NCBI RefSeq assembly: GCF_000427685.1
Contig: NZ_KE386573.1
Location: 1,720,938 to 1,784,937, forward strand
Length of the DNA: 64,000 nt
Origin: Haloplanus natans DSM 17983
Lineage (GTDB): Archaea; Halobacteriota; Halobacteria; Halobacteriales; Haloferacaceae
Direction of reading: 5' to 3'
The notes under the pieces were generated by a model, which ran no database searches, was not told where the DNA came from, and saw only the letters and a program-made list of their open reading frames with translations. Position numbers and translations under genes: made by a program. Positions 1 through 64,000 of the stretch are shown here, in pieces; within the stretch, counting starts at the first letter, position 1, and the number at the start of each line of letters is the position of its first letter.

Positions 1-1004
1 TGGACTTCTGGCCCCAGAATCTCGACGCCAAGGAGGATCTGGAGCGCCTAGAAGACACCGTCGAGGGGTCGAAAGTGATCTACGTCGTCGTCGAGACGGA
101 CCGGGCGTACACCCCCGAGACGTTCCGGGAGGTGTCGACGTACCAGCGGCTCATGCTGGAACATTCGAACGTGAACGCGGTGGTGAGCCCGGTGTCGACG
201 GTGCGGGCGGCGAACGGGGGACGACTCCCCGAGACGCAGTCACAACTCGACGCCGCGCTTCGGGCGGCGAGCGAGGACGGGCCGATAGCGGTCCGTGATC
301 CGTCGGCCACTCCGAACAAACTCCTCCTGACGTTCTACGTCGACGACGTGGAAGGCGAACCGGTGCGGACGCTGATCGACGAGTTCGAGGGCAACGCCGA
401 CTACACCCTGACGACCGCCGAGGACGTGCAGGTGACGGGCAAGCCCGTGCTCAACCGGAACGTCATCGAGAACGTCACCGCCGGGTTGACGCCGATGACT
501 CTACTGAGCTTCGCGCTTGGCTTCGCCTTCCTGGCTCTTGCCTTCCGCTCGGTGAAGATTTCGGCGGTACTGATCGCCGCCGTCGCCGGAAGTGCGGCAC
601 TGTTGGTCACGGGGGCGATGTATCTGGTCGGCATCCCGTGGAACCCCCTGACGATCACGATGTCGTCTCTGACGCTCGGCATCGGTATCGACTACGGGGT
701 CCACGTCTTCGAGCGGTTCGAGTACGAGGTGGCCGAGCGCGGCCGGACTCGGATCGACGCCGCGACGACGGCGGTGGCGAAGCTCTCCCGGCCGGTGATC
801 GGGTCGAGTTTCACCACCATCTTCGGATTCGGCGTCCTCACCGTCTCGCAGTTCCCGGTGCTCGCGAACTTCGGGCTGACCACCGTCTTCGCCATCGCGC
901 TGTCGCTGATCGCCGCCTTCGGCATCCTGCCGGCGGCGCTGGTGACGGTGCGGCTGATCGAACGCCACGATTCGACCCCGGCCGCCGAGCCGGCGGGGAG
1001 CTAA
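1..1004 (+). CDS. RND/MMPL-family exporter, C-terminal part (partial gene)
   Basis: The frame is already open at the left edge of the window, so the N-terminal half lies outside. Counting from the GTG at 75, residues 1-130 form an extracytoplasmic loop. They are followed by about five membrane spans (near 135-157, 163-188, 190-213, 245-270 and 272-297). The stretch GIGIDYGVHVFERFE after the third of these spans is the conserved acidic loop seen in RND/MMPL and HAE3-type proteins. Such proteins use an ion gradient to move lipids or hydrophobic compounds; the substrate cannot be told from sequence. The stop codon is 2 nt before the next start, so it is probably co-transcribed with the UspA gene. 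Confidence 0.85.
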   Translation, partial: DFWPQNLDAKEDLERLEDTVEGSKVIYVVVETDRAYTPETFREVSTYQRLMLEHSNVNAVVSPVSTVRAANGGRLPETQSQLDAALRAASEDGPIAVRDPSATPNKLLLTFYVDDVEGEPVRTLIDEFEGNADYTLTTAEDVQVTGKPVLNRNVIENVTAGLTPMTLLSFALGFAFLALAFRSVKISAVLIAAVAGSAALLVTGAMYLVGIPWNPLTITMSSLTLGIGIDYGVHVFERFEYEVAERGRTRIDAATTAVAKLSRPVIGSSFTTIFGFGVLTVSQFPVLANFGLTTVFAIALSLIAAFGILPAALVTVRLIERHDSTPAAEPAGS

Positions 1005-1006
1005 TC

Positions 1007-1816
1007 ATGTACGACACCATCCTGATCCCGACCGACGGCAGCGACGCCGCGACGACCGCCGCCCGCTACGGGCTGACCCTGGCCGAGCGCTTCGACGCGA
1101 CGGTGCACGTCCTCTCGGTCGTCGATCCGGACCGCTTCGTGACCGACAGCGTGGGCGACGTGGACGACCTGATTCGTCGCCAGCACGAGCGCTTCGAACG
1201 ACGGGCACGGGACGCGGTCGACCGGGTCGCCGGGGCGAGTGCCGTCCCCGTCGAGACCCACGTCGTCGAGGGGCGGCCGGTGACGGTCCTCGCGGCCGCC
1301 ATCGACGACTACGACGCCGACCTCGTGGCGATGGGGACCCACGGTCGCTCCGGCGTCGACCGCTACCTGCTTGGGAGCCTCGCCGAGCGAACCCTCCGCA
1401 CCGCACACGTCCCCGTCCTCGCCGTGCGCGAGGACGACGCTCACGGGGCGGCGCCGACTATCGCGACCGTCCTGCTCGCCACCGACGGGAGCGAAGGGAC
1501 GGAGCGCGCGGCCGACCACGCCGTCACCGTCGCGGCGGCGACCGGGGCACACCTCCACGCTCTGACCGTCGGTGACGACGACGGGCCGGCGGAACGCGTC
1601 GTGGCCCGCGCCCGCGAGGCCGGCGTCGACGCCACCGCCGCGGTCCGTTCCGGCCGCCCCCACGAAACCATCCTGGGGTACGCCAGGAATCACGGCGCCG
1701 ACCTCGTGGTCGTCGGGACTCACGGCCGCTCCGGCGTCGAACGGGTCCTCCTCGGGAGCGTCGCCGAACGCGTCCTCCGGACGGCGACGCGGCCGGTCCT
1801 CGTGGTCGGGCCTTAA
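1007..1816 (+). CDS. Tandem-domain universal stress protein (UspA family)
   Basis: The protein has 269 aa with two consecutive Usp domains (about 1-140 and 148-269). Each begins with the beta-strand and DGS motif (ILIPTDGSDAA; VLLATDGSEGT). Each ends with the nucleotide-binding pattern GTHGRSGV..LLGS..E..LR. This suggests an ATP-binding cytoplasmic stress protein. The ATG at 1007 is chosen because it follows the RND stop by 2 nt and starts exactly at the first Usp strand; longer starts would run through the upstream gene. Its TAA overlaps the stop of the convergent regulator gene by a few bases. The specific stress is not known. Confidence 0.9.
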   Translation: MYDTILIPTDGSDAATTAARYGLTLAERFDATVHVLSVVDPDRFVTDSVGDVDDLIRRQHERFERRARDAVDRVAGASAVPVETHVVEGRPVTVLAAAIDDYDADLVAMGTHGRSGVDRYLLGSLAERTLRTAHVPVLAVREDDAHGAAPTIATVLLATDGSEGTERAADHAVTVAAATGAHLHALTVGDDDGPAERVVARAREAGVDATAAVRSGRPHETILGYARNHGADLVVVGTHGRSGVERVLLGSVAERVLRTATRPVLVVGP

Positions 1817-2505
1817 TTCGGGACGCCGCGGGTGGCGGTGGCCTTGAACGAGGCGACCACGGGCGTCCCACGGTGGAGGTTCAGTTTCTCGACGCTCGCC
1901 GTGGTGACGAGCGCCGACAGTTCCACGTCCCCACCCACGTCGACGGTGACGAGGGCGACGGACTCGCCTGCGTCGATGCCGAGGACCGTCCCTTCGAGTC
2001 GGTTGCGGGCGCTGGTTCGATCCGGGTCGGGCGACCGTGACGGGTTCTGTAACGTCACCGCGTCGGCCCGGAGGGTGAGGCGAACGTCCGCGTCCGCGTC
2101 GCCGCTCGGAACCAGCGCCCGGACGGCGCCCGCCGCGGTGTCGACGGTCGCCAGTTCACCGTCGCGGTCGACGACTCGGCCGGCGAGGACCGTCTCGTCC
2201 GCCTCGGCGACGCCGCTGAACTCGGCGCGGAGCCGTTCGTACCGACCCAGCAGGTCGTCGGCGCGGTCGGTGAGTTGGCTCCCCCCACCGCCCGACCCGC
2301 CGCGCGTGCGCACGACGAGTTCGCCGAAGGCGTCTTCGAGTTCGACGATCCGCTGTTGAGACCGCGAGTAGGACCGGCCGAGCGCCGTCGCGGCGGCGTT
2401 GATCGAGCCGTGGTCCTCGATCGCCCGCAGGAGCGCCACGTCCCGCGCCTCGAGTGTCACGTCGCCCTGGCCGATGCGGGCGTCGAACTCCGTCGAGAAT
2501 TCCAT
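1813..2505 (-). CDS. ModE-like molybdate/tungstate-responsive regulator (LysR-type HTH plus TOBE domains)
   Basis: The protein has 230 aa. Residues 1-75 form a winged HTH of the ModE/LysR type (GSINAAATALGRSYSRSQQR). A glycine-rich wing (GGSGGGGS) and a helix follow. Residues 95-230 contain two TOBE/Mop-like modules (ETVLAGRVVDRDG and NRLEGTVLGIDAGESVALV). In ModE this region binds oxyanion and controls DNA binding. The gene is divergent from the wtpABC importer, and a ModE-type dyad sits in the shared promoter (2570-2593), so it is very probably the repressor of that operon. The start at 2505 (MEFSTEF) is preferred over an in-frame start 8 codons upstream because the HTH needs no further residues. 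Confidence 0.88.
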   Translation of the reverse strand: MEFSTEFDARIGQGDVTLEARDVALLRAIEDHGSINAAATALGRSYSRSQQRIVELEDAFGELVVRTRGGSGGGGSQLTDRADDLLGRYERLRAEFSGVAEADETVLAGRVVDRDGELATVDTAAGAVRALVPSGDADADVRLTLRADAVTLQNPSRSPDPDRTSARNRLEGTVLGIDAGESVALVTVDVGGDVELSALVTTASVEKLNLHRGTPVVASFKATATRGVPN

Positions 2506-2569
2506 GCGTCCTGTACGGCCGCCGTTCAAAAAGGCGTTGTCGTCGAAGCACGCGGAACGGGACCAAAGA

Positions 2570-2593
2570 CGTTATGTCCCATAAATAATAACG
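2570..2593. promoter_or_regulatory. ModE-type operator overlapping the wtpA TATA box
   Basis: The inverted repeat CGTTAT-N12-ATAACG (24 bp) lies between the divergent regulator and importer genes. Arm sequence and 6-12-6 spacing match what I remember of the Escherichia coli modA operator bound by ModE. The AT-rich centre (ATAAATAA, 2581-2588) is also the best TATA box for wtpA, about 25 bp before the ATG at 2608, so binding should block transcription. A further half site, CGTTAT, is at 2595-2600. Confidence 0.75.
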
Positions 2594-2607
2594 CCGTTAT
2601 GCTATCT

Positions 2608-3762
2608 ATGACACAACGGAAGGAGGCCCCAGACTGGCTGCAGGAACAGAAAGAACACTGGACGCGGGTCGCTCGGGGACGGTCCCGGCGTGACGTGCTG
2701 AAGGGTCTCGGCGCGGCCGGGATGGCGGGGCTCGCCGGCTGTTCCGGCGGCAGCGGTGGCGGGGCCACGGCAACCGCGACGGCGACGGAGGGGTCGATGG
2801 ACTCCGGCGGCGAGGCGACGACAACGGATACGGCGACCAGCACGCCCGCCGAGGTCAGTGGGTCCATGACCATCTTCCACGCTGGCAGTCTCGCCCCGCC
2901 GTTCAGCGAGGCCGAACCCCAGTTCGAAGACGAGTACGGGGTCGATGTGAACCGAGAGCCGAAGGGGTCGGTCGCGTCGACCCAGAAGATCACCCAGCAG
3001 GGGCGTCGGGCGTCCGTGCTGGGCGTCTCCGACTTTCGGCTCATCCGCAATCGGATCGTCCCCGACTACGGCGACTGGTACGCCATCTTCACGACGAACT
3101 CGATGTCGCTCCAGTACCGCGAGGACTCGCCGGGTGCCGACGAAATCTCGAAGGACAACTGGTGGGAAATCCTCTCGCGGGACGACGTGACCATCGGTCA
3201 CGCCGATCCGGCGGTCGACCCCGGTGGTTACCGGGCCGTGATGACTCAGCAACTCGGCAAGGAGGAGTTCGAGGGAAGCGCCCTCTACGACGATTCGACG
3301 TTCCAGACGATCCGCGAGAACTCGACGGTGCCGACGGGGACGGAGACGAAGCTCGAGGGCCAACTCCAGTCCGGGGCCTTGGACTACGCCTTCTACTACC
3401 AGTCCATCGCCAGCACGTCGGGTCTGCCCTACATCGACCTCCAGCCCCAGGTCGACCTCTCGCGGGCGACGAGTAAGTACGCGGAACATTACGCGAAGGC
3501 GGAAGTCGAGACCAGCAGCGGGACGTTCACCGGTGCACCCATCGCGTACGGGATGACGGTCCCGAATGTCGCGCCCAATCCCGCGGCGGGCGCGGCTTGG
3601 GTCGAGTACTTCGCCACCGACGCCGGGCGGTCGATCCTCGAAAACCAGGGGCTCGTTCCGGTCGACCCCATCGTCGTCCCACAGAGCAGTCGGGACGCCG
3701 TTCCGGACCGCGTCATGAACGTCGCAACCGCGAAGTCCAGCCTCGGCCCGCTCGAACTGTAA
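2608..3762 (+). CDS. wtpA: Tungstate/molybdate ABC transporter substrate-binding lipoprotein
   Basis: The protein has 384 aa. It carries a twin-arginine lipoprotein signal (RSRRDVLKGLGAAG, lipobox LAGC) after an N-terminal extension of about 27 residues, so it is exported folded and lipid-anchored. A low-complexity Gly/Thr linker follows, then the binding fold that begins with the family motif FHAGSLAPPF of WtpA/ModA-type tungstate and molybdate receptors. The ATG at 2608 is chosen over the one at 2599 because a TATA box lies about 25 bp upstream, as expected for a leaderless transcript. It is first in an operon with permease and ATPase genes and is divergent from a ModE-like regulator. Tungstate and molybdate cannot be told apart by eye. 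Confidence 0.9.
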   Translation: MTQRKEAPDWLQEQKEHWTRVARGRSRRDVLKGLGAAGMAGLAGCSGGSGGGATATATATEGSMDSGGEATTTDTATSTPAEVSGSMTIFHAGSLAPPFSEAEPQFEDEYGVDVNREPKGSVASTQKITQQGRRASVLGVSDFRLIRNRIVPDYGDWYAIFTTNSMSLQYREDSPGADEISKDNWWEILSRDDVTIGHADPAVDPGGYRAVMTQQLGKEEFEGSALYDDSTFQTIRENSTVPTGTETKLEGQLQSGALDYAFYYQSIASTSGLPYIDLQPQVDLSRATSKYAEHYAKAEVETSSGTFTGAPIAYGMTVPNVAPNPAAGAAWVEYFATDAGRSILENQGLVPVDPIVVPQSSRDAVPDRVMNVATAKSSLGPLEL

Positions 3763-3815
3763 CGAGGCTCACGCCTCCGATACAGCTATGTTCCTCAATC
3801 GGAATAACGATAGCA

Positions 3816-4796
3816 ATGGCAACAAGTACTGAGACACGGTTTTCACTCGATGGATTCGGACGGGGGTCGCTAGCGGTGGCGTTCGTCGCGATACAGGCGC
3901 TGGCGTTCGTAGGCGCGTACACGGCCGGTCGGCCGACACTGTACGCGTTCTTCATGATCGCAAGTACGGCAGTCGCCGCCTACGTACTCCACGGCGACAC
4001 ATTCGTCGTCGCTGCGGCGACGTTGGGGAGCATTCTGATGGTTGCGCTCGGGCTCCCGCTATTTTTGTTCGTCGCTCGACAGCAACCGTCGATAATCGTC
4101 GAGAAAGCACTCAGTCCCGACGTCCATCGAATGCTCTATCTGGGAATCTACGGTCCACTGCTGGCGGCAATCGTTAGCTTGCTGTTCGGCGTTCCCCTTG
4201 CACACCTGTTCGCCGAGGGCTTTGCCGGCCAGCAGTTGGTCGAGAGCCTGGTCGATCTGCCGCTGGTCGTCCCGCACAGCGTTGCGGGGATTATCATCCT
4301 CTTCGGCTTCGGTGCGGGCGGCGCGTTCCCGAACGTCTCCGTTCTTGGGAGCATGATCGGGATGGTGCTCGCGATGACGTTCGTGAGCGCGCCCTATGCG
4401 GTCAACGCCACGCGCGAGGCGTTCGAGTCTATCGACGACCGCCTCGCGTATGCCTCGCGCATCCACGGTGCGAGTCGCTGGGACACGTTCCGCCGGGTGA
4501 CTGCTCCACTCGCGGTTCGGGGGATGGTCACCGGGGGCGTCCTCGCGTGGGCGCGGGCCGTCTCGGAGTTCGGCGCCGTCGCCGTCGTCGCCTACTCCGT
4601 CTCCTTTTTTTACCCACCGGCCGGCGGCGAGGTGACCGCCCAGCACGCACCCGTGTTCGTCTACGGGACGTACCTGCAGGGTGGACTCGCACAGAGCGGG
4701 GCGGTGGCGTTCATCCTGCTTGCCGTGTCGGCGCTCATCTTTCTGGTGGTCCGTTATCTCACCAGCGGCAGCACGCGGACCGGAGGTGTAGTCTGA
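3816..4796 (+). CDS. wtpB: Tungstate/molybdate ABC transporter permease
   Basis: The protein has 326 aa and is highly hydrophobic. Two N-terminal spans (about 15-35 and 42-62) are followed by a standard ABC permease core of about six spans. The cytoplasmic EAA loop is visible (AFESIDDRLAYASRIHGASR, followed by WDTFRRVTAPLA). The conserved VVPHSVAGI segment is typical of ModB/WtpB permeases. It lies 53 nt after wtpA and overlaps the ATPase start by one base (ATGA junction), showing translational coupling. The start at 3816 gives a short polar N-terminus before the first membrane helix. Confidence 0.9.
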   Translation: MATSTETRFSLDGFGRGSLAVAFVAIQALAFVGAYTAGRPTLYAFFMIASTAVAAYVLHGDTFVVAAATLGSILMVALGLPLFLFVARQQPSIIVEKALSPDVHRMLYLGIYGPLLAAIVSLLFGVPLAHLFAEGFAGQQLVESLVDLPLVVPHSVAGIIILFGFGAGGAFPNVSVLGSMIGMVLAMTFVSAPYAVNATREAFESIDDRLAYASRIHGASRWDTFRRVTAPLAVRGMVTGGVLAWARAVSEFGAVAVVAYSVSFFYPPAGGEVTAQHAPVFVYGTYLQGGLAQSGAVAFILLAVSALIFLVVRYLTSGSTRTGGVV

Positions 4797-5779
4797 TGAG
4801 TCTACAGGCGGATGTTTCGGCGACGTTTACCGCCGACGGCGCGGAGTCGTTCCACGTCGACGCCGCCTTTGAGGTCGAACGCGGCGAGAGCCTGGTCATC
4901 CTCGGACCGAGCGGGAGCGGCAAGACGCTCCTGCTCGAAACGGTGGCGGGCTTTCACCCCCACGACGGCCCTGTCACCCTCGACGGCCGGCAGGTGAGCG
5001 GGACACCCCCCGAGAAGCGGGACTTCGGCTTCGTCTTCCAAGACTACGCGTTGTTTCCGCATATGACCGTTACCGAGAACGTCGACTTCGGAAGTCGGTA
5101 CCACGACGACACGCGCGACTCCGCCGACTTGCTCGCGGAACTCGGCGTGGGCGACCTAGCGGAGCGCCACCCGCCAACACTCTCGGGCGGCGAGCAACAG
5201 CGGGTCGCGCTGGCCCGTGCGCTGGCGATACGACCCGAAGTAATGCTGCTGGACGAGCCGCTGGCGGCACTCGACGTGCCGACCCGGCAGTCGCTCCGCG
5301 ACGACTTAGCCGACGTGCTCGCCGATGTGACCGCCGTCTACGTCACACACAACCGGACGACCGCGCGGGCGCTCGCCGACCGGATCGTCATCATGAACGA
5401 CGGGCAGGTGGTCCAGAGCGGTACGCCCGAGGAGATATTCGAGCGGCCGTCGTCGGCGATGGTCGCGGACTTCACCGGGTCGAACAGCATCGACCTCGCT
5501 GACGCGCCGTCGATCAGGGCTGCGCTCGACCTGGCGAGCGATGGGGTGGCTGCGATCCGTCCAGAGGCCATAACGGTCGGCAACGACGGCGACGTGGACG
5601 GCACCGTCGAACGCGTCGTCCGCGAGGACGCGACCAACCGCGTCACTCTGGCCATCGACGACGTGACCGTCGAGGTGTTTACCGACCGGACGCCCGACGT
5701 AGGGGACGACCTGTGGCTCACACTCCCGTCCGACCGTGTCCACCTCTGTAGCGGCCGGGCCGAGTCGATCCCCGCCTGA
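4796..5779 (+). CDS. wtpC: Tungstate/molybdate ABC transporter ATP-binding protein
   Basis: The protein has 327 aa. The nucleotide-binding domain occupies residues 1-225: Walker A GPSGSGKT, Q-loop VFQDYALFPH, signature LSGGEQQRVALARALA, Walker B VMLLDEPLAALD and switch histidine in VYVTHNRTTA. Residues 255-327 form a TOBE regulatory domain as in WtpC/ModC. It powers import through WtpB. The start codon overlaps the permease stop (ATGA at 4796). The importer supplies metal for molybdopterin or tungstopterin enzymes; none of those is encoded in this window. Confidence 0.9.
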   Translation: MSLQADVSATFTADGAESFHVDAAFEVERGESLVILGPSGSGKTLLLETVAGFHPHDGPVTLDGRQVSGTPPEKRDFGFVFQDYALFPHMTVTENVDFGSRYHDDTRDSADLLAELGVGDLAERHPPTLSGGEQQRVALARALAIRPEVMLLDEPLAALDVPTRQSLRDDLADVLADVTAVYVTHNRTTARALADRIVIMNDGQVVQSGTPEEIFERPSSAMVADFTGSNSIDLADAPSIRAALDLASDGVAAIRPEAITVGNDGDVDGTVERVVREDATNRVTLAIDDVTVEVFTDRTPDVGDDLWLTLPSDRVHLCSGRAESIPA

Positions 5780-5804
5780 CCGCCCCTGTCGACGCTTCGA
5801 CGGG

Positions 5805-5811
5805 TTTAAGT
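5805..5811 (+). promoter_or_regulatory. TATA box of the L1-L10-L12 operon
   Basis: TTTAAGT lies 26-29 bp before the leader hairpin (5834-5855). In haloarchaea this spacing would start transcription near 5831-5834, giving a leader of about 65 nt before the L1 start codon. No experimental start site is available. Confidence 0.5.
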
Positions 5812-5833
5812 CCGACTTCCTCCACCATCCGAT

Positions 5834-5855
5834 GAGACAGGCCACCGCCTGTTTC
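5834..5855 (+). promoter_or_regulatory. Leader hairpin upstream of rpl1, candidate autogenous L1 binding site
   Basis: GAGACAGGC and GCCTGTTTC pair over 9 bp (one G-U) around a CACC loop. GAT lies on the 5' side and ACTGA on the 3' side. For the halobacterial L1-L10-L12 transcript, a leader structure resembling the L1 site of 23S rRNA has been proposed as a feedback site. The position here agrees, but I could not align it to the 23S helix. Confidence 0.45.
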
Positions 5856-5896
5856 ACTGACCCGTAGGAGCGTTTAGCGTACTACGGAGGTGAAAG

Positions 5897-6535
5897 ATGG
5901 CAGATACAATAGAGGAAGCAGTCACTCGCGCACTCGACGAGGCCCCGCCGCGGAACTTCCGCGAGACGGTCGACCTCGCCGTGAATCTGCGCGATCTAGA
6001 TCTCAACGACCCGTCGAATCGCGTCGACGAGAGCGTCGTCCTGCCGGCCGGTACCGGCCAGGAGACGCAGATCGTCGTCTTTGCAACCGGTGAGACCGCA
6101 CTCCGTGCCGAGGAGGTGGCGGACGACGTCCTCAGCCCCGACCAACTCGAAGATCTCGGGGACGACGACGACGCCGCCAAGGACCTCGCCGACGAGACCG
6201 ACTTCTTCGTCGCCGAGGCGTCGATGATGCAGGACATCGGCCGTTACTTGGGGACCGTCCTCGGGCCGCGCGGCAAGATGCCGACGCCGCTCCAGCCCGA
6301 CGACGACGTCGTCGAGACGGTCAACCGAATGAAAAACACGGTCCAGCTTCGGAGCCGCGACCGACGCACGTTCCACACGCGCGTCGGCGCACAGGACATG
6401 TCCGCCGAGGACATCGCGGACAACATCGACGTGATCGTCCGCCGTCTCGAGGCCGCTCTGGAGAAGGGCCCGCTCAACATCGACTCCATCTACGTCAAGA
6501 CGACGATGGGGCCGTCCGTGGAGGTAGAGGCATGA
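5897..6535 (+). CDS. rpl1: 50S ribosomal protein L1
   Basis: The protein has 212 aa, the usual archaeal L1 length. Recognisable segments are the N-terminal domain I strand ([20 protein letters not shown]), the lid domain with [24 protein letters not shown], and the C-terminal [18 protein letters not shown]1 forms the mobile L1 stalk at the E site and in archaea represses its own operon. A strong Shine-Dalgarno sequence (GGAGGTG, 5886-5892) precedes the ATG. The stop overlaps the L10 start (ATGA), so the genes are coupled. The usual upstream partner L11 is not adjacent; the wtp operon is there instead. Confidence 0.97.
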
Positions 6536-7578
6536 GCGAAAGCGAGAGCGTCCGCAAGACCGAGACGATTCCGCAGTGGAAACAGGAGGAGGTCGACGAA
6601 CTCGTCGACTTCATCGAGTCCTACGCGAGCGTCGGCATCGTCGGCGTCACCGGCATTCCGAGCCGACAGCTCCAGAACATGCGCCGTGATCTCCACGGCA
6701 GCGCCGAGGTGCGGATGAGCCGCAACACGCTCCTCCGCCGGGCGCTGGAGGAGGTCGACGAGGGTTACGAGGACCTCGCCGGCTTCGTCTCGGGACAGGT
6801 CGCGCTCATCGGGACCAACGACAACCCGTTCGGCCTGTATCAGCAACTCGAAGCGTCGAAGACGCCCGCCCCGATCAACGCGGGCGAGATCGCCCCCAAC
6901 GACATCGTGATCCCGGAGGGCGACACCGGCATCGACCCCGGCCCGTTCGTGGGTGAACTCCAGCAGGTGGGGGCGGAAGCCCGCATCATGGAGGGATCGA
7001 TCAGAGTGACCGCCGATTCGACGGTGCTCGAAACCGGCGAGGAGGTTAGCGACGAACTCGCGAACGTCCTCGGCGAACTCGGCATCGAGCCGAAGGAAGT
7101 CGGCCTGGACCTGCGCTCGGTCTACTCCGAGGGCATCCTGTTCGAACCCGACGAACTCGCCATCGACATCGAGGAGTACCGCGCCGACGTGCAGTCGGCC
7201 GCGGCGGCCGCGCGCAACCTCTCGGTCAACGCGGCCTACCCGACGGCTCGCACCGCAGGGACGCTGCTGGCCACGGCGGCCGGCGAGGCAAAATCGGTCG
7301 GCCTCTTTGCCGCCATCGAGGACCCAGAGCTCGTGCCGGATCTCGTGGCCAAGGCCGACGGCCAGGTCCGCGCGCTCGCGGCCCTGATCGACGACGACGA
7401 AGCGCTTCCGGAGGAACTGCGCGGCGTGGAAGCGCCCGCGGCGACCGAGGAAGCGGCGGACGAATCGAGCGACGAAGACGACGAGGCGGACACCGCCGAC
7501 GAGGACGCGGACGCCGACACCGACGACGACGACGACGGTGGCGACGGCGCCGAGGGCCTCGGAGCGATGTTCGGCTAA
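6532..7578 (+). CDS. rpl10: 50S ribosomal protein L10 (acidic P0)
   Basis: The protein has 348 aa, the normal size for archaeal P0. The N-terminal rRNA-binding domain includes [21 protein letters not shown] central archaeal/eukaryotic insertion and the helical region that binds L12 dimers follow. The C-terminal tail is an almost pure Asp/Glu tract ending in the conserved GLGAMFG. It forms the GTPase-activating stalk with L11 and L12. The start overlaps the L1 stop, and 15 nt separate its stop from rpl12. Confidence 0.97.
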
Positions 7579-7593
7579 CTACGGAGCATACCA

Positions 7594-7932
7594 ATGGAAT
7601 ACGTTTACGCAGCACTCATCCTGAACGAGACCGGCGAAGAGATCAACGAAGACAACGTAACCGCGGTCCTCGAAGCCGCCGGCGTCGACGTGGAGCAGTC
7701 CCGCGTCAAAGCGCTGGTCGCCGCCCTCGAGGACGTCGACATCGAGGAGGCCATCGACACGGCCGCCGCCGCGCCCGCCGCGGGCGGCGCCGCTGGCGGT
7801 GCCGCCGGTAGCGACGACGACGACGAGGGTGACGAGGCCGCCGACGAGGCCGATGAAGAGGAAGCCGCCGACGAGGAAGAAGACGAGGACGAGGAGGCCA
7901 GCGGCGAGGGCCTCGGCGAACTCTTCGGCTAA
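7594..7932 (+). CDS. rpl12: 50S ribosomal protein L12 (acidic P1-type stalk protein)
   Basis: The protein has 112 aa. The N-terminal dimerisation domain ([20 protein letters not shown]) is followed by an Ala/Gly hinge, a long acidic linker and the conserved factor-binding tail GLGELFG. It is the archaeal P1-type stalk protein that recruits translation GTPases. It is the last gene of the L1-L10-L12 operon, and a T-run (7961-7966) just downstream is a plausible terminator. Confidence 0.97.
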
Positions 7933-7954
7933 CTGCGGCGACCCCTCTGTGCGA

Positions 7955-7968
7955 TCCACGTTTTTTGC
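7955..7968 (+). terminator. Oligo-T terminator after the L1-L10-L12 operon
   Basis: A run of six T (7961-7966) lies 28 nt after the rpl12 stop in otherwise GC-rich sequence. T-tracts are the main intrinsic termination signal in archaea. No hairpin is required or obvious. Confidence 0.45.
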
Positions 7969-8032
7969 GACGCCGAGCGCGTAGCGGCGCGTGGGCGTAG
8001 CTTCAAACCCGATCCCGCGCCACCTCCGCGGG

Positions 8033-9262
8033 ATGCTCCCCGTGCCGGCCGCGCCACAGCCCATTGGCCTGACGACGCTCGGCTACGCCCTCGTCGGCGT
8101 CGGCCTCGGCACCTGCAGCGGGTTGACGCCCGGTCTCCACGCCAACAACTTCGCGCTCCTCCTGGCGTCGGTCGTCCCGTCGTTGCCGGGGCCGACCGTC
8201 GCCCTCGGCGCCGCGATGCTCGCCGCGGGCGTCGTCCACACCTTCCTCGACGTGGTTCCGGCGCTCGCGCTCGGGGTCCCCGATCCGGCGACGGCCGCGG
8301 TCACCCTACCTGGACATCGACTCGTCCTCGACGGGCGTGGTCGGGAGGCCCTCCGACTGTCGGCGCTCGGGAGCGGCCTCGCCGTCGTCGTCGCCCTCGT
8401 CGCCGCGGTGCCGCTCACCCGCGCCGTCGAGGCCGTCTATCCGACGCTTCGGCGCCACCTCCCGCTCCTTTTAGCCGCCGTAGCAGTCGTCCTCGTCGCC
8501 ACCGAACCGACGTGGCGACGGCGGGTGGGCGCCGTGACGACTCTCGGTGTCGCCGCAGGCGTCGGATGGCTCGTCCTCGACCTCGATCCGACGGGACCGA
8601 TCGCCGCGGGGGGCGTCCTCGCGCCGCTCTTTGCCGGCCTGTTCGGCGCGCCGGTGTTGATCGAGGCGCTGTCGGGCGAGGGCGTCCCCCCGCAGGCCGC
8701 ACCGACGGTGACGCTCGACCGTCGGACGATTCTGGGGACGGCCGGTGCCGGCGCGGGAGCGGGCGCGCTCGTCGGCTATCTCCCGGGTGTCTCCGCGGCC
8801 GTCGGCACCGTGCTCGTACTGCCCGCGGTCCCCGGGGAGTCGGGCGCCCGTGGGTTCCTCGTCGCCTCCAGCGGTGCCAACACGGCGAACACGATTTTCG
8901 CGCTCTTTGCCCTCCTCGCGCTCGGCACGCCCCGGACCGGCGTCATGGTCGCGATGGACCGCGTGGGCGCCGTCGCGTCCGCGGGCGTCCTGCTCGGAAC
9001 GGCCTGTCTCGCGGCGGCGGTGGGGTTCGCGCTCGTCGTCTCCGTGGGAGACGCGTATCTCCGGACGGTCGGCCGCCTCAACTATACGCGCGTCTCGCTG
9101 GCGACGGGCGGACTCCTCGTCGTCGTCGCGTACCTGTTTGCCGGCGGGGTCGGACTGGCAATCTTCGCCCTCGCGGCCGTCGTGGGCCTCCTGCCGCCCG
9201 CTCTCGGCGTCCGCCGCGTCCACCTCATGGCGGTGCTCGCGCCGGCAATCGTCCTGTCGTAG
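8033..9262 (+). CDS. TctA-like multi-span membrane protein (DUF112-type permease)
   Basis: The protein has 409 aa and about ten or more membrane spans with few polar loops. The N-terminal [19 protein letters not shown] and the central [19 protein letters not shown] are paired Gly/Pro-rich repeats typical of the TctA family (tripartite tricarboxylate transporter large subunit and archaeal DUF112). No TctB or TctC partner is adjacent, so a solo transporter is likely and the substrate is unknown. ATG 8033 is preferred over the in-frame GTG at 7991, which adds a charged stretch. The gene lies within the translation cluster. Confidence 0.75.
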
Positions 9263-9378
9263 CCGTCGGAGCCGTCGTCACCCGCGCGTATCGATGGGGA
9301 GACGCGCTACGACACCGTGAGCACCCGTCGGAAACCCGAAAGACAACGATTAAAACCCGCCGGCGGGTTCGTACGGGT

Positions 9379-9558
9379 ATGAGCCAGACGGAAGGAAAAC
9401 AGGAGCGCCAGTGTGTCTCCTGTGGGATCAACATCTCCGGGATGAGCGCCGCCGCGTTCAAATGTCCGGACTGCGGGCAGCAGATTTACCGCTGTGCGAA
9501 GTGCCGCAAGCAGAGCAACCTCTACGAGTGTCCCGACTGCGGGTTCCGGGGGCCGTAA
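9379..9558 (+). CDS. Small zinc-finger protein with four CxxC knuckles (HVO_2753-like)
   Basis: The protein has 59 aa and eight cysteines in four pairs: CVSCG, CPDCG, CAKC and CPDCG. They form two zinc sites. Length, knuckle order and position beside EF-1 beta match Haloferax HVO_2753, a small zinc-finger protein that I recall is linked to swarming and biofilm formation. Annotated homologues are called RNA-binding zinc ribbons. It is separated from the EF-1 beta ATG by 2 nt, so the two are co-transcribed, consistent with a translation-linked role. Confidence 0.85.
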
Positions 9559-9560
9559 CG

Positions 9561-9827
9561 ATGGGGAAAGTCGCCGCCAAGATGAAGGTCATGCCGGGGA
9601 GCCCCGAAGTCGACCTCGACGACCTGCAGGACCGACTGGAGGCGTCGCTCCCCGAGGGCGCGAAGATCAACGGCTTCGAACGCGACGAAGTGGCGTTCGG
9701 CCTGGTCGCACTCCTGCCGACGGTGATCGTCCCCGACGACGCGGGCGGCACCGAAGCGGTCGAGGAGTCCTTTGCCGGCGTCGACGGCGTCGAGAGCGTC
9801 GCCGTCGAGAACGTCGGCCGCATCTAA
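9561..9827 (+). CDS. ef1B: Translation elongation factor 1 beta (aEF-1B)
   Basis: The protein has 88 aa, standard for archaeal EF-1 beta. It has a ferredoxin-like fold that begins [12 protein letters not shown] and has the conserved [19 protein letters not shown] and [13 protein letters not shown]. It is the guanine nucleotide exchange factor for EF-1 alpha. It directly follows the zinc-finger gene and precedes rpl21e, which has its own promoter. Confidence 0.95.
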
Positions 9828-9837
9828 CAACGCACCA

Positions 9838-9846
9838 TTTATAATC
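9838..9846 (+). promoter_or_regulatory. TATA box of rpl21e-rpoF
   Basis: TTTATAATC centred about 28 bp before the rpl21e ATG (9871) fits a haloarchaeal promoter producing a leaderless or nearly leaderless mRNA. Confidence 0.55.
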
Positions 9847-9870
9847 ACCACCGGAGTAATCACGCACATA

Positions 9871-10161
9871 ATGCCGAGTTCCAACGGACCGCTGAAGGGG
9901 ACGCGCGGTAAGCTCTCGAATGACCCCCGAGAGCGCGGCGCCTCCCCGCCCCAGCGCGCGATTCAGGAGTACGACATCGGTCAGAAAGTCCACCTCACGC
10001 TCGACCCGAGCGTCTCCGAAGGTCGGTTCCACCCCCGATTCAACGGGCACACCGGCACCGTCGTCGGGACGCAGGGCCGCGCGTTCAAAATCGAGATCAA
10101 CGACGGCGGCAAGGACAAGACGCTCATCGCGCGCCCGGCACACCTCAAGGCCCAGCAGTAA
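9871..10161 (+). CDS. rpl21e: 50S ribosomal protein L21e
   Basis: The protein has 96 aa, the usual length. It begins [20 protein letters not shown]. The SH3-like barrel follows, with [20 protein letters not shown], the [13 protein letters not shown] strand and the C-terminal ARPAHLK. It is specific to archaea and eukaryotes. It has its own TATA box and is followed 6 nt later by rpoF. Confidence 0.97.
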
Positions 10162-10167
10162 CGCGCG

Positions 10168-10524
10168 ATGACGATATTCAAAGAAAAGCTCGACGAGGAG
10201 TTCGTCACCATCTCCGAGGTCAAGGAGCTCCTCGCCGAGGTCGAAGCCGAGCGGGCCGCCGACGTGGACCGCGAGATGCGTTACGAACTCGCCCGCGCCA
10301 TCGAACACGCCAACACGTTCGCGGTGCTCGACGCCGAGGAGTCGCGCGAACTCGCCGAGGAACTGCTCGAACTCGAGCAGGTTGACGAGGCGGCGGCGTT
10401 CAAAATCGCCGACCTGCTCCCGCAGGATCGGGACGAACTCCGTTCGGTGTTCGCTCACGGCCGCTACTCGCTCGACGGCGACGAACTCGACGAAGTTCTG
10501 AACGTCGTCGCGAAGTACGCCTGA
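10168..10524 (+). CDS. rpoF: DNA-directed RNA polymerase subunit Rpb4 (RpoF)
   Basis: The protein has 118 aa, mostly alpha-helical, and begins MTIFKEKLDEEFVTISEVKELL. The HRDC-like C-terminal part includes LPQDRDELRSVFAHGRY. It forms the polymerase stalk with Rpb7 (RpoE). It is co-transcribed with L21e as in most archaea. In many archaea DUF655 and rsmA/ksgA follow directly; here the next sequence is a broken DMT transporter, so the cluster ends abruptly. Confidence 0.95.
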   Translation: MTIFKEKLDEEFVTISEVKELLAEVEAERAADVDREMRYELARAIEHANTFAVLDAEESRELAEELLELEQVDEAAAFKIADLLPQDRDELRSVFAHGRYSLDGDELDEVLNVVAKYA

Positions 10525-10551
10525 TCGTCGCGAGACAACACAGTCGAGTCG

Positions 10552-10713
10552 TCACGACTGCTCGTCGTCCGGATGCTTCGACCGATCCACGAGGAAGACG
10601 CCGAGCGCGAGCACAGCACCGCCGGCGACGGGGCTGATCCCGGTTCGCTCCCCCAGAACCACGGCACCGAGTGTGATGCCCACGACGGGCCGGGCGAAGA
10701 AGTACACCGTTGG
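10552..10713 (-). pseudogene. C-terminal remnant of a DMT/EamA-family transporter
   Basis: The minus strand, read from 10713 to the stop at 10552, encodes 53 residues including VYFFARPVVGITLGAVVLGE and SPVAGGAVLALGVFL. This is the typical last two helices of an EamA permease. An in-frame stop at 10714-10716 and unrelated sequence upstream show that the first nine-tenths are lost. An IS605-type right-end hairpin lies about 80 bp upstream of the break, suggesting the gene was destroyed by insertion and deletion. Confidence 0.65.
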
Positions 10714-10791
10714 TCACAACTCGGTGGCAACCTTCGACGGGTCACGCGAAAGCGTACTTGAACCCCGCAACCTGAATATCCCCTTCGTGGA

Positions 10792-10823
10792 ATCCTCGCC
10801 CTGTAGGGCGGGGAGGATGTCAA
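10792..10823 (+). mobile_element. Solo right end of an IS200/IS605-type (tnpB) element
   Basis: The sequence from ATCCTCGCCC through a four-base loop to GGGCGGGGAGGATGTCAA is the hairpin and TCAA end that terminates many haloarchaeal IS605-family elements, as I remember them. No transposase gene is adjacent, so it is a relic or a minimal nonautonomous end. About 250 bp on either side (10824-11075) hold no gene I can support. Confidence 0.55.
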
Positions 10824-11075
10824 GTCGTGATCGGCGGACGCACGAGCGAGCGGACAGCCGTCCTGCCAGAGGTCGAGCGTAACACGATGCATACTCGACC
10901 GTGGCGCGACTGGCACAAACGTTTTCGTAAGGATCATGCCAAATCGCTATCCACGCTCGCCGTGACGGTTCGGCGGGAATCTATCGAAGGCAGTCGCTCG
11001 GGGTCGGCGGACGGCGAGGGAGTCCCGAACCGGCGTCCACCGATCTCGTGACCGGGCAACCGGACGGGGACCGAT

Positions 11076-11648
11076 CTACGGGTCGTCTTCGATATCGGAC
11101 AACACCTTCTCGAACGTCTCGGTCGCCATCGTCCCGAACGTCTCCGCGGACTGCGCGTCCAGTTCCGCCGCCTGCTCCTGTAACGTCGCGTACTCCTCGC
11201 TCTCGGCGAGTTCACGCTCGGTTTTCTCGGCTTCGAGCACCGCGAGTTTCTCCGCAATCGCGAACCGTTCGCGCACCTGTTCGTCGTACTCCGCGAGGGC
11301 GAGCAGTTCGTCGACGGTGTCGCGGAGTTCCTCGTCGCTCACCGGCTTGGTCAGGTAGGTGTCGAACGCCATCTGGGCGATGTCGAAATCGGGATCGACG
11401 GCCGTCACCATCGCTACCCGCACGTCGAGTCCACGACCCCTGATTTCGTCGAGAACGTCCTGTCCGGACAGTCCCGGCATCCGACGGTCGAGCAGGACGA
11501 CATCGGCACCGGCGACTTGTTCCAGTGCCTCCTCGCCGCTGTACGCCTTCCGCACGGAGTACTCGTCGCCGGTGAACGCGAGCGCGTAGACGTCGACGAC
11601 GTCCCGTTCGTCGTCGACGAGAAGGACGGTCGGCTGCGGTGTTGCCAT
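11076..11648 (-). CDS. HalX-domain response regulator
   Basis: The protein has 190 aa. The receiver domain (residues 1-118) has the acidic pocket VDDERD, phosphoacceptor Asp in VVLLDRRMPG, Thr/Ser of AMVTA and Lys of LTKPVS. The C-terminal 70 residues form the helical HalX domain (PF08663), found mainly in haloarchaea with receiver domains. No histidine kinase is adjacent, so the partner is elsewhere. The start at 11648 (MATPQPT) places the receiver directly at the N-terminus. Confidence 0.9.
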   Translation of the reverse strand: MATPQPTVLLVDDERDVVDVYALAFTGDEYSVRKAYSGEEALEQVAGADVVLLDRRMPGLSGQDVLDEIRGRGLDVRVAMVTAVDPDFDIAQMAFDTYLTKPVSDEELRDTVDELLALAEYDEQVRERFAIAEKLAVLEAEKTERELAESEEYATLQEQAAELDAQSAETFGTMATETFEKVLSDIEDDP

Positions 11649-11868
11649 CGTCACGTCGTCGGGCGCGTGCGATGTTAAACCGTGCGGCTCCGGTACTGCA
11701 TCGGAGGGCGAGGCGAGTCCCCGCCGTATCGCGCCGAAGCGGTTGCCGTGGCTGGACGGGGCGTATCGAGCGGCGCTACAGTAGCCGTCGTAAGTCGTTG
11801 CACACCCACAGCACGCGATCGGATGTGTCGACAGTGACGGACGCCACGACAGCGATTCGTGGCCGGTC

Positions 11869-12258
11869 CTACCGCGAATCGTCGTCCAGTCGCGTGGCGC
11901 GTTCGGGTGGCTCACGCCGGGTGACGGTGAGTTCGAAGCCGGCGGTGGCGTCGACGAGTATCTCGTCGACCACGCAGACGTACTCGCTGGTGTGTTTCCC
12001 GTCGGGGCAGAGACGGGTCCGCTCGGCGAGCAGTCCCACGTCGGTAAGCGTGTCGAGTTTGCGGTACGTCGTCGAGAGCGGGAGATCACAGGTCTCGGCG
12101 AGTTCGCTGGCGGACAGTGACGTCTCACCGGTCGCGTCCAGCACTGCACGGCAGCCGTCGTCCTGGAGCGCGTGGAGTATGGTCTGCACTTCGTCGTCGT
12201 CGTCGACGGTCGTTTCCGCTGGCGAGCGTTCGACGCGCGGGGGAGTAGCGATGGCCAT
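11869..12258 (-). CDS. ArsR-like winged-helix transcription regulator
   Basis: The protein has 129 aa. Residues 20-95 form a winged helix: ILHALQDDGCRAVLDATGE, then SASELAETCDLPLSTTYRKL as helix-turn-helix, then a wing. The rest is a short beta-rich tail (EYVCVVDEILVDATAGFELTV). This one-domain architecture is common in haloarchaea beside HTH-10 regulators. It is divergent from the HTH-10 gene at 12372, sharing a 113-bp promoter region with TATA-like TTTATAAG at 12318-12325. The ligand is unknown. Confidence 0.8.
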   Translation of the reverse strand: MAIATPPRVERSPAETTVDDDDEVQTILHALQDDGCRAVLDATGETSLSASELAETCDLPLSTTYRKLDTLTDVGLLAERTRLCPDGKHTSEYVCVVDEILVDATAGFELTVTRREPPERATRLDDDSR

Positions 12259-12371
12259 CGTTCGACCGTACAGACGAACCGGCCCCCAACCAATCTACAC
12301 CCACGATACTGCGGGGGGTTTATAAGAAAGCCAGGTATACTTAGAAGTCCCGACCACGTACGGGGCATACC

Positions 12372-13025
12372 ATGAGCTCTGGGATTCGGGCCGAACTACG
12401 GGTCGACGCGGCCGGGACGTGTCCCGTCGTCGAGGCTGCGTCGGCGGCCGGGTCGCCGACGTTCTCCGTCTCCAGGGCGGTCGATCCGGGGGGGCCGGGA
12501 CGGGTGACCGAGGAGTTCATGTTGGACGGCGTGGCCGACGGGGAGTTGGCCGACGACGAGGACGTGGATACGGTGTTTTCGTACGGGTCGAAAACCGTCT
12601 ATCGGCTCACCCGCAGCCGCGACGCGGGCTGTCCATGTGAGTGTATCGAACGATTCGACTGTCCCGTGGTCGACGTCCACACCCGTGACGGACTGTTGTA
12701 TCTGGTCTTTCACGCGGCGGACATGGAGCAGCTACAGAACATCATCACGACCCTCCGAACGGAGTATCCACAGGTCGACATCTGTCGGCTCCTCCGGTCG
12801 GAGGGTGAAGATGGGGGGGACGACCTCGTCTTCGTCGACCGCGGCCGACTCACCGCGCGACAGCGCGAGGTGCTCGAAACCGCGCATCGCTTGGGGTATT
12901 TCGAGCGACCAAAAGGAGCGAACGCGGGCGAAGTCGCCGACGCCCTCGACATCTCGCGGTCGACGTTTACCGAACATCTCGCGGCGGCACAGACGAAGCT
13001 CCTCGACGCGATCTTGGACGGCTAA
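12372..13025 (+). CDS. HTH-10 (bacterio-opsin-activator type) transcription regulator
   Basis: The protein has 217 aa. Residues 1-155 form the Bat-associated sensor fold, with an unusual cysteine cluster CPCEC near residue 88 that might bind metal or sense redox. Residues 160-215 are the HTH-10 domain (LTARQREVLETAHRLGYFE and ADALDISRSTFTEHLAAAQTK). The stop overlaps that of the convergent split-barrel protein by 4 bp. Targets are not visible. A paralogue lies at 19242. Confidence 0.85.
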   Translation: MSSGIRAELRVDAAGTCPVVEAASAAGSPTFSVSRAVDPGGPGRVTEEFMLDGVADGELADDEDVDTVFSYGSKTVYRLTRSRDAGCPCECIERFDCPVVDVHTRDGLLYLVFHAADMEQLQNIITTLRTEYPQVDICRLLRSEGEDGGDDLVFVDRGRLTARQREVLETAHRLGYFERPKGANAGEVADALDISRSTFTEHLAAAQTKLLDAILDG

Positions 13026-13465
13026 TCGACGTCGATCCGTCGACCGCTCAGTTCGTCGGGGTCGAGTTCGTACAGTTGAACGTCGAGTTCGTCCCTCCCT
13101 CGATCCCACATCTCGAACAGCGGGCGCTTCGCCGCCCCGAACCGTGCCACGTGGTCGGGTGTGAGCGCCGACCGCGGGACGAGTTCGAGTCGGCCGTTCG
13201 CCACCGCACTCCGGTACGTGGAGCCGCGTTCCTCGTAGACGACGAAGCGAACCCGTTGGGAGTCGTCGAGAAAGCGGGCCTTCTCGCCGCCCGGCGTCGA
13301 CACCAGTCGCATACAGAATCGCCGATCCGAGGCGTCGTAGCCGTAGGAGATCGGGACCGCGTACGGTTCGTCGCCACGAGCAAGCGCCAGGACGCCGGTT
13401 TCGTTCCGGCCGAGGAGCGCGTCAGTTTCGTCGGCCGTCATCGCGGTCTGTTGCTCGACGGTCAT
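13022..13465 (-). CDS. Pyridoxamine 5'-phosphate oxidase-like FMN-binding split-barrel protein
   Basis: The protein has 147 aa. The split-barrel fold is recognised from GVLALARGDEPYAVPISYGYD and RRFCMRLVSTPGGEKARFLDDS, typical of haloarchaeal PNPOx-like proteins that bind FMN, F420 or heme. Catalytic specificity is unknown. ATG 13465 is chosen because upstream in-frame sequence is not family-like. A minus-strand TATA (AAGTATAAATCG, near 13500) lies at suitable distance. Confidence 0.8.
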   Translation of the reverse strand: MTVEQQTAMTADETDALLGRNETGVLALARGDEPYAVPISYGYDASDRRFCMRLVSTPGGEKARFLDDSQRVRFVVYEERGSTYRSAVANGRLELVPRSALTPDHVARFGAAKRPLFEMWDRGRDELDVQLYELDPDELSGRRIDVD

Positions 13466-13589
13466 GCGTCTCGTTGGCTGGGAATAGCCGGGTGGCGATT
13501 TATACTTGTTCACATCGCCGGCGACCCAGCAGTCGCTACTGTCGGAATGACGGCCGGCGCAGGACGACCGCGACCCGGTGTGAGGTGGA

Positions 13590-13742
13590 CTAACGGTCGT
13601 CGTGGGAGAAGGCACTCGACGAGAGCGTCGTTCCACAGACGACACAGCCGTGATCGAGTAAGGCGTCCCGCATCGGCTCGTTCACTGTCATGGCCTCGCC
13701 ACAGTCCGGACAGTGAAAGGTGAGGTTGGCGCCGGCACCCAT
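13590..13742 (-). CDS. Small zinc-ribbon protein (CPDCG / CVVCG)
   Basis: The protein has 50 aa. Two cysteine pairs (CPDC at 11-14 and CVVC at 33-36) separated by a short acidic helix form one zinc ribbon. It is one of the many haloarchaeal micro zinc proteins of unknown role. The start at 13742 (MGAGANLTFHCPDCG) follows a minus-strand TATA-like run near 13770. It lies between the split-barrel and ZIP genes. Confidence 0.75.
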   Translation of the reverse strand: MGAGANLTFHCPDCGEAMTVNEPMRDALLDHGCVVCGTTLSSSAFSHDDR

Positions 13743-13815
13743 CGTACGCCGGTATAGGCGGACCGGAAATATATCAACCCCCCTTCTTCCAACCAGCTGA
13801 GAACACGAACACGGA

Positions 13816-14691
13816 TCAGCCAAGCGAGATATCCAGATAGAGCATCACGATCACGCCCAGCATCGTCCCCAGCGTCGCGACGCGTTCGTGGCCCCCGGTG
13901 TGTGTCTCCGGGACGATCTCGTCGCTGATGACGAACAGCATCGCGCCCGCGGCGAAGCCCATGGCGTAGGGGAGAAGCGTCGAGACGACGCCGACGGCGT
14001 ACGCCCCGAGCACCGCGAGCGGAATCTCGACGACGCCGGATCGGACGCCGGCGAACACGGCGTAGGTACGGCGATCCAGCCCGGCGTTGATCGCCGCCAC
14101 GGAGACGGCAAACCCCTCCGGAACGTTCTGGATGCCGATAGCGAGCATCAGCGGGATGGCCGTCCCGAGGTCACCGCTCCCGAAGCCCACCCCGACGGCG
14201 AGGCCCTCCGGCATGTTGTGCAAGGTAATCGCGAGGACGAAGAGGAGAACGCCCGCGAGTCGCTCGTCGTCGATTGGCAGGCTCTCGCTCGACGCCGCGG
14301 CGTCGGACCGCCGTCGCCCGGTGACGAGGTAGTGTGCGTGGGGGATCAGGATGTCGGAGCGATCCAGAAAGAGGGCGCCGAGCGCCACGCCAAACAGGAC
14401 GGGGATCGGATTGCCGTTCGAGTACGTCTCGATACCGGGGATAATAAGACTAGTGAAGGCGGCGGCGAGCATGACGCCGGCGGCGAAGCCGAGCGCCCCG
14501 TCGAGCGCGCGTTCCGAGGGGTCCCGCCAGACGAAGACGAGGGATGCCCCCAACAGGTTGAGCGTCGCGATGACGACGCCGCCGACGAGGCCGTGGACCA
14601 CGGGATCGCTGCCGAACAACCCCGTGAAGCCGTCGACTACCACGTCGCCTCCGCCCGTTCGGTCATGGACACGGTTCCGATTCAGGGCCAC
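13816..14691 (-). CDS. ZIP-family metal transporter
   Basis: The protein has 291 aa and about eight membrane spans. The metal-site signatures of ZIP proteins are visible: HNMPEGLAVGVGFG in TM4 and QNVPEGFAVSVA in TM5 (here Gln replaces the His of the first). ISDEIVPETH follows near TM7. The GufA/ZupT branch imports zinc or other divalent metals. A cytoplasmic loop (about 125-145) is Ser/Asp-rich rather than His-rich. Confidence 0.88.
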   Translation of the reverse strand: MALNRNRVHDRTGGGDVVVDGFTGLFGSDPVVHGLVGGVVIATLNLLGASLVFVWRDPSERALDGALGFAAGVMLAAAFTSLIIPGIETYSNGNPIPVLFGVALGALFLDRSDILIPHAHYLVTGRRRSDAAASSESLPIDDERLAGVLLFVLAITLHNMPEGLAVGVGFGSGDLGTAIPLMLAIGIQNVPEGFAVSVAAINAGLDRRTYAVFAGVRSGVVEIPLAVLGAYAVGVVSTLLPYAMGFAAGAMLFVISDEIVPETHTGGHERVATLGTMLGVIVMLYLDISLG

Positions 14692-14766
14692 CGGTATTGA
14701 ACTTTGATACGTTCCGGTGGCCGGCCTGTCGGCGACGGGCGGAAGACGCCGTGTCGGTAGCCGTCG

Positions 14767-16290
14767 CTAGTCGGTTCCGAGCCGTTGTACCGTCTCGTCG
14801 ATGTCGCGGATCTTGGCCGTCTGTGTCTCGTTGATCGACGCGACCCGCTCGACCTCGTCCGAGACGCGTTCGGCCTGGTCGACGAGGCCGTCGATCATGC
14901 TCGCGACCTCCTCGGTCGACGCCGCCTGGTCGTCCGTCGCCTCCGAGACCTCCCGAATGCCGCGGGAGGCGTCCTGCACCGCGTCGACGATCTCCTCCAG
15001 TTTCGCCATCGCCGACTCGATCCGTGCCATCCCGCGGTCGATCTCCTCGGTCGTCGCTTCCAGACTCTCGACCGTCTTTGCCGTCTCGTCTTTGATCGCT
15101 CCGACCATCTCCTCGATGTCGCTCGCGTGACGCTGTGACTCGCCGGCTAGCCCCTTTACTTCGTCGGCGACGACGGCGAATCCGTCGCCGGCCTCGCCCG
15201 CCCGCGCCGCCTCGATGGAGGCGTTCAGCGCCAGCAAGTTGGTCTGGTCCGCGATGTCGTTGATCACCTCGACGATCTCGTCGATCTCGTCGATCCGACG
15301 CTCCAGGTCGTCCACGTCGCCCGCCACGTCGCGCGAGGCCTCGCTCACCCGCTCCATCACCTCGATCGACTCGGCCGCCGCGTCCTGTCCCTCCGTCGCT
15401 AGGGCCGCCGCGCGCTCGCTCGTCGCCGCCACCTCGTCCGCCGTCGACGCGATCTCCTCGACCGTGGCGCTCATGTTCGACACCTCACCCGCCACGTCGG
15501 CCATCGCGTCCACCTGCTCGTCGGTGCGGTCGTCGATGGACGTGGTGCGTTCGGCCACCTGCTCGGCCGAGTCGCGCAACTCGCCCATCGGCTCGGCCAG
15601 ATCCGCCTCGACATCGCTCATCAGGCGCTCCCGATCGTCGATGACATCCTCCAGTTTCTGGCTGTAGGAGTGGATGTAGGTGTCCGCGACCACCTGCATA
15701 TCGAGGTTGATGATCCGAAGGATCGCGAGCAGTTCTTCCTGAGTCACGTCGCGCGCGCCGCCGACGGCCGCCTCGACCGCCGCCGCGTCCGTCGCGTCCG
15801 TCTCGTCGAGCACCCGGTCGACCAGCCGATCCTCCATCCGGTCGAACAGGAGGGGGACGAGGAGGTCGTAGTAGACGCCGTACTGGCCGATGTACTGTTT
15901 CATCGGCATCTCCAGCAAGTCGTGGAGTTTCCCGATCCGAGCGCGGTTCCCGAAGTAGTTGAGTCCGTAGTCGCCGTCGGCCAGCGAGATCAAATAAGCC
16001 GACTGCGTCCGTTTCAACTGCTCGATATCCTTCTCGGAGCGCCCGATGACGTCGACCGTCTGCTCGTAGCTCGTGAGGTTGTCGTAGAAGTCGTCGGCGA
16101 CATCGTCGGCGTGGGCTCGGAACACGTCCTCGAGGTCCGCGAGGCGGCGGGCGTCCGTCTCGTCGAACCCGACGAACTCCTTTCGCCACTCGATTTCCGC
16201 CGCGTCCAGACCGCACTCTTCCATGAGGTCGCTGACCGATACGTGGTCGTTCAAGCCGCCGCGACCGAACGCCGCCTCGAAATCTTGCAT
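14767..16290 (-). CDS. hemAT: HemAT-type globin-coupled aerotaxis transducer (soluble)
   Basis: The protein has 507 aa and no membrane span. Residues 1-195 are a globin-coupled sensor (protoglobin) domain with the proximal-His segment ARIGKLHDLLEMPMKQYIGQYG split around H125 or so. Residues 200-507 are the methyl-accepting signalling domain, with the hairpin tip [19 protein letters not shown] and flanking coiled coils with acidic/Gln methylation sites. HemAT senses oxygen through heme and signals to CheA. It is monocistronic, with a TATA-like minus-strand element near 16310-16322. Length and layout match Halobacterium HemAT. Confidence 0.88.
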   Translation of the reverse strand: MQDFEAAFGRGGLNDHVSVSDLMEECGLDAAEIEWRKEFVGFDETDARRLADLEDVFRAHADDVADDFYDNLTSYEQTVDVIGRSEKDIEQLKRTQSAYLISLADGDYGLNYFGNRARIGKLHDLLEMPMKQYIGQYGVYYDLLVPLLFDRMEDRLVDRVLDETDATDAAAVEAAVGGARDVTQEELLAILRIINLDMQVVADTYIHSYSQKLEDVIDDRERLMSDVEADLAEPMGELRDSAEQVAERTTSIDDRTDEQVDAMADVAGEVSNMSATVEEIASTADEVAATSERAAALATEGQDAAAESIEVMERVSEASRDVAGDVDDLERRIDEIDEIVEVINDIADQTNLLALNASIEAARAGEAGDGFAVVADEVKGLAGESQRHASDIEEMVGAIKDETAKTVESLEATTEEIDRGMARIESAMAKLEEIVDAVQDASRGIREVSEATDDQAASTEEVASMIDGLVDQAERVSDEVERVASINETQTAKIRDIDETVQRLGTD

Positions 16291-16362
16291 GCGCGCCCTC
16301 GTCCGTTCGGTGAAATAAATTTACGCACCAATCTCCAGTGGGTGATAATCGGAGCCGACGCG

Positions 16363-17238
16363 TTAGGAGGTGGTCGGTCCCCGGACCGTCAGCACCGGCA
16401 CCGGCGCCGTTCGGACGAGGGCCTCGGCGACACTGCCGAGGACGTAGCGGTCGAACCCTGTCCGACCGTGGGTGCCGACGACCACGAGGTCGACATCGTT
16501 GTCCGTAATGTACGACCGGACGACGGCCGGGACCGAACCGCCGAACTCGACGGCGGTCGTGGAGTCGATCCCGGCCGCGTTCGCCCGCTCCGCGGCGGCG
16601 TCGACCACGTCGTGGGCGCCGTCTTCGAGTGCGGCCGCCTGGATGTCGGCGCGAACGTCGACGCCGAGACTCGTCACGTCGACGACCGAGAGGAGGTGGA
16701 CGGCGGCGGCGGCGGCCGTCGCCACATCGATGCCCACGTCGAGGGCGGTAGCCGCCGTGTCACTCCCGTCGGTCGGGACCAGGACCGTCCGGTACGGATA
16801 CCGGACGGACACGTCGTCATCCGGGCGGATCGTCAGTACGGGAGTCTCGGCGCGCCTGACGACGCGTTCGGTCGTGCTCCCGAGGAGGAAGCGTTCGAGG
16901 CCGCGCCGCCCGTGTGTGGGCATGACCACGAGGTCGATGTCGTAGGTGTCGGCGTAGTCGACGATGGTGCGGTACGGCTCACCCTGTAACACCTCGGTGA
17001 CGGTGGGAACACCCCGCTCGCTCGCCCGCGTCGCCGCCCGCTGGACCGTCTCGGCGCCGGCCCGTTCGAGGGCGTCGACGACCCGTCCCCGGATCGTCGT
17101 GACGCTCTCGCGTGTCGTATCCGCTACGTTGACGACGTGGACGGTCGCGTCGTGGGCGTTCGCCAGGGCGAGGACGTGGTCGAAGACGGCGGCCGCCCCG
17201 TCGCTCCCGTCGGTCGGAAAGAGCAGCTTGTCGAACAT
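16363..17238 (-). CDS. Tandem-domain universal stress protein (UspA family)
   Basis: The protein has 291 aa. It has two Usp domains (about 1-145 and 150-291), each with a DGSD motif (KLLFPTDGSDGA; TVLVPTDGSDTA). Each ends with the ATP-site pattern (PTHGRRGLERFLLGSTTERV; GTHGRTGFDRYVLGSVAEAL). It is similar to the UspA gene at 1007. The start at 17238 (MFDKLLFPTDG) begins at the first strand. It is downstream of nothing on its strand, so probably monocistronic. Confidence 0.9.
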   Translation of the reverse strand: MFDKLLFPTDGSDGAAAVFDHVLALANAHDATVHVVNVADTTRESVTTIRGRVVDALERAGAETVQRAATRASERGVPTVTEVLQGEPYRTIVDYADTYDIDLVVMPTHGRRGLERFLLGSTTERVVRRAETPVLTIRPDDDVSVRYPYRTVLVPTDGSDTAATALDVGIDVATAAAAAVHLLSVVDVTSLGVDVRADIQAAALEDGAHDVVDAAAERANAAGIDSTTAVEFGGSVPAVVRSYITDNDVDLVVVGTHGRTGFDRYVLGSVAEALVRTAPVPVLTVRGPTTS

Positions 17239-17368
17239 ACGACAGCTTTCGCGGGCACGGGACAAAAAACGGGGCGGCGGTCCGGTCGTGTGCTGGACTC
17301 CACGAACGTCGAGTTAGAGCCGAATACTGACAAGAGTTAACACGAATCGCCTACAAAGTTGTGACGAT

Positions 17369-17524
17369 ATGCCGACCGCCCCCGATCCCGCCCCGTGTAA
17401 TCAGGACGAACAGCTCTACGAGTGTCCGGAGTGTGGGAAACGGCTCTGTAGCGCGGAGACGATCACTGCCTGTCCCGGCTGTGACGGTCCCGTGCAGAAT
17501 CTGAGTCGGCCGCGGCCGGAGTAG
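17369..17524 (+). CDS. Rubrerythrin-like zinc-ribbon microprotein
   Basis: The protein has 51 aa (MPTAPDPAPCNQDEQLYECP at the N-terminus). Two cysteine pairs, CPEC and CPGC, with an extra Cys at 10 and 27, form a rubredoxin/zinc-ribbon fold. Haloarchaeal genomes carry many such proteins labelled rubrerythrin-like or DUF7129. It ends 90 nt before the enolase-superfamily gene on the same strand. Function is unknown. Confidence 0.72.
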   Translation: MPTAPDPAPCNQDEQLYECPECGKRLCSAETITACPGCDGPVQNLSRPRPE

Positions 17525-17614
17525 CGCCGTCGGACGTTGGGGGCGCCCCCGGAGCGTGACCGGCGGCTTGCGGTGGGCCAAACTGTTTTGCGTCTCGCCC
17601 ACGACGCCTCTCGA

Positions 17615-18763
17615 ATGCGTATCACCGAGGTCGAGATTCACGAGTTCGACTACGAGGTAGCGCGGACGGGCACCGTCGGCGGCAACTGGGTGTACGATCC
17701 CGACTCGACGCTCGAACCGCCCGGGTTCGTGCTCACGATTCGGACCGCCGACGGGACCGAAGGCCACTACCGCGGCTTCGCGTTCACGCCGCCCATGATC
17801 GCACAGGTGACGATGGTCGCCGAGGAGCACCTGCTGGGTCGCGACCCACTGGAGCGACGTGGCATCTGGCAGGACTGCTGGCGGGCACTCAGACACACCG
17901 ACCACTTCGGCCTCGGCGCCATCGACGTGGCGCTCTGGGACCTCGCCGGGCGCCACTACGGTGAGAGCGTCTCCGGCCTCCTCGGCGGCTATCGCGATAC
18001 CCTCCCGACCTACGCGTCGACGATGTTCGTGGACGATTCGGGGGGCCTCGACGGTCCCGACGCGTTCGCCGACTACGCCGAAACGTGTCTGGACCGCGGC
18101 TACGACGGCTTCAAGTTCCACGGACATCCCGACGTGCGCCCCGACGTCGACATCGCCATCTGCGAGGCGCTCGCCGAGCGCGTCGGCGACGAGATGGCGC
18201 TCATGATTGACAGTTCCAGCCTCTATCGCACCTACGCCGACGCCCTCCGGGTCGGCCGCGCGCTCGACGACCTCGAGTTCTTCTGGTACGAGGACCCCAT
18301 GCACGACGGGGGCGTGAGCGAGCGAACGACGAAGCAACTCGCCACCACGCTCGACACGCCGATGCTCGGACTGGAACACGTCCGCACCGGCCCGTACGGC
18401 ACCGTCGATAGCCTCGCGGGCGAGTCGACCGACCTCGTCCGGGCCAGCGCCCACATGGACGGCGGGATCACCGGCGCACTCAAGACCGCCGACGCCGCCG
18501 AGGCGTTCGGCACCGACGTGGAACTCCTGCTCGGCGGCCCGGCACATATGCATCTGATGAGCGCGCTCCGCAACTCCAGTTTCTTCGAACACGGCCTGCT
18601 CAACCCCGAGAGTACGTGGATCCTGAATCAGGGGTTCGAAGGCGAACCGGAGTCCATCGACGACGACGGCCGGATGGCCGTCCCTGACGGGGCGGGCTTG
18701 GGCGTCGAGATCGACTGGGCGTTCGTCGAGCGTCGCCGCACCGGCCACACGCTGATCGACTAA
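17615..18763 (+). CDS. Enolase-superfamily enzyme (mandelate racemase/muconate lactonizing type)
   Basis: The protein has 382 aa. The N-terminal capping domain (1-115) is followed by a TIM barrel. Expected metal and catalytic residues are visible: K-x-H in DGFKFHGH, D in LMIDSSSLYR, E in FFWYEDPMHDGG, E in LGLEHVRTG and D in SAHMDGGI. The family abstracts an alpha proton from a carboxylate; sugar-acid dehydratase or racemase activity is possible. The substrate cannot be assigned. The start at 17615 (MRITEVEIHEFD) is the family's usual beginning. Confidence 0.85.
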   Translation: MRITEVEIHEFDYEVARTGTVGGNWVYDPDSTLEPPGFVLTIRTADGTEGHYRGFAFTPPMIAQVTMVAEEHLLGRDPLERRGIWQDCWRALRHTDHFGLGAIDVALWDLAGRHYGESVSGLLGGYRDTLPTYASTMFVDDSGGLDGPDAFADYAETCLDRGYDGFKFHGHPDVRPDVDIAICEALAERVGDEMALMIDSSSLYRTYADALRVGRALDDLEFFWYEDPMHDGGVSERTTKQLATTLDTPMLGLEHVRTGPYGTVDSLAGESTDLVRASAHMDGGITGALKTADAAEAFGTDVELLLGGPAHMHLMSALRNSSFFEHGLLNPESTWILNQGFEGEPESIDDDGRMAVPDGAGLGVEIDWAFVERRRTGHTLID

Positions 18764-18909
18764 CCGGTCCTCGTTGTCGTCGTCTACGGCGCGAATTGCC
18801 TCGCAAATCGCGACCCACCGACTCCCCAAGACGCCAGTCTGCCACCTGAAGCCGGATCAACGAGCGTGGACGCGAGTGCGTCGACGAGGAATCGGCGTAG
18901 ACACGACGA

Positions 18910-19122
18910 ATGAAACTGGTCGTCGACGTCAACGTCGTCATCTCCGCACTCATTGTCGATTCGAAGACGGGGGAGAGCACTCATCCGCGGACCGACTTTC
19001 GAGCCAATCCCAGCAGGTTCCGCGTTAGAACAGTCCCCGTTCGACGAGGAGAACACCGTCACCGAAGTGACGATATACGTGTATCGGTCTCATTTTCACC
19101 ACGTCGTTCGGTAGTGCAGTGA
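18910..19122 (+). pseudogene. Broken PIN-domain (VapC-like) gene
   Basis: The first 20 residues, MKLVVDVNVVISALIVDSKT, are a clear PIN-domain N-terminus with the first catalytic Asp. The expected continuation is lost in this frame after 18969 and only partly suggested in another frame (GPTFEPIPAGSALEQ), so the gene is frameshifted or truncated. The whole 478-bp gap between 18763 and 19242 holds nothing else I can support. Confidence 0.5.
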
Positions 19123-19241
19123 GCAAGGGGACCCACGACGGTTCCATCCGTTCCTGTCGGGTCCGTATGGACGGCGAGTGAGTGTTCGAAACGGACACAC
19201 GACGGACGAATGCCTATGAACGCGGTCATTGAAGCCCGAGT

Positions 19242-19946
19242 ATGACCGTTCGGGACCCCATCGAGACTTCAACAACGGAGATCGAATTGAAGGTGCGGGA
19301 CAGAAACTGCTTTTTCGTTCGTCTCTCGGCCGAAACGGACTGTCTCATTCGCCTCGAAGAGTTGATCCACCGAGCTGACGGGAACCTGCTTCAGTACTTC
19401 AGTATCCGTGAAACGTCTCCGAAGGACATCATCGAACTGGCCGCGAGCGAATCTGCAATCGCAGAGGCGCGTCTCGTCAGGAACGGGTCCGACGCAAATC
19501 TCTTCCAGTTCGTCGTCTCAGGACCGTGTGTCACTGCGACGCTCGCCGATACCGGTGCGATTACTCGTGACGTTTCGGCCGCGGGCGGCGTCGGCCGTGT
19601 CGTCGCAACTGTTCCATCTCACGTCGCCGTCCGGACCGTCGTCGAAACGTTTCGGACACGCCATCCGGACTCGGAATTTCTCGCCAGGAGAGAACGCGAT
19701 CAGTCTCCACCCGTTCGAACGAAATCGGGCGTCCACACCATCCTCACCGACCGACTTACCGAGAAACAGTACGAGGTGCTTCGGACGGCGTATCTTAGCG
19801 GCTACTTCACGTGGCCGCGTGACAGTACGGCCGAAGAGTGTGCCGACGCGTTGGGGATCGCTCAGCCGACGTTTAGCCAGCACCTTCGGACGGGCCAGTG
19901 CAAGGTGTTTACCGCTCTCTTCGACTCCGCGGTCGACAGCGGGTGA
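19242..19946 (+). CDS. HTH-10 (bacterio-opsin-activator type) transcription regulator
   Basis: The protein has 234 aa. Residues 1-165 form the sensor part with IELKVRDRNCFFVRLSAETD. The C-terminus is an HTH-10 domain (LTEKQYEVLRTAYLSGYFTW and ADALGIAQPTFSQHLRTGQ). It is paralogous to 12372 but lacks the CPCEC cluster. It lies 109 bp upstream of the alpha/beta hydrolase on the same strand, so it may control that gene. Confidence 0.82.
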   Translation: MTVRDPIETSTTEIELKVRDRNCFFVRLSAETDCLIRLEELIHRADGNLLQYFSIRETSPKDIIELAASESAIAEARLVRNGSDANLFQFVVSGPCVTATLADTGAITRDVSAAGGVGRVVATVPSHVAVRTVVETFRTRHPDSEFLARRERDQSPPVRTKSGVHTILTDRLTEKQYEVLRTAYLSGYFTWPRDSTAEECADALGIAQPTFSQHLRTGQCKVFTALFDSAVDSG

Positions 19947-20055
19947 TCGAGACGTCGAGACCGATCACGACAGAACGGATCGGTCTGTCATACCTATTCC
20001 TATAGGCAAGAAGCGTTTGCCGGGGGGACTGGAATGTACCGATGGGTGATTCAGG

Positions 20056-20892
20056 ATGCCAAGCTACGCGGAGTGGACTGCAGCGCAAGAGACGACGGCC
20101 GTCACGGTCGATGGACACGAACTCGATGTCGCCTACTACGACGAGGGATCGGGCGATCCCGTCGTTTTTCTCCACGGGATTCCGACGAACTCCTACCTGT
20201 GGCGGGACGTGATCGGACCGATCGCAGCGGAACGCCGCGTCATCGTGCCGGACATGATCGGATACGGCAACTCGTCGATTTTCGACGGATTCGATAGATC
20301 GATCCGCGCACAGGAGGAGATGGTAACGGAACTGCTGTCGGCGCTTGATGTCGAAAACCCCTCGCTGGTCGGTCACGACCTCGGTGGCGGCGTGTTCCTC
20401 CGCTACGCGGCCCATCATCCGGATGCTGTCGACGAGCTCGTGCTATCGAATTCCATCGCGTACGACTCCTGGCCGATCCAGTTGATCACCGACTTGGGAC
20501 TTCCCGAGACGGCCCGAGAAACCGGCGTCGAGGAGTTACAAGCGATGCTCGACGACCTCTTTCGAGACACGCTCCACGGGTCGGAGCACAGCGACGCGTT
20601 CCTCGACGGGATGACCACGCCGTGGAACTCCGAAGCGGGTGTAACCTCTCTCGTTCGAAACGCGACCTCGACGAACACGAATCACACGACTGAGGTCGAT
20701 CCGGAAACGATCGAAGCCCGGACGCTCCTCCTGTGGGGGGCGGACGATCAGTTCCAGTCCATCGAGTGGGCCGAGCGCCTGCAAGCGGATATCGAGACGG
20801 CCGAACTGATCGGGCTGGACGACGCAAACCACTGGGTGATGGAAGATCGGCCGGACACCTATCGCGACGAACTGGCCGACTTCCTGCGCTAA
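20056..20892 (+). CDS. Alpha/beta hydrolase of the haloalkane dehalogenase/epoxide hydrolase class
   Basis: The protein has 278 aa. It has the oxyanion motif FLHGIPTNSYLW, nucleophile elbow GHDLGGG with Asp as nucleophile, acid Asp in WGADDQF and His in ANHWVMED. An Asp nucleophile points to ester-intermediate enzymes such as haloalkane dehalogenases and epoxide hydrolases rather than serine esterases. A related but distinct hydrolase lies at 43704. It follows an HTH-10 regulator, and a fold-back repeat begins 18 bp after its stop. Confidence 0.85.
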   Translation: MPSYAEWTAAQETTAVTVDGHELDVAYYDEGSGDPVVFLHGIPTNSYLWRDVIGPIAAERRVIVPDMIGYGNSSIFDGFDRSIRAQEEMVTELLSALDVENPSLVGHDLGGGVFLRYAAHHPDAVDELVLSNSIAYDSWPIQLITDLGLPETARETGVEELQAMLDDLFRDTLHGSEHSDAFLDGMTTPWNSEAGVTSLVRNATSTNTNHTTEVDPETIEARTLLLWGADDQFQSIEWAERLQADIETAELIGLDDANHWVMEDRPDTYRDELADFLR

Positions 20893-20910
20893 TCAGGTCG
20901 AACGTTCGGG

Positions 20911-20996
20911 CTGATACTGCCGGCTGTAAGTCGATCAAAATATTCGCCACCCCGAGGTGGCGAATATCGTGAAACAGTTACAGTCGGTAGTATGAG
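20911..20996 (+). repeat. Fold-back intergenic repeat, copy 1
   Basis: This is an 86-bp imperfect palindrome. The outer stem is 20911-20929 with 20978-20996 (18 of 19 pairs, two as G-T). The internal loop contains GTC (5') opposite AAACAG (3'). The inner stem, ATATTCGCCACC with GGTGGCGAATAT, is a perfect 12 bp around CCGA (20952-20955). It shares the asymmetric arm motifs GTAAGTC and ACAGTTAC with copies at 40309, 41931 and 48912. The remainder of the gap to 21259 holds only a promoter-like TGTATAAG near 21205. Confidence 0.8.
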
Positions 20997-21259
20997 TCGC
21001 GGGCGACAGTCACGACTCGAAACGTCCGACCGCAGAGGCACCCCCTAACGCCGGGTCGTCCGTCGTGCCTTCCCCCGATTTCTCCCGACGCACGCTACCA
21101 AGATAAATAGGTTACTCGTATTGGAAGTCCCTTTTCACACTCACAGAATAGTAAGGAGTTCCCGGTCGAGTTGTACAAGCGTGTCCGACAGTTCGTGTAT
21201 AAGTCGGCAGATTCACCCACAGAACCCAGATCCCCGATAACGGGTCCTCACAGATACTC

Positions 21260-21628
21260 ATGAGTACACACTCAGAATCGAGTGATACGAAATCGACGTC
21301 GGTCGTCACACCGAGCCAGTCACAGGAGACGCTCATCTCCATGGCAAACCTCCTCGGACGCAAGTGGCACTTGGTCATCCTCCACCAGTTGCTGACGGAG
21401 GGCGCGATGGGATTCGGCGAACTGAAAGGAGAGATCGAACACATATCGTCGAAGGTCCTGTCGGACAGCCTCGACCGACTCGAGACGGAACACGAACTTG
21501 TCGAACGCCGCATCGTGAGCGAGAAGCCGGTGCGCGTCGAGTACGCGGTGACGGACCGCGGTCGTGACTTCGCCCCTGTCGTCGACCGCATCCACGAGTG
21601 GGGCGTCGAACACGTCCTGAGGGAGTAG
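21260..21628 (+). CDS. HxlR-family winged-helix regulator
   Basis: The protein has 122 aa. The HxlR core is clear: NLLGRKWHLVILHQLL, FGELKGEIEHISSKVLSDSL, then a wing with RRIVSEKPVRVEYAVTDRG. The usual N-terminal cysteine of redox or aldehyde-sensing HxlR proteins is absent. It is 250 bp upstream of a second HxlR gene on the same strand and may act with it on the copper-protein operon at 22459. TATA-like TGTATAAG lies about 50 bp upstream. Confidence 0.85.
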   Translation: MSTHSESSDTKSTSVVTPSQSQETLISMANLLGRKWHLVILHQLLTEGAMGFGELKGEIEHISSKVLSDSLDRLETEHELVERRIVSEKPVRVEYAVTDRGRDFAPVVDRIHEWGVEHVLRE

Positions 21629-21819
21629 ATGCGGTGAGGTCGGGGTGAAGGGCAGGTTCGCAGGGCCACCGGTACGTCGGACGGTAGTATTCGCAACGTA
21701 CTCACGTTCCCCCCGTCGCTGTAGTCGGGTGCCGGACTCATTTTTTGAAGAGTATCGCTGGATCGGCTGGCAACGGTTCTTGCGTACCGCTTCGATCGTC
21801 CCGATACTGAATCACATCA

Positions 21820-21852
21820 AGTTACTTGATTTCTACAGGTAACTATTATAGC
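21820..21852 (+). promoter_or_regulatory. Dyad operator and TATA box of the second HxlR gene
   Basis: AGTTAC (21820-21825) and GTAACT (21839-21844) form an inverted repeat with 13 bp between arms. It directly abuts the TATA-like CTATTATAG at 21844-21851, about 27 bp before the ATG. The position suggests autoregulation. The left half, GTTACTTG, recurs at 22395-22402 upstream of the copper-protein gene. Confidence 0.5.
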
Positions 21853-21875
21853 GTCCCCGTCCGTATGGGACGGAC

Positions 21876-22268
21876 ATGAGCGACGACGATACTGAAGCGG
21901 ACGCTGCCACCCAACTCGAAGTGTGGTGCGCCGGCGAGGACTGGTGCCCGGTCACGACGACGGCGTCACTCATCGGCAAGAAGTGGCATCCCGTGATCAT
22001 TCATCGACTCCTCGAACACGGACCGAGCGGATTCAACGAACTCAAAGCCGATGTCGACGGCATTTCGAGCAAAGTCCTCTCGAGTAGTCTCGATGACCTC
22101 GAGGAGAAGCAGATCGTCGACCGCGAAATCATCAGCGAAAAACCGGTGCGGGTGCAGTACTCGCTCACGAAACACGGTCGGTCGCTCGAGCCGGTGATCT
22201 TTTCGATGCGTGACTGGGGGCTCGAACATCTCACGGAACCCGACGAAGACGAGTCGTCGGTCGCGTAG
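21876..22268 (+). CDS. HxlR-family regulator with paired cysteines
   Basis: The protein has 130 aa. It has an N-terminal WCAGEDWCPVTTTASLIGKKW with two cysteines 6 apart, the second in the conserved HxlR CPV position. The winged helix includes FNELKADVDGISSKVLSSSL and wing IISEKPVRVQYSLTKHG. Such cysteines can act as a redox or electrophile switch. It lies 190 bp upstream of the halocyanin-DUF5059/peroxiredoxin operon, in the same direction, and its own promoter carries a dyad sharing a half site with that operon. Confidence 0.87.
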   Translation: MSDDDTEADAATQLEVWCAGEDWCPVTTTASLIGKKWHPVIIHRLLEHGPSGFNELKADVDGISSKVLSSSLDDLEEKQIVDREIISEKPVRVQYSLTKHGRSLEPVIFSMRDWGLEHLTEPDEDESSVA

Positions 22269-22458
22269 GGATCTCCGGAATTACGCAAGCAGGCATGGTC
22301 GAGTCGTGCCCGACACGGTCGGTTGTTTTCCTGCCGCATTCTCACCACGAGTCGGCCACTCACGGTGATCGGCGACTCACTGGGTTACACGTGCGTTACT
22401 TGTTGAGCCCGCGGTTGTCCGAGATTCATTACGGGTAGAAACTAAGTTTCGGGTAGAT

Positions 22459-24600
22459 ATGGCAATCGATGACATTGACAGGCGCACGCTCCTCCGTCTC
22501 GGTGGGGTCGCAGCCATCGGCGCACTAGCGGGTTGTAACAGTCAGCAAGGCTCCGAGGCAACCTCGACGGCGACGACGACTCCCACGTCGACCGCAACGG
22601 CGACGGAAGCATCTGGAACCAACCCCCCCGGTGCGGATCAACTCGGAGGACCCGACGACCTCCAGTCGTCGGCGACGGTGGAAGCGACGATGCTTTCGTC
22701 CGACCAGGGCGCCGGCCAGCACGTGAACACGCCGGCCGTCGTCTGGGTCGAACAGGGCGCGACCGTGACGTGGAACATCGCCGAGGGCTCGCACTCGATT
22801 ACGGCGTACCATCCGGACTTCGACCGGTCACTCCGGATTCCAGAGGGGGCGACGGCCTTCGATTCCGGGATTCTTTCCGCAGGAGAATCCTTCGAACACA
22901 CCTTCGACACGCCGGGCGTCTACAATTACTTCTGTCGCCCGCACGAAGGACTCGGAATGGTCGGTCTCGTCGTCGTCGGGCAACCGCAGGAAGGCCCGGG
23001 AACGACGACCACTGCCGACATCGAACTGAGCGCTGCCGCCCAGTCGCTCACCCGCCTCCTCGACGTGGCGGGCATCGTCGCTAGTGAGGGTGGAACGACG
23101 AACGCCTACGCGTGGCAGGACGCCACGTGGGACTCATACTGGTACTCGCTGTACAACATGAGTACCAACATCGCCATGAGCGGCAACGGCGTCCAGTTCC
23201 CGCACAACGACGCCCAGCGGCAACAGTTCGAACAGCGAGTGCCGGCGATGCTCCAGCATGCGGATGTCGACAAACCCCCGATCAAGAATCCCAACCTGAA
23301 CATGGCTGCGTTCACGGAGGGTGATCCCCACTTCACTCAAAAGCCTGTCTTCGACTCGGGCGACGGCCGCCCCGACGCGTCGACCCTGCAGTGGGACATG
23401 TCGAAGTCCTCGAAGGTCGTGAGCCCCTCCTCGGTCGCGTGGACGCATCTCAAAGGTGTGACGTGGGCGAAGAACTTCCAGAAACACTTCGAGACGCTTC
23501 CACCGGGAATTGCGGCGAAGTTCCGCGCGCAGATGCTCACCACCCTCGCCCAGATCGGGACGAACGCGACGCTCATCGCCGGCGGTCCGGACGGCAATGG
23601 AGCGCTCACGAAAGGCGACTCGCTCGAACTCGTCTCCGAGTTCCGACCGAGTGACGGCACGGTCGTCGACGACACGGCCCGGCCCAACCACCACTCGGCG
23701 ATGCTCTGGTTCCTGTCGGATCTCACGAGTCTCGCCCAAAACGGGTGGTTCGGCTACGTGAACCCGGAACCGCTGATTCCGAACGGAAAGATCCAGCAAC
23801 TGGCCGACGGGATGGCGCAGACGACGATGAACCTCTTCGATCCCTCGGATGTCGCCGACATGGGGTCGACCCGGGACCTCGGCCAGATGCTCGGTGCCGT
23901 CGGCTGGTACGGAACGCACGCCGGAAGCGACGAGCTGCGTGCTGCCGCCGCGAGCTACGCCGACGATCTGGCGGCTGAGGTCGACGCCCACCTCGAGGGC
24001 AACGGACACGTGGCCGACGGCGTGGCCAATGGGGCGGCGACGCAGGGCGCGGTCGGACAGGGGCTCCTCTGGGCCTCCCAGATCGACGGCGTCGATCACC
24101 GCGACACCGCGGAGGCCGTCCTCGGCTACCTGCTCGACGAACTCTGGGACGAGGACGCAGGCACCTTCGCCACCGGAACCGACGCGTCCACCTACCGAAT
24201 CACGTCGCGTGACGCGGGCGACGTGACTGGCGGCCTCAACGCCGCCGACGCACTTCTCGATCTCGACGTGCAGGAGGTGTACGCCCGCTACTTCAACGGG
24301 ACGTTCAACCGCGGGCGACTGCAACGGGCCGAACGTCCGAACAGCCGCGACGAGGGTGCCGAGTTCACGCTCCCCCTCCCGCCGGCTGCCGGCGGCGAGT
24401 ACGGACAGGCCGCCGTGTACAACGACGCCGTCGAGTACGATACCGGCGCCGACGAGTGGTCGGTCGTCGACGACACGTTCACTACGTCGTGGGCACTGTA
24501 CACCGCGAATCAGGACATCTGGATCGGCAACTGGGCAGGCGACTTCTTCCAGGGTCGCGGCGTGCCCGGCCGGAGCGACCAGCCGCCCGAGGGGGCCTGA
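22459..24600 (+). CDS. Tat-exported lipoprotein: halocyanin-type blue-copper domain fused to DUF5059-like domain
   Basis: The protein has 713 aa. Residues 1-25 hold a Tat lipoprotein signal (RRTLLRLGGVAAIGA, lipobox LAGC). A Thr/Ala-rich linker follows to about 60. Residues 70-175 are a plastocyanin-like domain with copper ligands His in GSHSITAYHP, then Cys, His and Met in YNYFCRPHEGLGM. Residues 185-713 are a large, probably all-helical extracellular domain that I recall as DUF5059 in halocyanin fusions; its function is unknown. It acts on the outer membrane face. The stop is 5 nt before a peroxiredoxin ATG. Confidence 0.8.
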   Translation: MAIDDIDRRTLLRLGGVAAIGALAGCNSQQGSEATSTATTTPTSTATATEASGTNPPGADQLGGPDDLQSSATVEATMLSSDQGAGQHVNTPAVVWVEQGATVTWNIAEGSHSITAYHPDFDRSLRIPEGATAFDSGILSAGESFEHTFDTPGVYNYFCRPHEGLGMVGLVVVGQPQEGPGTTTTADIELSAAAQSLTRLLDVAGIVASEGGTTNAYAWQDATWDSYWYSLYNMSTNIAMSGNGVQFPHNDAQRQQFEQRVPAMLQHADVDKPPIKNPNLNMAAFTEGDPHFTQKPVFDSGDGRPDASTLQWDMSKSSKVVSPSSVAWTHLKGVTWAKNFQKHFETLPPGIAAKFRAQMLTTLAQIGTNATLIAGGPDGNGALTKGDSLELVSEFRPSDGTVVDDTARPNHHSAMLWFLSDLTSLAQNGWFGYVNPEPLIPNGKIQQLADGMAQTTMNLFDPSDVADMGSTRDLGQMLGAVGWYGTHAGSDELRAAAASYADDLAAEVDAHLEGNGHVADGVANGAATQGAVGQGLLWASQIDGVDHRDTAEAVLGYLLDELWDEDAGTFATGTDASTYRITSRDAGDVTGGLNAADALLDLDVQEVYARYFNGTFNRGRLQRAERPNSRDEGAEFTLPLPPAAGGEYGQAAVYNDAVEYDTGADEWSVVDDTFTTSWALYTANQDIWIGNWAGDFFQGRGVPGRSDQPPEGA

Positions 24601-24605
24601 TCGCG

Positions 24606-25112
24606 ATGCTCCCCGAAGGCACCGCCGCACCGGAGTTCACGTTGCCCGGAACCGCGATGGACCGAGACGCGATCGAGATGTCGACGTACTCGCTTGCCGA
24701 CGCGCTCCAGCGAGGGCCGGTGATCATCAACTTCTATCTCTTCGATTTCCACCCGGAGTGCACCGAACACATGTGCTCGCTCCACGATCTGCTGTGGTTC
24801 GACCTCGACGACCGAGTGACGGTGTTCGGTATCTCCACGGATCGGTCGTTCAGCCATCGAGCGTTCGCGGAGACGGAGGAACTGGCCTTCGCCCTCCTCT
24901 CGGATAGCGACGGGAGCGTCGCCGAATCCTACGACGTGTTCTACGAGGAGTTCGACGGCCACAAACGGATCGCGAAGCGTTCGGTCTTCGTCGTCGACAC
25001 CGACGGGACGATTCGGTACGCGTGGAGCACCGACGATCCCACCGCGCAACCGGACTTCTCGGCGGTCAAGGACACACTCGAAAGATTGCAGATCGCCCGC
25101 GCCGACGACTGA
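24606..25112 (+). CDS. Peroxiredoxin (AhpC/TSA, Bcp-like)
   Basis: The protein has 168 aa with a thioredoxin fold. It starts MLPEGTAAPEFTLPG. The peroxidatic cysteine is in FDFHPECTEHMCSLHD, with a second Cys five residues later, as in Bcp/PrxQ-type enzymes. Later strands include VTVFGISTDRSF and RSVFVVDTDGTIRYAW. It reduces hydrogen or organic peroxides in the cytoplasm. It follows the halocyanin-DUF5059 gene by 5 nt, so it is almost certainly co-transcribed. The unusual HPEC in place of TPGC or VCP is notable. Confidence 0.85.
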   Translation: MLPEGTAAPEFTLPGTAMDRDAIEMSTYSLADALQRGPVIINFYLFDFHPECTEHMCSLHDLLWFDLDDRVTVFGISTDRSFSHRAFAETEELAFALLSDSDGSVAESYDVFYEEFDGHKRIAKRSVFVVDTDGTIRYAWSTDDPTAQPDFSAVKDTLERLQIARADD

Positions 25113-25158
25113 TCAGGGGTCGGTGTTGACCCTTTCGAACCTGTAACTCAGCGAATAA

Positions 25159-25884
25159 TCAGTCCCCAGTCGCCAGTTCGATCCACCACTCTCGGCCGAA
25201 CGGGTCGTCGTATGCGATGTCGAGGCGGTCGTACACGACCCGCGGAATGCCGATGTCGGCGAGAACGAGCTGTCCCGGACAGGTTCGTAGTCCCGTCTTC
25301 GGTACGGCGAGCGTGACCGTCGTCTCCGGGTGGACGGCTGCCCCGAGTGTCTCGCCGGTCGTGGCGTCGATACCGGAGGGCACGTCGAGGGAGACGACTC
25401 TCGATCCGCGTCGGTTCGTTTCCTCGACGAGGCCCCGTGCCGGATCGCGGATCGGGCCGTCGAGGCCGTAACCGATGAGCGCGTCGACGACCACGCCGAT
25501 TCGATCGAACGCAGCCAGTTCTTCGACGCCGCTCGTGACCGACACGTCCGTCGCGTCGAGAATCCCATACTGCTGTGCCGCGGCCCCGGACAACGCGTCG
25601 GGGTCGCGGTCGATGACGACAGCCACTCGAACGTCGTGGTTATGGAGATGTCGAGCACACGCCAACCCGCCACCGCCGTTGCCGCCGTTTCCGGCCACGA
25701 CCACTACCGGTTCCTCACCTGTCGCAGCGACCCGATGGGCCAACGTTCGGCCCGCGTTCTCCATCATCTGGAGCAACTGTAGTCCCACGTCCTCGACGGC
25801 AACCCGGTCGACATCGCGCATCGTCTCCGCCGTCACGGCCGGCACATGCGTCCCCGACGCCGTCACGAACGCGTCGGTAGTCAT
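25159..25884 (-). CDS. NAD(P)H-hydrate epimerase (YjeF N-terminal domain), stand-alone
   Basis: The protein has 241 aa. The YjeF_N Rossmann-like fold has MRDVDRVAVEDVGLQLLQMMENAG, glycine-rich VVAGNGGNGGGGLACARHLH and SLDVPSGIDATTGETLG. It epimerises damaged NAD(P)HX. Most archaeal versions are fused to the dehydratase domain; this one lacks it, so a separate dehydratase gene must exist or this is a paralogue. The start at 25884 is chosen; an in-frame start 9 codons upstream is possible. Confidence 0.85.
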   Translation of the reverse strand: MTTDAFVTASGTHVPAVTAETMRDVDRVAVEDVGLQLLQMMENAGRTLAHRVAATGEEPVVVVAGNGGNGGGGLACARHLHNHDVRVAVVIDRDPDALSGAAAQQYGILDATDVSVTSGVEELAAFDRIGVVVDALIGYGLDGPIRDPARGLVEETNRRGSRVVSLDVPSGIDATTGETLGAAVHPETTVTLAVPKTGLRTCPGQLVLADIGIPRVVYDRLDIAYDDPFGREWWIELATGD

Positions 25885-25940
25885 ATCGATTCTTGGACTC
25901 TCAACCACCATTACTGTGTGCCGTTGCGATCGCCGACTAG

Positions 25941-25989
25941 GGGTTACCTACGGGTTAGCTGACGCTTTTGGTAGCTCAGGTAGTTACCA
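25941..25989 (+). promoter_or_regulatory. Imperfect inverted repeat upstream of the MFS gene
   Basis: GGTTACCTAC and GTAGTTACC face each other across about 27 bp just upstream of the MFS start at 26003. The half sites resemble the GTTAC motif at the HxlR promoters. The TATA position is unclear. Confidence 0.3.
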
Positions 25990-26002
25990 TTCGATACCTA
26001 CG

Positions 26003-27214
26003 ATGGTATCCCGAAAACATCGAGTGCTGTTGGTGATCGCGCTGGCCGAACTCCTCGCCATGTCGCTGTGGTTCAGCGCGACCGCCGCGGCGCCGGAGTT
26101 GGCGGCCGAATGGGGGCTCACCGACGGCGAGACGGCGTGGTTGACCATCGCGGTGCAGTTGGGCTTCGTCGCCGGTGCGCTCCTCTCCTCGGCGCTCACG
26201 CTCGCGGACGTAATTCGGCCCCGGTATCTGTTCGCCGGTTCGGCCGTCGCTGGCGCAGTGTTCACGGCCGCCATTGCTGGATTCGTCACGTCGGCCGCGC
26301 CAGCCATCGCGCTCCGATTTTTGACCGGCATCGCCTTGGCCGGGGTGTATCCCACCGGGATGAAGATTCTCGCCGGCTGGTTCGAGGAGGGCCGCGGATT
26401 CGCAATCGGCATGTTGGTCGGCGCACTGACCGTCGGATCGGCGCTTCCGCACCTGCTCCGAGCCGTCGGCGGCGTCGGACAACCTCGGGTCGTGCTGTAC
26501 GGGGCCGCAGGCCTGTCGGTTCTCGGTGGGCTGTTGGTCCTCCTCGTCGAACCGGGGCCCCATCAGGCACCGGCGGCACCGTTCGATCCGAGCGCGATCG
26601 GTCGCATCCTCCGGGACCGGGGAACGATGCTGGCCAACGGTGGCTACTTCGGGCACATGTGGGAGCTCTACGCCGTCTGGACGTGGATCCCTGCCTACCT
26701 GATCGCGAGCATCGCGGCGAACGGCGGGAGCGGCGAGTCGTCGAGTCTCGCCTCGCTCCTGGCGTTCGGCACTATCGCCGTCGGTGGCGTCGGCGCCGTC
26801 GTCGCCGGCTCCGCGGCCGACCGGTTCGGTCGGACGCAGACCACGAGCGCGAGCATGGCCATCAGCGGCGTCGCCTGTATCGCCGCGGGATTCGTCTTCG
26901 GGTCGTCGTTGCTCGTTCTCGTACCCTTCGTTCTCGTGTGGGGACTCGTCATCGTCGCCGATTCGGCCCAGTTTTCCGCGGCCGTCTCCGAACTCGCCGA
27001 AGGGTCCTACGTCGGGACGGCGCTGACGCTCCAGACGGCCATCGGATTCCTCCTGACGACCGTATCGATCCAGCTGATCCCGATGGTCGTGGATCTGGTC
27101 GGCTGGCGCTGGGCGTTCGCACCGCTGGCTCTCGGCCCGATTCTCGGGACCTTGTCGATGCAGCGACTTCGGAACCTCCCCGAGGCGACGAAGCTCGCCG
27201 GTGGTCGCGGATAG
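26003..27214 (+). CDS. Major facilitator superfamily transporter (CynX/NimT-like)
   Basis: The protein has 403 aa and 12 predicted spans. The N-terminal TM1 (LLVIALAELLAMSLWFSATAA), the loop-2/3 region, and the second-half motif GSAADRFGRTQTTSASM indicate the MFS. The pattern resembles cyanate/nitroimidazole-type exporters, but the substrate cannot be inferred. It is divergent from the NAD(P)HX epimerase gene with a 118-bp intergenic region. The start at 26003 leaves a short basic N-terminus before TM1. Confidence 0.85.
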   Translation: MVSRKHRVLLVIALAELLAMSLWFSATAAAPELAAEWGLTDGETAWLTIAVQLGFVAGALLSSALTLADVIRPRYLFAGSAVAGAVFTAAIAGFVTSAAPAIALRFLTGIALAGVYPTGMKILAGWFEEGRGFAIGMLVGALTVGSALPHLLRAVGGVGQPRVVLYGAAGLSVLGGLLVLLVEPGPHQAPAAPFDPSAIGRILRDRGTMLANGGYFGHMWELYAVWTWIPAYLIASIAANGGSGESSSLASLLAFGTIAVGGVGAVVAGSAADRFGRTQTTSASMAISGVACIAAGFVFGSSLLVLVPFVLVWGLVIVADSAQFSAAVSELAEGSYVGTALTLQTAIGFLLTTVSIQLIPMVVDLVGWRWAFAPLALGPILGTLSMQRLRNLPEATKLAGGRG

Positions 27215-27298
27215 AACGTTCGCCTTCGCGATATCCGTCGGAGTGCTCGTTCACCAGCCGTTCACGAACCTTCGAGCCTGGCTGCCAGAATACTAACT

Positions 27299-27420
27299 GG
27301 CGATGGCTGCCACGCCACGGAGCAGTTGTAATCCGATTGCACGGTCGCCGAAGTCGTATGTGACGACAGCACCGACATCGTTCGGAAGCCACCCGTGACA
27401 CACTCCCCTCGACGAGCAGC
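27299..27420 (-). pseudogene. Possible C-terminal gene fragment
   Basis: On the minus strand the last 35 residues before the stop read like real protein (WLPNDVGAVVTYDFGDRAIG then LQLLRGVAAIAS), while the frame upstream is Ser/Arg-rich noise. I do not recognise the family. The rest of the 418-bp gap (27215-27632) shows no gene I can support. Confidence 0.3.
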
Positions 27421-27632
27421 GTTCGAACGCGAGCCGACCGGACGGTACCGACCGTGGCCAGAGGCGGATGCGCCTCAATGTGGATGACCACCCCTGCGTG
27501 ATGTCGAGAGGAGCGCCATGACGCCGAACGACACCCTCACTAACGACGAAATTATAGCTCGCTTCCGATGAGAACGAGACGCGACCCACGCGCGACGCCA
27601 CGTCGTCAAGCGCCGAACGAGCAGAACGAAAA

Positions 27633-27899
27633 ATGTCAGTAACTCGTAGAGACGTGTTGGAGGAACTCGATGGACAGAGCGACGCCAGCGCCGGGGAGCG
27701 AACGTCGGTCGAGTCGCTCACGGACGCGCTCGCCGTCGACGAACGAACGGTCCGCGAACAACTCGGCGGACTGGAATCGTGCGAGCTAGCTGATATCGAC
27801 GCTGACGGGCAGGTCAGAATAACCGTAACCGGCGAAGAACTCCTCGCGCTCGATCTCGACGAGATAATCGTCGTCGATCCGGAGAGCGGCCGATCGTGA
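27633..27899 (+). CDS. Small predicted winged-helix protein
   Basis: The protein has 88 aa and is acidic. The pattern SVESLTDALAVDERTVREQL, then GLESCELADIDADGQVRITV, fits a short winged helix (helix-turn-helix plus a two-strand wing), followed by a C-terminal strand EIIVVDPESG. No specific family is recognised. It ends 69 bp before the next regulator gene on the same strand. Confidence 0.6.
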   Translation: MSVTRRDVLEELDGQSDASAGERTSVESLTDALAVDERTVREQLGGLESCELADIDADGQVRITVTGEELLALDLDEIIVVDPESGRS

Positions 27900-27968
27900 G
27901 CGAGCGCACGGGGCAGACTTATTGATTCCGCCGTCGTCTATGGGTACGAATGCTGGGAGTGGCCACCG

Positions 27969-28565
27969 ATGTCTGAACACGACACGAACCGATCCGCCGA
28001 GGACGGCGAGGCAGTTCAGTACGATCCGGCGTCCAGCAGGTACGACGTCTTCGAGTGTCCCGACTGTGACAACGTCGTCCTGGCGCTCGGCCGCGACGAC
28101 CCACCGATGTCCTGTCACGGGGAGTCGATGCAACGCGTTACCGACTGCGATATCACCGTCAAACCGCCCGACGTCAGACAGGTCCTCCTCGACGCGTTCG
28201 GCCTCCCCAAAGCCGGCCTCGACATCTGTCTCTGTGTCATCGGTGAAGGGCCACTCTCGGCGAACGAAGTCGCCGAATCGCTGGGCTACGACCGGAGTAC
28301 CGTGACGCGGTATCTGAACAAACTCGTCGACATCGGTCTGCTTCGCCGATCCGAACTGAACCGCGAGGCGGGGGGCGTCGTCAACGTCTATCATTCGGTC
28401 GACCTGGAGCGGATGCGCCGCGAGACGCTGATCGGCTTTTACATCTGGGCCGGTGAAGCGGCCGCACTCATCGAGGAAGCTAACGTGACGAAACAGGATT
28501 ACATGGCCGAGAATCCGGACCGCGAACTCCCGGACGTGTTCTGGGAATCGTTCCCCGACAACTGA
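27969..28565 (+). CDS. HTH regulator with N-terminal desulforedoxin/rubredoxin-like metal site
   Basis: The protein has 198 aa. Residues 25-60 contain FECPDCDNVVLALG and MSCHGESM. This Cys-x2-Cys and later Cys resembles the desulforedoxin motif, where a fourth Cys is replaced by His (SCHGE). Residues 65-150 form a MarR/TrmB-like winged helix (NEVAESLGYDRSTVTRYLNK, GLLRRSELN). The tail is helical. A metal site joined to DNA binding suggests redox or metal sensing. It is 87 bp upstream of a disulfide-reductase-like flavoenzyme, a likely target. Confidence 0.78.
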   Translation: MSEHDTNRSAEDGEAVQYDPASSRYDVFECPDCDNVVLALGRDDPPMSCHGESMQRVTDCDITVKPPDVRQVLLDAFGLPKAGLDICLCVIGEGPLSANEVAESLGYDRSTVTRYLNKLVDIGLLRRSELNREAGGVVNVYHSVDLERMRRETLIGFYIWAGEAAALIEEANVTKQDYMAENPDRELPDVFWESFPDN

Positions 28566-28652
28566 ACGAGACACGTCACCTTCGGTGGCCGTGCAACACC
28601 GTTGCGGAGTCGCTACCCCTTATTTGATTCTGCCCGGCGTATCCCGAATCAC

Positions 28653-30008
28653 ATGAGCGATTTCGACGTACTCGTCATCGGCGGAGGAACCGGAAACAAC
28701 GTCGCCTCGGCAGCGGCGGACGCCGGACTCGACACGGCGCTCGTCGAACCGGGACCGCTGGGCGGCACCTGTCTCAACCGTGGATGCAACCCCTCCAAAA
28801 TGTTGATTCAGGCCGCGAACGCCGTCAACCACGTCCACGATGCCGAGCGCTTCCACGTCGAAGCCACGCTCGACGGCGTGGATCACGCGGCCGTCGTCGA
28901 CGAGATGGACGACCTGCTGGGGGGCATCGCTACAGACATGGAGACGCGGTACCGCGAGCGGCCCAACCTGACGCTGTTCGACGAGTACACCGAGTTCGTC
29001 GACGAACGGACGGTAACGCTCGGCGGCGAATCCGTCACCGCCGACAAGGTCGTCGTCGCGACGGGGAGTCGCCCGGTCGTCCCACCCATCGACGGCCTCA
29101 ACGAGATCGACTACCTCACGAGCCAAGACGCGCTCTACCGGCGCGAACTCCCGGACAGTCTCGTCATCATGGGAGGTGGCTACATCGCCGTCGAATTAGG
29201 GTACGTGTTCGAGACGATGGGCACCGACGTGACCATCGTCGAAATGAACGACCGGCTGGTCCACCGGGAGGATAGCGACGTGGCGGAACTGTTCACGGAA
29301 CTCGCAGCCGCTCGTCACGACGTGTACACCGGGCACCGCGTCACGGCCGTCGAGGAGACGGCCGACGGCTACGCCGTCCACGCCGAAACCGAGGCCGGTG
29401 ACGAACTGACCGTCGACGGGAGCGAGGTGCTGGTCGCACTCGGCCGCCGCCCGAACTCCGACTCCCTGAACCTCGACGCTGCTGGCATCGAGGTCGACGA
29501 CCGCGGATTCGTCGAGACGAACGAATACCTCGAGACGAGTGCGGACAACGTCTGGGCACAGGGCGACGTGGCGGGGAACGCGCTGTTCAAACACTCCGGT
29601 GATTACGAAACCCGACACACGGTGGCGAACGTCGTCCACGAGGAACGGCGGACGCTCGACCTCTCCGCGATGCCACACACCATCTTTACCGAGCCACAGA
29701 TCGCCGGCGTCGGGAAGACCGAGGCGGAACTCGACGACCGTGAGTACGTCGTCGGACGAGCGGACTACGCCGACTCGGCGATGGGTCGCGCGAAGAAACT
29801 CGAAGACGGCTTCGTGAAAGTGCTCGCGGCGACCGACGGGACCATTCTGGGCGCGCACGCCATCGGTTACGAGGCGTCGACCCTGCTGCACGAGGCCGTC
29901 GTCGCGATGCGGCACGGCCTCACCGTCAAGGACGTTGGCGAGACCATCCACGCCCACCCGACGCTGAGCAAGGTCGTCGAAGCGGCGTTCAGAGACGCGA
30001 CGAAGTGA
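28653..30008 (+). CDS. Dihydrolipoamide dehydrogenase/mercuric-reductase-like flavoprotein
   Basis: The protein has 451 aa. It has FAD motif VLVIGGGTGNNVA, redox-active disulfide GGTCLNRGCNPSKML, NAD motif VIMGGGYIAVELGYVF, second FAD motif NVWAQGDVAG and dimerisation-domain His in ETIHAHPTLSK. This is a full class I pyridine nucleotide-disulfide reductase. No E1/E2 lipoyl enzymes or MerR/MerT are nearby, so the disulfide substrate is open; gamma-glutamylcysteine reduction is one option in haloarchaea. A paralogue lies at 45393. The start at 28653 precedes the first beta strand directly. Confidence 0.88.
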   Translation: MSDFDVLVIGGGTGNNVASAAADAGLDTALVEPGPLGGTCLNRGCNPSKMLIQAANAVNHVHDAERFHVEATLDGVDHAAVVDEMDDLLGGIATDMETRYRERPNLTLFDEYTEFVDERTVTLGGESVTADKVVVATGSRPVVPPIDGLNEIDYLTSQDALYRRELPDSLVIMGGGYIAVELGYVFETMGTDVTIVEMNDRLVHREDSDVAELFTELAAARHDVYTGHRVTAVEETADGYAVHAETEAGDELTVDGSEVLVALGRRPNSDSLNLDAAGIEVDDRGFVETNEYLETSADNVWAQGDVAGNALFKHSGDYETRHTVANVVHEERRTLDLSAMPHTIFTEPQIAGVGKTEAELDDREYVVGRADYADSAMGRAKKLEDGFVKVLAATDGTILGAHAIGYEASTLLHEAVVAMRHGLTVKDVGETIHAHPTLSKVVEAAFRDATK

Positions 30009-30078
30009 TCGTCGCCTCTCGACCCGAATCGATGCGCGGTTCCGCATCCGGTGGTGGGCGAAGGAGGTCCATCTCGCT

Positions 30079-30954
30079 GTGATCCGCGAACGGCTCGGAT
30101 CGACGATCAGTCACGGGACGAACATCCGAGGGGCGCTCGGAGAGTTGTTCACTCAGGAGTTCTCCTACTCGACGGGCTATCTCGCGACGATACTGAACGG
30201 GTGTCTGTTCGCCCCGTCGCTGCTCACGTTCTGGTTCGTCAACGGTGTGATCGACTTCTCTACCGCTATCGCTATCGGGGCCGTCACCACACCCGCCGGC
30301 CTGCAACTCCGGCTACTCGCGTACGTCCTCCTCGTTCCGACATTCCTCCTCGTTCGAATGAGTCTCCACCTCCTCCATCCGGACCACCGAACCCAAGTCC
30401 TCAACGGATCGTGCCCGAGTTTCCAGCCGCTGAGTCTGGACTGGTTCAGTCTGGGCGTCCTCGCGACGGGACTCCCGCTCGCCCTCCAGAACCTCGGGCC
30501 GTGGATCGGGATGAACACCGTCTTTCTCGTGGGCATCTTCGTCGTCCCGCGTTCGCTTCCAGATCACCGAGCGAAGGATGCGAAACTTCTCGCACTCGTC
30601 CTCGGCAGTGCGTTGTTTCTCTACGCGAATTATGGGGCTGTGGCCGCACCTCCGTTGCCGTCGCCGGCGACGATACTCGGTCCGGTCGCGACGTTCGCGC
30701 TCGACGCGGAGACCACGGAGCGGCTGTTTCGGCTGGTAAACAGCCTTTCGTTCGGCCCCTTCGCCGTGGCCGTCTTCGGCGTGAGTGCGAATCATGTGTT
30801 AACCCGCCCCGAATTCACCGACATCCCGATCGTCAGTCACGCGCTTCCACGCCGTGACCCCGACGTCGTCATCGCGACGAGTGCGGCGCTCGGAACCGCG
30901 TTCTACCTGGCCGTCGTCGGTCTCATAACGGGTCGCGTTATCCTCGTGCCCTAG
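30079..30954 (+). CDS. Polytopic membrane protein of unknown function
   Basis: The protein has 291 aa with about seven membrane helices (near 40-60, 68-95, 130-150, 153-170, 178-200, 215-235 and 265-288) and polar loops. No motif I recognise. The GTG start at 30079 is supported by AAGGAGG at 30061-30067. It is 70 bp downstream of the flavoprotein gene on the same strand and could be co-transcribed with it. Confidence 0.65.
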   Translation: MIRERLGSTISHGTNIRGALGELFTQEFSYSTGYLATILNGCLFAPSLLTFWFVNGVIDFSTAIAIGAVTTPAGLQLRLLAYVLLVPTFLLVRMSLHLLHPDHRTQVLNGSCPSFQPLSLDWFSLGVLATGLPLALQNLGPWIGMNTVFLVGIFVVPRSLPDHRAKDAKLLALVLGSALFLYANYGAVAAPPLPSPATILGPVATFALDAETTERLFRLVNSLSFGPFAVAVFGVSANHVLTRPEFTDIPIVSHALPRRDPDVVIATSAALGTAFYLAVVGLITGRVILVP

Positions 30955-30965
30955 ACCCGGCTCGA

Positions 30966-31430
30966 TCAGTCCACATCCTGAGCGTCGACCACGTCTCCCG
31001 CTTCGAGACGTCCGACACAATCCGCCACCGTTTCCGTCCCGTTCCCCGTCGAACACGGGAACACGCCGACGAGTCGGTCGCCGGCGTAAACCGCCAGACA
31101 CTGGAGCGGGAGGCGGATCACCTCGCGTCGGTCCGTCGAGACCATCGTCGACCGTTCACACCGCCCGAAGGCCGGTTCGAGGGAGTGATCTTCGCGGTCG
31201 GCCCACGCCTCGAACTCGGCAATTCGCGTCTGGATCGACCCCTCTTCGCCTGCAGGAGCGTCGGAAGGCGGATCGACGTACTGCCCCCACACGCGAACCG
31301 ACACGTCGTCGACGGCGCCGTCGGCTTCCAGTTCACGAAGCCGGTCGAGAACCCTCGAACGGGGATCCTCCGGCGGCGGTGGCGCATCTCGCATCCAGAC
31401 CACGACGCGGACGGGGTCGGACCGTTCCAT
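30966..31430 (-). CDS. Haloarchaeal HTH-domain protein (HTH_63-like)
   Basis: The protein has 154 aa. It begins with a predicted strand (RVVVWMRDAPPP), then RVLDRLRELEADGAVDDVSV, and VRVWGQYVDPP, then EFEAWADRE and a C-terminal LPLQCLAVYAGDRLVGVFPC. This arrangement matches a widespread haloarchaeal family annotated as HTH domain-containing (PF20575, from memory). No DNA-binding role is proven. It is downstream of the patatin gene by 6 nt and so in the PHA-mobilisation operon. Confidence 0.7.
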   Translation of the reverse strand: MERSDPVRVVVWMRDAPPPPEDPRSRVLDRLRELEADGAVDDVSVRVWGQYVDPPSDAPAGEEGSIQTRIAEFEAWADREDHSLEPAFGRCERSTMVSTDRREVIRLPLQCLAVYAGDRLVGVFPCSTGNGTETVADCVGRLEAGDVVDAQDVD

Positions 31431-31436
31431 CGTCGC

Positions 31437-32396
31437 TCACCGCCGCCCCCTGAGCTCGGCCGCCCGCTGTTCACCCAGTTCCATCAGTTCCCGGATGAAC
31501 GACGGCCGTCGGTCGACTTTGGTCGAACAGTGGTACGCCTCACCCATCTCGATCCGACGAACGGTCGTCTTCGAGAACTCGCTCTCGGGCAGGTATCCCT
31601 GATCGATCCAGTCGTTCACGCGCTCGATCACCCGAAGCTCCTGGTTCAGCGAGATGTTGCCCGAGAGTTCGTTGCGGCGGTCGGCGATCTCCTCGAGCGA
31701 GGACGGTTCGCCCTCGCGCACCTGTGGGTTGATCTGGATCACCCACAACTCGTCCGGCTTCCGGGATGCCTCGACGGTCATCAGGTCGTCGATCGGTGGG
31801 TTCTGCGAGAACAGTCCGTCCCAGTGGTAGTGGCCGTTGATTTTCACGGCCTCGAACAGGTTCGGCACGGCCGCGGAGGCGAGGACGGCCTCCGGCGTCA
31901 CGTCCTCGTTGGTGAACGTCTCGAAGGTACCGGCGTTGACGTTGACCGTCCCGACGACGAGTTCGGGAACGTCACGCCGACAGAGGACGGGAATGTCGTC
32001 GAAATCGATGTGTGCCCGAAGGACGCGCTCGATCCGTCGTTTCCCGAGATTCGAGCCCGGGTTCTGGTAGGGACTGATCTGCGGGAAGGGGAGGCCGCTA
32101 CTCTCGATCCGCGAGAGGCCGACCACCCACTCGTTCGTGACCCGGTCCGACGGGGAGTTCGCCGCGAGGTCCTCCCAGATCTCGTCGAGGAGTTCGATCG
32201 ACCGCTCGGCGTCGGCGGTGACGAGTCCGTACCACGTCGCTAGAGCGTTGAACGCGCCACCGGAGGTGCCGCTGATCCCGACCAGTTCGTACTCGTCGTC
32301 CCACTCGCGGAGCAGTTCCTTCAGCACGCCGGCGGTGAAGGCCGTGTGACTCCCGCCGCCCTGACAGGCGATGGCGACCTTCGTGGAGTCACTCAT
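31437..32396 (-). CDS. Patatin-like hydrolase, probable PHA depolymerase (PhaZh1-like)
   Basis: The protein has 319 aa. The patatin Ser-Asp dyad is visible: glycine-rich ACQGGGSHTAFTAGVL, nucleophile Ser in GISGTSGGAFNAL, Asp in HWDGLFSQNPP. A PHA-granule patatin (PhaZh1) beside bdhA is known from Haloferax mediterranei. The same pairing occurs here, supporting depolymerisation of poly-hydroxyalkanoate rather than phospholipid cleavage. The start at 32396 overlaps the end of bdhA by 8 bp, so expression is coupled. An in-frame start 7 codons upstream is less likely. Confidence 0.82.
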   Translation of the reverse strand: MSDSTKVAIACQGGGSHTAFTAGVLKELLREWDDEYELVGISGTSGGAFNALATWYGLVTADAERSIELLDEIWEDLAANSPSDRVTNEWVVGLSRIESSGLPFPQISPYQNPGSNLGKRRIERVLRAHIDFDDIPVLCRRDVPELVVGTVNVNAGTFETFTNEDVTPEAVLASAAVPNLFEAVKINGHYHWDGLFSQNPPIDDLMTVEASRKPDELWVIQINPQVREGEPSSLEEIADRRNELSGNISLNQELRVIERVNDWIDQGYLPESEFSKTTVRRIEMGEAYHCSTKVDRRPSFIRELMELGEQRAAELRGRR

Positions 32397-33252
32397 AGGT
32401 GGTAGTGTAGCCGCCATCGTGGAGCATGTCGCCGCCGTTGAGGTGTTTGCCGTGTTTGGAGAAGCCGAAGACGAAGAGATTCGCCACCTCGGCGGGCGTC
32501 ATCATCTCCTTCGTCCGTGCCTGGCCGAGCATCACGTCCTCGACGACTTCCTGCTCGGAGATGCCACGTTCCTCGGCCGTGTCCTCGATCTGGTTCACCA
32601 TCAGTGGCGTCAACACGTAGCCGACGCTGACCGAGAAGCCCCGCAAGGTGCCCTCACCCTCGGCGGCGATAGCGCGTGTCAGACCGGTCAGCCCGTGTTT
32701 CGCCGTGATGTATGCGGGTTTGTCCTGCGTCGCGTAGTGACCGTGGACGGAGGACATGTTGCCGATGGCGCCCACGCCATCCTCGGTCGCCCGGATGTGC
32801 GGCATCGCGAGCTTCGCAGTGAGGAAGGGCGCGCGAAGCATGATGTCGAGCAGGAGGTCGTACTTCTCCATCGGGAAGTCGGGGATGGAGGCGATGTGTT
32901 GCATCCCGGCCACGTTGGCGACGTACCGGAGGTCGCCCGCTTCGGCTGCGGCGTCGACCATCGCCTCCACCGCATCGTCGTCGGTGAGGTCGGTCGGGAC
33001 GGGATGGACGGTTCCGGAGGCATCCAAGTCAGCGGCAAGGTCGACGGTACCGTCGAGGCCGTCCTCGTCGATGTCGGCCCCGACGACCGTGAGACCGTTC
33101 GCCGCGAGCGCGACCGCCGTTGCACGACCGATTCCCGACGCCGCACCCGTGACGATGGCGACCGTCTCGGGGGCGAAATGCTCGTCGTCTAAGACGAGCA
33201 GGTCAGCAGCCGTTAACTCCGGTTCACTGAGGTCGAATTCGTCGGTGGACAT
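32389..33252 (-). CDS. bdhA: 3-hydroxybutyrate dehydrogenase (SDR family)
   Basis: The protein has 287 aa. It has Rossmann motif VTGAASGIGRA, NADH-selecting Asp in VVGADIDED, NVAG motif (NVAGMQH), catalytic Ser in NMSSVHGH and YITAK. Compared with bacterial 3HB dehydrogenases it has an N-terminal extension of about 28 residues. It would oxidise the 3-hydroxybutyrate released by the adjacent patatin-like depolymerase to acetoacetate. It is first gene of the operon bdhA-patatin-HTH; a minus-strand TATA (GGTTATACGG, near 33280) lies upstream. Confidence 0.85.
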   Translation of the reverse strand: MSTDEFDLSEPELTAADLLVLDDEHFAPETVAIVTGAASGIGRATAVALAANGLTVVGADIDEDGLDGTVDLAADLDASGTVHPVPTDLTDDDAVEAMVDAAAEAGDLRYVANVAGMQHIASIPDFPMEKYDLLLDIMLRAPFLTAKLAMPHIRATEDGVGAIGNMSSVHGHYATQDKPAYITAKHGLTGLTRAIAAEGEGTLRGFSVSVGYVLTPLMVNQIEDTAEERGISEQEVVEDVMLGQARTKEMMTPAEVANLFVFGFSKHGKHLNGGDMLHDGGYTTTYE

Positions 33253-33359
33253 GTATTCACCCGTACCGACTCAACGAAGCCGTATAACCACACCTCGCCT
33301 GTGCAACGAACGGACAACGAAGGACGCTCGTTCGAGACTGAGTTACGATATCGGCAGTG

Positions 33360-34592
33360 TCAGTCGTCGGCCGGTCCGTCGGCCGATGATTCGAGCAGGT
33401 CCAGTAGCTCGCGATTGCTGTCGTCGATCCCCTCGACCTCGTCGAGTATCATCTTCGTCTTCCGATTGGCCTCGTCGGCCATCATGGCGAGTTCCTCGGT
33501 GCTTCTGGCCTGCTGATCCGTCGCCGTCGCCACGTCCGCCATACTCTCCGACAGTTGGCCGTTGATCTCGTCGATCGCCTCGAACGTCTCGACGGCTCGG
33601 GCCGCCTCCTCGCGCCCGGCTTCGGTCTGTTCGTGGACGCTCTCGATGTCGTCGACGACCTGCTCGACGGCATCGTCGATCGTCTCGACCAACGATCGGA
33701 TGCGTGCAGCTTCATCCTGACTCTCCTCGGCGAGTGACTTCACCTCGTCAGCGACGACAGCGAATCCCTCACCCTCGTCGACGCGTGCCGCTTCGATCGA
33801 GGCGTTGAGCGCCAGCAGATTCGTCTGATCCGCAATCTCGTCGATCGTCTCCACGAACTCGCCGATGTCCTCGGTGTGATCGGCGAGCGTCCCGACGGCC
33901 TGGCGAACGCCCGTCGCCCGCGTATGAATCTCTTCGATCCGTTCGCTGAGTTCGCTCGCTCTGGCACAGCCCTCCTCGGCGAGGGTGGCCGCGTCGTCGC
34001 TCTGGGTGTCGATTTCGTCCACGGAGGCGGCGATCTCCTCGACGGCCGCGCTGATGTCTCCGACCTCTCCACTCAGGTCGTCCACGTTCGACGCCTGCTG
34101 TTCCGTGAGGGACGCGATTTCCGCGGAGCGGTCGGTTACGTCCGCCACCTGCGAGTGAACCTCGTCGATCACTGCGGCCCCTCCGCGATCCGACCCGGCT
34201 TTGCTCGCCTCGGCACACGCCGCACTGATCGAAGCGATGTCGCGGCTCGTTAGTCGCCGGAGCTCGACCGTGTCGACCGACGGGAGTCGTTCCGCGCGTT
34301 CGATCAGCTGAGACTGTATCGCTATCAGTAGCTTCGTGAGCGTCTCGGATCGGACGTCGTGTTCGACACAGTACTGGGCGAACTCCCGTCGTGTTCGGTC
34401 GGTCTCGTCGGCAAGCACCGACGTGAGATACTGGGTCACGGCGGAGTCGAGGAGAGCTTCGGATACGCGATTCTCGTCCTGTAGTTCCCCGGACAGTACT
34501 TCGGTGACGAACGCCTGCCGTTGCTCCGGATCGTCAGGGACGAGCGTCGACAGGCCCGAGCGATCGAGTTCGGAACGAGTCGTGGAACTCAT
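33360..34592 (-). CDS. Soluble methyl-accepting transducer
   Basis: The protein has 410 aa and no membrane span. The C-terminal 270 residues are a methyl-accepting domain with tip [19 protein letters not shown] (Val-Asp replaces the common Ala-Gly). The N-terminal 130 residues are helical with conserved-looking [16 protein letters not shown] and [16 protein letters not shown]; this could be a diverged globin-coupled sensor but I see no convincing heme His. It starts 1 nt after the glutaredoxin stop, so the two form an operon, hinting at a redox stimulus. Confidence 0.85.
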
Positions 34593-34593
34593 G

Positions 34594-34842
34594 TCAGCCG
34601 TAGGTACGTTCGAGGTGAGTCACGATGGCATCGCTATCGGCGAGCCAGCCGTCGTCGAGGGACGGATCGAACAGTACCGGAACGCCCCGCTGTCCGGTGC
34701 GTTCGTGAACCTCGTCGCGGTCGGTGTGCTTGTCCGGCACTACCGTCTCGTCGTAGTCGACGCCCAGTTCCTCGAGTTTGTCCCGCACCTTCTGCGAATA
34801 CGGACAGTCCTGCCTGTCGTACAGTTCCAGACGGCTCATCAC
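34594..34842 (-). CDS. Glutaredoxin
   Basis: The protein has 82 aa with a thioredoxin fold. Active site [10 protein letters not shown] has CPYS at residues 13-16. It has GVPVLFDP with the cis-Pro loop and a C-terminal helix [13 protein letters not shown] monothiol-capable dithiol-like motif (CPYS) reduces mixed disulfides of low-molecular thiols. It is the first gene of an operon with a soluble transducer (1-nt gap). An AT-rich dyad is 43 bp upstream. An alternative start one codon downstream is equally good. Confidence 0.87.
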
Positions 34843-34884
34843 GGCTCGAACTGTGCTGGGAGTTTCATTAACGATACCGTGGGT

Positions 34885-34901
34885 GTGTGAATTAATTACA
34901 C
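34885..34901. promoter_or_regulatory. AT-rich dyad upstream of the glutaredoxin-transducer operon
   Basis: GTGT and ACAC flank the palindrome AATTAATT with one extra base (17 bp total), 43 bp before the glutaredoxin start. It is a candidate operator, with no known regulator assigned. Confidence 0.35.
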
Positions 34902-34980
34902 GAGCCGTCGCTCAAACTGATCCGCAATAAATTGTTCACCCTTGGTTCGCTAGGACGGCCCGGCGAGAGGGATGTCCGTA

Positions 34981-35370
34981 TCAGTCGTCGTCGGGGTGGT
35001 AGCGGTGGTGATCCTCGACCGACGGGGCACCGATAGCGAGAACCTGGACGGGAGCGTCGGCGTCCGAAGGGTTGAACGCGCGGTGGGGATTCCCCGGCTC
35101 GACGAGAAAGACCTGCTCTTCCGGAACAGTGAACTCTCCCTCCGGCGTCTCGACGTGGAGCGTCCCGTCGACGACGAAAAACGCCTCGACCTGCTCGTCG
35201 TGGTAGTGGTACATCGCCGGGAGTTGCTCACCCGGAGCGGCGGTGTACGTCCGGAGACCGAGTTTGGCATCGCGTTTTGGCAGACCAGCCGCTTGGCTGA
35301 TCGATCGGGGTTCGGCCTCACGGTCGGGAAACGGTTCGATCGCCGACGGGTCGACGACGTGATAGCCCAT
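34981..35370 (-). CDS. Single-domain cupin protein
   Basis: The protein has 129 aa. The cupin motifs are AMYHYHDEQVEAFFVVDG (His, His, Glu ligands) and PGNPHRAFN (His ligand), on a small barrel that probably binds Fe, Mn or Ni. Family members include mannose-6-phosphate isomerase-like and dioxygenase-like proteins; the substrate is unknown. The ATG at 35370 (MGYHVVDP) is preferred. The IS element inserted about 40-50 bp upstream of this start may affect its promoter. Confidence 0.8.
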   Translation of the reverse strand: MGYHVVDPSAIEPFPDREAEPRSISQAAGLPKRDAKLGLRTYTAAPGEQLPAMYHYHDEQVEAFFVVDGTLHVETPEGEFTVPEEQVFLVEPGNPHRAFNPSDADAPVQVLAIGAPSVEDHHRYHPDDD

Positions 35371-35410
35371 AGCTGACGTGGTTTCGGCGCCCAATTAACT
35401 GGAATTAGGC

Positions 35411-35489
<79 letters not shown>

Positions 35490-35621
35490 GAGAGCTTTGC
35501 TCTCGTGCGCGAGCGAGACGCGAAGCGTCTCGTCAACGCCGCACGATTCTCATACACGTTCACCGCTCGGCCCACAGGCCCACCGCCACCTTTATGTCTA
35601 TCCATAGTCTATACTCGGGTG

Positions 35622-35768
35622 ATGGATAGGTTTGAAATCGAAGGCGAAGAAGTCCTCGACGGAACCGCAAAACCGTCGGGGAATAGCGCCCACGTTATCG
35701 TTCCCAAACGCTGGCGCGGAGCCGACGTGAAAGTCGTCCGCGTCTCCGAACCAAGTTCAGACGAGTAG
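35622..35768 (+). CDS. DUF2080-family transposase-associated protein
   Basis: The protein has 48 aa, beginning MDRFEIEGEEVLDGTAKPSG. This short protein, with PSGNSAHVIVPKRWRGADVK, is found immediately upstream of tnpB in many haloarchaeal IS605-family elements and looks like a small AbrB/SpoVT-type DNA-binding strand pair. The stop is 3 nt before the tnpB start. The ATG at 35622 matches the family's N-terminus. Confidence 0.75.
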   Translation: MDRFEIEGEEVLDGTAKPSGNSAHVIVPKRWRGADVKVVRVSEPSSDE

Positions 35769-35771
35769 ACT

Positions 35772-37057
35772 ATGCAGTACAACTACAAGTATCGACTCGA
35801 CCCGCCAGACACCCTCACCGAGACGCTTCTGCACCACGTCGATATTTGTAGGCAACTGTACAATCACGTCCTCTACCTGCTCAACGAGACAGACGACATT
35901 CCCGCCCGCTACGAGGTCAGGGGCGACTTCCCGACCTCAAATCGTGGTGGGACGACCTCGGAAATGTTCACTCGAAAGTTCTCCAGATGGTCGTCAAGCG
36001 CGTCTACGACAACCTCTCCACGCTCAAAGCGCAGAAGGAGAACGGACGCGCCGTGGGAAGCCTCAAGTGGAAACCGCCTCGGGAGTATCGGTCGCTCACC
36101 TACAACCAGTCCGGCTTCGAACTCAAGAATACGAGTGGTCGGCCTGTCTTGTGGTTGAGCAAAATCGGTGAGATTCCGATTCACCTCCATCGAGATATTC
36201 CCGAGAACGCGATCATCAAACAGGTCACGGTCAAACGAGAACCTACGGGCGAGTGGTATGCCACGTTCGGCATCGACATGGACGAAACCACACCTGAAAA
36301 ACCGGGGAACCCCGAGAATGTCGTTGGTATCGACGTGGGAATTCTCAAGTACGCCCACGACACCGACGGATACGCCATCGAAAGCCCCGACTTCTCCGAG
36401 GAACGCGAACGATTCGAACGCGCACAACGCCACCTCTCGCGGAAGGAACACGGTTCTGCAAATTGGGAGAAACAGCGGCAAGTAGTGGCCGAACGCCACG
36501 CCGACCTGAAGCGGAAGCGACGAGACTTCCTCCACAAGTTATCGAACTACTACGCCACCGAGTACGACTTGGTGGCCGTTGAGGATTTGGATGCGAAGGA
36601 ACTGGTCGAACTCCCCGGTAACTCACGCAACCGGGCAGGGGCGGCGTGGGGGACGTTCCTCCGAATGCTCCAATACAAGTGCGAGCGCGAAGGAACGCAC
36701 TTCGTCGCAGTTGACCCGAAAGATACGACGAAGGAGTGTGCGTCTTGCGGTGTCAAGACGGACAAACCTCTGTGGGTTCGTGAACACTCGTGTCCGGCAT
36801 GTGGGTTCGAAGCGGACAGGGACGCGAATGCGGCGTGGAATATTCTTTCTCGCGGCCTTGAAAAAGTAGGAGTGGGATACTCCGAATCAACGTCACCAGA
36901 AATCAAAGATTTCTGGTTGGCGAACGAATCGCAGAGCGATTCGTCAACGCCTGTGGAGACTGCGCTCCCTGCGGATACACCCGTATCTGCAAAGCGCGTC
37001 GTTGAAACAGGAAGCCCCACCCTCAAGGAGCGAACCGCGCAAGCGGTGAGCGAGTAG
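35772..37057 (+). pseudogene. tnpB: tnpB (RNA-guided nuclease family), frameshifted
   Basis: The first frame (35772 to about 35928) encodes the TnpB N-terminus (MQYNYKYRLDPPDTLTETLL). Homology then continues in the -1 frame from about 35928 (LPDLKSWWDDLGNVHSKVLQ) to the stop at 37057. One missing base near 35927 explains it. Downstream, all RuvC residues are intact: Asp in VVGIDVGILKY, Glu in VAVEDLDAKEL, Asp in DRDANAAWNIL, plus zinc finger CASC and CPAC. It is thus recently inactivated, a sequencing error, or read by -1 frameshifting. Confidence 0.85.
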
Positions 37058-37072
37058 GGTGGGGTAGTTCAC
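37015..37072 (+). ncRNA. Candidate omega RNA/right-end hairpin of the tnpB element
   Basis: CCCCACCCT (37015-37023) pairs perfectly with AGGGTGGGG (37056-37064); an inner stem CCGC-GCAA-GCGG lies between. In TnpB systems the guide RNA scaffold is made from the 3' end of tnpB and the right end, which is what this position implies. The guide would be the sequence just after GTTCAC. No transcript evidence exists. Confidence 0.5.
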
Positions 37073-37133
37073 CCGTTTGGGACCGAGAGCGGACCGTTCT
37101 CACACGCAAGAATCGACGACGGGCGACCGTCGA

Positions 37134-38132
37134 TCAGACCAACAATTCGCTCCCGAGGACGATCAGGCCGACGCCGACGAACACGACCCCGAGCGCCCGC
37201 TCCATGAGGTCACTGGGGAGGTACTTGCCGATTCGGGTCCCGATGGTGCCACCGACGAGGACGCCGGGGATCGACCACGCCACGACGTACCAGACGGGTG
37301 TCGCCGCGAGTGCGTGGACGATGGCGCCGGCCAACGCAGCGATAGCGAGGACGAACACGCTCGTCGCGATTGCCACGCGAGGTGGGAGGCGACATCTAAC
37401 GATGAGTTGCGTCGTCGTGATTTCGGGGAGGCCGGCGCTGATGAGTCCCGTGACGAACCCGCCGACTGTGGCCAACCCGACGCCGGGCACTCGCCAGCAC
37501 GTATCGTAGCTGAACCGTTCACCGTCAGTCGTCTCGATGACCGTCTTCCCCCGTCCCGTGTTCTTTCGTTCGAGGAACTCGTTTTCTTCCTCGCCGGGAA
37601 CGCACTCCTCCGGCGGCTTATAGTAGACGAGGAAGGCGCCGAGTCCGAGGAGACCGACGCCGAAAGCGAGCGTCAGGAGCGTCGTCGGGACGTAGTGCGC
37701 CGCGAGCGCACCCGCGACGACGGAGGGGACGGCCCCGAGGAGCAGCCACTTCGCCGTCGCGTAGTCGACGACGTTCTGACGGACGTAGTTCAGGAGGCCG
37801 TTCCCCATGCCGAACACCTCGGTCATGAGCCCGGCCCCGATGGCCTGTGCGGGCGACAGGCCGACGACGAGAATGAAGAAGGGGCTGAAAAAGAGGGCAC
37901 CCGAGACGCCCGAGGAGAGCGCAATCATCGAAAAGAGGATCGAGACGGGGAACACCCACCAGTGCGCGAGGAACTGCTCGACGGGAAACCCGCCGGGAAC
38001 CGGGAGACTCGTGAGTAGCGAATCAGCCATCCCGACATCGAGTGTTCCAAGCGCGACGAGCGGAATCCCCGCTCCGAGTACGGCGACGCGGTGCAAAGCA
38101 CCGACGGCGCGATCATCCATCATGTATGTCAC
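37134..38132 (-). CDS. TauE/SafE-family sulfite/organosulfur exporter-like permease
   Basis: The protein has 332 aa. It has eight or nine spans arranged as two TauE/SafE repeats: FFSPFFILVVGLSPAQAIGAGL near residue 90 and ITTTQLIVRCRLPPRVAIAT near 240. The cytoplasmic loop between is charged (about 170-205). The family exports sulfite, sulfoacetate or related ions; the substrate is not fixed. It is the last gene of an operon membrane protein - CMD protein - TauE. An ATG 3 codons downstream is also possible. Confidence 0.85.
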   Translation of the reverse strand: MTYMMDDRAVGALHRVAVLGAGIPLVALGTLDVGMADSLLTSLPVPGGFPVEQFLAHWWVFPVSILFSMIALSSGVSGALFFSPFFILVVGLSPAQAIGAGLMTEVFGMGNGLLNYVRQNVVDYATAKWLLLGAVPSVVAGALAAHYVPTTLLTLAFGVGLLGLGAFLVYYKPPEECVPGEEENEFLERKNTGRGKTVIETTDGERFSYDTCWRVPGVGLATVGGFVTGLISAGLPEITTTQLIVRCRLPPRVAIATSVFVLAIAALAGAIVHALAATPVWYVVAWSIPGVLVGGTIGTRIGKYLPSDLMERALGVVFVGVGLIVLGSELLV

Positions 38133-38150
38133 CGGCGGTTCATCGAGCAG

Positions 38151-38714
38151 TCACGCGTCATCGAATAACTCCGCCACGGTGTCAGGATCGGGATGCCAGC
38201 CGACGAACTCGCCGCCTTCGAAGGGCAGATCGACGGACGCGATGTAGTTGCACAGGCCGACGTAGAAGTCGATGAGGAGGCCGATCGCGACGATCTCCGC
38301 CGACGAGTAGTGCCGTTCCAGCGCGTCGTGGATGGGGTCGGTCACGGTCCCCGATTCGACTGCGCGGGCGTACTGGAGCAGGACGAACTCCGCGTCCTCG
38401 AACGGCGAGAGGTCGTCGCCACCGATGGCCTGCATCTCCTCGATAGTAACGCCCTTGTCGCGGGCGATGTCGACGTGCTGGTGCCACTCGTATCGGGCGC
38501 CGCGTGCTCGCGCCACGGTGAGGATGACCAGTTCCTTGCGGCGCTGGCCGATCTGTTCGTACAGCGTGTTCAGATACTCGAGCGTCGCCTCGAGAACCTC
38601 CGGATTGTGTGCCCAGGCCCGGAAGATGTGGCGGTCGCCGAGGTAGTCGTCCGTGAACAGGTAGTGGAACTCCTCCGGGATTTCGTCCAGTTCGAGTAGT
38701 GGTAATCGTGTCAT
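38151..38714 (-). CDS. Carboxymuconolactone decarboxylase-family protein (AhpD-like, no CxxC)
   Basis: The protein has 187 aa and is all-helical. The CMD/AhpD core ELVILTVARARGARYEWHQH has Glu and His at expected positions but lacks the CxxC of peroxidase-coupled AhpD. Length exceeds the minimal domain because of N-terminal helices (FTDDYLGDRHIFRAWAHNPE). Activity may be lactone decarboxylation or a thiol-independent role. It is 48 bp after the four-helix membrane protein and 18 bp before the TauE gene. Confidence 0.82.
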   Translation of the reverse strand: MTRLPLLELDEIPEEFHYLFTDDYLGDRHIFRAWAHNPEVLEATLEYLNTLYEQIGQRRKELVILTVARARGARYEWHQHVDIARDKGVTIEEMQAIGGDDLSPFEDAEFVLLQYARAVESGTVTDPIHDALERHYSSAEIVAIGLLIDFYVGLCNYIASVDLPFEGGEFVGWHPDPDTVAELFDDA

Positions 38715-38762
38715 GTGATTCGTGGATCTGTGGTGTGGTCGATGACGATACTCTCCAGTGAT

Positions 38763-39188
38763 TCACGCGAGGATGCCGGCTCCAGGGAGCCCCCCCAGGA
38801 CGACGCCGTAGACGACGTGGACGGTCCCGAAGGTCATCATCATGTCACGGTCGGGTTCCATGCCGATGATCAACCGCATCCAGAACACCATCCCGCCGAT
38901 CATCAGGACGATGCCGTAGACAAGTCCGAGGTCGGCCGCGATGGCCACGGAGTCGAGACTGAGCCCGAGAAGCGGGACGCCAAGCGCGAAGACGGCGCCC
39001 GCGACGACGCCGTAGACCGTATGAAGGATCATCCCAGGCATGGCGTGGTCGTCCGGCTCGCCACCGGCGAATTTCGCGACGAGAGCCGCCGTCGGCGGTG
39101 GGCCGCCATCGCCCAGCAGCATCATCACGGCGGTCATGACGATCGTCGCGAGCAGTCCTCCGGCCAAGCCGGCGGTGATAGAGGCCAT
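38763..39188 (-). CDS. Four-helix membrane protein (paralogue of 44771)
   Basis: The protein has 141 aa with four membrane helices: 3-22, 55-75, 80-105 and 118-138. The pattern GLAGGLLATIVMTAVMM, then ILHTVYGVVAGAVFALG and TVHVVYGVVLGG recurs in the protein at 44771. Such small haloarchaeal proteins have no assigned function. It is divergent from a thioredoxin-reductase-like flavoenzyme (39296) and heads an operon with CMD and TauE genes. The start at 39188 (MASITAGLAGG) is chosen over longer in-frame starts rich in Cys/Arg. Confidence 0.7.
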   Translation of the reverse strand: MASITAGLAGGLLATIVMTAVMMLLGDGGPPPTAALVAKFAGGEPDDHAMPGMILHTVYGVVAGAVFALGVPLLGLSLDSVAIAADLGLVYGIVLMIGGMVFWMRLIIGMEPDRDMMMTFGTVHVVYGVVLGGLPGAGILA

Positions 39189-39295
39189 CGTACAGGTTTC
39201 GATACGACAGACGTGTATTAAACCGAAGCGCGAGCGTTTAACGCCGGCACACACTCGGGATAATTGGTTTACATACCCCTGCCGACAGTCGTCGT

Positions 39296-40312
39296 ATGGC
39301 TGTAGACCAGCAAGCGTACGAAGTCGTCGTCGTCGGTGGCGGACCAGCAGGGCTCTCGACGGCGCTGTACAGCGTGCGACTCGGGCACGAGACGGCGCTC
39401 GTCGACCGTGGCGGCGGCCGGGCGGCGATGATGAAAGACGTCCACAACCTCGTCGGAACGACCGAAGAGACGAGCGGAATGGAGCTCCTGGGGATCGGGA
39501 AGGAGCAACTGAAGGAGTACGGCTGTACGGTACTCTCGGATCGAATCGGATCGGCCGGCCGGACCGACGACGACCGGTTCCGTCTGTGTGGGACCGACGT
39601 GGACTACGTTGCCGACGCGGTCACGCTGGCAATGGGCATGAACGACGTGCGACCGGACCCGCCGCTCCCTCGGACCGGTCGCGGGCTCCACTACTGCCTC
39701 CACTGTGACGCACACATGTTCGCGGACGAGTCCGTGTACGTGATGGGGTACGGCGAGAGCGCGGCGCACGTCGCCGCCATTCTGCTCAACTTCACCGACG
39801 AGGTCGACCTGCTGACTCGAGGTGACGAGCCAGAGTGGAGCGACGAGACCGACGAGATGCTCGAAACACATCCGATCGACGTTGTTCACGAGGACGTGAC
39901 CGGCGTCCAGAACGGGAGCGACGGCTGGTTAAAAACGCTGGAATTCGAAGATGGAGCCGTCCGCGAGTACAAGGGCGGCTTCGCGCTGTACGGCGCCGAC
40001 TACAACAGCGGGCTCGCGACCGACCTCGGCTGTGAATTGAACGACGACGGGACCGTGGAGGTGGACGACCACGGGCGGACGAGCGTCGACGGCGTCTACG
40101 CGGTCGGCGACCTCACTCCCGGCCACAACCAGGTGCCGATCGCGCTGGGAGACGGCGCGAAAGCGGGGATTTCGATCCACTGGACGTTGCGGGATTTCCC
40201 GCGCGACCCCGACCTCGTCGAGGAACAGGGGCCCGTTCGAAGCGACGAGGTTCCCGGAATGCCCGATGAACTCCTCGAACAGGCTACCGAGTTCCACACG
40301 TACGACTCATAG
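39296..40312 (+). CDS. Thioredoxin-reductase-like FAD/NAD(P) oxidoreductase
   Basis: The protein has 338 aa. It has FAD motif VVVVGGGPAGLSTALY, redox CxxC in HYCLHCDAHM, NAD(P) region VYVMGYGESAAHVAAILL and C-terminal FAD motif GVYAVGDLTPGHNQVPIALGDG split over the isoalloxazine contact. This matches low-molecular-weight thioredoxin reductases, with degenerate NADPH motif (YGES for GGGDS) and an extra C-terminal tail. The electron donor and partner are uncertain. The stop codon (40310-40312) lies inside fold-back repeat copy 2. Confidence 0.85.
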   Translation: MAVDQQAYEVVVVGGGPAGLSTALYSVRLGHETALVDRGGGRAAMMKDVHNLVGTTEETSGMELLGIGKEQLKEYGCTVLSDRIGSAGRTDDDRFRLCGTDVDYVADAVTLAMGMNDVRPDPPLPRTGRGLHYCLHCDAHMFADESVYVMGYGESAAHVAAILLNFTDEVDLLTRGDEPEWSDETDEMLETHPIDVVHEDVTGVQNGSDGWLKTLEFEDGAVREYKGGFALYGADYNSGLATDLGCELNDDGTVEVDDHGRTSVDGVYAVGDLTPGHNQVPIALGDGAKAGISIHWTLRDFPRDPDLVEEQGPVRSDEVPGMPDELLEQATEFHTYDS

Positions 40313-40390
40313 TAGCCTTTGTAAGTCAGAGCGCGCCTGATCGCACGCAGTCCTGCAATCAGGTGTGCAAACCGTTCCAAAGGCTACTAT
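40309..40390 (+). repeat. Fold-back intergenic repeat, copy 2
   Basis: The element is 82 bp. The outer stem 40309-40324 with 40375-40390 has 15 of 16 pairs. The internal loop has GTCAGA opposite AAACCG. The inner stem 40331-40345 with 40354-40368 has 14 of 15 pairs if two G-T are allowed. It begins within the stop codon of the upstream gene. Same family as copies at 20911, 41931 and 48912. Confidence 0.75.
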
Positions 40391-40566
40391 AGGCGTCTCA
40401 ACGCGCACGTCTCGTCGCCGACTGCCGGGAGCCACGTACGTATCGAACCGTGTAGTCCGTACACCACTGTGGAGCAGCGACAGACACCCGCCGAGTGTTT
40501 ATTTTTACGCTCGACGCATATGTCGTCGGGAGAGACCCGTCACACGCTCTCCCCCACTACGCGACG

Positions 40567-40743
40567 ATGGCAGGAGACCATCCATCCGGCTGCTGTCCGA
40601 ACTGCGGACACGACATCCGACCCGTGGACCATCCGATTTCGTACGAACGCTCGGATCGGTCGGTCGGCGTGTTCGCTGAATGCCCCTCGTGTGGCGCCGT
40701 CGTCGAACCTGAAGAAAACTCATCACGGGGCACGGAATCGTGA
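40567..40743 (+). CDS. Small zinc-binding protein (CPNCG / CPSCG)
   Basis: The protein has 58 aa. Two CxxC knuckles (CPNC near residue 10, CPSC near 39) separated by a beta-rich acidic stretch (HPISYERSDRSVGVFAEC). A recurrent haloarchaeal zinc microprotein family of unknown role. ATG at 40567; a TATA-like TTTATTTTTAC near 40498-40508 may drive it. Confidence 0.65.
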   Translation: MAGDHPSGCCPNCGHDIRPVDHPISYERSDRSVGVFAECPSCGAVVEPEENSSRGTES

Positions 40744-40891
40744 GGCGGACTACTGTTGAATCCGCGGTCGATGTCCGCAACGGTCGCCACACCGCAGAAT
40801 CTCGGCAGGGTCACGAACGACCCAGCCTCGTGCAACGACGCCGCACGCCTGCCGGGCCTATATACACCCTCGCCGTTCGGGTAGGAATGCA

Positions 40892-41197
40892 ATGCTTGTC
40901 GTCCATGCGACGTTTCCGATCGATCCGAACCACCGCGACCGAGCGGTCGAACTGATGCGAGAGCTGGCCGAACACTCCCGGGCGGAGGACGGAATCATCG
41001 ACTACCGGGTCAACACGGATATCGACGACCCGAACCTGTTCAGATTCGTCGAACAGTACGAGAGCGAAGCGGCGTTCGGCGCACACGTCGAGACGGATCA
41101 TTTCGGCGAGTTCGAGGCGGCACTCCCCGAGTTGCTCGACGGAGAGCCGGACGTAACCCGATTCGATGTCGAGAGCGTCAGCGAGGTCGAACTCTAG
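40892..41197 (+). CDS. Antibiotic biosynthesis monooxygenase-like (ABM) protein
   Basis: The protein has 101 aa, a ferredoxin-like fold: MLVVHATFPIDPNHRDRAVE, then HSRAEDGIIDYRVNTDIDDP and LFRFVEQYESEAAFGAHVET. This is the ABM/putative quinol monooxygenase family (YgiN-like). Activity on quinols or a role in stress is possible. A TATA (CTATATACA) about 28 bp before ATG suggests leaderless transcription. Confidence 0.82.
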   Translation: MLVVHATFPIDPNHRDRAVELMRELAEHSRAEDGIIDYRVNTDIDDPNLFRFVEQYESEAAFGAHVETDHFGEFEAALPELLDGEPDVTRFDVESVSEVEL

Positions 41198-41395
41198 CTT
41201 CCCGGCCGTATGCCGACCGAGAGAGTGCAACTCTCGAAAACCACGTTCCGTGGAGCCCAATCCCTAACCGACGGGCCTCGAAGGCACCGTCTCGATCCGG
41301 TCCCGGCAGGGACTATTTAAATCGACGGGGACAGCGTACGCGGGTTGCACAGCCACGCGTCCCCTATATTCGACGCCCACGTACCGACAACCGGA

Positions 41396-41752
41396 ATGAC
41401 GAAAGCAGCAGTTATCATCCTCGCAGGCACCGACTCGCACGCCGACCAAGGCCGTCTCGCAAACGGCCTCGAAACGGCCAAGGAGTTCGCCGAGACCGAG
41501 GGCGACGATGTCGAACTCATCTTCGACGGTGCTGGGACGCAGTGGATTCCCGAACTCGAAGACGAAGACAGCGACTACCACGAACTCTATCGGACAGTTC
41601 GCAACGACACGTCCGTCTGTGACTACTGTGCCGGTGCGTTCGGCGTCGACGACGTCGTCAACGATGCCGGACTGGTAACACTCGACGACCACGACGGGCA
41701 CCCGAGCATTCGGTCGCTCGTCGCCGACGGGTACGAAGTTATTACGTTCTGA
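41396..41752 (+). CDS. DsrE/DsrF-like family protein
   Basis: The protein has 118 aa. A Rossmann-like DsrE fold begins KAAVIILAGTDSHADQGRLA, with VELIFDGAGTQWIPEL and CDYCAGAFGVDD. The cysteine pair (CDYC) is at the position where DsrE proteins carry persulfide-reactive Cys. Role in sulfur transfer is possible but unproven. The stop TGA overlaps the start of fold-back repeat copy 3. Confidence 0.8.
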   Translation: MTKAAVIILAGTDSHADQGRLANGLETAKEFAETEGDDVELIFDGAGTQWIPELEDEDSDYHELYRTVRNDTSVCDYCAGAFGVDDVVNDAGLVTLDDHDGHPSIRSLVADGYEVITF

Positions 41753-41820
41753 GACGGATCGGCGTAACTGTCTGTCGGTAGTTCGCCAGACCCTCCTGGC
41801 GAATACCGGTGAGGACGGAC
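41752..41820 (-). repeat. Fold-back intergenic repeat, copy 3 (degenerate, inverted orientation)
   Basis: The left arm has GTAACTGTCTGTCGG. The inner stem TTCGCCAG (41782-41789) with CTGGCGAA (41796-41803), extended by GGTA/TACC with one bulge, is intact. The outer right arm is not recognisable, so the copy has lost one side. Orientation is opposite to copy 4, 110 bp away. Confidence 0.55.
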
Positions 41821-41920
41821 CATCATCACGGAGATCATCCGCGCGAACGGGTGGGAAATAGACATCGCGGAGTCGTAAACGGGCGAGTCCCGATTCGAGG
41901 TCGTGATCGAGGAGTCGTGA
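41816..41920 (+). pseudogene. C-terminal remnant of a histidine kinase
   Basis: In frame with 41819, the sequence reads TIITEIIRANGWEIDIAES, then a TAA, then TGESRFEVVIEES and TGA. It matches the last strand-helix-strand of haloarchaeal HATPase domains (IV..IAEAHGWEV...GGARFE). One internal stop and no upstream coding sequence show it is debris between two fold-back repeats. Confidence 0.5.
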
Positions 41921-41930
41921 ACGCCGTTTC

Positions 41931-42012
41931 ATACGGTTTATTGTGAGTCAGTACCGGCGGTTCGCCGGACCATCTCGGCGAACCGCTCGTAAACAGTTAC
42001 AATAATCCGTAT
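41931..42012 (+). repeat. Fold-back intergenic repeat, copy 4
   Basis: The element is 82 bp. Outer stem 41931-41946 with 41997-42012 (15 of 16 pairs, one G-T). Ten-base internal loop strands GTCAGTACCG and TCGTAAACAG. Inner stem GCGGTTCGCCG (41957-41967) with CGGCGAACCGC (41976-41986), perfect 11 bp. Loop 8 bases. Confidence 0.8.
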
Positions 42013-42131
42013 CACACGGCACCCCGATCCATACGTCCGACCGAGCAGGCGGCTGTTGATTTCGTCGGACGTCGAACGTAGGATCGATTCGGCCGACAAC
42101 AGTTATTATGTGAGATGTGGGACTCGGGACT

Positions 42132-42911
42132 ATGACCGAACAGGGTGGCTCAATCGACAACGAGTGGGATACGACCGCCTACGACGACCGACATGCCTTC
42201 GTCTTCGAGCACGGCCGAGGGGTCGTCGATCTGTTGGACGTGCGACCGGGCGAGCGTGTCCTCGATCTGGGATGTGGAACGGAACACCTGACCCACGAAA
42301 TCGCCGACGCCGGGGCCGAGGTCGTGGGGCTAGATAGCTCCAAGGAGATGATCGAGACCGCACGCGAGACGTATCCGGAGGTGCGATTCGTCCGGGCGGA
42401 TGCCCGTGAATTCGCGTTCGAGGAGCCCTTCGACGCCGTCTTTTCGAATGCGGCATTGCATTGGATTCCCGAGCAAGACGCCGTCCTCGCTGCGATTACG
42501 GACGCCTTGAAATCGGGTGGGCGATTCGTCGCTGAACTGGGAGGGACCGGAAACCTCGACGCGATTATCAGCGCCGTTCGAACCGCGCCAGCCCAGCGGG
42601 GATACGATATCGAGAACCCCTGGTATTTTCCAAGTGTCGGGGAGTACGCGACGAAACTCGAATCCCACGGGTTCGAGGTACGGTACGCGACGCTATTCGA
42701 TCGGCCGACCGAACTCGAGGAGGGGACAGACGGACTAGCCTCGTGGCTCGACATGTTCGGTCATAGTCTCTTCGAATCGATTCCGGGCGCCGACCGGGAA
42801 GGGATCGTCGCGGACGCCGAGCGTGAACTTCGAGACGAACAGTTCGAGGACGGCCAGCGGATCGCGGACTACCGGCGTCTCCAAATCGTCGCCTCCGGTC
42901 CGACGGAGTGA
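42132..42911 (+). CDS. Class I SAM-dependent methyltransferase
   Basis: The protein has 259 aa. It has motif I VLDLGCGTEHLTHEIAD, acidic motif VGLDSSKEM, motif AFEEPFDAVFSNAALHWIPE and post-motif LKSGGRFVAELGG. This resembles trans-aconitate 2-methyltransferase and UbiE-like enzymes. Substrate unknown. TATA-like AGTTATTATG at 42100-42109 lies about 28 bp before the ATG. Confidence 0.87.
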   Translation: MTEQGGSIDNEWDTTAYDDRHAFVFEHGRGVVDLLDVRPGERVLDLGCGTEHLTHEIADAGAEVVGLDSSKEMIETARETYPEVRFVRADAREFAFEEPFDAVFSNAALHWIPEQDAVLAAITDALKSGGRFVAELGGTGNLDAIISAVRTAPAQRGYDIENPWYFPSVGEYATKLESHGFEVRYATLFDRPTELEEGTDGLASWLDMFGHSLFESIPGADREGIVADAERELRDEQFEDGQRIADYRRLQIVASGPTE

Positions 42912-42995
42912 CTCGAGCCGTAATCGAACCGGCAGACTCGGTACTCTCGTCGTGTGTCGAGGTGTGTCTCACCGTCTTCTGCTATTTTTCGACGC

Positions 42996-43271
42996 TTATC
43001 CACCAGCACGCATCGCCTTCTGGGCGAAGCGTTCGATAAGCGAATCGAGCACGCCGGGGTCACCCTCGAAGACCAGGTCGACCTGCGTCAGCGAAACGGA
43101 CGGGCCGATCCCGACGGTCTGTGAGGAAAGTGTCGCCGTCCAGTCGTCGGCAGCGACGCGGTCGTCGTCAACCTGCTCGGCGCCCAGATTTTCGAGATAG
43201 TTGATCGCGAGACGCGCCGAAATACCGCGGAACGAACGCTCCCGTCGCACCCAGTTTTCCTTCGCACTCAT
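42996..43271 (-). CDS. MoaD-related C-terminal-domain-like small protein (DUF1952-like)
   Basis: The protein has 91 aa. It has a ferredoxin-like alternation: RERSFRGISARLAINYLENLG, then WTATLSSQTVGIGPSVSLTQ and FEGDPGVLDSLIERFAQKAM. I recall haloarchaeal proteins of this type labelled molybdopterin MoaD-related C-terminal domain. No MoaD ubiquitin-like domain is attached, so a role in molybdopterin synthesis is only inferred. The start at 43271 is chosen because upstream in-frame sequence is not conserved-looking. Confidence 0.6.
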   Translation of the reverse strand: MSAKENWVRRERSFRGISARLAINYLENLGAEQVDDDRVAADDWTATLSSQTVGIGPSVSLTQVDLVFEGDPGVLDSLIERFAQKAMRAGG

Positions 43272-43642
43272 GCGCTCTGTGCCCTCCAGGAAGGAAGTCG
43301 TACTCTGGAATCCATACCGTCGGATGGGTACTCTGATATAAAAAGCCACGCGGCAACGTGCAACGACGGTACACGACCGCTCCCAGCGTCGACGAGAATC
43401 CACAGAACGACGACGACACAGCCGGTCGTGAGATACGCGATGGGACTCACTGCGAAGGGCTCGATCAACGCAGGGAGTGCCACGCCCCGTTGGACGGCAT
43501 AGAGAAACCCCGCAAGTCCGAACCAGGGGAGCGTCGCCGCGACCATGGCCGGGGTCACGTCGATGGGGCGCGACCGAAGGTAACGCAGGCCGACGAAGAG
43601 GACGACGGAATCGGCGGCGAACGCGGGAACGAACGCGATCAT
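43272..43642 (-). pseudogene. Truncated DUF63-family membrane protein
   Basis: The frame from ATG 43642 encodes helical segments PAFAADSVVLFVGLRYLRSR, MVAATLPWFGLAGFLYAVQR and SPIAYLTTGCVVVVLWILVD, characteristic of the first part of haloarchaeal DUF63 proteins. It then degenerates to non-family sequence and stops at 43268. The usual protein is much longer, so this is a 5' fragment. It fills the gap between the MoaD-like gene and the hydrolase at 43704. Confidence 0.5.
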
Positions 43643-43703
43643 TCGAAGGCGGTACGCCGCTGTGGCGACCGAAATCGGGCGGGTACGAGCGGGGGCGTGG
43701 CGG

Positions 43704-44684
43704 TCACAGGATTTCGGGGAACCCCATGTACCGGTCGGCGAGGACATCTGTGCCCCGGTGTTCGGTGACGAAGTCGATGATCGCGTCGGCGCCGAGGTGG
43801 GGTTGATCCACCAGGGCGAGGTGGCCCGCCTCCTGGAGTGGCTGGATGCGAACGGGCGCGTTCGTGATGTCGTATCTGAATCGGAACCGGATCGCCGAGT
43901 CCATCATGATGTCCTGCAGTCCCCAGAGGAGCATCGTCGGTGCGATGATGTCCTCGTACGGAATGTCGAGCATCCAGTCGGGATCGAGCGACGCGCCGCG
44001 AAGCGCGAGGGCGCGAATGGCGTCGAGTTTCGGCGAGCCGTAGCCGGCGTCGCCGTCGAGCTGTGAGCCGCCGGCGGCGTAGTCGACCGTCTCGTAGGGT
44101 TCGCGAAGTTTTCGGAGGTCGTGTGTCGTTCGCGCGGTCGGCACGTCTTCCTTGATGGCTCCGCCCCGGAAGTTGCTCGGTTCGTGCACCATCGTCCGGA
44201 GCGTCTGGACGAGTTTCATCGGGAAATCCGCGACGGCCTTCCGGAACTCCTCATCGTCGTCGATGAAGGCCAGCCGGCCGATGGATTCGATCTCCGCGAC
44301 CGGCCAGTTGTCGTGGGCGACCGGATCGACGGCGACACAGATGTCCGTCTTGTCCGGGTAGCGAGCGGCGAAGTCGAGGGCGATCCCACCGCCCCAGTCG
44401 TCGCCGGCGACGATCATCGAATCGTGGCCCCATTCGTCCATCAGCTCCGCGATGATGTGGGAGTCGTTCTCCCAAGAGTACTCCCAGTCGTCCAGGGGTT
44501 TGTCGCTTTTCCCCATGCCGATGAGATCGATGGCGTACGTCTCGAAATACGGCGAGAGGAGGTCCTGAATCGGTTCCCACTGGGAACTGTTGGTAGGCAC
44601 ACCGTGAACCATCACGATCGGTGGCCCCTCGTCGCCGTCCGTTCGGTAGTGAATCTCGTGTCCGCGCACGGTTGCCGTTGGCAT
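43704..44684 (-). CDS. Alpha/beta hydrolase, haloalkane-dehalogenase-like
   Basis: The protein has 326 aa. It has HGVPTNSSQWEP (oxyanion), nucleophile elbow AGDDWGGGIALDFA with Asp nucleophile, acid Asp in LLWGLQDIMMDS and His in EAGHLALVD. The DW after the nucleophile is typical of dehalogenases, in which Trp next to Asp binds halide. An epoxide hydrolase remains possible. It follows the four-helix membrane protein at 44771 on the same strand by 86 bp. Confidence 0.85.
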   Translation of the reverse strand: MPTATVRGHEIHYRTDGDEGPPIVMVHGVPTNSSQWEPIQDLLSPYFETYAIDLIGMGKSDKPLDDWEYSWENDSHIIAELMDEWGHDSMIVAGDDWGGGIALDFAARYPDKTDICVAVDPVAHDNWPVAEIESIGRLAFIDDDEEFRKAVADFPMKLVQTLRTMVHEPSNFRGGAIKEDVPTARTTHDLRKLREPYETVDYAAGGSQLDGDAGYGSPKLDAIRALALRGASLDPDWMLDIPYEDIIAPTMLLWGLQDIMMDSAIRFRFRYDITNAPVRIQPLQEAGHLALVDQPHLGADAIIDFVTEHRGTDVLADRYMGFPEIL

Positions 44685-44770
44685 TGCACACGCTCGGACC
44701 CTGCGTGGTATCTAATACCTGAAGCGACGTTGGGACGGCGTTGCACAGACGACGGCAGAGGGAAAACGCC

Positions 44771-45262
44771 CTACGTCGACATCGCGTACGCGACGGTGAG
44801 GGGAATCGCGTAGACGACGTGGCCGATCGTCGAGACGACCGTCGCCGGGAACGCGACGTTCGGGAACGGTGGCGCAGCGGGGAAGCCGACGGCCGCGAGC
44901 CACAGCGGCATCACGAGCGCCGCGAGGACGAGCGTCGTCAGGACGCCGTAGACGACGCCCAGACCCATCGCTCCGGTGAACTCACGGGCCGGTTCGCGTA
45001 GCGGTCCGAACTGAACGAGCGCGACGTACACGAGACCGAGGACGACACCGTGGAACTGGTGGATGGCCCAGCCTGCGAGCAACGCCGGGCCTTCGATACC
45101 GTACATGGCCGGGATTACCACCTCCAGCAGCGGGGCCGGCATGACGAACATCATCATCAGCCCGAAGAGGATACTCCCGACGAACCCGCCGGCCGCCCCG
45201 GCGATCCATTGATCCGATGTCACGGACGATACTGACGAGGCCGTTGTGGTCTCAGTAGCCAT
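44771..45262 (-). CDS. Four-helix membrane protein (paralogue of 38763)
   Basis: The protein has 163 aa and four membrane helices (about 22-42, 60-85, 98-122 and 140-160). Motifs IAGAAGGFVGSILFGLMMMF, then IHQFHGVVLGLVYVALV and IGHVVYAIPLTVAY echo the protein at 38763. It is divergent from a dihydrolipoamide-dehydrogenase-like gene across a dyad (45303-45320), repeating the arrangement of membrane protein and disulfide reductase seen at 38763/39296. Function unknown. Confidence 0.7.
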   Translation of the reverse strand: MATETTTASSVSSVTSDQWIAGAAGGFVGSILFGLMMMFVMPAPLLEVVIPAMYGIEGPALLAGWAIHQFHGVVLGLVYVALVQFGPLREPAREFTGAMGLGVVYGVLTTLVLAALVMPLWLAAVGFPAAPPFPNVAFPATVVSTIGHVVYAIPLTVAYAMST

Positions 45263-45302
45263 AGTTGTCTCCGTTCCGGTCCACGCACTCAACAACAATA
45301 AT

Positions 45303-45320
45303 CAATTAGCTAACTAATTG
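45303..45320. promoter_or_regulatory. Perfect dyad in divergent promoter
   Basis: CAATTAG and CTAATTG form an 18-bp inverted repeat with 4 bp spacer, midway between the divergent four-helix membrane protein (start 45262) and flavoprotein (start 45393). A dimeric regulator could control both; none is assigned. Confidence 0.45.
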
Positions 45321-45392
45321 GTGAGTAGGTTACCACGACGAAATGGCGGGATGCAACCGGACGTTCATACTCCAGGGCGTGTGAACGGGCGT

Positions 45393-46817
45393 ATGGACGA
45401 GTTCGATTTTCTGGTGATCGGGTCCGGATCGGGCCTCAATGTCGCCAACGTCGCGGCGAATCAGGGGCACTCCGTCGCCGTGGTCGAGAAAGGGCCACTG
45501 GGAGGAACCTGCCTCAATCGCGGCTGTATCCCATCGAAGTTACTGCTCTATCACGCGGACGTCCTCGAGACGATAGAGCGCGCCGGGGAGTTTCACATCG
45601 ACGCTCGCGTCGAGGATATCAGGTTCGCCGACATCGTCCGGGAAGTGAACGAGGAAGTCGAGGCGGACGCGGAATCCATCCGACAGGGTCTCCGCTCGTC
45701 TTCCCAACACAGCCTGTTCGAGGGAGAGGGGCGGTTCGTCGACGACCACACGGTCGAAGTCGTCGACGGCGAGGACGACGGGGCCCGACTCCGGGCCGAG
45801 ACGGTCCTCATTGCGGCTGGGTCAGGGCCAGCGATTCCTTCTATCGACGGCATCGACGAAGTCGATTGTTTGACGAGCACGGAGGCCCTCCAACTCGAAA
45901 CGCCCCCGGACAACCTCGTGATCGTCGGTGGAGGCTACATCGCGGCCGAACTCGGCCACTTCTTCGGGACGTTCGGAAGCGACGTGACGATCATCGGCCG
46001 TCGGCCGAACCTGCTTCCGGAAGCCGACGACGAAGTCGCCGAATCCTTCACCGAACGGTACGCCGAGCGATTCACCGTCCACACCGGTCACACCGCGACC
46101 GCAGTCTCCGAGCGTAACGGAACCGTGTCCGTCGAGGCACGGCCGTACGAATACGGAGACGGTGGGGGCATCGTCGACGAGGAAGCGGGCGTCACCGTGA
46201 CGGGCGACGAGTTGCTGATCGCCGCCGGGCGCGTGTCGAACGCCGACACGCTGAATCTCGATGCCACGGGGGTCGAAACCGACGAGCGGGGATTCGTCGA
46301 AACCGACGAGTACCTGCGGACGGCCGCCGACGGCGTCTGGGCACTGGGCGACATCGTCGGTGAGTATCTGCTGAAACACAACGCCAACCACGAAGCACGG
46401 ACCGTCGCACGAAACATCTTCGGGAGCGACCTCGAAGCGGTCGATTACAGCGCGATGCCCTTCGCCGTCTTCGCCTCGCCCGAAGTGGCGGGCGTCGGCG
46501 CGGGCGAGAGCGACCTGCGAGCCGAGGGGCGGGACTACGCGACCAACACCTACCGATACGAGGAGACCGCCCGCGGCGACGCGATGAAAGCCGAGGGATT
46601 CGTGAAGGTGCTCATCGACCTCGACGGCGAGATACTCGGCTGTCACATCATCGGGCCCGACGCCTCAACGCTCGTGCAGGAAGTCGTCGTCGCGATGACG
46701 GCTGGCTCCGGAACCGTGCAGGACATCCGCGAGAGTATTCATATCCACCCGGCCCTCCCCGAAGTCGTCCAGCGGGCGTTCTCCGGGCAGTTCACCCGCG
46801 GCGGACACGATCACTGA
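45393..46817 (+). CDS. Dihydrolipoamide dehydrogenase/mercuric-reductase-like flavoprotein
   Basis: The protein has 474 aa. It has FAD motif FLVIGSGSGLNVANVA, redox disulfide GGTCLNRGCIPSKLL, NAD motif VIVGGGYIAAELGHFF, second FAD motif GVWALGDIVGE and C-terminal His in SIHIHPALPEV. It is a complete class I disulfide reductase, paralogous to 28653 (same GSGSG/GGGTG start and CLNRGC). No lipoyl complex genes are nearby. The ATG at 45393 is chosen as the strand begins 3 residues later. Confidence 0.87.
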   Translation: MDEFDFLVIGSGSGLNVANVAANQGHSVAVVEKGPLGGTCLNRGCIPSKLLLYHADVLETIERAGEFHIDARVEDIRFADIVREVNEEVEADAESIRQGLRSSSQHSLFEGEGRFVDDHTVEVVDGEDDGARLRAETVLIAAGSGPAIPSIDGIDEVDCLTSTEALQLETPPDNLVIVGGGYIAAELGHFFGTFGSDVTIIGRRPNLLPEADDEVAESFTERYAERFTVHTGHTATAVSERNGTVSVEARPYEYGDGGGIVDEEAGVTVTGDELLIAAGRVSNADTLNLDATGVETDERGFVETDEYLRTAADGVWALGDIVGEYLLKHNANHEARTVARNIFGSDLEAVDYSAMPFAVFASPEVAGVGAGESDLRAEGRDYATNTYRYEETARGDAMKAEGFVKVLIDLDGEILGCHIIGPDASTLVQEVVVAMTAGSGTVQDIRESIHIHPALPEVVQRAFSGQFTRGGHDH

Positions 46818-46857
46818 TCGCGCGCAGTAGACGAGGGCTGGTCCCCTTCTCGCACGC

Positions 46858-47118
46858 CTACGACTCGGCGGTCGTGAGAGAGTAGACGCGCTGTCGGGCG
46901 TCGGCGAACGAAACCCGGGAGGTCACCAGGTCCTCGTCTTCGAGTTCGCGCAGTGCGTATCGAACGGTTCGATCCGGAAGTCGAGTCGATTCGACGAGTT
47001 CCGCTTGCGTGAGACGGCCCTCGTATTCGAGTGTCTTGACGACCAGTTTCGCGCTCGGTGGGAGTGCTCGTAACGACGAGACCTTCGTCGACGAGGGGAC
47101 GGTAACGTGACCAGCCAT
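46858..47118 (-). CDS. Small MarR-type winged-helix regulator
   Basis: The protein has 86 aa. The single winged helix is clear: LPPSAKLVVKTLEYEGRLTQ, AELVESTRLPDRTVRYALRE, then wing DLVTSRVSFADARQRVYSLT. This is a common haloarchaeal one-domain regulator. It is convergent with the flavoprotein gene. Targets unknown. Confidence 0.8.
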   Translation of the reverse strand: MAGHVTVPSSTKVSSLRALPPSAKLVVKTLEYEGRLTQAELVESTRLPDRTVRYALRELEDEDLVTSRVSFADARQRVYSLTTAES

Positions 47119-47406
47119 TGGTACCGGGAACGGCGGGAATCGTCTTAACCCCGTAGCGCCTGTGCATCGTCGTCACACGCTCGGATTCGACCGTCGTCGG
47201 TCCGCGACGGAGTACTACTGACGGATCTCTCGGGAACGCGCGCTCTCTCGATGACGGATCGGTCCCTCCCAAAGAACAGATCCGGTCGCACACGACGTGA
47301 TCGACTGACCTGGCGAAGAAACTGTAATGTATCCTGTTTGAACGCGGTTGCACACTCGCCGGGACTATTTGCCGTCGTTCGGTGAACGAACGATCGGTGA
47401 CAGTCG

Positions 47407-48696
47407 ATGGATACTGACCTCGGACCCACCGGGACGGAAACGCTCTGTGACGTGTGTACGACCGAACTGGATCGCGTATCGAAAGTCGGACGGCTCGCCG
47501 ACCGGGAACTGGACCTCCTCCGACAGCCCAAACGTCGTATCAACGTGAACATCCCGATACGGATGGACGACGGGAGCGTGGAGGTGTTCCCCTCCTTCCG
47601 GATCCAGTACAACACCGCCCGTGGACCGACGAAAGGTGGGATTCGCTACCACCCGTCGGTGAACGCCGACGAAGTCGACGAACTGGCCTTCCTGATGTCG
47701 CTGAAGTGTGCCGTCGCCAACATCCCGTTCGGCGGCGCCAAAGGGGGGATACAGGTCGACCCGTCGCGGCTCTCGAAGGGGGAACTGGAGCGCCTCTCGC
47801 GGGGCTACATCAAGGAGTACCACCGGAACATCGGCCCGGAGACGGACGTCCCCGCGCCCGACGTGAACACCGACGGCCGGATCATGGCGTGGATGCGGGA
47901 CGAATACGAGTCGATCACCGGGCGGCAGGCACCGGGCGTGATCACGGGGAAACCGGTCGAACTCGGCGGGAGCGAGGGCCGCGAATACGCCACCTCGCTC
48001 GGTGGGGCGGTGATCCTCGACGAGTTCGTGAACGAGAGGGGGATGACACGGAAGGGAACGACCGTCGCGGTTCAGGGGTTCGGAAACGTCGGCTCCTACC
48101 TCGCGGAGTTCCTTTACGAGCGCGGATACGATGTCGTTGCGGTCAGTAACGTCGACGGCGGAATCCACGATTCGAGCGGCATCGACGTGCCGGCGCTGTT
48201 CGATGCGTACGAGTCGAGCGACGACCTATTCGAGTTCGGTGCGGCGGAGATTACCAACGCCGACCTGTTGACACTCGACGTCGACGTGCTGATTCCGGCC
48301 GCCATCGAGAATCAGATCACCGAGGCCAACGTGGCGGAGGTTCAGGCGGATGCAGTGCTGGAGATGGCCAACGGACCGACGACGTCGCGGGCCGATGAAC
48401 ACCTTACCGAGCGGGGGATTCCGGTCATCCCGGACATTCTCGCCAACGCCGGCGGGGTCACGGCGTCGTACTTCGAGTGGGTGCAGAACACGACGAACGA
48501 GTACTGGACCGAAGAGCGGGTGCGTGAGAAGTTGGCGACACAGCTCCGAGAGGCGTTCGCCGACCTTCGGGAGATCAAAACGGCGTCCGGGACGACACGC
48601 ACCTGGAGAGAAGCGGCCTACACGCGCGCCGTCGAGAGCGTGTTACAGGCGGAGGCGTACCGGGGCAACGTCGCGAGAGAGAACGCCGGGGACTGA
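47407..48696 (+). CDS. gdhB: Glu/Leu/Phe/Val dehydrogenase (glutamate dehydrogenase)
   Basis: The protein has 429 aa. It has GPTKGGIRYHPSV with the substrate-binding Lys, catalytic Lys in LMSLKCAVANIPFGGAKGGI split over the active site, PAPDVNTD, Rossmann motif VAVQGFGNVGSYLAEFL, and the NAGGVTASYFEW segment. This is a typical haloarchaeal hexameric GDH linking glutamate and 2-oxoglutarate. Coenzyme preference cannot be assigned. The N-terminal CDVCTTELDRV contains a CxxC uncommon in GDH. Confidence 0.93.
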   Translation: MDTDLGPTGTETLCDVCTTELDRVSKVGRLADRELDLLRQPKRRINVNIPIRMDDGSVEVFPSFRIQYNTARGPTKGGIRYHPSVNADEVDELAFLMSLKCAVANIPFGGAKGGIQVDPSRLSKGELERLSRGYIKEYHRNIGPETDVPAPDVNTDGRIMAWMRDEYESITGRQAPGVITGKPVELGGSEGREYATSLGGAVILDEFVNERGMTRKGTTVAVQGFGNVGSYLAEFLYERGYDVVAVSNVDGGIHDSSGIDVPALFDAYESSDDLFEFGAAEITNADLLTLDVDVLIPAAIENQITEANVAEVQADAVLEMANGPTTSRADEHLTERGIPVIPDILANAGGVTASYFEWVQNTTNEYWTEERVREKLATQLREAFADLREIKTASGTTRTWREAAYTRAVESVLQAEAYRGNVARENAGD

Positions 48697-48911
48697 TCAC
48701 CGTATGTCAGAGCCGGTCGGCTTAGACCCAGCTTCCTGTGATCGGGTAGGAATCACGTTCAATGGCCCAATGACCGGATCCGTCTGACCGCGGTATAGAT
48801 GTAGCGAACCACGGGACGAAACCGCCACCTTTCGGGATCGTTCAAAATCAATATGATCCGTGAATCGGTATTCGATAGAGACGGTGCGAATCTGACTACA
48901 GAGGGCTACTG
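48697..48911. other. Intergenic stretch without supported gene
   Basis: After gdh, 48697-49199 holds fold-back repeat copy 5 (48912-48991) and more AT-rich sequence. Short open frames on either strand lack recognisable protein features. The base composition shift begins about here. Confidence 0.5.
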
Positions 48912-48991
48912 ATAGGGGTTATCGTAACTGTCTATAGATTCTCGCCGGGACGGTCCGGCGAGAATCTCTGATGACTTCCAATAATCCCTGT
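48912..48991 (-). repeat. Fold-back intergenic repeat, copy 5 (inverted orientation)
   Basis: The element is 80 bp. Outer arms 48912-48927 and 48976-48991 (14 of 16 pairs if two G-T are allowed). Inner stem AGATTCTCGCCGG (48936-48948) with CCGGCGAGAATCT (48955-48967) is perfect over 13 bp. The GTAACTGTCT arm is on the left here, so it is inverted relative to copies 1, 2 and 4. Confidence 0.75.
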
Positions 48992-49199
48992 GAGTTTTCT
49001 CGAAGAAAGCATCCTCAAATGAGGATATCGAAGGGAGATAATTGGTCACCCTTTGAGGTCGTGAACGGAACGGCAATCGCCGTCAGAGCATTCTCGTTTC
49101 CCACGTCGTTTCACACGACGAGACAAGAACAAGTTCCCCTCTGCTCCGAGCCTTCCGTTGGGCTGACGCATATCACTCAGCCACTTCTTCGGAGATAGC

Positions 49200-49667
49200 T
49201 CAGTGGTCGCTGAGACGAAGTTCGAGTCGGTCGAGGATTTCCCAGAGCAACGGAACTGGCTGGAGACTGCTGAAGGAGATAGGCTCATACACGTACTCGT
49301 CATTAGCCGCCGGACGTTCTTGATAGTGTACCCATCCGTCTACGTGCGGGTTTGGTTCGTGGTGCCACCCACAGTCGAAGCCGGAGCTATCGCTGTAGTG
49401 AAAGGCGAACTCTGGATCTGCGTCGGCAGTCTCGCCCGCGTACCAACGAATCGTGAGCGTCCTCTCGTCTGCTTCGCTGGCGAGGATGGCCGAATCAAGC
49501 GTCGCAACGACACGGATGAATTGGCCCGGTGGTTCCTCACTCGCATGGTGAACAGCAGGATGCCGCTCAATCGTACGTCCGAGTTCGAGTAGAATCGTAT
49601 GCGATGCCTGTCCGGGGTCGTCGCCGCCGTCGAACGCGAACATCCGGTCAGGCGGGTGCTGGGGCAC
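49200..49667 (-). CDS. DUF7342-partner protein of unknown function (TumE-like context)
   Basis: The protein has 155 aa with GTG start (ATG at 49643 is alternative). It has FAFDGGDDPGQASHTILLEL, TLTIRWYAGETADADPEFAF, then HYSDSSGFDCGWHHEPNPH and HYQERPAANDEYVYEP. The Asp/His-rich HEPNPHVDG box is strongly conserved in haloarchaeal homologues as I recall. It overlaps the preceding regulator by about 20 bp and is coupled to it. The two-gene layout resembles toxin-antitoxin modules such as those with TumE, but the family is not established. Confidence 0.65.
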   Translation of the reverse strand: MPQHPPDRMFAFDGGDDPGQASHTILLELGRTIERHPAVHHASEEPPGQFIRVVATLDSAILASEADERTLTIRWYAGETADADPEFAFHYSDSSGFDCGWHHEPNPHVDGWVHYQERPAANDEYVYEPISFSSLQPVPLLWEILDRLELRLSDH

Positions 49668-50166
49668 TCCCAGTGTAGTCGGAGTAGTGTTCGATAGCGT
49701 CCTCGACGAGCCGGAGGCGGTACGCGATGATGTCCCAGTCGTTCGCAATCTGGCGCATCTCTCGCGTTTTCTCAGCAGTGTCGACATGTGCCGCCCGCTC
49801 GCGAAGCTCGCTCGGTGAATCCGCGTCGTACTCGGTTTGCCATTCCTCAACCTGTTCTTGCAGGTCGCCACATACTTCGAGAAGGTCGTCGCGGTTGCGA
49901 TTATCGAGCAAGTCACGGAGTGCCTGCATTCGCGTGTAGAGGGGGTCGGGTTCGTACTGTGTTGCGCTCCCTTCAGAGACGGTCCGGAGAACGTTCATTT
50001 CGACGAGCCGCTGGAGGTGGTCACGCGCAGTGTTACCCGCGACGTGAGCTTGCTCCGCAATCCAGTCAGCGGATTTGGCTTCGGAAACGGTAACCGCGAC
50101 GGAGCGTACGCGGTCGAAGGCACTCTGGTGTTCTTTCCAGCGGTCGACACCCGGCGCTTCAGTCAT
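49648..50166 (-). CDS. DUF7342-type HTH protein
   Basis: The protein has 172 aa. The N-terminal winged helix is SAFDRVRSVAVTVSEAKSAD, then AEQAHVAGNTARDHLQRLVE. A helical C-terminal part has LRDLLDNRNRDDLLEVCGDL and QTEYDADSPSELRERA. Layout matches the haloarchaeal DUF7342 family, commonly found in plasmids and islands. It is upstream of and overlapping its partner gene, and lies next to a duplicated tRNA end, so it is probably cargo of an integrated element. Base composition is more AT-rich than neighbours. Confidence 0.72.
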   Translation of the reverse strand: MTEAPGVDRWKEHQSAFDRVRSVAVTVSEAKSADWIAEQAHVAGNTARDHLQRLVEMNVLRTVSEGSATQYEPDPLYTRMQALRDLLDNRNRDDLLEVCGDLQEQVEEWQTEYDADSPSELRERAAHVDTAEKTREMRQIANDWDIIAYRLRLVEDAIEHYSDYTGSAPAPA

Positions 50167-50267
50167 ACGCGGACGTTGGCCCGGAGGTACAATAATTCTA
50201 ATGATGATGCAAACTATTGAACAGAGACTGGTGTGAAGAGAGTAGACTGACCGCGCGAGCCACGGAA

Positions 50268-50374
50268 CTATTCAACGTCCAACGTGCCAGCACCTGTATC
50301 ATACTCTACGGTGATTTTGACTCCAGCGAATCGCACGACGGAGGAGACCGGGATGACGTGACATAATGGACTCT
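50268..50374 (-). pseudogene. Small C-terminal gene fragment
   Basis: The minus strand encodes HVIPVSSVVRFAGVKITVEY, DTGAGTLDVE and stop at 50268, preceded by a stop 33 codons upstream and with no start codon in between. The sequence looks like a real protein terminus of a mobile-element gene. Family not recognised. Rest of 50167-50550 holds only the tRNA end duplication. Confidence 0.35.
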
Positions 50375-50444
50375 ACTCCAATATCGGAGGAAGGATTAAA
50401 TATACCACGTCGCCGTCCGTTGGCTCCTAGGTGTTATGCGGCAG

Positions 50445-50469
50445 GATGGGCGCTGCAGGATTTTGAACC
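50445..50469 (-). repeat. Duplicate 3' end of tRNA-Arg (candidate att site)
   Basis: GATGGGCGCTGCAGGATTT, then TGAACC, repeats the acceptor and T-arm end of the tRNA at 50551-50574 with one extra T. Direct duplication of a tRNA 3' end is the mark left by tyrosine-recombinase integrative elements. The two copies are 81 bp apart, too close to hold an element. Confidence 0.65.
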
Positions 50470-50552
50470 ACGGTCGCTCGCTGCGCTCGCTCCCTGATGT
50501 AAATCCCTCGCGGTGCATCTTCCGCTCCTCACATCCGTTCGTCGCAGGAAGA

Positions 50553-50627
50553 TGGGCGCTGCAGGATTTGAACCCGCGACAATCTGGTCCGAAGCCAGAC
50601 ACTCTGTCCAGGCTGAGCTAAGCGCCC
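50553..50627 (-). tRNA. tRNA-Arg(TCG)
   Basis: It folds as a 75-nt cloverleaf on the minus strand: acceptor GGGCGCT with AGCGCCC plus discriminator A; D-arm with AGCTCAGCCTGG; anticodon stem TCTGG/CCAGA with loop CTTCGGA giving anticodon TCG; T-arm GCGGGTTCAAATCCTGC. No intron. CCA is not encoded. Its 3' end is duplicated at 50445. Confidence 0.93.
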
Positions 50628-50716
50628 CGTCGTCCGTAATCGGACACCGCCCGTTGATAAAGTAACCGATTCCATGGAGGACAGGGTTTACGCCCGAGCC
50701 GATACAACGACCGGCT

Positions 50717-50953
50717 ATGACCGACGTAGAAGTCGAATACTGCGTTCCGTGCGGATTCCTCGACCGGGCCGAAACCGTACAGCACGCCCTGCTTACGTCG
50801 CTGGGCGAGGAACTCGACTCGGTCGCGCTGGTGACGGGCGAGAAGGGCGTCTTCCGGGTCAGCGTCGACGGGGAGACGATTTACGACAAGGACGAGGACG
50901 GCGACTACGACGCCGACGACCTCGTGCGGGCGGTCCGCGACCGAATGAGCTAA
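50717..50953 (+). CDS. Rdx-family (SelW/SelT-like) protein
   Basis: The protein has 78 aa. The N-terminal VEYCVPCGFLDRAE shows the CxxC of selenoprotein W-like thioredoxin-fold proteins. It is followed by FRVSVDGETIYDKDEDGDYD and a C-terminal helix. It probably performs thiol redox reactions. It is 38 bp upstream of an ABC-2 transporter operon on the same strand; a link is not evident. Confidence 0.85.
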   Translation: MTDVEVEYCVPCGFLDRAETVQHALLTSLGEELDSVALVTGEKGVFRVSVDGETIYDKDEDGDYDADDLVRAVRDRMS

Positions 50954-50991
50954 AACAGAACCCTTACCTCCGCACCGGCGCCAGATCGGGT

Positions 50992-51954
50992 ATGTCCGAG
51001 GCCGAAACAGGGGCCGGAGCGGCACTCGTCGCCGAGGGCGTGTCGAAGCGCTACGGCGACACCGTGGCGCTCGACGGCGTGTCGTTGTCCATCCCCGCGG
51101 GCGAGGTGTTCGGGCTCGTCGGACCGAACGGCGCCGGGAAAACGACGCTCGTCCGCGCGCTGACGGGGACGACCCGGTGTGAGGGCTCGATCGGCGTCCT
51201 TGGGGCGGCGCCGAACGCCGTCGACGCCCAGCGTGTCGGCCTCCTCCCCCAGTCGTTCAACCCGGCGGACCGTCTCACTGCGCGGGAACTGATCGCCTAC
51301 TACGCCGGGCTCTACGACGAGGCCCGCCCCGTAGCGGCCGTTCTCGAGGACGTCGGCCTCGCCGACGACGCCGACACGTGGTACGAGAACCTCTCCGGCG
51401 GGCAGCGACGCCGGGCCTGTGTTGGCACGGCGCTCGTCAACGACCCCGACGTGCTCTTTTTGGACGAGCCAACGACGGGTATCGATCCGGCGGGTCGACG
51501 GGCGCTGTGGGGGCTCGTCGACGACCTGGCGGCGGGTGGCACGACCGTCCTGCTCACCAGTCACTCGATGGCCGAAGTGGAACGGCTGGCGGATCGGGTG
51601 GGCCTGCTCCGTGACGGCTCGCTCGTCGCCGTCGGGTCGCCCGCGGAGTTGATCGCGGCCCACGGCGGCGACAGTCGCCTGCTCGTCGACGGCGCGGACG
51701 TCGACCCCGCGGCCGTCGCCGCCGCACTGGACGCCGAGGTGGGCGAACGCGACGGCCGGCTGGTCGTCCGGAACGTCTCGCTCGCACAGGTCGGCGAACT
51801 CGTCGCCGATTTGGAGGCCGCAGGCGTCGACTTCGACTCGTTTACCTGGGCCGAACCGAGCCTCGAAGACGTCTACCTCCGGCTCACGGGCGAGACGATG
51901 GCCGACGTGGACGCCGGCGAGACGGTCGACGCGGAGGTCGAGGCAGGTCGATGA
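50992..51954 (+). CDS. ABC-2 type transporter ATP-binding protein
   Basis: The protein has 320 aa. It has Walker A GLVGPNGAGKTTLVRAL, Q-loop LLPQSFNP, signature YENLSGGQRRRACVG, Walker B VLFLDEPTTGIDP and switch His in LLTSHSMAEVE. The C-terminal 90 residues form the usual extension of drug or antibiotic exporter ATPases. The stop overlaps the permease start by 4 bp (ATGA). Substrate unknown. Confidence 0.92.
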   Translation: MSEAETGAGAALVAEGVSKRYGDTVALDGVSLSIPAGEVFGLVGPNGAGKTTLVRALTGTTRCEGSIGVLGAAPNAVDAQRVGLLPQSFNPADRLTARELIAYYAGLYDEARPVAAVLEDVGLADDADTWYENLSGGQRRRACVGTALVNDPDVLFLDEPTTGIDPAGRRALWGLVDDLAAGGTTVLLTSHSMAEVERLADRVGLLRDGSLVAVGSPAELIAAHGGDSRLLVDGADVDPAAVAAALDAEVGERDGRLVVRNVSLAQVGELVADLEAAGVDFDSFTWAEPSLEDVYLRLTGETMADVDAGETVDAEVEAGR

Positions 51955-52700
51955 GCCGGCTTCGCCGCATCCACTCGACGTTCCTCGCCGCCCTCCGCGC
52001 GTTCGTCCGGCGGAAGACGGCCGTCTTCTTCACGTTCTTCTTTCCGATCCTGATCATCCTGATCTTCGGCGCGCTGGTCCGGACGCAGCCGACCGGCGGC
52101 CTGTTCGCGCGGGAGCCGGCGTACTACATTCCGGGCTATCTCGGCGTCGTCGTGGTGTTCACGCCGCTCTCACGGGTCGGAAGCACCATCGCCCGTCACC
52201 GCGACGGCAACCGATTCGAAAAGCTGGCGACGACGCCGCTCCGGCGCTGGGAGTGGCTGCTGGCGCACACGCTCGTCAACGTCGCCATCATCGGCCTCGC
52301 CGCGCTGATCCTGTTCGTCCTCGTGCTCGGCGTGACGGGTGCGAACGTGGTCGTCGGCCCGCGGCTTCTGGTCCTCGTACCCCTGGTGGCCGCGGGCGTC
52401 GCGCTGTTCTGTGGCCTCGGCGCCATCATCGGGCGCGTCGCGAGTTCACAGGACGGCGTCATCGCCGTCAGCAACGCCGTTGCCTTCCCCGTCTGGGTGC
52501 TCTCGGAGACGTTCGTTCCGCCGTCGATGCTGCCGACCTGGTTCCGCTCGGTCACCGCGTTCTCGCCGCTAACGTACTTCTCTCGCGGCGTCCGCGCGGC
52601 GGCCACCGGCACTGATCCGACAGTCGCCGTCCTCGTCCTCGCGGCCCTGTCACTCGCCGTCTTCGTCGTCGGCGCCCTCGCTGTCCCGCGGACGGAGTGA
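51951..52700 (+). CDS. ABC-2 type transporter permease
   Basis: The protein has 249 aa. The ABC-2 membrane domain has about six spans: VFFTFFFPILIILIFGALV, YLGVVVVFTPLSRVGSTIA, HTLVNVAIIGLAALILFVLV, VAAGVALFCGLGAIIG, and a final VLVLAALSLAVFVVGAL. The segment FPVWVLSETFVPPSMLP before the fifth helix is a typical ABC-2 reentrant region. It pairs with the ATPase just upstream as a homodimeric exporter. Confidence 0.9.
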   Translation: MSRLRRIHSTFLAALRAFVRRKTAVFFTFFFPILIILIFGALVRTQPTGGLFAREPAYYIPGYLGVVVVFTPLSRVGSTIARHRDGNRFEKLATTPLRRWEWLLAHTLVNVAIIGLAALILFVLVLGVTGANVVVGPRLLVLVPLVAAGVALFCGLGAIIGRVASSQDGVIAVSNAVAFPVWVLSETFVPPSMLPTWFRSVTAFSPLTYFSRGVRAAATGTDPTVAVLVLAALSLAVFVVGALAVPRTE

Positions 52701-52726
52701 AACGGTTCCAGCCGAGGGCTCGAGCG

Positions 52727-54244
52727 TCACAGGTCGGCGTCCTCCACATCGTCCGTATCCGCGTCTACCGCCTCGTCGAGCCACCCACGCCGCGCCGCGA
52801 GGGACTCCCGGAGTCGCGTCGCGAGGGTCCCACGGAGGCCGTCGGCGTCCGCATCGGCCACGTCGACGGCGGCGGCGTCGCTCCCGACCAGGGAGAGCGA
52901 CCCCGCGGTGTCGGCGGTCACGGTCGCCACGTTCCACCGCCGCTGGAAGACCGTCCGCGAGTCGATCACGGTCTGTATCCGGTAGTACGGGACGACCTTG
53001 ATTCGCCGGCGGAGGAACCCGTTGCGGGTGACGAGATGGTGGTCGCCGAGCCAGTAGCCGCGGTGGCGCCACTTGAGGTGAGCCGCGACGGGCGCGAGGA
53101 GTGCGAGCGGTACCGGCGAGTAGGGTGGCCACGGGAGGGCGTTCGCCGTGACAGCGTCGACGCCGTAGAGAAGGGCAGTGAGCGCGCCGAGGACGAGGAG
53201 ATACCGGACGGCGTACCGCCGGCGTACGCGTTTTGGCGGCCGCCGGAACGCCGGCGTCCCGAACGACTCGATGCGATTGGCGAGGGCGAACACCCGGTCG
53301 CGACTGGCGAGGGGCACGGCCGCCTCGGAGCCGCTCTCGCCGCTGCCGGGCGCGTAGCCCGCCGTCTCGATCCTGAGCGACGCGTAACCGAAGTAGCGTT
53401 TCAGCGGGTCGTCGACGACGGTCAGGGTCTGCACCTTATCGAGCGGAATGGACCCGTCGTACCGGCGTAACAGGCCGCGTTCGTACTGGAGTTCGTCCTC
53501 GACCTGCGTCAGCCGGAAGTCGTAGTAGTTGAGGACGGCCGCGGCGGCGCCGGCCAGCCACGCAACGAGGAGGACGGCGAGGGCGACGCCCACGAGGCCG
53601 AGAGCGAGGACGATCACGCTCCCCTCCAGAGGGATGACCGACGACACCGCGGGGAGACTCCCCGAAACGAGGACGAAAAGGAGGCCCGGAATCCGAACGT
53701 CGAACGAGAGCGCGCCGACGAGGGCGAGTTCGCGCGACGAGAGGCCGAACAGTTCCTCGGTTGCGGGTGGGTCGCGCCCGTCGTCGCCCGCCTCGTCGCC
53801 GCCGCGTTTCAGCCGCCCGATTTCGCGCTGGAGGCGTTTGGCCTCCTCGAAGTCGACGAAGCGAAGCGAGGCCTCCGTCTCGCTCCCGCCGGCCGTCTCG
53901 AAGTCGACGGCCGCGATACTCAGAAACCGCTGGACGACGTTCCGGCTGATGTCGACGTTCTGTACCCGCCGGATGGGGATTTCGCGGTTGCGCCGCGAGA
54001 CGACGCCCGAGCGGATGTCGAGGGTGTCGGCGCCGAGGTCGTACTCGAAGCGGCGGTAGTAGGTCACCTCGTAGGCGATCAGCGCGAGGAACACGAGGCC
54101 GACGAGAGCGATGCCGACGAGTCCCCCCGCCGGACCGAACACCCTCGACGCGCCCGAGGAGAGGATCAGCGCGGTGAAGACGATGCTCCCGCCGCGCTCG
54201 AGGATCCGGTAGGGGACCGAAATCGGGGAGAGCGTCCGACTCAT
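52727..54244 (-). CDS. YdbT-like membrane protein with multiple bacterial PH domains
   Basis: The protein has 505 aa. It has three repeated units, each pairing membrane helices with a bPH2 (DUF304) domain: residues 45-140 (IRSGVVSRRNREIPIRRVQN), 190-300 (ERGLLRRYDGSIPLDKVQTL) and 360-470 (TRNGFLRRRIKVVPYYRIQT). This is the YdbT architecture, whose partner YdbS is encoded just upstream. Role at the membrane is unknown. The gap to the upstream gene is 73 bp. Confidence 0.87.
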   Translation of the reverse strand: MSRTLSPISVPYRILERGGSIVFTALILSSGASRVFGPAGGLVGIALVGLVFLALIAYEVTYYRRFEYDLGADTLDIRSGVVSRRNREIPIRRVQNVDISRNVVQRFLSIAAVDFETAGGSETEASLRFVDFEEAKRLQREIGRLKRGGDEAGDDGRDPPATEELFGLSSRELALVGALSFDVRIPGLLFVLVSGSLPAVSSVIPLEGSVIVLALGLVGVALAVLLVAWLAGAAAAVLNYYDFRLTQVEDELQYERGLLRRYDGSIPLDKVQTLTVVDDPLKRYFGYASLRIETAGYAPGSGESGSEAAVPLASRDRVFALANRIESFGTPAFRRPPKRVRRRYAVRYLLVLGALTALLYGVDAVTANALPWPPYSPVPLALLAPVAAHLKWRHRGYWLGDHHLVTRNGFLRRRIKVVPYYRIQTVIDSRTVFQRRWNVATVTADTAGSLSLVGSDAAAVDVADADADGLRGTLATRLRESLAARRGWLDEAVDADTDDVEDADL

Positions 54245-54317
54245 GGGGACTGTCGGGCCTGTGTCTCCGTGGGTCGTCGGAACGGCTCGATGGTCCGCCA
54301 GCGCACGCCACGCCCCG

Positions 54318-54785
54318 TCATACGGCGTCCTCGCCTTCGGCGCGGATGGCGAGTCGCTTCAGCCGTTCCCGCAGGTCGTCGGCGCCGTCGGGCGTCAGGC
54401 CCGGAACCGACACGTCGGCGCCGCGGGAGCCGGCCGTGTAGACGACGGTGCTTGCGAGGCCGATCAGCCGCTCCAGTGGCCCGCGCGAGGAGTCGACGTG
54501 CTGGATGCGGACGAACGGGACGACGGTTCGAACCCGCGTGAAGACGCCGCGTTCGAGATAGAGGGCGTCCTCCCTGATCTCGTAGCGCCAGACGCGATAC
54601 CGCAGGAGCGCGAGTCCGACGCCGCCGCCGAAGGCGACGAGGAACACGGCAGGCGGAATCCACACTGGCAGGGGGACGGCGAGACGGCTCACGGAGAACG
54701 CGACGAGGCCGAGCACGGCGGCCGTGATCGTGGCCTTCCCCGCCCAGACGACGCGAATCCGTGGATGGAGCCGGTTCATCGCCAC
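54318..54785 (-). CDS. YdbS-like membrane protein with one PH domain
   Basis: The protein has 155 aa. Two membrane helices (about 18-40 and 43-62) are followed by a bPH2 domain (RYEIREDALYLERGVFTRVR, VPFVRIQHVDSSRGPLERLI). It pairs with the YdbT-like gene downstream as in bacteria and haloarchaea. An in-frame start two codons downstream (MNRLHPRIR) is equally likely. Confidence 0.87.
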   Translation of the reverse strand: MAMNRLHPRIRVVWAGKATITAAVLGLVAFSVSRLAVPLPVWIPPAVFLVAFGGGVGLALLRYRVWRYEIREDALYLERGVFTRVRTVVPFVRIQHVDSSRGPLERLIGLASTVVYTAGSRGADVSVPGLTPDGADDLRERLKRLAIRAEGEDAV

Positions 54786-54849
54786 CCACCACCGCGGCGG
54801 TCGAACATGCCCACGGCTTCCGGTCGGCGAGGCAAATAGGTGCCGGAGG

Positions 54850-55956
54850 CTACAGCGCGTCGAGCAACGCGTCGACGTCGCCGGCGGTGTTGAAGACGTG
54901 CACCGACGCCCGAACCGCGTCGGGATAGGGGAGCGACCGGATGTGGATGCCCTCGTCGGCGAGCCGATCGACCAGGCGCTCGGGGTCGTCGGCCGTGAAC
55001 GTCACGAGCCCCGACTCGTACTCGCGGGGGCTCAGAAGACGGTCGCCCAATCCGTCCTTGAGGCGGTCGGTCAGGCGCTCGATCCGCCCGGTGATCGTCC
55101 CGTAGCCGAGGGCGTCGACGGTGTCGATAGCGGCGATCAGACCCCGGTAGGGCGCCGGCGAGGTGGTTCCCACCTCCAGGCGGGGGGCGCCGGGCGCGAG
55201 TTCCAGATCGGCGGCGCCGGTGTCCGCGACGCTCCGATACCCCACGACACCCGGGGTCAGCCCGTCGGCCACCTCGCGGTCGACGTAGCAGAAGCCGGCC
55301 CCCCACGGCCCCAGCAGCCATTTGTGGCCCGCGGCGGCGACGAAGTCAGCGCCCCACTCGCTCACGTTGACGGGCACCTGTCCCGGCGACTGGACCGCGT
55401 CGACGAGGACGCGCGTGTCGTGGTCGTGGGCGATGTCGACGATCTCCGAGATGGGGAGCTGTGTCCCGTAGTTCCACGTGATCGAGTTGCAACAGAGCAG
55501 GCGGGCGTCGGGATCGGAGACGGCGTCCGTGAGGGCATCGCGGTCGATCCGCCCGGCCTCGGTCTCCAGCACCTCCACCTCGACGCCCCGATCCCGGAGG
55601 TTCCACCACGGAATCACGCCGGCGGAGTGTTCGAGGTCGGTCCGCACGACGGTATCGCCCGGTTCCCAGTCGATCGCGGCGGCGACGCGGGCGATGCTGT
55701 CGGCCGTGCTCTCGGTCAGCGCGATCTCGAGGGGGCCGGCGCCGAGGAAGTCGGCGACAGCCGCCCGCGTCTCGTCGAACGTCTCGAAGGCGGCGGGGTA
55801 GGCCCCCTCCTCGATCGGAGCGGCGTACTCGTGGTGTTCGAGGAAGTCGGTCGTCGCCTCGACGACGTGCCGGGGAGCCGGTCCGGACGCGCCGGTGTTG
55901 AAGTAGACGGCGCGATCACACACCGGGATCGACGCACGGAGGTCTTCGGGGTCCAT
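54850..55956 (-). CDS. Class V aminotransferase (cysteine desulfurase-like)
   Basis: The protein has 368 aa, PLP fold type I. It has YFNTGASGPAPRHVVEA, Thr/Ser phosphate contact TESTADSIARV, Asp in LVDAVQSPGQVPVNV, Lys in GHKWLLGPWGAGF. The active-site Cys loop of SufS/IscS is not evident near the C-terminus, so an isopenicillin-N-epimerase-like or other transamination or lyase activity is more likely than desulfuration. Stand-alone gene. Confidence 0.85.
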   Translation of the reverse strand: MDPEDLRASIPVCDRAVYFNTGASGPAPRHVVEATTDFLEHHEYAAPIEEGAYPAAFETFDETRAAVADFLGAGPLEIALTESTADSIARVAAAIDWEPGDTVVRTDLEHSAGVIPWWNLRDRGVEVEVLETEAGRIDRDALTDAVSDPDARLLCCNSITWNYGTQLPISEIVDIAHDHDTRVLVDAVQSPGQVPVNVSEWGADFVAAAGHKWLLGPWGAGFCYVDREVADGLTPGVVGYRSVADTGAADLELAPGAPRLEVGTTSPAPYRGLIAAIDTVDALGYGTITGRIERLTDRLKDGLGDRLLSPREYESGLVTFTADDPERLVDRLADEGIHIRSLPYPDAVRASVHVFNTAGDVDALLDAL

Positions 55957-56060
55957 ACGATACCGTGTGGCTGGCGGTCACCTGATACTGTCGACTGCAG
56001 CCGTTTCGAGATGGTCGCCGCCTCGCGGTGGCGCCTCGAGTGCCTCGCAGCCGACGGTTC

Positions 56061-56804
56061 CTATGGTGTCGTGGCGAGGCCGCGTTCGACCCGTCGCCGG
56101 GTACGCTCCAGCCGGCTACCGAGGTCCGCCAGCGAGGCGAGGACGGGGTAGGACGCCGACAGGTCGTGATAGAGGTACTCACAGAGGTCGGTCGGGACGC
56201 CGGGGAGGTCGTTTCGGTGACTCCGGAGCGTCTCCTGGCGTCGGAGGCCGACACCGTCGATGCGCGCTTCGAGATCCCGGGTCGCCGTCCACAGGTCGTG
56301 CAGCTCGTCGAAGCTCCGGGTGGACAGCGGACGGTCGTCGAGGGTGTCGAGGTCGGTCGAAAGCGCCTCGATGTCGTCGGCCGCCGTCGCGAGCGAGTCG
56401 GCCTCGCGATCCAACACGTCGAGAAACTCCTCGCGTTCTCGCTGGGCCGCGTCCGTCGCCGCCCTGACCGCGTCGCGCAACTCCGGCGTCAGCGCCGTCC
56501 CGCCGATGATCGCGGCCGCGAGGTCGTCGCCGAACTCGGCGGCGAGGCTCTCGGCGACCGTGTCGCCGTACTCCGCCTCGTAGTGTGGGGTCGCCATCAC
56601 CGTCTCCGCGTACGCCGTGCGGAGGCGTGACAGCGACTGCCCCGACGGCCGCGGGTCCGCGACGAGTGGCGGCCCCGTCGAGACGGTCACGGTCGAAAGC
56701 CCGGCGACCCGTCCGTCGAACGCCGTCAGCGCGCTGCGTTCGTCCCGAAGCGTCGCCCGCTCGTCCGCGACGGCGTCGAGCGCCGCGTCGATCCGGGCCG
56801 TCAT
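56061..56804 (-). CDS. Haloarchaeal coiled-coil protein (DUF7260-like)
   Basis: The protein has 247 aa, nearly all-helical and acidic/Arg-rich, with no membrane span. It starts MTARIDAALDAVADERATLR and has RLRTAYAETVMATPHYEAEY, GDTVAESLAAEFGDDLAAAI, then LCEYLYHDLSASYPVLASLA. Pattern fits the haloarchaeal family I recall as DUF7260, of unknown function. The 273 bp between it and the DUF4349 gene hold no other supported gene. Confidence 0.65.
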   Translation of the reverse strand: MTARIDAALDAVADERATLRDERSALTAFDGRVAGLSTVTVSTGPPLVADPRPSGQSLSRLRTAYAETVMATPHYEAEYGDTVAESLAAEFGDDLAAAIIGGTALTPELRDAVRAATDAAQREREEFLDVLDREADSLATAADDIEALSTDLDTLDDRPLSTRSFDELHDLWTATRDLEARIDGVGLRRQETLRSHRNDLPGVPTDLCEYLYHDLSASYPVLASLADLGSRLERTRRRVERGLATTP

Positions 56805-57077
56805 CCGGCGACACTACTCGTTCGTGGCCGCCGCGCGCCGGTCGATGGCCCGGCGGCGACAGCGTCGTCGGCCCACCCTCTCGGGCACGACTCACCGGCC
56901 GCATGCTCGTGTCTCATAGTACGCGACACTGGTTGTGTCAAGATAAAAATAACGTATATACTGTATAGACTGCCGTGAGCGGTCCATTGAGGAACGTTCC
57001 CGTGGGTATCCGTGGTCTCTCAAACGGCTGTTTGTGCCTTGGGAGGGGTTTTGGGCCGTCGTGGCGTATCGCGATCC

Positions 57078-57977
57078 ATGAACCGACGACGACCGATCGG
57101 CGTGGTGCTCGTAGCGCTGGTACTGCTCGCCGGCTGTGGCGGTTCGGCCGGCGGTGCAGCGGGCGGCGGTGGTGACTCGGCAGCCCTCGCGGAGACGAAC
57201 GTCGAGGCCGAACGAGCCGCGGACGCCGGCGGTGGCGACGGCGGCGACGCCGCTCGGACGGACGGCACGGCCGCGGCCGAGCGGTCGATCATCCGCACCG
57301 GCGAGGTCCGGTTGCGCGTCGAGGATTACGAGCGGGCGCGGACGAACCTGACCGCGGCCGTCGAGGCCCGCGGGGGCTACGTCAGCGACTCGACGAAGCA
57401 GGTCAATGACCGCGGCGAGGCGTCGTGGACCACCGGTCGACTCGTCCTCCGGGTGCCCGCCGAGAACTTCTCCGGTACGATGACCGCCGTCGAGAGCGAG
57501 GGCCGAGTGCTCGAATCGAGCACGTCGACCCAGGACGTGACCGATCAGGTGGTCGACCTGCAGGCCCGACTGGACAACCTCCGCGCCGAACGCGACCGAC
57601 TCCGCGAACTGTACCAACGCGCCAACGACACCGAGGACGTCCTCGCCGTCGAGCGTCGCCTCTCCGAGGTGCAAACCGAGATAGAGCGAACCGAAGCGCG
57701 TCTCCAGAACCTCCAGCGCCGGGTCGCCTACTCCACGATCACTGTCGAGATGACCGAACCTCGGCCCGACCGCCCGGCGCCCGACCAGTGGTACGACACG
57801 CCCGTCCTCGCCGCCTTCCTCGACTCGGTCCACGGCGTCGGCGTCGTCCTCCGGGCGGCAGTCGTCGGCTTCGCCTACGCCGCCCCCTACCTACTCGTCT
57901 TCCTCGCGCCCTTTGCCGTCGTGGGTGCGCTCGTCTATCGCTTCCGTCGCCGCATCCTCGGCGGCGACGGGGAGTAG
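57078..57977 (+). CDS. DUF4349 lipoprotein
   Basis: The protein has 299 aa. It has an N-terminal signal with lipobox LLAGC (residues 15-19), a Gly/Ala-rich linker to about 70, then the DUF4349 domain (IIRTGEVRLRVEDYERARTN; ARGGYVSDSTKQVND; LVLRVPAENFSGTMTAVES). A coiled coil (VVDLQARLDNLRAERDRLRE) and a C-terminal membrane helix (about 258-285) with RRR anchor follow. It probably spans the cell-surface gap. Function unknown. Confidence 0.85.
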   Translation: MNRRRPIGVVLVALVLLAGCGGSAGGAAGGGGDSAALAETNVEAERAADAGGGDGGDAARTDGTAAAERSIIRTGEVRLRVEDYERARTNLTAAVEARGGYVSDSTKQVNDRGEASWTTGRLVLRVPAENFSGTMTAVESEGRVLESSTSTQDVTDQVVDLQARLDNLRAERDRLRELYQRANDTEDVLAVERRLSEVQTEIERTEARLQNLQRRVAYSTITVEMTEPRPDRPAPDQWYDTPVLAAFLDSVHGVGVVLRAAVVGFAYAAPYLLVFLAPFAVVGALVYRFRRRILGGDGE

Positions 57978-58007
57978 CGTTTTGCGCCGAGCGTCCCTAG
58001 CCCCGCT

Positions 58008-59303
58008 ATGGCCCGGCTCTCCGCCCCGCTCGATATCGGGTCCGTCACCGTTCCGAACCGGCTCTACCGCGCCCCGCTGCTGGAGTGTGCCGGCAACGGC
58101 GACGACGCCGTCGACCGCCTGATCGACCACCTCGAACCCGCCGCGGCCGCCGGTGCCGGCCTCGTGTGTCAGGGCGCGACCATCGTGCGCGGCGAGGGCG
58201 GCTGTGCCGCCCCCGGCATGACCCGCGTCCACGACCCCGACTTCGTGTCCCGCCTCGCCCGCCTGACCGACCGCCTCCACGGCCACGGCGCGACCGTCGC
58301 CATCCAACTCGAACACGGCGGCCTGCGGAGCATGGAGACGTGGCACGCCGGCTACCGGCAGGAACATCCGAACCTCGGGCAACTCGCCGTCTCGCGCCCG
58401 CCGGCCCTCCTACGCGCCCTCGATGCCTTCGGCTTCCTCGACTACGACGCCCACGTCCTCACGACCGACGAGGTGTACGACCTGGCCGACGACTTCGGGC
58501 GCGCCGCGGGCCACGCCGCCGACGCCGGCTACGATCTGATCCACCTCGCCGGCGCCAACATGGGTATCGTCCACCAGTTTCTCTCCCCCTTCTACAACCG
58601 CCGCGACGACGAGTTCGGCGACAGCGTCCGCTTTCTGGAAGTCGTCCACGACGCCGTCCGCAACCACGCGGGCGACGTGCCACTCATGACGAAGGTGCCC
58701 GCGGAGACGGCGGCACCGGCCGTGATCCGACGCCGCCTGTCGAGCGAGGACGCCGTCGGGATCTGTCGCCGACTCGACCGGATCGGCTACGACGCCCTCG
58801 TCCCCGTCTCCGGCTCCGTCTTCTGGGATATGAGCATCGTCCGTGGGCGGTTCCCGGCGCGGGCGTGGCGCGACGACGGCTTCCGCGAGGGGTACGCCGA
58901 GGCGTTCGGCGGACCGCTTCGAGCCCGCCTCGTCGCCCTCGCCAACCGGGTGCAGGCCCGCTGGTACGACTTCGACCCCGCGTGGAACGCCGACCTCTGC
59001 CGGACGGTCCGGTCGGTGGTGGACGTGCCCGTGCTCTGTGAAGGCGGCATCCGCGACCGCCCGCGCATCGACCGTCTCCTCGGCGACGCCTGCGACATGG
59101 TGGGGATGGCCCGCCCCTTCTACGCCGAACCCGAACTCCCCGCACGCCTGCTCGCCGACGACGCGGCGAGTGCCGTCTGTGCCTCCTGTAATAACTGCGC
59201 GGTGCCGCAGGTGACGGGCGCGCCCGGCGTCTGCCGGACGCCCGCCGTCCTCGACGAGGCGGGCCGCCTCCGGAAGCAGGGTGCGTACGACCGGGACCGA
59301 TAG
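58008..59303 (+). CDS. NADH:flavin oxidoreductase (old yellow enzyme/dienoyl-CoA reductase-like)
   Basis: The protein has 431 aa. The TIM barrel with FMN-binding NRLYRAPLLECAGNGD, QLEHGG (HGGLRS), then substrate-region QFLSPFYNRRDDEFGDSVRF and phosphate-binding CEGGIRDRP and VGMARPFYAEP. The C-terminal CASCNNC ... C cluster would bind a 4Fe-4S centre, as in 2,4-dienoyl-CoA reductase-type enzymes, but the following FAD/NAD domains of that family are absent. Substrate unknown. It precedes a thioredoxin gene by 54 bp on the same strand. Confidence 0.87.
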   Translation: MARLSAPLDIGSVTVPNRLYRAPLLECAGNGDDAVDRLIDHLEPAAAAGAGLVCQGATIVRGEGGCAAPGMTRVHDPDFVSRLARLTDRLHGHGATVAIQLEHGGLRSMETWHAGYRQEHPNLGQLAVSRPPALLRALDAFGFLDYDAHVLTTDEVYDLADDFGRAAGHAADAGYDLIHLAGANMGIVHQFLSPFYNRRDDEFGDSVRFLEVVHDAVRNHAGDVPLMTKVPAETAAPAVIRRRLSSEDAVGICRRLDRIGYDALVPVSGSVFWDMSIVRGRFPARAWRDDGFREGYAEAFGGPLRARLVALANRVQARWYDFDPAWNADLCRTVRSVVDVPVLCEGGIRDRPRIDRLLGDACDMVGMARPFYAEPELPARLLADDAASAVCASCNNCAVPQVTGAPGVCRTPAVLDEAGRLRKQGAYDRDR

Positions 59304-59357
59304 TATTGCCCTAATCCCACAAAACTGTTAAGGCAGTTCGGCGACGACTGTGTGGTG

Positions 59358-59768
59358 ATGAACGACACCGACGACATCGAACGGATTCGCGCGGAGAAAC
59401 GCGAGCGGCTCGAACGCGAACGCGACGGGGCCGACAGCGCGGCTGCGGCGCCCGACGAACCCATCCACGTCGACGGGCCGGACCACCTCGCCGACCTAGC
59501 GGCGACGTACGACGCCGTGCTCGTCGACTTCTACGCCGACTGGTGTGGGCCGTGTCAGATGCTCGAACCCATCGTCGAGTCGCTGGCGGCGTCGACGCCG
59601 GCAGCCGTCGCCAAAGTCGACATCGACGCGAACCAGGAACTCGCCTCGCAGTACGGCGTCCGCGGCGTGCCCACGCTGCTTCTCTTCGCCGACGGTGACG
59701 CCGTCGAGCGCGTGGTCGGCGTCCAGAGCGAGGAACAGCTCTCGGACCTGATCGACGGATACGTCTAA
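59358..59768 (+). CDS. Thioredoxin
   Basis: The protein has 136 aa. A charged N-terminal helix (residues 5-30) precedes the thioredoxin fold: VDFYADWCGPCQMLEPIVES with canonical WCGPC, KVDIDANQELASQYGVRGVP with cis-Pro, and C-terminal helix. The ATG at 59358 is taken; two GTG codons directly before it are alternatives. It may serve the redox enzymes in this region. Confidence 0.92.
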   Translation: MNDTDDIERIRAEKRERLERERDGADSAAAAPDEPIHVDGPDHLADLAATYDAVLVDFYADWCGPCQMLEPIVESLAASTPAAVAKVDIDANQELASQYGVRGVPTLLLFADGDAVERVVGVQSEEQLSDLIDGYV

Positions 59769-59787
59769 GCCCGTTTCGAACGCGCCG

Positions 59788-61722
59788 CTACAGCCGCGCC
59801 CGTCGCGCCCGGAACGGCACCGCGGCGCCGGCGTCGACGACTCCCGCGATGGCGTCGGCGGCGCCGAGCAACCATTCGGCGCGTTCGATCCGTGACTCCA
59901 AGTCGCCCGGTCCGATACGGAAGCGCTCGACTAACTCCTCGGCGCTCGCCCCCTCGGTCCACTCGTGGAGGACGCGTGCCGTCTTCACCGCCGTCAGCCA
60001 CCCCTCGAAGTCGTCCGTCTCGCCCATGCGGGTCGTGAACTCGTCGGCGTGGTCTTGTGCGAACTGATACATATCGGCGCGCTCGCGGTTGCCGAGATAC
60101 GTATCCTGCATGTCCGGCGTGTCACAGATTATCTCCAGCGCCGTGAGCCCCGTCGCCTCCACGTCCGCCGCCGTTCGCAGGCCGTCGACGATCCGGGCGC
60201 CCGTCTCAGGCGTGACGTACTGCCGCGACACCTGGGCACCGAGGTCGGTCGCGGCCAGTCCGTCGTTGTCGACGATCATCCCCATCGCGACGAGATCCGC
60301 GACGGCAGTGTCGACGACGCCACCGAGGTCGCTCGTGGGCGTCCCGTGGGCGAAAAACGTCGCATCGAGCACGTCGAGGACGCCCTCACGCGACGCCGCG
60401 AAGTCCGAGGCGACGACCGAGAGGACGTGGGTCCGGAGCGCGTTCGGATCGGCGAGCTGGGACTCCACCCGCTCCGGTTCGGCGTCGACGTACCGCTCCC
60501 ACAGCTCCTCGCGTGTCGTTTCGTCGCCGACGAGGATGGCTTCACCGTACGGGTCGAGGCCCGGGCGCCCCGCCCGCCCGCACATCTGGTGGACTTCGAG
60601 CGTCGGCAACCACTCGGTTCCCGACCCCGTGTATCGCTTCTGGTCACGGACGACGACCCGGCGCGCGGGGACGTTGACGCCGGCGGCGAGTGTCGGCGTC
60701 GCGCAGATGGCGCGCAGACGGCGGTCCCGGAAGGCGCGCTCGACCGCGATCCGGTGGGCGCTCCGCAGGCCCGCGTGGTGGAACGCGACGCCACCTTCGA
60801 TGCAGTCCGCGAGGCGCCGCCCCGTCTCCGTGTCGTCGAGGTCACGAATCTCGTCGGCCACGTCCGGCGCGGCGCCGACCCCCGACAGGCGTTCCGCCAG
60901 CGTCTCCGCCTCGCGGCGCGACCGGACGAACGCCAGCGCCTGTCCCCCCTCGTCGACCACCTCGGCGACGAGGGCGTCCGTCGCGTCCGTGGCGTCGTCG
61001 GGATCACCCGGAATCGGCAGCCTGCGCTCCGTCCCGTCGTCGCCGGCTTCGCCGGCTGCCCGAGGCGTCTTCGACGCCTCGCTGTCGAACGTCACGTCGT
61101 CCGCGGCGTAGACGCCGGTCCGGAGATCGACCGGCCGCCACGTCGACTGCACCAGTCCCGCGTCGAGCCAGTCGGCGAGTTCGTCGGGGTTGGCGACCGT
61201 CGCCGACAGCGCGACGATCTGGACCCCCGGCGCCCGGCGCCCGAGGGTGGCCAGGGTGACTTCGAGGGTCGGCCCTCGCCCCTCGCTCCCGACGAGGTGC
61301 ACCTCGTCGACGGCGACACAGGACAGGTCGGTGATCCAGTCGGCGCCGTTGCGGATGGCCGAGTCGACCTTCTCGCTCGTCGCGACGACGATGTCGTTGT
61401 TCGCCAGTTCGGCGGCACTGGAGTCGAAGTCGCCGGTCGAGATGCCGACGCTCACGCCGGGCAGATCCGAAAAGGTCTCGTATTTTTCGCGGGCGAGCGC
61501 CCGGAGCGGGACGATGTAGAGGCCCGGTCCGTCGGCGGTCAGCATCGCGAGCGTCGCGACGAACGTCTTGCCGCTGGCGGTGGGAACGGCGGCGACGAGG
61601 CGGCGCCCCTCGCAGACGCCGGCCTCGACGGCCGCGGCCTGTGGCGGGTAGAGCTCCGTGATCCCTTGGGACTCGAAGTGGTCGATAACGGCGGTCGACA
61701 GCGGGAGGTCCCGGACGCGCAT
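59788..61722 (-). CDS. Hel308-like superfamily 2 DNA helicase
   Basis: The protein has 644 aa. Motifs in order: Q-motif LYPPQAAAVEAG, I VPTASGKTFVA, Ia PLRALAREKY, II VDEVHLV (DEVH), III ALSATVANPDE, IV AFVRSRREAE, V ATPTLAAGVNVPARRVV, VI QMCGRAGRPGLD, then winged helix and helical ratchet. Hel308 acts on stalled forks as a 3'-5' helicase. It is shorter than canonical haloarchaeal Hel308, with a reduced C-terminus, so it is a Hel308-like paralogue. Start at 61722 (MRVRDLPL) is usual. Confidence 0.87.
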   Translation of the reverse strand: MRVRDLPLSTAVIDHFESQGITELYPPQAAAVEAGVCEGRRLVAAVPTASGKTFVATLAMLTADGPGLYIVPLRALAREKYETFSDLPGVSVGISTGDFDSSAAELANNDIVVATSEKVDSAIRNGADWITDLSCVAVDEVHLVGSEGRGPTLEVTLATLGRRAPGVQIVALSATVANPDELADWLDAGLVQSTWRPVDLRTGVYAADDVTFDSEASKTPRAAGEAGDDGTERRLPIPGDPDDATDATDALVAEVVDEGGQALAFVRSRREAETLAERLSGVGAAPDVADEIRDLDDTETGRRLADCIEGGVAFHHAGLRSAHRIAVERAFRDRRLRAICATPTLAAGVNVPARRVVVRDQKRYTGSGTEWLPTLEVHQMCGRAGRPGLDPYGEAILVGDETTREELWERYVDAEPERVESQLADPNALRTHVLSVVASDFAASREGVLDVLDATFFAHGTPTSDLGGVVDTAVADLVAMGMIVDNDGLAATDLGAQVSRQYVTPETGARIVDGLRTAADVEATGLTALEIICDTPDMQDTYLGNRERADMYQFAQDHADEFTTRMGETDDFEGWLTAVKTARVLHEWTEGASAEELVERFRIGPGDLESRIERAEWLLGAADAIAGVVDAGAAVPFRARRARL

Positions 61723-61774
61723 CGGGTAGTCGTGGGGCGTCTTGATACTTGACCCCTCGGCCGACCCGGCGGCG

Positions 61775-63100
61775 TCAGGAGTCGTGGCGCGGCGGCAGTT
61801 CGCCGGTTCCCAACAGTCGCTCACGGAGCGTGCCGTCGCCCGCTGGCGGGTCGGGGAGAAGCCCACGTTCCCGAAGCTCCGGAACGAGGTGGGTCGCCAC
61901 GTCCTCGAACGTCCGCGGGACGAGCGGCGCCATGACGACGAACCCGTCGGCGCCTGCCGCACCCCACCGTTCGAGTTCGTCGGCCACGGAGTCGGGCGTC
62001 CCGACGAGTTCCGCGGTCGGATACCGAGCGTACCGGATTGCGGCGTCTCGGACCGTCCACTCCCGGTCGTCCGCGAGGAACGTCGACAGGACGCCTCGAA
62101 TACCCTCTACGCCGACCTCGCGGAGCGGCGCGTCGAGATCGTATTGCGCGTAGTCGTGGTTTAGATGATTCGACAGCCGAACCAGTCCGGTCTCCGGTTC
62201 GATCAGGTCGAGCACCCGGTCGTGGAGCGCCCGGGCCTCGTCGTCCGTCGGAGCCACGTACGGCGTGATCGCCGGATACAGGTTGTACGACGACGGCGAC
62301 CGGTCGACCGTCGCCGCCCGTTCCGCCACGTCGTCGGCGTAGTCCTCGAACCCATCGAGCGAGAGGTGAAACGAAAAGAGCGCCTCGGCGTGGCGGACGC
62401 CGAACGTCCGGCCCCGGTCCGACTGGCCGGCCTGAAAGAGTACGGGTGTCCGCTGCGGCGTCGGCGCGCACAGGTGCGGGCCGGGTACGTCGACGTACTC
62501 CCCCTCGTAGTCGACGAAGGAGACACGGTCCGGGTCGGCGTACACGCCCGCCTCCGCGTCCTCGCGGACTGCGTCGTCGGCCCAGCTATCCTCCCAGAGC
62601 CGCCGACACGCCGCCACGTGTTCCGCGGCGCGGTCGTACCGCTCGTCGTGGGGGACGTACTCCCCGACCACGTTTGCGAACTCCAGCGACCCCGAGGAGG
62701 TCACCACGTTCCAACCCAGGCGACCGTCCGAGAGGTCGTCGATGGTCGAGAACTTCTTCGCCAGCAGATACGGCGGGTAAAACGACGTGGACGCGGTCAC
62801 GACGAGCCCTAACCGTTCTGTCGTCGCCGCGAGCGCCGAGAGCAACGGGAGCGGGTCGTTCTCCGGCACCTGCTCGCCCCGGCGGACCGTCGGCTCGACG
62901 CTCCCCTGGTAGCGGTCGGCGACGTTGTACGCGTCGGCGAAAAACAGGGCGTCGAACCCCCCGCGTTCGAGCGTCGACGCGAGCCCCGTCCAGAAGTCGA
63001 GATGGCGGTAGCCGGCGGACTGCTCGTGATCCGACGCGCGCCACGCGTCCTCGACCGTCGGGGAGTGACTGCAGTTCGTGTACGCGATCAGATCGAACAT
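61775..63100 (-). CDS. Flavin-dependent monooxygenase of the NtaA/SnaA/DszA (bacterial luciferase-like) family
   Basis: The protein has 441 aa. TIM-barrel features of the family: DALFFADAYNVADRYQGSVE, RLGLVVTASTSFYPPYLLAK, GRLGWNVVTSSGSLEFANVV, PHLCAPTPQRTPVLFQAGQS and GTPDSVADELERWGAAGADG. It needs FMNH2 from a separate reductase. Possible substrates are nitrilotriacetate, alkanesulfonates or thiophene-like compounds; unresolved. It precedes the helicase on the same strand with a 52-bp gap. Confidence 0.88.
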   Translation of the reverse strand: MFDLIAYTNCSHSPTVEDAWRASDHEQSAGYRHLDFWTGLASTLERGGFDALFFADAYNVADRYQGSVEPTVRRGEQVPENDPLPLLSALAATTERLGLVVTASTSFYPPYLLAKKFSTIDDLSDGRLGWNVVTSSGSLEFANVVGEYVPHDERYDRAAEHVAACRRLWEDSWADDAVREDAEAGVYADPDRVSFVDYEGEYVDVPGPHLCAPTPQRTPVLFQAGQSDRGRTFGVRHAEALFSFHLSLDGFEDYADDVAERAATVDRSPSSYNLYPAITPYVAPTDDEARALHDRVLDLIEPETGLVRLSNHLNHDYAQYDLDAPLREVGVEGIRGVLSTFLADDREWTVRDAAIRYARYPTAELVGTPDSVADELERWGAAGADGFVVMAPLVPRTFEDVATHLVPELRERGLLPDPPAGDGTLRERLLGTGELPPRHDS

Positions 63101-63241
63101 TGACGTTACGTCTCCGGTTCAGTCTGAGAGGTGTATAGTCGTTTCGACGAAGCGTATCGAAAAAAATTTGTCTTCGAAAAAGGATATCGGAAAGAATTAT
63201 TAACTTACGGTCCCGGACGGTAGAACACCCTCGGTTGATTC

Positions 63242-64000
63242 ATGTCCCGGCGCGACGCGTGGCTCGGCCTCGACGACGCATCGACCCCCGAACGTGTGTT
63301 GTTCGCCGCGACGGCGGTTTTCGCCGTGGCTCTCTCCGTCGCCGGCATCCGGTATCCCGACGCTGTCGGACGGACGCTCGCCGCGACGTTCTCCTTCGTG
63401 CTCGAACGCTTCGGCTGGTGGTTCATCCTCCTCAGCTTCGTCCTGAGCGTCGGCGTGACCGCCTTCTGTCTCTCCCGACACGGCCACCGACGCATCGGTG
63501 GACCGGACGCGGACCTCGAATTCGGCCTGGCCGGTTGGCTCGCGATGGTGTTCACCGTCGGCTACTCCATCTCCGTCCTGTTTTGGGGAGTCGCCGAACC
63601 CGTCCTCGTCGCGTCGAACCCGCCGTCCCCGTCGCCGGTCGCCGGCGTCCCGACCGAGTCGCTCGCGCTCGCGTTCATGTTCCTGCACGACATCCTGCCG
63701 GGGCTGGTCGCGTGGTATCTCCCCTTCGCCGTCGCCTTCGGCCTGATCGTCCGTCGCGAGGGGTCTTGGCGCGTGAGCGACGTGCTCGCGCCCCTGATGG
63801 ATCGTTCCCGGTACGCCGCGGTGTACTGGCTGGTCGACTTCGTCTCCCTGCTGGCCATCGTCGGCGGCCTCGCCACTTCCCTGGGCTTCATCGGACGACA
63901 GCTCTCCGCCATCGTCGGCGTGATCTACGGCGTCGAGTCGCGGGCAGTCACGCTCGGGCTGTTCGCCGTCGTCGCCGTCGTCTTCGTCGCCGACGTGTGG
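63242..64000 (+). CDS. BCCT-family (betaine/choline/carnitine) transporter, N-terminal part
   Basis: The gene is cut by the right edge. The first 253 residues contain about six membrane spans. LAMVFTVGYSISVLFWGVAE, with the WGVAEP signature, and FMFLHDILPGLVAWY identify the BCCT family. These Na+- or H+-coupled carriers take up compatible solutes such as glycine betaine, used against salt stress. Complementary TATA-like TTATTAAC at 63197-63204 lies upstream of the ATG 63242. Confidence 0.87.
   Translation, partial: MSRRDAWLGLDDASTPERVLFAATAVFAVALSVAGIRYPDAVGRTLAATFSFVLERFGWWFILLSFVLSVGVTAFCLSRHGHRRIGGPDADLEFGLAGWLAMVFTVGYSISVLFWGVAEPVLVASNPPSPSPVAGVPTESLALAFMFLHDILPGLVAWYLPFAVAFGLIVRREGSWRVSDVLAPLMDRSRYAAVYWLVDFVSLLAIVGGLATSLGFIGRQLSAIVGVIYGVESRAVTLGLFAVVAVVFVADVW

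Follow-up and report, generated by a model that had tools for sequence, protein, structure and literature searches.

The window, the whole stretch of 64,000 nucleotides of Haloplanus natans DSM 17983 that was analysed, carries five copies of a short fold-back repeat, all of them where the earlier note had placed them. These copies come from at least three different subfamilies, which is why their stems are so dissimilar. The copies and the 3-bp target duplications that flank them are as follows, in positions of the window:

20912-20914 and 20993-20995: target duplication TGA of copy c1
20915..20992, + strand: copy c1, subfamily C (TACTGCCGGCTGTAAGTC...), 78 bp, by direct reading
40310..40389, + strand: copy c2, 80 bp, of subfamily D (TAGTAGCCTTTGTAAGTCAGAGCGCGCC...), inserted at the end of ORF 39296-40312
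41753..41826, - strand: copy c5, degenerate, ends approximate
41929..41931: left target duplication TCA of copy c3
41932..42011, + strand: copy c3, 80 bp, of the main subfamily (TACGGTTTATTGTGAGTCAGTACCGG...), with a precise empty site in the relative G005
42012..42014: right target duplication TCA of copy c3
48910-48912 and 48991-48993: target duplication TGA of copy c4
48913..48990, - strand: copy c4, arms divergent, 78 bp, by direct reading

Copy c1 lies 19 bases 3' of ORF 20056-20892, and c5 starts immediately after the stop codon (TGA, 41750-41752) that closes ORF 41396-41752. At c2, the left triplet TCA (40307-40309) occupies the former stop position of ORF 39296-40312, which now terminates on TAG (40310-40312), the first codon of c2 itself. 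Further copies of subfamily D are present in this genome and its relatives; at the c2 site the element is absent in G001, G002 and G006, and in G005 that codon is occupied by a copy of another subfamily, inserted independently. Along with the element, these three relatives G001, G002 and G006 also lack the stretch of about 370 bp located 3' of c2 (window 40390-40757), within which a small CXXC-containing ORF begins at about 40567. The copies had been described as 80-86 bp long; they are real, but each end of the element proper lies 1-4 bases further inward, the outermost bases belonging to the 3-bp target duplication. Their fold-back nature is confirmed for four copies (DNA z scores of -8.4, -4.6, -6.3 and -5.7 against dinucleotide shuffles), while the degenerate copy reaches a z of -1.9.

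Beyond the window, the pattern GTNAGTCN{30,58}CAGTTAC, built around the two fixed motifs, has 97 matches in the 3.8-Mb genome and the reversed control pattern has 1, so the fold-back family does not arise by chance. A covariance model built from 31 copies yields at least 150 matches in this genome, all with E < 2e-11 and with both strands of the palindrome counted. A total of 121 distinct copies or fragments were recovered from the fetched stretches, 107 of them near-full-length; the element, which contains no transposase gene, is exactly 80 bp long in 91 of these 107. In the 80-bp copies, base i pairs with base 79-i from the tip to the loop; 87% of the stem pairs are Watson-Crick, a share that falls to 20-30% on sliding the partner by 1-3 bases. 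Of the 35 positions that separate tip from loop, 31 are paired, and the arms form terminal inverted repeats. The stem is interrupted by a fixed unpaired block: among 87 distinct sequences, 82 have the G.G mismatch and 86 the C.C mismatch. What had been taken for an asymmetric internal loop is a symmetric mismatch whose asymmetry lies in its sequence only: GTCA stands opposite (A/C)CAG in the main subfamily and GTCAAT opposite AAACAG in another subfamily. The main type is laid out as TACGGTTTATT-GTAA-GTCA-TTACCGGTGGGTCGCC-loop-GGCGACCCACCGGTAA-(A/C)CAG-TTAC-AATAATCCGTA, and the other subfamilies retain the TA tips, GTAAGTC and ACAGTTAC (or close variants) with different stems. The loop is oriented one way in 48 copies and the opposite way in 42. 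Between L038 and L041, and again between L039 and L051, the arms are identical at every base and the 10-base loop is exactly inverted (GACCCGTCCT versus AGGACGGGTC). Two half-elements (L252, G000:C7:618756-618802; L253, G000:C7:679619-679668) each hold one intact arm that ends at about the loop centre, as if the hairpin tip had broken, and pairs of copies 20-300 bp apart occur at L140 (G000:C7:2943428-2943620) and at G000:C7:1027572-1027957.

The sequences around the copies record insertion. A flanking 3-bp direct repeat of the form TNA is exact in 83 of the 107 copies and in none is it longer; the exact duplications comprise 38 TGA/TGA, 38 TCA/TCA, 4 TTA/TTA and 3 TAA/TAA, with C or G as the middle base in 92%, and among all TNA...TNA pairs N is identical in 83 of 88. 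The flanking triplets lie outside the inverted repeat, since TCA would otherwise face TGA, and does not. The search for empty sites in relatives that the earlier note had called for gave two clean cases, in both of which the triplet is present once: at the c3 site, the empty sequence in G005 is GTTTCACACGG, compared with GTTTCA-[80 bp]-TCACACGG in this genome, and the site of the L037 copy reads CTGCTGAGACGGG in the relative G006. Furthermore, a main-type copy is nested within the GTAAGTC motif of a subfamily-C copy (G000:C7:200720-200858, L013/L014), and four element sequences each occur identically at two loci. Three natures had been considered for the repeat: a structured RNA, a cruciform recognised by a recombinase, or a MITE. 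The TNA duplication, the empty sites, the nesting and the identical copies support the last and the first is not upheld; a cruciform may play a part in recognition of the element. In kind, the element is a MITE: it is short (under about 500 bp) and without a transposase gene, it has terminal inverted repeats, and it has a target duplication together with empty sites; ends shared with an autonomous transposon, a usual but not required feature of MITEs, were not found in the haloarchaeal genomes searched.

Why the two arms match is a separate question. In a set of 26 copies, nearly all from different genomes, covariation, the test proposed in the earlier note, is strong in both stems: 20 of 31 pairs show two-sided changes, 90% of the cells are paired, and the covariation score of 0.309 compares with 0.111 in shuffles (0 of 500 shuffles reach it) and at most 0.083 in slid controls. 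The claim that structure is conserved more than sequence is correct between subfamilies and genera but not within a subfamily, where the arm sequence is conserved and recent changes mostly break pairs. This strong covariation of both helices, together with the location of two thirds of the copies at gene 3' ends, is what would be expected of a structured RNA or a 3'-UTR regulatory element (terminator, stabiliser or protein-binding RNA) conserved for its fold. Yet covariation, though real, does not discriminate RNA from DNA pairing. In RNA, a G.U pair is tolerated and an A.C pair is not; here G.T (101) is not significantly preferred to A.C (81) in this genome (p 0.16), and the counts are 12 versus 26 between genera, so that of the marks of a structured RNA the covariation is present and the G.U preference is absent. 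Singleton states break pairs in 43 cases and are paired in 5. Stem differences between nearest copies are one-sided in 245 cases and two-sided in 31, with 19 compensatory changes against about 4 expected, and single copies therefore mostly decay uncompensated after insertion. As G.T is not preferred, private changes break pairs, orientation relative to the gene is random (36 versus 31) and the loop inverts freely, the pairing of the arms is a DNA-level property and not an RNA one. With the loop inverted in about half of the copies, no Rfam covariance model matching the element and a clean insertion footprint, a fold conserved as RNA is very improbable; a secondary effect of the element on host-gene transcripts is conceivable. 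Arm-to-arm copying or exchange would hold the pairing at the DNA level and would also flip the loop; such exchange, or template switching between the arms, would explain the loop inversion and part of the arm matching, and the need for both ends to be usable in transposition would also keep the arms matched.

Reconstructed empty sites define the target as the palindrome G W C T S A G W C, with no difference between stop-codon and intergenic copies; in summary form it is GWCTNAGWC, of which the TNA core is duplicated. Genes were called with a heuristic codon-usage caller trained on an annotated 50-kb stretch of Natrialba magadii pNMAG01, on which it recovered 36 of 37 stops, and then on the window. 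Based on these heuristic calls, the duplicated triplet is the exact stop codon of the adjacent gene in 67 of the 107 copies; 5 more lie within 12 bases of a stop, 35 are intergenic and 0 of 107 are inside coding sequence. A simpler open-frame test places 66 copies at a stop, compared with 0 and 5 in the two wrong frames, and among 12 copies on annotated plasmids of other haloarchaea, 7 have a duplicated triplet that coincides exactly with the end of a CDS. The observed stop share of 67/102 compares with an expected 20% among sites outside coding interiors (p about 5e-23), the expectation being derived from a motif trained only on intergenic insertions and scored over 296 kb of this genome. This intergenic-trained motif took the place of one derived from all sites, which gave 34% expected stops in the window and was dropped as circular. 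As a pattern, the enrichment at stop codons is certain. It would result from the target motif combined with either target choice or the survival of harmless insertions, and an insertion into a stop codon leaves the stop of the gene intact by means of the target duplication. Whether selection alone accounts for the position, with insertions falling at random over the motif and surviving only where harmless, is an evenly balanced matter. The lack of any copy in coding sequence is consistent with it, as is the rise of the expected stop share to 65% in the window once promoter regions are excluded; however, this 65% comes from a motif trained mostly on stop-codon sites, where the intergenic-trained motif gives 20%, and 29 of the 35 intergenic copies occupy promoter-holding spaces (13 between divergent and 16 between tandem genes), so that such insertions do survive.

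The family extends well outside the genus, within which exact-pattern counts per genome range from 0 (an incomplete genome) to 97. In an order-wide covariance-model search, matches occur in about half of the genomes (119 of 243) and in 50 of the 77 genera, the copy counts of many genomes being lower bounds, and all 17 positive genomes (17/17) of a phylum-wide sample fall within this order. Among the carriers are Natrinema, Natronorubrum, Natrialba, Halomontanus, Natribaculum, Natronococcus, Haloterrigena, Halococcus, Halostella and plasmids of Haloarcula, and both the plan of the element and its TNA repeats are preserved in copies from other families. None was found in the phages searched for the element, and the single match on viral contigs, inside a helicase gene, was set aside as chance.

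Several known systems share part of this description. Members of the IS1031 subgroup of the IS5 family (ISLrh and others) insert at TNA with an exclusive 3-bp duplication (PMC12016507), and the 3-bp TNA duplication is common to both; in contrast to the 80-bp, gene-free element described here, ISLrh is 857 bp long, encodes a transposase and has unrelated ends, GAACCTGTC.... In eukaryotes, Tourist MITEs have short inverted repeats and a 3-bp TTA/TAA duplication and are mobilised in trans by the IS5-like transposase of PIF-Harbinger elements (PMC2213677). The inverted-repeat plan and the 3-bp duplication are alike, but the domain of life is another, and here 92% of the exact duplications have C or G in the middle. 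Neither system has a visible counterpart of its transposase in the hosts: the DDE_Tnp_4 (PIF/Harbinger) and DUF4096 domains (PF13359, PF13340) are absent from 41 element-rich genomes (DUF4096, 0/41), and the PF01609 elements of the genus differ. The SMRs, MITEs and PATEs of Haloquadratum walsbyi are likewise transposase-free mobile repeats of a haloarchaeon; SMRs have inverted terminal repeats that are, as here, unrelated to known transposons, make no target duplication and land in other mobile elements, and PATEs are IS605-derived and have neither terminal inverted repeats nor target duplication (PMC3119063). By comparison, the present element makes a 3-bp duplication and lands in stop codons, and, combining terminal inverted repeats with a target duplication, it is neither a PATE nor an SMR as defined there (PMC3119063). 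Bacterial intergenic palindromes of the REP/BIME and ERIC type are also short, of high copy number and near gene ends, whereas the element here is archaeal, has its TNA duplication exactly in the stop codon and bears a fixed mismatch motif. A REP mobilised by a RAYT, where a Y1 (HUH) transposase inserts without target duplication, is disfavoured by the target duplication seen here and by the lack of any gene recurring beside the copies; an attC-like integron site was rejected on the dispersal of the copies outside cassette arrays and on their duplication. The earlier note knew of no named element of this form, and the open-licence papers searched contain no description of one.

The family is very probably an order-wide haloarchaeal group of non-autonomous DNA transposons (MITEs), each an inverted repeat of about 80 bp with a fixed mismatch, a TNA duplication and stop-codon sites, moved by a transposase supplied in trans. 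PIF also prefers a 9-bp palindrome. A trans-acting transposase of the DDE type is proposed because the footprint, a 3-bp TNA duplication in a palindrome, matches those of IS1031 and PIF/Harbinger; it would make the kind of 3-base staggered target cut that IS1031-group and PIF/Harbinger-type enzymes make, would read the conserved TA tips and the subterminal motifs GTAAGTCA / GTAACTGT, and would insert the element in either orientation. No partner transposase or longer relative was found, and we therefore infer the enzyme from its footprint only. A one-ended pattern, meant to catch longer elements that share this end, has 0 matches in 293 genomes; the unpaired ends of this genome comprise only truncated, half or degenerate copies, with no autonomous relative among them; only ordinary paralogues recur beside copies; and the arm alone, searched against plasmids, returns only the same hairpins plus chance matches. 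The PF01609 transposases of 11 genomes of the genus were rejected as partners: their elements end in GAGGGTGTCATAGAAC, GGCTGTGTTGAATC and similar sequences unrelated to the element, and their flanks read as 7-8-bp duplications, longer than the 3 bp seen here. One IS transposase of 332 aa (ends GAGGGTGTCATAGAAC) has more than 20 equal-score matches in G003 (e.g. L148, L155, L165), so this single genome of the genus has probably undergone a recent IS burst.

Deletion of an insertion sequence is the usual origin of MITEs. The copies could accordingly be deletion derivatives of a resident insertion sequence with the same terminal repeats (TACGG...GTAAGTCA ends), and their TNA footprint equals that of the IS1031 subgroup (PMC12016507); this origin is nonetheless rather doubtful, as no longer element with this end exists in the 293 genomes or among the unpaired ends of this one and the IS elements of the genus have other ends. 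It is less likely still that the substrate is recognised as a folded hairpin or cruciform, in the manner of attC sites or of REPs and their RAYT transposases, with strand or direction indicated by the mismatch. The whole-length fold-back, in which the unpaired positions are fixed while the stems change, and the absence of a longer element with the same ends from 293 genomes would fit such recognition. Insertion of the REP/IS200 HUH type makes no target duplication, however, and attC recombination none of the 3-bp TNA kind, unlike the element here; a DDE-like enzyme could itself use the folding of the element. Besides the autonomous relative and the transposase that were not found, a further point counts against the trans-mobilised MITE family as proposed above, namely that the compensatory changes between genera exceed the strict needs of a passive MITE. 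We regard as possible, though on balance improbable, an unrecognised haloarchaeal enzyme acting in trans that reads the folded or mismatched hairpin, cuts C^TNAG and truly prefers gene ends, without any autonomous relative; if so, this would be a mobile hairpin targeted to stop codons that spares the genes of its host.

The combination of order-wide spread, whole-length fold-back with a fixed mismatch, insertion into stop codons and an autonomous partner that is not visible is unusual, and a family that in places exceeds 100 copies per genome, and that occurs in roughly half of the sampled haloarchaeal genomes, has no description in the open-licence literature searched. It poses the concrete question of which enzyme moves the copies. 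It also exemplifies a route by which a mobile element is tolerated, the stop codon being entered and then restored by the element's own target duplication. As a result of these insertions, gene 3' ends in many species gain a strong inverted repeat, which bears on transcript ends, on predicted 'structured RNAs' and on annotation.
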